Positions 1 to 19,446 of a DNA stretch of 19,446 nucleotides are shown here, one piece after another. Both the position numbers and the translations under genes were made by a program. The notes below the pieces were generated by a model. The model was given only the letters and a program-made list of their open reading frames with translations. It ran no database searches and was not told the origin of the DNA. The stretch is from Candidatus Eiseniibacteriota bacterium (lineage in GTDB: Bacteria > JAFGKV01): positions 1-19,446 of the forward strand of contig JALOPK010000026.1 of assembly GCA_025453925.1 (NCBI GenBank), read 5' to 3'. Within the stretch, counting starts at the first letter, position 1. Every line of letters begins with the position of its first letter.

Positions 1-60
1 ACCTGCCGCGCGACCTTCCTGCGGCACGAAGATCCGGCCCGCGCGTGCGCAGAACAATGA

Positions 61-100
61 GCATATAGGACATGTCCTATATAGGACGCGTCCTATATGC
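61..100. promoter_or_regulatory. Two overlapping 20-bp perfect palindromes (operator-like)
   Basis: Bases 63-82 read ATATAGGACATGTCCTATAT and bases 79-98 read ATATAGGACGCGTCCTATAT. Each is a perfect 20-bp palindrome and they share the central ATAT at 79-82. The whole 61-100 block, flanked by GC and GC, is itself an inverted repeat apart from the two dinucleotide centres. It is strikingly AT-rich for this DNA. Two stacked dyads of this kind usually bind a dimeric regulator cooperatively. The regulated gene is not evident: it could lie left of the window, since the nearest gene inside (138-740, minus) ends here rather than starts. An exact 11-base half-site recurs at 1115-1125. Confidence 0.7.
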
Positions 101-137
101 CATGCTTCAGAGCCCAGATGCTTGCAGAGACCCCGGA

Positions 138-740
138 TCACCGCCGTTGGACGGCTTTGCAGTGCTGCGTGAGTTCAGCCTGGAGGGCGCTGAATCGCCG
201 GTACGTCGTGCGGATATCGTCCAGCCACGCCTCTGTTTCGGGAGCGGGTTCGGCTGCGACACATGCGGCTGCGAGCATTGCCGCGTGGCCGTAATGGCTC
301 CGGCGCTTGTGTTTCGTGACACCGGCAATGCGTTTCTCGGCCGCCGTACGCAGGGCCTTCCGAAGGGCCGTGCGATCCGCGGGGCAGACGTCCCCGCCGA
401 TTCCCGCCAGCGCGATGATCTCTTCGACAGTGGGGTCTGCACGGACAGGGCCTTGGGGTTCCACGTCCCGTACCGCTGGCTCATCGATGCCATTGCCTGG
501 GCCGAATCGCGGGATGCCCTCCGACCGCGACTCCGCAGCCGCAACGCCGAGGAACCGGCAGAAGAGGGGAACGAGCAGGTGCCCGGGATGTCCATCGTTC
601 GACCAGCCCATCCCGGGGGACGATGACAGCAACTTCGCAGCCTGTACGAACTCGCCCAACAGCACATGAAGCAAGGCCTGCTGGCGCTTGGCCGGCGTGG
701 GATACACCTCGATCGCATCCGATGCCCGCGCTCTCACCAT
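138..740 (-). CDS. Uncharacterised protein, probably a C-terminal remnant
   Basis: The frame reads as a plausible protein only from about the ATG at 738-740 onward (MVRARASDAIEVYPTPAKRQ). Recognisable protein-like blocks are SSPGMGWSNDGHPGHLLVPL, an EKRIAGVTKHKRRSHYGHAA segment and a C-terminal helix ending TTYRRFSALQAEL. Upstream the same frame stays open to 917 but is Arg-rich and low complexity, as expected for GC-rich read-through. There is no convincing Shine-Dalgarno sequence at the ATG. I do not recognise a named domain. The shape (a good C-terminal half with no coherent N-terminal half) suggests a decayed or truncated gene, although a short intact gene of 200 residues cannot be excluded. 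The next gene rightward lies on the other strand, more than 500 bases away. Confidence 0.45.
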   Translation of the reverse strand: MVRARASDAIEVYPTPAKRQQALLHVLLGEFVQAAKLLSSSPGMGWSNDGHPGHLLVPLFCRFLGVAAAESRSEGIPRFGPGNGIDEPAVRDVEPQGPVRADPTVEEIIALAGIGGDVCPADRTALRKALRTAAEKRIAGVTKHKRRSHYGHAAMLAAACVAAEPAPETEAWLDDIRTTYRRFSALQAELTQHCKAVQRR

Positions 741-1054
741 CGTCGCGCTGCGGGATGAACCGAGCCACCGTCGGAGCCGGCGCAGTTTGGGCGCCTCCCG
801 CCATCCGTGTTCGAGGCGTTGCGGGCGTCCTCCCCGTCCTTCTTCTCGACCAACGCCCGTCACCACTCGGCGCGGGGGGAATCGTACGCTGGCGACGCCT
901 TCCTGAGAGGCCGGCAACCGTCACGCCGCCCTCCTTGCCGGAGGTCGGTGACTGGATGGATATGGTTTCGGCGGCTTCGGCGGCTCGACACGGTGAGCTG
1001 TTGTGGGGGCACGCTCATGAGAGGCCTTGGCCATCCGCATCGTGTTGACGCGCC

Positions 1055-1083
1055 TTGATTCTGTGCGGCCTCGCCGCTAATAT
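1055..1083 (+). promoter_or_regulatory. Candidate sigma70-like promoter for the dehydratase gene
   Basis: TTGATT at 1055-1060 and TAATAT at 1078-1083 are separated by 17 bases. Each hexamer matches 4 of 6 consensus positions. It would give a leader of roughly 170 bases before the ATG at 1265. It is one of the few AT-rich spots in the spacer. This is a sequence-only call. Confidence 0.35.
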
Positions 1084-1114
1084 GAGCCGTGCTCGGAGAA
1101 ATCACCCGACCGCG

Positions 1115-1125
1115 TATAGGACGCG
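1115..1125 (+). promoter_or_regulatory. Half-site identical to the left tandem palindromes
   Basis: TATAGGACGCG at 1115-1125 equals bases 80-90 of the palindrome block in all 11 positions. The other half of the dyad is not conserved here (CGGCCCGA follows). It sits about 30 bases downstream of the candidate -10 at 1078-1083, a position from which a bound regulator could interfere with transcription. Function is inferred only. Confidence 0.35.
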
Positions 1126-1264
1126 CGGCCCGATGCAGGCGCGGGGGCTCTGAACCGCTTGGTTCCAGCCCTCGTTCGTTTTCTGCCAGGGGAATGCACC
1201 GGTCGCTTCGCCGCTCTGCCTCGGCGTCGCGCGCACCGCTGCATGCTGGAACGGTCGACTGTCA

Positions 1265-3133
1265 ATGCTCCTCTCCCGTAACCGCTACTTCTTCATCCTC
1301 GACCTCTTGCTCCTCCCTGCCGCGGCGGTGCTGGCCTTCGTCCTCCGTCTGGATGTGGGGCAGCTCGCCGGCGCCAGGAAGGCGCTGGGGGTGTTTGCCC
1401 TTGTGGTCGTTCCGATCAAGTTGGTCGTGTTCTATTGGATGGGTCTCTACGGCCGGCTCTGGCGGTATGCCAGCATTGATGAGCTGGTCAGAATCATCGG
1501 AGCGACCGGTCTGGCGTCGGCCCTGGGCGCCGCCGCCGTCATGGGCTTCGCCATTCACGCCTGGGGTGTCACCTCCTTTCCTCGATCCGTCCCCTTCATC
1601 GACGCCTTGCTTACGTTGGTCGTGGCCGGGGGACCGCGTTTCGCCGTCCGCTGGCTCCATCGCAGGGGAACCGTGATCGCGGGGGGGGGGCGTGACCGCC
1701 AGGTCAAGCGGGTGCTGATCGCGGGCGCCGGCGACGCCGGCGCCATGATCGTCAAAGAGATGCGGACACGGCCTCGCTCCGGCCTCGTACCCGTCGGATT
1801 CGTTGATGACGACCGGGCCAAGCACGGGATTCTCATTCACAGTACTCCTGTCCTCGGAAACCGTGCCAGCATCCCCGAGCTCGTTGAGGAATACGGCATC
1901 GACGAAGTGATCATTGCCATGCCCAGCGCCTCCGGATCTGCCATCCGGGAGGTCGTCAGGGTGTGCGAGAAGGCACGGGTCCGGACGCGTATCGTTCCGG
2001 ACCTTTCGGATATCATCGCGGGCCAGGTCCGTGTCGCCCAACTCCGCGAAGTCCAGATAGAAGACCTGCTGCGGCGAGAGCCCGTGCGCATCGACAGCTC
2101 GGCGGTTGATGCCATGGTTCGCGGGACGCGGGTGCTTGTCACCGGAGCGGGCGGATCCATCGGGAGTGAGCTATGCCGGCAGATCGCCAAGAGCAGCCCC
2201 TCGCTTCTCGCATTGCTCGGTCACGGCGAGAACAGCATGTTCACCACCGCCAACGAAATCGCCCGATCATGGCCGGACTTGAGTCTGCACACCGCGATCG
2301 GGGACGCCCGCGATGCGGAACGCCTCCACCACGTGTTCGATCGGAGCCGTCCTCAGGTGGTCTTTCATGCGGCCGCCCACAAGCACGTGCCGCTCATGGA
2401 ACACAACGTGGGCGAAGCGGTGACCAACAACATCCTGGGTACCCTCAATGTGCTTCGGACCTGCGAGCGCACAGGCGTCGAGCGGCTCGTCTACATCTCC
2501 ACCGACAAGGCGGTGTGTCCCTCCAGCGTGATGGGGGCGACGAAACGCGTCGGCGAGCTCCTCGTGCAAGATGCCGCCCGGAGGCTGGGAAGGCCCTATG
2601 TCGCGGTGCGTTTCGGCAATGTCCTGGGTAGCCGCGGAAGCGTCGTTCCCGTGTTTCGACAACAGATTGCCAGAGGGGGTCCGGTCACGGTTACCCACCC
2701 CGAAGTCACTCGGTACTTCATGACGATCCCCGAAGCCGTGCAGCTCGTGCTGCAGGCCGCCGCCATCGGCAGCCCCGGCGAGGTGATCCTGCTGGAGATG
2801 GGTGAGCCCATAAAAGTCGCGGACCTGGCGCGGGATCTGATCGAGCTCTCGGGGTTCGAGGTAGGCAAGGATATCCAGATCGAGTACACGGGCCTTCGTC
2901 CCGGAGAGAAGCTCGAGGAGCAGCTCTTCGTGGAGCAGGAGGAGTATGTCCCGACCAAACATGAGAAGCTCTTTGTCCTGCGGAATGGCACCTTTCCCAT
3001 GCTGAACGGGCCCGCCTTGATCTTGGCGGTGGAAGATCTCATTGCCACTGCGCGCGGCGCCGCGGATGAGACCATCCGGCAGAAGCTGAAGGAGATCGTT
3101 CCCGAGTATCAGTACGAGCGGGGCGAGAGGTGA
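1265..3133 (+). CDS. Membrane-bound nucleotide-sugar 4,6-dehydratase (CapD/WbpM/PglF family)
   Basis: This is a 622-residue polysaccharide biosynthesis protein. Known members turn UDP-GlcNAc into a UDP-4-keto-6-deoxy sugar at the inner membrane face. The N-terminus has about four hydrophobic segments (roughly residues 6-30, 42-64, 77-97 and 108-125). A first Rossmann-like domain follows, with GAGDAG near residues 153-158, as in the long WbpM/PglF form. The catalytic SDR domain starts with TGAGGSIG at 293-300. STDKAV at 412-417 and VMGATK at 422-427 put Met423 where short SDRs carry Tyr, with Lys427 conserved, as is typical of the long dehydratases. GLRPGEKLEEQLF near the C-terminus is another family hallmark. 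The length is normal. The ATG at 1265 starts directly before the first membrane segment, but the Shine-Dalgarno sequence is weak. The aminotransferase at 4574 is its likely pathway partner. A 10-base G run lies inside the gene at 1681-1690. Confidence 0.93.
   Translation: MLLSRNRYFFILDLLLLPAAAVLAFVLRLDVGQLAGARKALGVFALVVVPIKLVVFYWMGLYGRLWRYASIDELVRIIGATGLASALGAAAVMGFAIHAWGVTSFPRSVPFIDALLTLVVAGGPRFAVRWLHRRGTVIAGGGRDRQVKRVLIAGAGDAGAMIVKEMRTRPRSGLVPVGFVDDDRAKHGILIHSTPVLGNRASIPELVEEYGIDEVIIAMPSASGSAIREVVRVCEKARVRTRIVPDLSDIIAGQVRVAQLREVQIEDLLRREPVRIDSSAVDAMVRGTRVLVTGAGGSIGSELCRQIAKSSPSLLALLGHGENSMFTTANEIARSWPDLSLHTAIGDARDAERLHHVFDRSRPQVVFHAAAHKHVPLMEHNVGEAVTNNILGTLNVLRTCERTGVERLVYISTDKAVCPSSVMGATKRVGELLVQDAARRLGRPYVAVRFGNVLGSRGSVVPVFRQQIARGGPVTVTHPEVTRYFMTIPEAVQLVLQAAAIGSPGEVILLEMGEPIKVADLARDLIELSGFEVGKDIQIEYTGLRPGEKLEEQLFVEQEEYVPTKHEKLFVLRNGTFPMLNGPALILAVEDLIATARGAADETIRQKLKEIVPEYQYERGER
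1681..1690 (+). repeat. Homopolymeric G10 tract inside the dehydratase gene
   Basis: Ten consecutive G residues span the codons for Ala-Gly-Gly-Gly at about residues 139-142, between the membrane segments and the first Rossmann domain. The reading frame is intact with ten G. A tract of this length is prone to slippage, and one base gained or lost would truncate the enzyme. Confidence 0.9.
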
Positions 3134-3287
3134 GAGGGCAGTAGTGAGCGGGGCACACAAGGCGCATTCTCCCGTGTCGGCGCGGCAGACGACAATGGCA
3201 TTCCGGGATGGCGCGCAGGGTACACGCCATCCGCACGCATTCTGAACGCGTGACCTCCTCTTCCCTCGGGCGAGTGGCGGCAGCCTG

Positions 3288-4028
3288 ATGCGGTCGCCGG
3301 GATTGGCGGGGTTGTGTGCCGCCGTGGCCTTCTTCGGCACGATGGGGTGCGCCCGGAACCGCGCGGAGACCATCACCATGACGCCGCCGCAACTGTCGCT
3401 CCACCGTCGCGTCCCGGTCTCTCCGTTCTTGGTGACGGCCCACGATGGTCATGGCAGGGAGCTCTACGCGCCGGTTGTTCGATGGGCGAGCGGTGACACG
3501 GCAATCCTGGCCGTCGACCAGACCGGAATGGTCACGCCGAGGAGGAGTGGGACGGCGACGGTCACCGCGACCTCGGGTCACGCCGCTGCGACCGCCTCGA
3601 TCCTGGTGGCGATGCCTGCCGCCATCGTCTTTCCGGAGAGCTCGGTCACGATTCGCGTCGGTGAGCACCGAAGACTCAGGGCCGAGATCCGAGACGAGAA
3701 TGGGCACCCCGTCCCGGGGAAGATCCACTGGGAGACCGGCGACAAACGGATACTCTACGTCTCTCCGGACGGTGTGGTTGAGGCGTCCTCCACCGGTCGC
3801 GCCTCAGCCCTTGCCAGCGTGGACGCGATCGACGCCCGATTGCCTCTCGTCATCGTTGAGCCGGAGCGCAGGCAGCGCGGTCGCACCCGCCGGAGTGATG
3901 GCGCTACCGGGGGTGTCGAGACTGGGCCTGATTTCCCCGAGGGCACGGAGGCGTCGGGCGCGGTCGAGCAGAGGCGGAGTTTCTCCCGCGATGTTCGGCG
4001 GCCCGGGAGCCCCCGACAACCCCGCTGA
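3288..4028 (+). CDS. Big-2 (bacterial Ig-like) domain lipoprotein
   Basis: This 246-residue secreted protein starts with a short hydrophobic signal ending FFGTMGC, with Cys21 as a candidate lipidation site (the -3 position is Thr, so the lipobox is imperfect). Two Big-2-like beta domains follow, at about residues 30-105 and 107-190. Both show the family pattern W(x)SGD(x)ILAVD..G.VTP...GTATVTA: VRWASGDTAILAVDQTGMVT in the first, and IHWETGDKRILYVSPDGVVE in the second. Such domains mediate surface display or adhesion. The last 55 or so residues are Arg/Gly/Ser-rich without domain character, so the C-terminus may be disordered or the ancestral stop may have been lost. It lies 154 bases after the dehydratase, with a weak ribosome site. 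The specific role is unknown. Confidence 0.75.
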   Translation: MRSPGLAGLCAAVAFFGTMGCARNRAETITMTPPQLSLHRRVPVSPFLVTAHDGHGRELYAPVVRWASGDTAILAVDQTGMVTPRRSGTATVTATSGHAAATASILVAMPAAIVFPESSVTIRVGEHRRLRAEIRDENGHPVPGKIHWETGDKRILYVSPDGVVEASSTGRASALASVDAIDARLPLVIVEPERRQRGRTRRSDGATGGVETGPDFPEGTEASGAVEQRRSFSRDVRRPGSPRQPR

Positions 4029-4113
4029 GAAGCTGGACACGGGACACATTAGACACTGCGGGAGTGCAGCGGGGGCGGCATCAGGAGTGGCTGCACTCTC
4101 CAGAAGTCCGCGT

Positions 4114-4133
4114 CCCGTGGGAGCGGTTCTTGG
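4114..4133 (+). repeat. REP-like repeat, degenerate copy
   Basis: CCCGTGGGAGCGGTTCTTGG shares CCCGTGGGAGCGG with the fuller copy at 4222-4260, but its hairpin right arm is lost. Spacing between the copies is about 108 bases in the same orientation. Confidence 0.4.
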
Positions 4134-4221
4134 CCCAGCATCCAAAGGCGTCGCATAGCGAAGACCACTTTGAGGCACACTCGGCGTCGCCGGCAGTTGG
4201 GAGCTGCGATCAGCCCCGATG

Positions 4222-4260
4222 CCCCGTGGGAGCGGCTTCAGCCGCGCTAGAGCGAAGCGG
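4222..4260 (+). repeat. REP-like palindromic element
   Basis: The core GTGGGAGCGGCTTCAGCCGC closely resembles the widely known gammaproteobacterial REP unit (GTRGGAGCGGCTTCAGCCGCGA). GCGGC at 4232-4236 pairs with GCCGC at 4241-4245 around a TTCA loop. A tail, GCTAGAGCGAAGCGG, follows. It sits in a non-coding spacer, as REPs do. Identity with true REP families is by recall, not by search. Confidence 0.5.
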
Positions 4261-4573
4261 ACAAGATCTCCAGTTCGTGTCGTGACTGACGTCACTCGCA
4301 CAAGCATGCACGGTGAGCCCCGGCCTCGGCCGGAGGGGTGGTCGACGGGCTCCATGTCCGAGAGGACTCATGGCGGGAACCGCGGCCGAAAGAACGGATC
4401 GCGGACTGGAGGCGGGCTTGCCCCGCCGGGCCATTCATAGCTAAGTTAAGCCGTACTTCCTGCCTGCAGTGTGCGGAACGATCCCCGGGTCTCGCTCTCC
4501 CTTCGTCTCAACACGACGAATGCCTCAGGGTTGGCAGAGAGCGGCGTGAGAGGAAGACATCAGAAGAGGAACG

Positions 4574-5782
4574 GTGAATACACAACATCCCACACGAGCC
4601 CCCCTGCGCGACGCACTCCTTCCCTTCTCCATTCCCTCCATCGGTGATGAGGAGATAGAGGAGGTTGTCGCGACGCTCCGGTCCGGCTGGCTCACTACCG
4701 GTCCGCGGACAAGGCGCTTCGAAGCGGCATTCGGCGAATATGTCGGTTCACGGCACGCGATGGCGGTCAACTCCGGAACCGGGGCGATGCACATCGCACT
4801 CACCGCGCTCGGCATCGGTTCCGGCGACGAGGTCATCGTCCCCACATTCACCTTCTGCTCCACGGCACATGTCGTCGCGCAGACCGGCGCCACTCCCGTG
4901 CTGGTTGAGGTGGGCGATGACTTCGGCATTGATCCCGAGGCCGTTGCGTGTGCCATCACCCCTCTTACGAAGGCCATCATGCCCGTGCACTATGGCGGGC
5001 AATCGTGCGACCTCGCTCAGCTCTACGAGATCGCTGCCCGACACGATCTGGCCGTGATCGAAGATGCGGCCCATTCTGTGGGCGCCGACTATCACGGCCT
5101 GCGACTGGGAAGCGACCGGCTGGCGCCTGAAGGCGTACGCCGCGTGACCGCGTTCTCATTCTACGCGAACAAGAACATGACCACCGGGGAAGGCGGCATG
5201 ATCAGCACTGCCGATGACGACCTGGCAGGGCGGATGCGCCTGCTCACGCTCCACGGGATGAGCCACGACGGCTGGGACCGCAAGGAGGGTCGCAGCGGGT
5301 GGTACTACGAAGTCCTTGCCGCGGGTTTCAAGTACAACATGAGCGATATCCAGGCCGCTATCGGGATTCACCAGCTTGCCAAGCTCGACGGGTTCACGGC
5401 AGCCCGCCGCAGGATCGCCTCCCTGTACGATGAAGGGCTGGCCGGCACGTCAGGGATTCTGCTTCCCATTCGCCATCCCGATCGCACTCACGCGTATCAC
5501 CTCTATGTCATCAGACTGGATCTGGAGATGCTCACTGTGGACCGGGCGCGGTTCGTGGATGAACTCCGCGCCATGAATATCGGCTCCAGCGTCCATTTCA
5601 TCCCGGTGCACCTGCACCCGTACTACCGCGAGGAGTTCGGCTATCACCCGGGTGATTTTCCCGTGGCCGAGCGGCTCTATTCCCAAGTGATCTCGCTGCC
5701 CATGTTTCCCCAGATGACCGAGAATGACGTGGCGGATGTCTTGGCCGCCATCAGCCGCATTCTCGAGAAGTATCGGAAGTGA
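4574..5782 (+). CDS. DegT/DnrJ/EryC1/StrS-family PLP-dependent sugar aminotransferase
   Basis: This 402-residue enzyme should transfer an amino group to a nucleotide-linked keto sugar, most simply the 4-keto product of the upstream dehydratase. The N-terminus carries the family entry motif PFSIPSIGDEEIEEVV and then RSGWLTTGP. AVNSGTGAMHIAL near residue 75 is the phosphate-binding loop region. DLAVIEDAAHSVGA contains the Asp that contacts the pyridine nitrogen. FYANKNMTTGEGG places the Schiff-base Lys at residue 200. FKYNMSDIQAAIGIHQL and the C-terminal HPYYREEFGY are typical of the ArnB/PglE/PseC group. The length is normal for the family. It starts with GTG, preceded by AAGAGGA at 4564-4570, which is close to the start. 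The exact sugar (4-amino, bacillosamine-type or other) cannot be read from sequence. Confidence 0.93.
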   Translation: MNTQHPTRAPLRDALLPFSIPSIGDEEIEEVVATLRSGWLTTGPRTRRFEAAFGEYVGSRHAMAVNSGTGAMHIALTALGIGSGDEVIVPTFTFCSTAHVVAQTGATPVLVEVGDDFGIDPEAVACAITPLTKAIMPVHYGGQSCDLAQLYEIAARHDLAVIEDAAHSVGADYHGLRLGSDRLAPEGVRRVTAFSFYANKNMTTGEGGMISTADDDLAGRMRLLTLHGMSHDGWDRKEGRSGWYYEVLAAGFKYNMSDIQAAIGIHQLAKLDGFTAARRRIASLYDEGLAGTSGILLPIRHPDRTHAYHLYVIRLDLEMLTVDRARFVDELRAMNIGSSVHFIPVHLHPYYREEFGYHPGDFPVAERLYSQVISLPMFPQMTENDVADVLAAISRILEKYRK

Positions 5783-6271
5783 CGCGGCACGGACGAAAGG
5801 GGACCTGATACCGCCGCACGGACACCCGCTCAGAGCGCGGGATCCGCATGGTCGAATGCACCGTGTGGGGCATGGTGGCCGGAGCTGAGACTCCTGCGTG
5901 CACGGGTCGCGGGCTTGACCTGTGGCACAGGGGAAGACACCTTACCAGGGCTATCTGGCGAATTGGACCGTGACTCTCCGATGGGGACACGCTGGTATTG
6001 CCTGAGCCCACACATGCAAAGGGCCGAACCGTGGGACTTCGACGCGGGCCTGGAGCGTTGCCTCTTGAGCGATGGTGGAGATCGAACCCCGGGCGGGGCC
6101 GCTTCCTGGAGGATTCCGTTGAGCTCCGTTCCGCGGCTCGCAGGGTGAGCCAGATCAAAAGGAGTTTCTCCGCCGCCGGCGGTGATTCAATCACTTCAAG
6201 AAAAGAGTCCGCTGTGAGGCATCAGCTGCTTGCCCTTCGTCGCGCATTTCTTGTCTCCCTTGGCGCCGACC
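5783..6271. other. Intergenic region without a supported gene
   Basis: I see no domain-like frame, tRNA or strong terminator in this stretch. A weak CCCGC/GCGGG hairpin lies near 5825-5841, about 45 bases after the aminotransferase stop. A GGAGATCGAACCCC string near 6079 recalls a tRNA T-arm but has no matching stem. Confidence 0.4.
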
Positions 6272-6799
6272 ATGCTTGACGCTTTCTTCCAGTTTTCGTG
6301 GCCGCTGATTGCGGCGGCCGTTCTCCTGATCGGTTTCGGCCTGGGCATTCTGTACGGCCGGGCTCGGGCGACATGGCGGTTCGAGGCGGAACTCCACGAA
6401 GCCCGCGACCAGGCAGAGTGGGAGCGGGCGCGCCGGGAGCAAGTCACCCGGGAACTCGATGAAGCGCGGGGCCGTCTCGCACTCTCTCTGCCGTCCGATC
6501 AGGCGGGTCCTGATGCGGAGGCCATTGTACTCCGCAGGGAGATGGAGCGGCTTCGCCAGGAACTCCAGAAGACATGGGAGGGGCAGAGCGAGGCCCATCG
6601 CCGAGTCCGCGAGTTGGAAGCGCGGATCTCCGTGCTGGCAGGCAGGCAGCTCCGCCGCACGGGGAGCGGGCCCGGAGGCGATCACGCCACGCTGGACCAG
6701 GATGGTCCGGGGTCCTATGGGAAGGGGTCCGGACCCGAGAATGTGCTTTCGCTCTGGAACACCGGAGGGGACGACTCCCCGATCGATACCGCGAAGTAG
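6272..6799 (+). CDS. Membrane-anchored coiled-coil protein
   Basis: This protein has 175 residues from the ATG at 6272. An in-frame upstream start at 6230 would add 14 residues, but the later ATG sits directly before the membrane segment. One transmembrane helix (about residues 8-29) ends in GFGLGILYGRA, and a charged coiled coil rich in Glu/Arg follows (about 31-70 and 80-125). The tail is Gly/Ser/Pro-rich. The glycine-patterned helix plus cytoplasmic coiled coil resembles the YhcB/DUF1043 layout, but that is similarity of shape only. It is the last plus-strand gene before the convergent minus-strand block. Function is unknown; a scaffolding role in the envelope is possible. Confidence 0.65.
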   Translation: MLDAFFQFSWPLIAAAVLLIGFGLGILYGRARATWRFEAELHEARDQAEWERARREQVTRELDEARGRLALSLPSDQAGPDAEAIVLRREMERLRQELQKTWEGQSEAHRRVRELEARISVLAGRQLRRTGSGPGGDHATLDQDGPGSYGKGSGPENVLSLWNTGGDDSPIDTAK

Positions 6800-7095
6800 T
6801 CGCGTTCGCGGGCGAATTCAGCAGTCCCCCACGCTGGGCGGCCTTGTCGGCGCGGGCCACCGGGTAAAAGGAACGGCAGCCCCAACTTTGGCTCTCCATG
6901 CCCTCGACACGCAGGCGCGGCCCGTCGGGGCTCTCTTGTCTACCTCTGACACGCGGACACACTTGACATCGAGGGTTCGTGTAGGGCTCAGCGCCTTCTT
7001 TCGGAAGGCATTTCGAACACGTAGTTCGCCGCCTTGACCACCAGCGACACGTGACGCGCATGGACGCTCATGGAGGATTCTTGCGAGACAGCGCC

Positions 7096-7224
7096 CCTTC
7101 TCCCCCCGGGAGAAGGCGGGGTCGAGGGGGCGAGGGTGGTTCCTGGGGCCGATGGCTGAGAGCAGAGAGCCGACAGCCCCTGGCCCTGTACCCCCTCACC
7201 TTCATCCTCTCCCGAGTGGAGAGG
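7096..7224. repeat. Inverted pair of CCCTCTCCC-type hairpin repeats
   Basis: CCTTCTCCC at 7096-7104 pairs with GGGAGAAGG at 7108-7116 (perfect 9-bp stem, CCC loop) and is followed by a G-rich arm GGGGTCGAGGGGGCGAGGG. The opposite arm, CCCCCTCACCTTCATCCTCT (7191-7210), ends in a second hairpin with CCTCTCC at 7206-7212 and GGAGAGG at 7218-7224. The whole looks like a dispersed intergenic repeat, folding into one large structure of about 130 bases. It may also work as a two-way transcription stop between the convergent units. Confidence 0.5.
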
Positions 7225-7550
7225 AGATGTCAGAGCATCCCATGGTCACAGACACGCGGGCTCGTCGAGACCCTCGGTGTCAAGTACGGGCAATAGCCCT
7301 TTGTCTACCTGGGGGTGAGGTCAGGCCGGGGGCGATGCCGACGCATCGAAGATCACACACACCACGCGCATGCTCTTCCATCGAGCATCGAGGGCGGTGG
7401 ATGCCAAAGTGACTTGTTCCATCTGGTCGGGGCTGACCCGGCATGAGTGGAACGATGAAGCGGGCCCACTCGCGCGGGTGCACACGGGATGGGCATCGCG
7501 CACCCGGAACCGCAGAAGCGGAATGTGACGCAGACCTATCGGATCTGCTC

Positions 7551-7575
7551 GAGGCGCCGGGATAGCCGGCGCCTC
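7551..7575 (-). terminator. Hairpin after the tyrosine-kinase gene
   Basis: GAGGCGCCGG at 7551-7560 and CCGGCGCCTC at 7566-7575 form a perfect 10-bp stem with a 5-base loop. It starts only a few bases past the stop at 7580 on the minus strand. There is no U-run after it, so it could be a factor-assisted terminator or an mRNA-stabilising 3' hairpin. Confidence 0.55.
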
Positions 7576-7579
7576 TGCG

Positions 7580-9841
7580 TCAGACTACGACACCCTCGTC
7601 GGTCTTCTCCTCGAGACTCTTGCGTCGCCGGGAGTAGTGGTACTTGTAGTCATAGCCCGAGTAGTAGTAGTAGTAATACGCGCCATACCGGCCTGAGGGC
7701 CGGAGTCCGTTCATCACGCAGCCGATGATCCGGGAACCGGATTGCAGCAGGTGCCTGAGCGCATTATCCAGGGCAGGGCGTGACGTGGCTCCGGGGCGCA
7801 CGATGAAGATCACGCCGTCCGCCTTGGCCGCGATGATGCTCGTGTCCGCGGAAAGAAGCGCCGGAGGCGTGTCGATCAGAATGAAGTCGAAGTCCTTCCT
7901 CATCTCCTCCAGCACCTTGGTCGCCTTCGACGAACTGAGAATATCCGACGGGCTCGGAGGGATCGTGCCGCTCGTCATGCAGAAGAGGTTCTCGACACTC
8001 GTCGCGAAGAGCACCTCGCGGGGAGACATGCCGAACACCACCACATCTGAGAACCCCGGCTTCCTCGCATGCTCGAACACGGAATGCAGCACCGGGGCCC
8101 TGAGGTCGCAGTCGACGAGCAGGGTCCGGTTTCCCGCCTGGGCGAGCGTCGCGCCGAGGTTCACTGTCGCCGTTGACTTGCCTTCCCCCGGCTCGGCGGA
8201 CGTCACGGCGATAACCGCACACGGACTCCCTGCCGCGGAGAAGAGCAGATTGGTCCTCAGCACGCGGAATGCCTCGGCTCCGGAGGACGAGGGTTCGGCA
8301 TGTGTCACCAGGTGAGATGTGATCGGGTTCTTCCCCCATCGCGATTTTCCGGGAAGCACGGGCACATTGGCGAGTACCGGGAGCCCGCGCTTCTCCGCGT
8401 CTTCCGGACCCCGTATGGTCGTGTCCAGGAAGTCCACGCCGAATCCCACCACCAACGCGATCACCGCCCCGATGATGGCCGCCAAAGAGAGGTCTCGCTG
8501 GATGATCGGCCTGACCTGCGAGGCATACGCCGCCTTGTCCACGACACGGATGGGCGAGACTCGCCCGGCCTCTTGAATGCGGGCATCCTCGTAGCGTTGA
8601 GAAAGCATCGCGTACACCGCGCGATCCGCTTCCACGTCCCGAGTGAGCTTTGCGTACGTCCGTTCCACTTCCGGCAGGTTCCGGAGTTTGGCCCGCAAGT
8701 CGGTCAGCGCCGCCTCGACGATGCTCTTCCGCGCATTCACCGAGGTCAGGTCGATTTCAAGCTCCAATGCCGACTCCCAGAGCGACCGCAGACGGCCGAC
8801 CGGTTCGATGATGCCGCCGCTCTCCAGCAGCCGCTTGGACTCAAGCGCCAGCTTGGCTCTGATGTCGCCGATCTGGCGATTGAGCAACTGGATCTTCGCG
8901 GACTCGTCGGTATATCCCTGCATGAGCAGGTTCGCCCGTTCGACCTCGCTCTGGTCAAGCTGGGCTTTGAAGTTCACGAGCATGGGAGACGAGATGCTCT
9001 CGAGCTTCCCGCTCATCCCCGCGCTCTCTTCATCGATCTGTGACCGGATGTAGACGAGCCTGGCCTGTATTCCCTCCTGCTCGGTGGAGGTCGTGGCGAG
9101 GAGGGCGGCGAGATTGGATTGCTGCCCGATGAGGGCACTGGTCTCGGTGCTGAGGTCGATGAAACGTTGTTCCTTCTTGAACTCCTCGAGTCCGATCTCC
9201 GCCAGGTCGAGCCGTCGCCCGACCACGCTCAACTGCTCCTCGATGAACCGGCGCATGGCCGAGACATCTTTTCGCCCCTGGTCCAGATCCTCTCTCTGAA
9301 ACACGTCCACATACAGATTCGCGAAGGCGGTCGAGAGCACCGGAGACGGGCTGGTCACCATGATGGCGATCAGGTCGGTATCCTTGATCGGTTCCGCGGT
9401 CATGGCGATCCACCGAACGAGCTGACGGGCGTGGATGGTGGTCGTGTCGGTTGGGTCAACCATCTTCGCATAGGGGACCAGCGAATCAGGCACGCTCGCG
9501 GCGACACGGTCGCGCATCTGCCGGCTCTTGAGGATCTCGATCTGGTTGGCGATCCGGCTGTCCTGATAGTAGAGGGGCTGCGGATACAGCTTCAGCAGCT
9601 CCTCACGCTCCGTCTGCTCGAACATGAGCGTGGCGGCGGCCTGGAACAGAGGGCTGGTCCGGTAGGTGCGGATCGCCGCCAAAGAGAAGATCACGGCAAA
9701 GACGGCGAGCATCAGCCATTTGCGGTGCCAAAGAATGCCAAGATAGTGGTGGATATCGAGCCCTTCCGCAGGCGGCGCCCACGGCTCCACTGCCTCCGGT
9801 TGGGTCGGCTCAACATTCGTTGCGGTCGGTTCGTTCTGCAT
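7580..9841 (-). CDS. wzc: Polysaccharide co-polymerase with BY-kinase domain (Wzc-like)
   Basis: This 753-residue inner membrane protein controls chain length and export of an exopolysaccharide or capsule. A cytoplasmic Pro-rich leader is followed by a Wzz domain with TM1 at about residues 39-57 and a long periplasmic coiled-coil region. TM2 lies near 447-467 (LSLAAIIGAVIALVVGFGVD). The cytoplasmic kinase domain has Walker A TSAEPGEGKST with Lys555, a Walker A'-type LLVDCDLRAP, and Walker B FILIDTPPA with Asp657. The C-terminal tyrosine cluster at 719-736 has 11 Tyr, six of them consecutive, and is the expected autophosphorylation tail. The length and order are those of a fused Wzc, not a split CapA/CapB pair. 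The start is ATG, 21 bases after the SLBB gene, so the two are likely co-transcribed. Confidence 0.95.
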   Translation of the reverse strand: MQNEPTATNVEPTQPEAVEPWAPPAEGLDIHHYLGILWHRKWLMLAVFAVIFSLAAIRTYRTSPLFQAAATLMFEQTEREELLKLYPQPLYYQDSRIANQIEILKSRQMRDRVAASVPDSLVPYAKMVDPTDTTTIHARQLVRWIAMTAEPIKDTDLIAIMVTSPSPVLSTAFANLYVDVFQREDLDQGRKDVSAMRRFIEEQLSVVGRRLDLAEIGLEEFKKEQRFIDLSTETSALIGQQSNLAALLATTSTEQEGIQARLVYIRSQIDEESAGMSGKLESISSPMLVNFKAQLDQSEVERANLLMQGYTDESAKIQLLNRQIGDIRAKLALESKRLLESGGIIEPVGRLRSLWESALELEIDLTSVNARKSIVEAALTDLRAKLRNLPEVERTYAKLTRDVEADRAVYAMLSQRYEDARIQEAGRVSPIRVVDKAAYASQVRPIIQRDLSLAAIIGAVIALVVGFGVDFLDTTIRGPEDAEKRGLPVLANVPVLPGKSRWGKNPITSHLVTHAEPSSSGAEAFRVLRTNLLFSAAGSPCAVIAVTSAEPGEGKSTATVNLGATLAQAGNRTLLVDCDLRAPVLHSVFEHARKPGFSDVVVFGMSPREVLFATSVENLFCMTSGTIPPSPSDILSSSKATKVLEEMRKDFDFILIDTPPALLSADTSIIAAKADGVIFIVRPGATSRPALDNALRHLLQSGSRIIGCVMNGLRPSGRYGAYYYYYYSGYDYKYHYSRRRKSLEEKTDEGVVV
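7661..7675 (-). repeat. (TAC)5 codon repeat in the tyrosine tail
   Basis: Five tandem GTA units on the plus strand are five TAC Tyr codons on the coding strand, with a sixth Tyr codon (TAT) beside them. The repeat encodes most of the six-Tyr run in the kinase tail. Gain or loss of units would stay in frame and change the number of phosphorylatable tyrosines. Confidence 0.85.
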
Positions 9842-9862
9842 GTCAGGAGTGGGGTTCGGAGG

Positions 9863-10312
9863 TCAGTCGGAGTACCTTGCCAACGTGAAGGCAAGGTTGA
9901 CCAGAATCGCGAAGCCGGAAATGATGGTCAGCCCCTCCCGGAACCGCGGCCAGAAGTTGCGCTTGACGATGACGATGTCTCCCGGCGAGAGGGTCACGAT
10001 GTCCCCCTTCTCCAGCTTGAGGCGCAGGTTGAGCGTCTCAACCTGTCTATCGACCCCGCGGATGAGCTCGACCCGGGAGAGATCGGCGTCCGAGGTCGGC
10101 CCCCCCGCGGCCGAAAGCAGCTCCACGATATCGGCCTCGGCGCCAAGGAGTTTCATCCCTGGTCCGCCGACCTGCCCCCAGACATAGTACTTGAAGGAGG
10201 GGGCGTTCTCCACCTGCACCTGGGCAACGCTGAAGCCCGGCCGCTGTGCCCATGCGGACGTCCCCGCAATGGCCATCATCAGGAAACAGATCAGTCGGTT
10301 GCCTACGCGCAC
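9863..10312 (-). CDS. Small SLBB-domain protein, likely polysaccharide export component
   Basis: This 149-residue protein has a signal peptide ending SAWAQ (about residues 1-22), one SLBB beta-grasp domain (about 40-115) and a C-terminal hydrophobic helix (about 128-146). The SLBB evidence is YYVWGQVGGPGMKLLGAEAD, then DIVELLSAAGGPTSDADLS, then the closing LSPGDIVIVKRNFW. Wza-type outer membrane export proteins normally begin with a Poly_export (PES) domain, which is missing here, so this is a minimal, SLBB-only form. The start is GTG, with a strong GGGAGGGAGGT site (10319-10329) six bases upstream. It sits between the OmpA-family gene and the Wzc-like gene. It probably links the inner membrane kinase to an outer membrane exit, but that is inferred from context. 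Confidence 0.8.
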   Translation of the reverse strand: MRVGNRLICFLMMAIAGTSAWAQRPGFSVAQVQVENAPSFKYYVWGQVGGPGMKLLGAEADIVELLSAAGGPTSDADLSRVELIRGVDRQVETLNLRLKLEKGDIVTLSPGDIVIVKRNFWPRFREGLTIISGFAILVNLAFTLARYSD

Positions 10313-10383
10313 TGCGCTACCTCCCTCCCGCCACGCTCAACTGCACCAGCGACCACACATCCTCCATTCTCCGTCGAGGAGTT

Positions 10384-11781
10384 CTACTCCCTCGTCATCA
10401 ACGTGAACTCGGCCCTGCGGTTCTTCCACCATGAAGTCTCGTCATGACCCGGATCCGCAGGCCGCTCCTCGCCGAAGCTCACCGTCGTCATCCGTGCCGG
10501 GCTGATACCCAGATTGACCAGATAGCGCTTGGCGCTCTCCGCGCGCCGTTGTCCCAGCGCCATGTTGTACTCATTCGTGCCCCGTTCGTCGCAGTGGCCC
10601 TCGACCAGGATCTTCCAGTCGGGATGCGTCTCGAGCACGTTGGCATTTGCGCGAGCCGTCTCGCGCTGATCCGGGCGAACACCCGACTGGTCATAGTCAT
10701 AGTAGATCGGGTTGAGCACCACGCCGACCGCGGGTGAGACCGGAGGCAGGGGCGCCACGGGCGCGGCCGGTTCCGGCGCGGGAGCGGGAGGCGGCGTTGG
10801 TTGCACCGGTGGGGTCACGACCGGGGCAGGAGGAACGGGTTCCCGGGGTGCCGGCTGCGGCGCGACGGCGGGAGCCGGCTTCCGCTTCGGGAAGTCCATG
10901 GTGTAGCTCAAACCGAAGCCCAGCCGTTCGAACTTGTCATCGCTCTGAAGCAGCCGATCGTATCCGGCGTCGAAGCCCTCGATCTTGTGCAGGACAACGG
11001 CCGCCGTCACCGGACCGATCTCGGTCTTGAGAGCGGCATTCAAATCGCGGCTGTCATATTCGATGGCCAGCGCTACATCGCGCAGCCCTATGGTCTTGTT
11101 GCTCCCCAGGCTCACCTCGGCGCCGCCGAAGAGCCCGATAGCGGTCTCCGGATGGTAGTCATCGAAGAATGCGTCCGTATTGAGGTTTTCATTGGGGCCG
11201 TCATAGCCGACGTACCGCCCCCGGCCGAGGCCCACGTTGAACCGGGTTCCCCGGAGGACCGGTGGCAGCCGCTTCACGAACTGGGTGAGCGGGACCGTAG
11301 CGACGACGAACGCGGAGAAGTTCTCCGGCGGCTTGATGGATTCGTCGTTCTCCTCCTCGTTCACGAAGTTGTCATCCGACCAGGCGTCTTCACCGTACTC
11401 TTCACCGTGGCCGAGAGCCGAAACGTGCTTGTTCCAGCCGATGTCGTGGGCGCCGGCGGCGAGCGACCAGTGATTCTGATCGCCTTTGCGGAGCTGGTAG
11501 TTGAACCCCAAGACCCAGGTGTCGAAGGTGAAGGCGGTGAGGTCAACCTCGAGGCGATCGGAAACGCCATAACGGACGCCGAAGTTCCCTTCCCACCAGT
11601 TGACGATGGCCGTATCATCGAGCGGGCCGGTCACCGTGCCGGCGATGCACAGGCTTCCCTTCGGCATGACCTTGGCGCTCGGGGTGTCGATGAGCATTGC
11701 GGTGCGCTCGAACTGCGCAGCCACCGGAATGGCCGAGGCCATGAGCAAGAGGACAGCCGCTACCAAGAAGCGTGAGGTCAT
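10384..11781 (-). CDS. OmpA-family outer membrane protein with N-terminal beta-barrel
   Basis: The protein has 465 residues from the ATG at 11779-11781. The frame opens further upstream, but only this start gives a signal peptide (MTSRFLVAAVLLLMASAIPV, cleavage after VAA), and GGGAG lies at good distance. Residues of about 24-295 alternate in the beta-barrel manner (GVRYGVSDRLEVDLTAFTFD, WVLGFNYQLRKG). A Pro/Ala-rich linker follows (about 297-348). The C-terminal OmpA/Pal domain (about 350-465) contains ILVEGHCDERGTNEYNMALG, RRAESAKRYL and the closing NRRAEFTL, and should bind peptidoglycan. Its position before the SLBB and Wzc genes, with 71 bases between, suggests that its barrel may form the outer membrane route of the export system; an ordinary envelope anchor is the alternative. 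Confidence 0.88.
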   Translation of the reverse strand: MTSRFLVAAVLLLMASAIPVAAQFERTAMLIDTPSAKVMPKGSLCIAGTVTGPLDDTAIVNWWEGNFGVRYGVSDRLEVDLTAFTFDTWVLGFNYQLRKGDQNHWSLAAGAHDIGWNKHVSALGHGEEYGEDAWSDDNFVNEEENDESIKPPENFSAFVVATVPLTQFVKRLPPVLRGTRFNVGLGRGRYVGYDGPNENLNTDAFFDDYHPETAIGLFGGAEVSLGSNKTIGLRDVALAIEYDSRDLNAALKTEIGPVTAAVVLHKIEGFDAGYDRLLQSDDKFERLGFGLSYTMDFPKRKPAPAVAPQPAPREPVPPAPVVTPPVQPTPPPAPAPEPAAPVAPLPPVSPAVGVVLNPIYYDYDQSGVRPDQRETARANANVLETHPDWKILVEGHCDERGTNEYNMALGQRRAESAKRYLVNLGISPARMTTVSFGEERPADPGHDETSWWKNRRAEFTLMTRE

Positions 11782-11943
11782 GATCCCACTCCCTTGAAGA
11801 GTTCGCGATTCTGCGAGGACCCACCGACATATACAGAACAAAGTATCACCGTCGTCTTTCTCCGGCAAGAGCCACGTCATGTCCGCCCAAGGTCTGGTAC
11901 AACGGAAAGGCAGTCACCTTTCAGGTGTTGCCGCGGCGCTGTG

Positions 11944-12984
11944 TCACGCCCCAAGGCACTCGCGAGGCGGCAACTCCCGGTCAATGAGGCGCCAGAACGA
12001 CGGTCCGCGTTTGAAGTGGAGCTCGTATCCCGGAACCAGCCGCGATACCCGGCACGCGACGCCGAAGGCGTGGCCGATGGCATCGGGCGACAGACTGCCT
12101 CCGGGAGGAGCCTGAAGGAACGCGGCGAACAGAGCAGACGCCGTACGCATTGGCGACAGGGGAACCAACGCGTCCTCGTCCGCCTTGTGCAGCAGGAATA
12201 CCGCCCGAACCGAGGGCGTCTCCTGGGAGTATCCCGCCGGAGAGAGTTTCGGGCTCGGGGCCGCCGCGACAAGGAACCCCTCGTCACGCGCTATCAGGAA
12301 GTTCACGTCGTCTCCGAGAGCGGGCCGGTTGGCCTCGCGACTCCACGTGGCGACCGATGTCTTCCCCGCGTCCGACTCGCCCAGGAAGAGAAACCCGTCT
12401 CCATCCCGGGCGACGGCGGATGAGTGGAGGATGAGGCCCCCGTGTTCCGTATGCCGTGCAGTCGCGAGGTAGAGCAAGAGCGCCAGCAGCCGCAATGACG
12501 TCTGGTCATGGTGTTCCGGCGCCACGAGGGCCGTGGCGCGGAGGAGGGCCTGAGCTGCTCCACCTTCTCCCGCTGAGTTGGAGAATGGCCCGGGCGGCCA
12601 CGAGAAGGTGAATGCGCCTGATCCCCGGTGGCCGCGAAGGCCTTCGGGAGTGCCGGCAAATTGGGCGTACGCTTCAGCCAATGCGCGTTGGAAGCGACTC
12701 CACGCCTCGCCGCCGCCGCGCGGTGCGTGTGCGAGCCAGGCCGACTCATCAGGGGGGAGGGGCGATCCGGACACGACCACGTACTCCTCTTCGTCCTCCC
12801 GCGGGGCCACGACGAATCCGAACGGGGCCAGCTTGCCGACAAGGTCCTCGACCGACCGGGCACCGATTTCGTTCAGGGAGACGAGGGTTGACCGCCATCC
12901 GCCAAGGCGGATGGCGACTGCGTTTCCCGCGGGCGACGAGGTCGCGGCATGTGCGGGCTCCGCACGAGCAGTGTGGGCTGGCAT
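11944..12984 (-). CDS. HPr-kinase-like P-loop protein, possible peptide-tailoring kinase
   Basis: The protein has 346 residues. The C-terminal half resembles HprK-related kinases: GGLILHSSAVARDGDGFLFL leads into the P-loop GESDAGKTS (Lys208). LGDDV follows near 223-227, with the acidic pair these kinases use for metal. The N-terminal 180 residues have no domain I can name. It lacks the N-terminal regulatory domain of true HPr kinase, and no HPr gene is nearby. Family knowledge: HprK-related proteins recur beside PqqD-domain proteins, and HprK homologues phosphorylate some lasso peptides. Here it follows two precursor-like peptides and shares a strand with a tandem PqqD protein, so peptide or carrier modification is the best guess. 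The start is ATG with GAGGT (12988-12992) a few bases upstream. A terminator hairpin (13035-13079) separates it from the peptides. Confidence 0.8.
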   Translation of the reverse strand: MPAHTARAEPAHAATSSPAGNAVAIRLGGWRSTLVSLNEIGARSVEDLVGKLAPFGFVVAPREDEEEYVVVSGSPLPPDESAWLAHAPRGGGEAWSRFQRALAEAYAQFAGTPEGLRGHRGSGAFTFSWPPGPFSNSAGEGGAAQALLRATALVAPEHHDQTSLRLLALLLYLATARHTEHGGLILHSSAVARDGDGFLFLGESDAGKTSVATWSREANRPALGDDVNFLIARDEGFLVAAAPSPKLSPAGYSQETPSVRAVFLLHKADEDALVPLSPMRTASALFAAFLQAPPGGSLSPDAIGHAFGVACRVSRLVPGYELHFKRGPSFWRLIDRELPPRECLGA

Positions 12985-13034
12985 TGGCGACCTCGCGATG
13001 GGTGAGGACGTGCTGGACGCAGGGTGGCAATCAG

Positions 13035-13079
13035 AAAAACGGCGGCCACCACCGGGACCTACCCGGCTGGCGGCCGCCG
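13035..13079 (-). terminator. Rho-independent terminator between precursor peptides and kinase
   Basis: CGGCGGCC at 13040-13047 pairs with GGCCGCCG at 13072-13079, with an inner CCGGG/CCCGG pairing (13052-13056 with 13062-13066). Reading on the minus strand, the stem is followed at once by TTTTT (13039-13035). It lies 57 bases past the stop of the second peptide gene and 50 bases before the kinase start. Such a site would keep peptide mRNA high and let only part of transcription reach the kinase. Confidence 0.8.
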
Positions 13080-13135
13080 CTCACTCGCGTGCTGCTGCCC
13101 GCAGGCGGGGGCCTCAACTCAGTATGGGCGTTGCC

Positions 13136-13375
13136 TCAGGGCTCGGGCACCACACTGGCATACTGGCCGAGGGCGCAGTGGGTCGCTCCGGTGCCGGCCT
13201 CGCAATAGTTCGTCCCGGTGAACAACTCGCCCCTGTTGCAGAGGCCTGAGTGGATGCTCCCGGTCCGGCACTGCTCGGTCGGTGTCCCGCCGCTGAAACA
13301 GGCCAGGGGGATCGGCGGCCCGCCGGAGGCCGATCGCCCACCGAGATCCGTCACGGTCGGCTTTTCGTATTTCAC
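13136..13375 (-). CDS. Cys-rich RiPP precursor-like peptide 1
   Basis: This 79-residue peptide begins MKYEKPTVTDLGGRSASGG. The leader contains Y3xxP6 followed by V8, D10-L11 and G12-G13, close to the YxxP...G leader motif known from lasso and related precursors that bind PqqD-type recognition domains. The remaining part has five Cys at 26, 36, 46, 58 and 67. Each is followed by two residues and Gly (CFSG, CRTG, CNRG, CEAG, CALG), making five CxxG units of 9-12 residues. There is no signal peptide and no double-Gly export site of the usual type apart from G18-G19. The start is GTG with CGAGGT (13383-13388) upstream. It is 51 of 76 positions identical to the peptide encoded 15 bases upstream, with all Cys in register. 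The modification and the leader cleavage point are unknown. Confidence 0.8.
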   Translation of the reverse strand: MKYEKPTVTDLGGRSASGGPPIPLACFSGGTPTEQCRTGSIHSGLCNRGELFTGTNYCEAGTGATHCALGQYASVVPEP

Positions 13376-13390
13376 GGAGTCTACCTCGGG

Positions 13391-13621
13391 TTAGTCGATG
13401 CTCGCCAGGTTGCCCTGGATGCAGTCCGTGGCGCCGGTTCCGTCGGTGCAGTTGTAGGCACCGCCGAAAAGGTCACCCGTATTGCAGAGCCCGGCGTGAA
13501 CCTCGCCTGTGGCGCACTGCTCGGTCGGGCCCGTGCCGCTGAAACATCCCAGCGGGATCGGGGGGCCGCCTGACGCAGAGCGACCGCTCAGGTCGCGAAC
13601 CGATGGCTTCTCATACTTCAC
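13391..13621 (-). CDS. Cys-rich RiPP precursor-like peptide 2
   Basis: This 76-residue paralogue of the neighbouring peptide begins (M)KYEKPSVRDLSGRSASGG. I chose the GTG at 13619-13621 over the longer open frame (to 13675) because it has a textbook GGAGGT (13627-13632) five or six bases upstream and aligns exactly with the start of the neighbour. It has the same YxxP leader and the same five Cys positions (26, 36, 46, 58, 67), each in a CxxG unit (CFSG, CATG, CNTG, CTDG, CIQG). Differences from the neighbour concentrate between the Cys and at the C-terminus (GNLASID). GPPIPL just before the first Cys is identical in both. It is the first peptide gene of the pair, with a candidate promoter upstream at 13755-13783. 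Confidence 0.8.
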   Translation of the reverse strand: MKYEKPSVRDLSGRSASGGPPIPLGCFSGTGPTEQCATGEVHAGLCNTGDLFGGAYNCTDGTGATDCIQGNLASID

Positions 13622-13754
13622 AAGGCACCTCCGGGAGTCTGGCCTGTAAGGCTCTACCACTGCTCGCGGTGGCACCGTCGTTCGACTCGCCGCGACGCCT
13701 GATCATCGCGCCGCAGCGAGTGACCGGAGTTCCACCATTGCACAAACCGACACA

Positions 13755-13783
13755 AATCTATGCGGGCCAATGTCGGGGCGCAA
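13755..13783 (-). promoter_or_regulatory. Candidate promoter for the precursor-peptide pair
   Basis: On the minus strand, TTGCGC (13783-13778) and TAGATT (13760-13755) are separated by 17 bases, inside an AT-richer stretch of the 232-base spacer between the glycosyltransferase stop and the first peptide start. The -10 matches 4 of 6 consensus positions and the -35 matches 3 of 6. It would give the peptides their own transcript of about 700 bases, ending at the 13035-13079 terminator. Confidence 0.35.
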
Positions 13784-13853
13784 CAAGATCCTGCACACCC
13801 TTCGACACGCCCTCAGTCGGAATGCCCCGCGCCTGGCCATCGACGCCATCCGT

Positions 13854-15293
13854 TCAATGCGCCGAGGCAGCCGCCTCGTTCGAGATCAACTCGCTCGGGT
13901 AGGCCGCGAAATGCCGCGGATACTCATAGCGCATGACCGGGTAGGCGTCGGGGTAGTCGCTTGAATCCGACGCCGCCATGGCGCCCAATTCCTCCCACAG
14001 CGATTCGTACCGCCGCGTCTGGCAGGCGAGCGTGAAGTGCTCCTCCACCCGCGCCTTCGCCGCCTCTCCCATGCGGCGGCGCACGCCCGGGCTTTCCACC
14101 AGCTCCCGCACGTACCGGGCCGCCAGGCCGAGATCGATGCCGACCTGCCGGCTCATGGTGTGAATAGTCGAATGATCGAAGGGATGTCGCAGGGTCTGAA
14201 GCGCGTCCGCAGGGCTGATCCGTGCCTGCCATTGGGTGGGCACGAGGAATCCCGTCCGCTGATGAACCACGATGTCGCGAAACCCGTCCCAATCACTGCA
14301 CACCACCGGAAGCCCCGCCGCCATGGCCTCGATGAGTGCCACGCCGAAAGACTCCTGAAGGTTGTCGCTGAACGCGATGAACATATCCGCTGCGCTGAGC
14401 AGATCCGCTTTGTGGGACTCAGGGTAGTCCGCAATCACGCGCACGCGCCGTGCGAGGGGCGTGCCCCGGATCTGTGCGGCAATCCGCTTCGCCTCGTGCC
14501 CCGCATCCGCTCCCGCGATGACGAGCATCACGTCGTGCCCCGGTACGGTGACCAGAAGCCTCGCGAAACACTCGAGAAGGCGCGGGTAGGCCATCTTGGT
14601 GAGGCTGTCGATCCGCGCATTGGAGAGGAGCACCGTCGCCGGCTCCGGGATGTCGAACAGCCGGCGGGCAGCGGCACGATCCCGGGGGCTCAGGGCTTCA
14701 TGGTCGATGCCCGGGTGCACCACCTCGATCCGCCCCCGATAGCGAATCGCGCCGGCTGTCGTGACCGCCATATCGCTGACGAACTCGCGCAGCGCGCTCT
14801 GCGCGGCCTTTGAGAGCACGACGAGGGCGTCATAGGGCCTTCCGCCCCGTTCCAGGAAGCACACGTCAAGGACCTCGCGCAGGTGCCCCAGCGTGGCGAT
14901 GGTGTATGACGTTCGCACCAAAGGGATTCTGGGATTGCCCAGGAGGTGGCGGAAAGCAAGCTGGCGCGCCGGATCCATGTTCTCGCCGTGGATCACGGCG
15001 TACGTCTCCGACGACCGCTCCGTGAGCGCGCTGAACGGCCTGAACCGGATACGCGGGCTCGCGCCCTCGGCCCGGGCCCGCTCCTGGTCCGACAGGGACG
15101 ACAGGACCGAGTCATCGAAAAACCCGTGGTAGCCCCGGCACCGGCCGTGACGGAGGAAGCCCTGGGTCTGGTTCCACCGCGCGACGCTGCATCCAAGGGG
15201 CCGGGGAGGCCGGATGAGATGCGAGAACCCCTCGAGGCTCGCTACCAGCCCTTCCCCGAGAGGATCGGCCGGCGCGCGGTTCACCGCCGACAA
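13854..15293 (-). CDS. GT4-type (GT-B fold) glycosyltransferase
   Basis: The protein is up to 479 residues. The C-terminal half is a clear GT4 domain. VLLSNARIDSLTKMAYPRLL marks the nucleotide-sugar lobe, VIADYPESHKADLLSAADMF leads to the donor site, and ESFGVALIEAMAAGLPVV contains the EX7E motif (Glu314 and Glu322). DGFRDIVVHQRTGFLVP completes the site. The N-terminal acceptor lobe contains HGENMDPARQLAFRHLLGNP and RTSYTIATLGHLREVL. The annotated start is TTG at 15291-15293; a GTG three codons in (15282-15284) is as plausible, and neither has a strong ribosome site. It lies 55 bases after the tandem-PqqD gene and before the peptide pair. It may glycosylate the peptides or add sugars to the polysaccharide made by the neighbouring genes; sequence alone does not decide. 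Confidence 0.88.
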   Translation of the reverse strand: MSAVNRAPADPLGEGLVASLEGFSHLIRPPRPLGCSVARWNQTQGFLRHGRCRGYHGFFDDSVLSSLSDQERARAEGASPRIRFRPFSALTERSSETYAVIHGENMDPARQLAFRHLLGNPRIPLVRTSYTIATLGHLREVLDVCFLERGGRPYDALVVLSKAAQSALREFVSDMAVTTAGAIRYRGRIEVVHPGIDHEALSPRDRAAARRLFDIPEPATVLLSNARIDSLTKMAYPRLLECFARLLVTVPGHDVMLVIAGADAGHEAKRIAAQIRGTPLARRVRVIADYPESHKADLLSAADMFIAFSDNLQESFGVALIEAMAAGLPVVCSDWDGFRDIVVHQRTGFLVPTQWQARISPADALQTLRHPFDHSTIHTMSRQVGIDLGLAARYVRELVESPGVRRRMGEAAKARVEEHFTLACQTRRYESLWEELGAMAASDSSDYPDAYPVMRYEYPRHFAAYPSELISNEAAASAH

Positions 15294-15348
15294 CCCTCGC
15301 CGGGACCTGACGGACGAATCGCGGTGGGGGCCGCCTGACTCGGCAGGA

Positions 15349-15993
15349 TCAGGAGCACCTGGTTATGGCTCCCACCTCTTCGAGAACCTGGATGTACTCC
15401 TCGATGTCGTCGGCGAGCGTCTCACCGGGAGTTCCATCGAGCATGGCGGCCACCGCGGCGATCACCTCGGCCATCGTTCGTGCGCCGTCGAGCAACGACC
15501 ATATCGCGGCCCCGGTCGTGTTCAAGGTGAACGTCTCCCGGGTTTTGCCATCCGACAGAATCCCGCCGGAATCGCCTGCTTCACGCAGTGCCACCCCCGG
15601 ACTGGGCGCGTAGATGCGTTGATCGAATTCCCCACCGGCTGCCCCATCAGGAGCACGCGCGTGCGCCACGATGCCCCGGGATTGCATCTCGGTAAAGAGC
15701 ATGAGCAGATCGGCCATGACTCCAGCCGGCGAAACACCATAGCGTGGGGCGACCAAAGCCGAGATCTCTTCCACGGTCTTGAGACCGTCGGTGAGTTCGA
15801 TGGCGTCTCTCGCCGTGCTGTTCAGCCCCACCCAAAACCGTTCCTTGGCCTGGAGCATGAGCGCCCCATCGTCGAAGGGTTCCAAGAGCCAGCCCCTTTT
15901 CACGCGCAGGACACTGGAGCGGGTCAGGGGGTCTGGCCGGGGTGTCGAACTCGATTCGGGCGGGCTCCCAGTGGATACGGTGGCATCAGGCAT
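15349..15993 (-). CDS. Tandem PqqD-domain protein (two RiPP recognition elements)
   Basis: The protein has 214 residues from the ATG at 15991-15993; the open frame extends to 16365, but the extra part is Arg-rich with no domain. After a Ser/Thr/Pro-rich N-terminus there are two PqqD-like domains, about residues 28-110 and 129-211. Both show the family core: a short beta-hairpin, then LNSTARDAIELTDGLKTVEE in the first and LNTTGAAIWSLLDGARTMAE in the second, then an amphipathic helix (LLMLFTEMQSRGIV; EYIQVLEEVGAI). PqqD folds bind the leader peptide of RiPP precursors and hand it to a modifying enzyme. The YxxP peptides encoded downstream are the obvious ligands. A two-domain, free-standing form with no enzyme attached is uncommon. 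The ribosome site (GAGAG) is weak. It is the first gene of the minus-strand block. Confidence 0.85.
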   Translation of the reverse strand: MPDATVSTGSPPESSSTPRPDPLTRSSVLRVKRGWLLEPFDDGALMLQAKERFWVGLNSTARDAIELTDGLKTVEEISALVAPRYGVSPAGVMADLLMLFTEMQSRGIVAHARAPDGAAGGEFDQRIYAPSPGVALREAGDSGGILSDGKTRETFTLNTTGAAIWSLLDGARTMAEVIAAVAAMLDGTPGETLADDIEEYIQVLEEVGAITRCS

Positions 15994-16351
15994 GGTGGAC
16001 TCTCGGTGAAGGATGACGTGACGGGCGCCTGCCGGAGTGATGCGCCCGGTGGCGCCGCGAGACAGGCACAAACGCCTGCAAGTACGCAAGTATGGGAATC
16101 CCTCCGTTTCGTCAATGGCGCCTCTCGAGGCAACCCCTGGCCTCATTCCGCGGGTATGACGCGTGATGCTGTTGTTGGCGAGCGAAACGCACAATGGTCC
16201 CGCGGGCGCCGAATCATCCGGGATACGGCCCCCGAGCTGGCGGCCGGACCTCCCGTTCCGTAGTTTCCTCCGTCTCAGCCACGTACGACCGCCGTCCGTG
16301 TGTTCCGCGGGGGCCGTTCCGTCCGCGGGCCCGTCATTCGAGGAGTGCCCC
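15994..16351. other. Divergent intergenic region
   Basis: This spacer separates the PqqD gene (minus) from the subtilase gene (plus). It holds a tandem 8-base repeat, GCAAGTAC-GCAAGTAT (16078-16093), overlapping the -10 of a candidate minus-strand promoter. The frames that cross it from both genes look like GC-rich read-through. Confidence 0.5.
16087..16115 (-). promoter_or_regulatory. Candidate promoter of the PqqD-led transcription unit
   Basis: On the minus strand, TTGACG (16115-16110) is 17 bases from TACTTG (16092-16087). The -35 is good (5 of 6) and the -10 is poor; an overlapping CATACT (16094-16089) is a better hexamer but leaves only 15 bases. The tandem 8-base repeat 16078-16093 overlaps this -10 and could be a regulator site. 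Confidence 0.3.
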
Positions 16352-18124
16352 ATGCGCGTAGTCATCCCGGCGTTGCGTCATGTTGTTCTGCTGACCCTGG
16401 CGGGTGTGGCGTACCCGGTCGCGCCGGGGGCCGGCGCCTTCCCGTTCGCCACCGAGGTCGCGCCGTCACCCGTCGCCCTTGCCATGCAATCCGCACTCGT
16501 CGAGCTGTCTGTCGCCTGTCGCGATCAGGGCCCCGGTCGCGCCGCGGAACTGGCGGTTGCGCGGGGGTTCTCCATTTCCGAGGGATGCATCCGTGTCGTG
16601 ATCGAGCGGGATCCATGCGGGGAATGGGGCGACCTGTCGCTTCGCGCCCCCGGCGGTGCGATCACGGGGCGGTATGGCCGCCTCGTGGAAGTGGCGATCC
16701 CTATCGCCGCGCTGGAGGGGCTGTCCCGGATGCCGGGAGTACGCTGGGTCCGTCTGCCCTTCCGTCCCCTTCCCTGCGTCGTGAGCGAAGGAGTTGCGCT
16801 GACGGGCGCGGAGGCATGGCACGGGCGGGGCATCACGGGGGAGGGCGTCGAGGTCGCGATCATCGACGTCGGGTTCCAGGGTCTCGCCGCGGCGATTGCC
16901 TCGGGCGAACTGCCCGCCGACGTGACTACCATGGACTTTACCGGCTACGGTATGGAGTCGCTCAGCAAGCATGGGACGGTGGTGGCGGAGATCGTCCACG
17001 ACATGGCGCCCGGCGCCCATCTCACGCTGCTCAACACGTACAGCGAAGTGCAGCTCGGCCAGGCGAAGGACTACTGCGTCCAGCATGGCATCCGGGTCGT
17101 GAACCACTCCGTCGGGTATGAGAACACCGGTGGCCACGATGGAACGGGCATCGTGTGCGAGGTCGCCGATGATGCGGCGGCCCAGGGCATTCTCTGGTGC
17201 AACGCAGCCGGCAACCATGCCCGGAAGCACTACCGGGGACCGTTCACGGATGCCGACGGAGACAGCCTACATGAGTTCGGGAGCGGTTCCTCGGGGGAGT
17301 TCAACTCCCTGGGGAACCTCAACGCCGGTTCTCCGATCTGGGTGTACATGAGCTGGTACGACTGGCCCACGACCTCGGAGGACTACGACCTCGAGCTGTG
17401 GGGAAATGACGGAACCTGGCGGCTCGTCCGGGCCTCCGCCACGCGCCAGACGGGGACCCAGCCTCCCACGGAAGAGATCATCGGCTACTCCGTACCCTTC
17501 GCAGGGCAGTACGGTGTTGCCGCCCGGAGCTACCGGACCACTGCCAGTCACGGGATCACGTTCCTCAGCGCCTACCAGGAACTGGGATGCCAAACCCCCG
17601 CCGGCAGCATCTTGCAGCCCGCCGACGCCGCGGGATCGTTCGCGGTGGCAGCCATCGACGAGGACCTGTGGACCACCGGACCACAGGATGGTTACAGTTC
17701 GCAGGGGCCGACCTACGATGGTCGCCCGAAGCCCGACATCTCCGGCCCTTCCGGGGTCTCGACCTGGACGGGCGGATCCGGCGCGGCCGTGGACAGCGTC
17801 TATGGCTGGGGACGGCTCGATCTTCCGCTGGAACTCGGCGGCGATCCCGCGGTTGCCGGGGCTGTTGCGCTCATGTCAGTCTCCCCGAATCCCTTCAACG
17901 GACAGATCCACCTCACCTTTGAACTGCGAGCGCCGGCCACGGCGGAATTCGGAATCTATGATGCCGCGGGGCAGCGAGTCGGCTCGGTGAGCGCTGGGTT
18001 CCTGCAGGCCGGGAGGCATGCGGTGTCGTGGGGCGGCACCGACGAGCATGGCGCCCCTCTCGGGCCGGGAACCTACTTCGTCACCCATGGCGGAGTCACC
18101 AGTCGGATCGTCCTCGTCCGCTGA
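16352..18124 (+). CDS. Secreted subtilisin-family (S8) protein lacking the catalytic Ser segment
   Basis: The protein has 590 residues from the ATG at 16352, which has AGGAG six bases upstream and opens a signal peptide (MRVVIPALRHVVLLTLAGVA). A pro-region precedes the peptidase domain, which starts near residue 160 with GEGVEVAIIDVGF (Asp172). SKHGTVVAEIVHDMAPGA gives His207, and NAAGNH gives the oxyanion Asn288. A beta-rich insert follows (about 310-430). The usual GTSxxxPHVAG block with the nucleophile is absent: KPDISGPSGVSTWTGGSG (to residue 477) runs straight into DSVYGWGRLDLP, a motif that normally lies some 50-60 residues after it. So it is either an inactive homologue or an in-frame deletion. 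The C-terminal 80 residues form a FlgD/T9SS-like domain (SVSPNPFNGQIHLTFEL ... GTYFVTHGG). It is divergent from the PqqD gene. Confidence 0.88.
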   Translation: MRVVIPALRHVVLLTLAGVAYPVAPGAGAFPFATEVAPSPVALAMQSALVELSVACRDQGPGRAAELAVARGFSISEGCIRVVIERDPCGEWGDLSLRAPGGAITGRYGRLVEVAIPIAALEGLSRMPGVRWVRLPFRPLPCVVSEGVALTGAEAWHGRGITGEGVEVAIIDVGFQGLAAAIASGELPADVTTMDFTGYGMESLSKHGTVVAEIVHDMAPGAHLTLLNTYSEVQLGQAKDYCVQHGIRVVNHSVGYENTGGHDGTGIVCEVADDAAAQGILWCNAAGNHARKHYRGPFTDADGDSLHEFGSGSSGEFNSLGNLNAGSPIWVYMSWYDWPTTSEDYDLELWGNDGTWRLVRASATRQTGTQPPTEEIIGYSVPFAGQYGVAARSYRTTASHGITFLSAYQELGCQTPAGSILQPADAAGSFAVAAIDEDLWTTGPQDGYSSQGPTYDGRPKPDISGPSGVSTWTGGSGAAVDSVYGWGRLDLPLELGGDPAVAGAVALMSVSPNPFNGQIHLTFELRAPATAEFGIYDAAGQRVGSVSAGFLQAGRHAVSWGGTDEHGAPLGPGTYFVTHGGVTSRIVLVR

Positions 18125-18132
18125 TTCGTTGA

Positions 18133-18169
18133 GAGGACCCGAAGCGGCTGACTCCGGTGGGAGGTCCTC
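18133..18169 (+). terminator. Weak hairpin after the subtilase gene
   Basis: GAGGACC at 18133-18139 and GGTCCTC at 18163-18169 can pair across a 23-base loop, starting 9 bases after the stop. There is no U-run. It may end or stabilise the subtilase transcript. Confidence 0.3.
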
Positions 18170-18279
18170 CGCGGGAACAGACGGCGCGTTCTCCTCGCCG
18201 GGCGCGCCAAGGAGCCCGTTGGCAGGGGAGGACGCGCCCACTCTGAACACCGGGGCTTTCACGCGCAGCGGCATGCGGA

Positions 18280-18308
18280 TTGACCCGCCGCCAGACCCCG
18301 TGTACACT
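18280..18308 (+). promoter_or_regulatory. Sigma70-like promoter of the beta-helix gene
   Basis: TTGACC at 18280-18285 and TACACT at 18303-18308 are exactly 17 bases apart, matching 5 of 6 and 4 of 6 consensus positions. It lies about 75 bases before the ATG at 18383 and after the previous gene's stop. Confidence 0.55.
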
Positions 18309-18382
18309 GGAGTAGTCCTATGGCCCCTCGTGCCCACGGCATTGCGGCCTGGCGCCTATCCGGGAACTTGGAGGGAGCGTTG

Positions 18383-19446
18383 ATGAATCTCGTCACCCTG
18401 CCCGTCTGGCTCGTCCTCACCGGCACATGCCTGGCATCCACGTACTTCGTCTCCCCAACCGGCAATGACGCGTGGCAGGGCACCGCGGCCCAGCCATGGG
18501 CCACCCCGGGGTTCGGCTCCAAGCACATGGCCGGGGGTGACACGCTCATCATCCTGTCGGGCGACTACGTCATGGCGGTCTTCCATGACGATATGCTCAC
18601 TCCGCCGTCCGGAAGCCCCGGCGCCCCGACGGTGGTGATCGGCCAGGGTCCGACTCGGCCGCGGTTCCTGGGAACGGGCTCGCTGTTCTCCTGCATAAAC
18701 ATCGAAGACGGATCCCACATCGTGATCAAGAACCTGGAATGCACCAGCCTCATCGACAGCCCCTACAGCGGGGGCGCCCGCGCCGGCATCAATGCCGGCA
18801 GCGATGTGCATGACCTGGTCTTTGAAGACATCGAGATCCATCGCACGGAGCAGTTGGCGTTCAATCTGGGGGGCGATGCCGAGGACATCTCGATCCGGCG
18901 CTGCTCGATCCATCACAACGGCTACACGGCCCTGGGCGGACCCGGGGCACTCGGCGATGGATGGGTCAACGTGCTGATCGACAGTTGCTATCTGAGCTAC
19001 TCCGGCCACTTCTACGACGGCCAGGATCAGCCTTCTCCGTGGGATCGCCCGGACGGTCTGGGTTTCGAGGCCTCGGAAGGTCCCATCGAGGTGCGGTACA
19101 CCATCGCGGAGCACAATCGCGGCGACGGGCTTGACTCCAAATCGCGCCACACCTCCATTCATCATTGCGTGGTCGCCAACAACTTCGCCGACGGCGTCAA
19201 ACTCTGGGGAGACAGCACGCGGGTTTCGAACACGCTCATCTATGGAACCGGCGACGGCGACAATACGCCGACGCCCTGGTGTCTGCTCGTCATCGGCACC
19301 GACGATGCGGGGGGACTCTTCGAAATCACCAACGTGACCATGTGGGATTCGCCCGCCCGTCATCCCCACTACACGGCCAGCATCCAATACGACGAGGCGA
19401 CCACACCGACGACACTGGTATTGAAGAACGTAATCGTGTCAGGCCT
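18383..19446 (+). CDS. Secreted right-handed beta-helix protein (partial, runs off the window)
   Basis: The frame is open from the ATG at 18383 to the window end: 354 codons with no stop. GGAGGGAG (18370-18377) is a strong ribosome site at normal distance. A signal peptide (MNLVTLPVWLVLTGTCLAS) is followed by YFVSPTGNDAWQGT and GGDTLIILSGDYV, the usual opening of secreted parallel beta-helix (DUF1565/pectate-lyase-like) proteins. The rest repeats short beta-coil turns: IVIKNLECTS, DLVFEDIEIHR, DISIRRCSIHHNGY, VLIDSCYLSY, TSIHHCVVANNFADGVKLWG and FEITNVTMWD. Such proteins bind or cleave polysaccharides, or sit on the surface. No catalytic residues can be assigned and the C-terminus, where a sorting domain like that of the preceding subtilase may occur, is outside the window. 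Confidence 0.85.
   Translation, partial: MNLVTLPVWLVLTGTCLASTYFVSPTGNDAWQGTAAQPWATPGFGSKHMAGGDTLIILSGDYVMAVFHDDMLTPPSGSPGAPTVVIGQGPTRPRFLGTGSLFSCINIEDGSHIVIKNLECTSLIDSPYSGGARAGINAGSDVHDLVFEDIEIHRTEQLAFNLGGDAEDISIRRCSIHHNGYTALGGPGALGDGWVNVLIDSCYLSYSGHFYDGQDQPSPWDRPDGLGFEASEGPIEVRYTIAEHNRGDGLDSKSRHTSIHHCVVANNFADGVKLWGDSTRVSNTLIYGTGDGDNTPTPWCLLVIGTDDAGGLFEITNVTMWDSPARHPHYTASIQYDEATTPTTLVLKNVIVSG

Follow-up and report, generated by a model that had tools for sequence, protein, structure and literature searches.

Which kind of peptide maturation, if any, is served by a cassette that combines a tandem PqqD protein, a GT4-family glycosyltransferase, two small Cys-rich peptides and a HprK/PEPCK-fold kinase? 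This question is raised by a 19,446-nt stretch of a Candidatus Eiseniibacteriota genome, which was analysed at its full length and is referred to as the window. An earlier note, made from the letters of the DNA, had read the locus as RiPP-type and of a class that could not be named. The latter point needs revision: the cassette is related to the SynChlorMet (SCM) cassette, which is described by the NCBIfam models TIGR04248-TIGR04252 (ScmD, ScmC, ScmE, ScmF and ScmA, respectively), and a full-length relative is encoded in the same genome. The locus is very probably a RiPP-type peptide-maturation cassette that derives from an SCM cassette or shares ancestry with it. No description of any SCM product was found in the literature searched.

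Architecture of the locus

All five genes reported in the earlier note were located at the same coordinates, co-oriented on the minus strand, where they read from 15993 to 11944 in the order tandem PqqD, GT4, peptide, peptide, kinase (Table 1). The genes are separated by 64 bp (PqqD-GT4), 232 bp (GT4-peptide), 15 bp (peptide-peptide) and 151 bp (peptide-kinase), and each is an intact open frame of coding-like composition. The start of the GT4 gene is uncertain (GTG at 15284 or TTG at 15293); the GTG starts of the peptides at 13621 and 13375 are preceded by the Shine-Dalgarno-like sequences GGAGGTG and GAGGTAGA. The hairpin in front of the kinase gene (-44.5 kcal/mol, z -4.8), directly followed by UUUUU, is expected to favour expression of the peptides over that of the kinase. 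As the earlier note had stated, the window has no radical SAM gene; no remnant of one is present either, and a tblastn search of the window with five ScmE/ScmF proteins for a hidden or frameshifted gene gave nothing better than E 0.01.

Table 1. Features of the cassette and its divergent neighbour
Feature	Coordinates	Strand	Basis or position
ScmC-like kinase, HprK/PEPCK fold, 346 aa	11944..12984	-	TIGR04249, structure model, tree
Terminator-like hairpin followed by U5	13040..13079	-	Between peptide genes and kinase gene
Peptide 1, precursor-like, with leader VKYEKPTVTDLGG and five CxxG (79 aa, GTG start)	13136..13375	-	
Peptide 2, precursor-like, with leader VKYEKPSVRDLSG and five CxxG (76 aa, GTG start)	13391..13621	-	
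GT4-family glycosyltransferase, EX7E motif	13854..15284	-	PF00534, 3.4e-23
Tandem PqqD, ScmD-like, RiPP recognition element type, 214 aa	15349..15993	-	PF05402 twice
S8 subtilase, FlgD-type C-terminal domain, divergent neighbour	16352..18124	+	

Relationship to SynChlorMet cassettes

The genome encodes a complete SCM-type cassette on another contig, C222 (locus L022), which comprises PqqD, ScmE, ScmF, a peptide and a kinase; the sequence YExPxxRDLSG is common to this peptide and those of the window, in favour of a kinship of the two cassettes. Its ScmE and ScmF reach 389.9 and 346.6 bits (TIGR04250 and TIGR04251; cut-offs 400), and its ScmD, at 63.4 bits, likewise stays under the TIGR04248 cut-off of 100, which marks this cut-off as strict. 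The window order of PqqD, modification gene, peptide and kinase is collinear with that of C222 and of contig C39 of genome G047 (locus L078), the GT4 gene occupying the place where SCM cassettes have the ScmE/ScmF radical SAM pair.

Each half of the tandem PqqD protein separately passes Pfam PF05402 (48.9 and 38.5 bits; cut-off 23.4), and the best NCBIfam match of the protein is TIGR04248 (ScmD), at 46.5 bits and below cut-off. In a comparison of single domains, domain 2 resembles an ordinary ScmD and domain 1 resembles the first domain of tandem PqqD proteins from two SCM cassettes; the tandem form is present in the SCM cassettes of genomes G047 and G079, and homologues lie at 1468-2046 of locus L078 and at 12047-12700 of L163. 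Viral contigs yielded no relative. In a sequence search of the PDB, PqqC/D (5sxy) and TbiB1 (5v1u) come after pentatricopeptide designs, top matches that were judged to be compositional artefacts; a single-sequence structure model (mean pLDDT 39.7) was too poor and was discarded.

The kinase has the motifs H187-S, Walker A GESDAGKT (202-209) and DD (225-226), and TIGR04249 (ScmC) is its best NCBIfam match (1.3e-11, 44.4 bits; below the cut-off of 125). In its structure model the P-loop domain has pLDDT values mostly near 90, and residues 182-346 match HprK/P (Z 11.1, 126-128 of about 165 residues, rmsd 3.0-3.2 Å) as well as PEPCK. A search of GTDB contigs with the kinase returned 15 loci, the closest of which, L099 from an Anaerolineaceae genome, ends at a contig edge, so that its partners are out of sight; that partial genome contains no GT4 of the window kind. 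In the kinase tree the window groups with the SCM kinases of L072, L024, L078 and L163 and with L099 (support 92/92), the inner branches closest to the window being weak (86/36 and 84/20).

The two peptides are 67% identical and have the leader KYEKPxVxDL, in its longer form KYEKPxVxDLxGRSA. All five Cys of each peptide lie within CxxG motifs, at positions 26, 36, 46, 58 and 67 in both; five such motifs compare with 0.8-0.9 in shuffled sequences (p 1e-4 or less for each peptide). The resulting pitch of roughly 10 residues recurs in ScmA-like peptides from the SCM cassettes of eight other genomes, a weak match in G293 (E 8e-4) being left out of the counts. The window peptides give no match to the ScmA model TIGR04252 (cut-off 35 bits), and related peptides of SCM cassettes match it with up to 29.2 bits (best 8e-7). 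With the window peptides as queries, GTDB contigs scanned genome-wide gave no match.

These sequence features identify the tandem PqqD as a ScmD-type predicted leader-binding protein, the kinase as a ScmC-type member of the HprK/PEPCK fold, and both peptides, by YxxP leader and 10-residue CxxG pitch, as members of the ScmA-like type. Among catalogued systems, the window system is a variant of SCM: it resembles SCM in its PqqD, its ScmC-type kinase, its YxxP/CxxG peptides and its gene order, but ScmE and ScmF are missing and GT4 stands where they would be expected. Neither the PqqD protein nor the kinase nor the peptides reach the curated SCM cut-offs.

The glycosyltransferase and its surroundings

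The EX7E motif of the glycosyltransferase reads E-SFGVALI-E. Full-length relatives at 28-33% identity occur in three unrelated genomes, and similarity in its own and the sister genome is of the generic GT4 kind; an origin as a recent duplicate of the genome's other glycosyltransferases was rejected (best match elsewhere 4e-9). The relatives in G025 and G262 are surrounded by other genes. In the third genome (G190), the GT4-subfamily relative shares a single 17.7-kb contig with an ScmA-like peptide, the two being 9 kb apart with opposite-strand genes in between. The window itself is an exopolysaccharide locus (Polysacc_synt_2, DegT, Wzz and SLBB), where the presence of a GT4 gene is unremarkable and a role of this one in exopolysaccharide synthesis is possible. 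Judging from the position of its gene, the enzyme may glycosylate the peptides, with chances somewhat less than even.

The surroundings bear on a different reading, in which the C222 cassette would treat the window peptides as satellite substrates: its ScmE and ScmF would act in trans with help from the local PqqD and kinase, and GT4 would be an exopolysaccharide gene included in the operon by chance. Such a division of labour would fit the polysaccharide genes around the cassette, the encoding of ScmE/ScmF in the same genome and the leader motif YExPxxRDLSG that the C222 and window peptides have in common; moreover, some lasso RREs are promiscuous, such as FusB1, which binds non-cognate leaders (PMC13381572). 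However, the GT4 gene is flanked by those for PqqD and the peptides, 64 bp away from PqqD, it is no evident paralogue of the genome's other GT4 genes, and the cassette has a PqqD and a kinase of its own. Action in trans is considered rather unlikely, at about one chance in four.

The earlier note had made its reading depend on whether relatives conserve this gene set. They do so in part: peptide, PqqD and kinase are kept as a kit, whereas a GT4 of the window kind was found in none of the other PqqD/kinase cassettes. The sister species (G001, 94% complete) keeps peptide and subtilase, but neither a GT4 of the window kind nor a tandem PqqD is detectable there. Its subtilase, a 1:1 relative of that in the window, adjoins a peptide of the same type, a linkage of subtilase and peptide genes that both species have; the statement in the earlier note that the window encodes no peptidase has to be withdrawn. 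A block of 43 residues that includes the catalytic Ser is missing from the window copy. This damage, together with the sister contig, which carries just the orphan peptide and the subtilase, could indicate a decaying or rearranged SCM cassette that has lost its radical SAM genes, acquired GT4 by chance insertion and makes no functional product. Such decay is very unlikely, given that all five frames are intact and coding-like, that two diverged peptide copies retain every Cys and the leader, and that the GT4 and kinase motifs are retained.

Comparison with other modified peptides

The LPP family of RiPPs combines a YxxP leader, a discrete RRE and a HprK-like kinase, by which a core Ser becomes polyphosphorylated; the leader consensus is YxxPxVLxHQxIxFETxxS, the clusters include a SpI-type peptidase, an NTP transferase and a MsbA-like transporter, and they lie within capsular polysaccharide loci rich in glycosyltransferases, which need not belong to them (PMC13381572). 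SCM cassettes likewise have S24/S26-type peptidase, MsbA-type transporter and NTP-transferase genes. The earlier note had taken the YxxP peptides for substrates, the PqqD domains for leader binders and the HprK-fold protein for a tailoring kinase, a reading that gains support from homologous kits in many genomes and from the LPP precedent (PMC13381572). The window is similar to LPP in its YxxP leader, its discrete RRE-type PqqD, its HprK-like kinase and its location in a polysaccharide locus. These likenesses, which amount to the LPP core and its genomic setting (PMC13381572), suggest another reading: the kinase would act on the leader-bound peptide, no sugar would be added, and the CxxG Cys would be free, disulfide-forming or metal-binding. 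But none of the window's scanned proteins is a SpI-type peptidase, an NTP transferase or a MsbA-like transporter, the LPP leader consensus is not seen in the window peptides, and five conserved CxxG motifs typify SCM peptides instead. Membership in LPP was rejected on these grounds, and a peptide that is phosphorylated only appears improbable.

In the lasso peptides paeninodin and pseudomycoidin, a HPr-kinase homologue phosphorylates the precursor, and in pseudomycoidin hexoses are added to the phosphate by a nucleotidyltransferase-family protein (PMC8498205). The HPr-kinase homologue is common to these systems and the window, whereas the candidate sugar enzyme of the window is GT4. Assignment to the lasso peptides was rejected, as neither a macrolactam synthetase nor a B2 leader peptidase is among the window's scanned proteins. 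The HPr-rel-A system was rejected as well: its PqqD model TIGR04353 gives 19.4 bits (cut-off 35), and HprK-related kinase A is not listed for the kinase. Glycocins, too, have a Cys/Ser-rich peptide beside a glycosyltransferase, as in the window; their S-glycosyltransferases are GT2-type and act on disulfide-hairpin substrates, and they have no PqqD or kinase, unlike the window.

A possible course of maturation

The components of the SCM-related cassette could act in the following manner: PqqD is predicted to bind the YxxP leader and would thereby present the peptide. The kinase, by analogy with LPP and paeninodin, probably phosphorylates the peptide, on a hydroxyl residue. GT4 may attach a sugar, directly to Ser, Thr or Cys of the peptide or to the phosphate, a step that would stand in for the radical SAM chemistry. 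Proteins outside those identified would remove the leader and export the product; in the sister species, the neighbouring subtilase is a candidate for the proteolytic part. The entire scheme, from SCM-related cassette to sugar transfer in place of radical SAM chemistry, has about an even chance of being correct. Its assignment to a RiPP class of its own, in which the constant SCM kit of YxxP/CxxG peptide, PqqD and HprK-fold kinase has traded the radical SAM pair for GT4 and yields a phosphorylated and glycosylated repeat peptide, possibly with sugar on phosphate, is more tentative still.

If this is correct, the leader-PqqD-kinase part would be a module able to work with modifying enzymes of quite different kinds, and the undescribed SCM family would become linked to the LPP peptides, which were characterised recently. 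With two peptides and three enzymes the locus is a compact test case, for which the intact radical SAM cassette of the same organism provides a natural control.

Architecture of the cassette

The five genes that the earlier note had claimed are all present in the window, on one strand and in the order that it gave. They form a real and coherent cassette, which is partly explained: its kind, the SynChlorMet (SCM) cassette of NCBIfam, is known but uncharacterised, and the window holds a new variant of it. The window spans one entire contig, G000:C279; its genome is 82% complete and belongs to a phylum represented by three genomes. In gene order, the intergenic gaps measure 64, 232, 15 and 151 bp. 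Both peptide genes have a GTG start with a good ribosome-binding sequence upstream, and the two genes are followed, ahead of the kinase gene, by a terminator-like hairpin (-44.5 kcal/mol, z -4.8) that runs into U5, which would permit an excess of peptide over kinase.

Genes of the window cassette
Feature	Coordinates	Strand
Tandem PqqD	15993-15349	minus
GT4	15284-13854	minus
Peptide, first of two in gene order	13621-13391	minus
Peptide, second of two in gene order	13375-13136	minus
Kinase	12984-11944	minus

Relation to SCM cassettes

Besides the PqqD protein (ScmD) and the kinase (ScmC), an SCM cassette comprises two radical SAM/SPASM proteins (ScmE, ScmF) and the precursor ScmA. The top NCBIfam models for the window PqqD and kinase are ScmD (TIGR04248, 3.2e-12) and ScmC (TIGR04249, 1.3e-11), both under the curated cut-off. 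Each half of the PqqD protein separately exceeds the Pfam cut-off; the tandem is not unique to the window, being also found inside the SCM cassettes of G047:C39 and G079:C23, and domain 1 of the window protein most resembles its own domain 2 and the first domain of one of those two proteins. In the kinase tree, the window groups with the SCM kinases of L072, L024, L078 and L163 plus that of L099 (support 92/92), the branches within this group being weak. The HprK-related reading of the kinase is right because, in the structure model, the ordered C-terminal domain matches HprK/P (Z 11.1, rmsd 3.0-3.2 Å over 126-128 residues) and also matches PEPCK; the N-terminal half is poorly modelled.

A complete SCM-type cassette is located on contig C222 of the same genome (L022), with PqqD, ScmE-like (389.9 bits) and ScmF-like (346.6 bits) proteins, peptide and kinase, and the sister species G001 has two more (contigs C308 and C329). 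The C222 peptide, which begins MVKRVRPVYEPPRARDLSG and carries six CxxG, has a YExPxxRDLSG stretch and the CxxG pitch in common with the window peptides. Profile A5, built from 12 ScmA-like peptides, matched 11 of the 386 genomes searched; one of these 11, G293, gave a weak match and is left out of account. Wherever the peptide adjoins other cassette genes, ScmE and/or ScmF are present (G000:C222, G001:C308, G001:C329, G032, G047:C39, G047:C138, G079, G081, G090, G121, G179 and one Desulfobacterales contig), the window excepted. All cysteines, or all but one, lie in CxxG in each of the 12 aligned peptides, and related peptides match the ScmA model (TIGR04252) with at most 29.2 bits. From the peptide, tandem PqqD and kinase comparisons it follows that GT4 occupies the ScmE/ScmF position in an otherwise collinear cassette.

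Related genes also occur in other settings. An orphan ScmA-like peptide is encoded in G001:C207 (L167 1991-2263), with no PqqD or kinase within the 8 kb read. All three phylum genomes contain a PqqD and radical SAM pair beside a tRNA-binding-domain-like gene, without an evident peptide (L032, L033, L034), and a second HprK/ScmC-like P-loop protein after a branched-chain aminotransferase-like gene (L023 6264-7082, L025 6987-7790, L026 7483-8283).

The glycosyltransferase

GT4 retains the EX7E motif and has generic similarity only to other glycosyltransferases of its own and the sister genome. Relatives over most of its length occur in three unrelated genomes (28-33% identity), in none of which a PqqD gene lies beside them. 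G190 carries a GT4 relative and an ScmA-like peptide with many CxxG on one 17.7-kb contig, which is suggestive of a GT4-peptide link; the two are ~9 kb apart with opposite-strand genes between them and do not form an operon. As the relatives lack a PqqD neighbour and the G190 pair is no operon, we infer the link in the window from gene position. A swap of radical SAM chemistry for glycosylation, the most interesting claim, is a plausible candidate reading. The G190 peptide (L162 560-913) adjoins an S26-like and a carboxypeptidase-like ORF.

Possible function

In linear polyphosphorylated peptides (LPP), a RiPP family, a discrete RRE binds the YxxP leader and an HprK-like kinase polyphosphorylates a core Ser (PMC13381572). 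The paeninodin precursor is phosphorylated by an HPr-kinase homologue, and hexoses are attached to the phosphate in pseudomycoidin (PMC8498205). Domain identities, gene order and common peptide design of the window cassette are established; PqqD may bind the peptide leader, the kinase would phosphorylate the peptide and GT4 might glycosylate it. LPP clusters have likewise been found within loci for capsular polysaccharide, where, as the paper cautions, a glycosyltransferase need not be part of the cluster (PMC13381572); the caution applies to GT4 too. Several SCM contigs (L099, L163, L164, L165, L072) also encode an S24/S26-like peptidase, an MsbA-type ABC transporter or an NTP_transf_5 protein, which make up the rest of the LPP kit; SCM and LPP therefore look like putative relatives, or like systems that share one kit by convergence.

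Sister species and subtilase

The closest other peptide (beginning MKYEKPIVRDLTGRSAAGGPP; 7e-9) is that of G001, where it lies on a 5.5-kb contig that carries no PqqD, kinase or GT4. The other PqqDs of G001 are all single-domain, and no window-type GT4 was found there at 1e-15; as G001 is ~94% complete, absence of GT4 and tandem PqqD is likely, not certain.

Contrary to the claim that the window has no peptidase, an S8 subtilase is encoded at 16352-18124, divergently from the PqqD gene. The window copy is 43 residues short, the catalytic Ser being among those missing, and this in-frame gap is either a real deletion or an assembly error. Its only close relative among the three phylum genomes adjoins the peptide in G001:C306 (L030 3527-5464; 5.9e-162), the next best full match being 2e-19; the third genome has neither peptide nor subtilase relative. 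An S8 subtilase is linked to a GGPP/CxxG peptide in two species.
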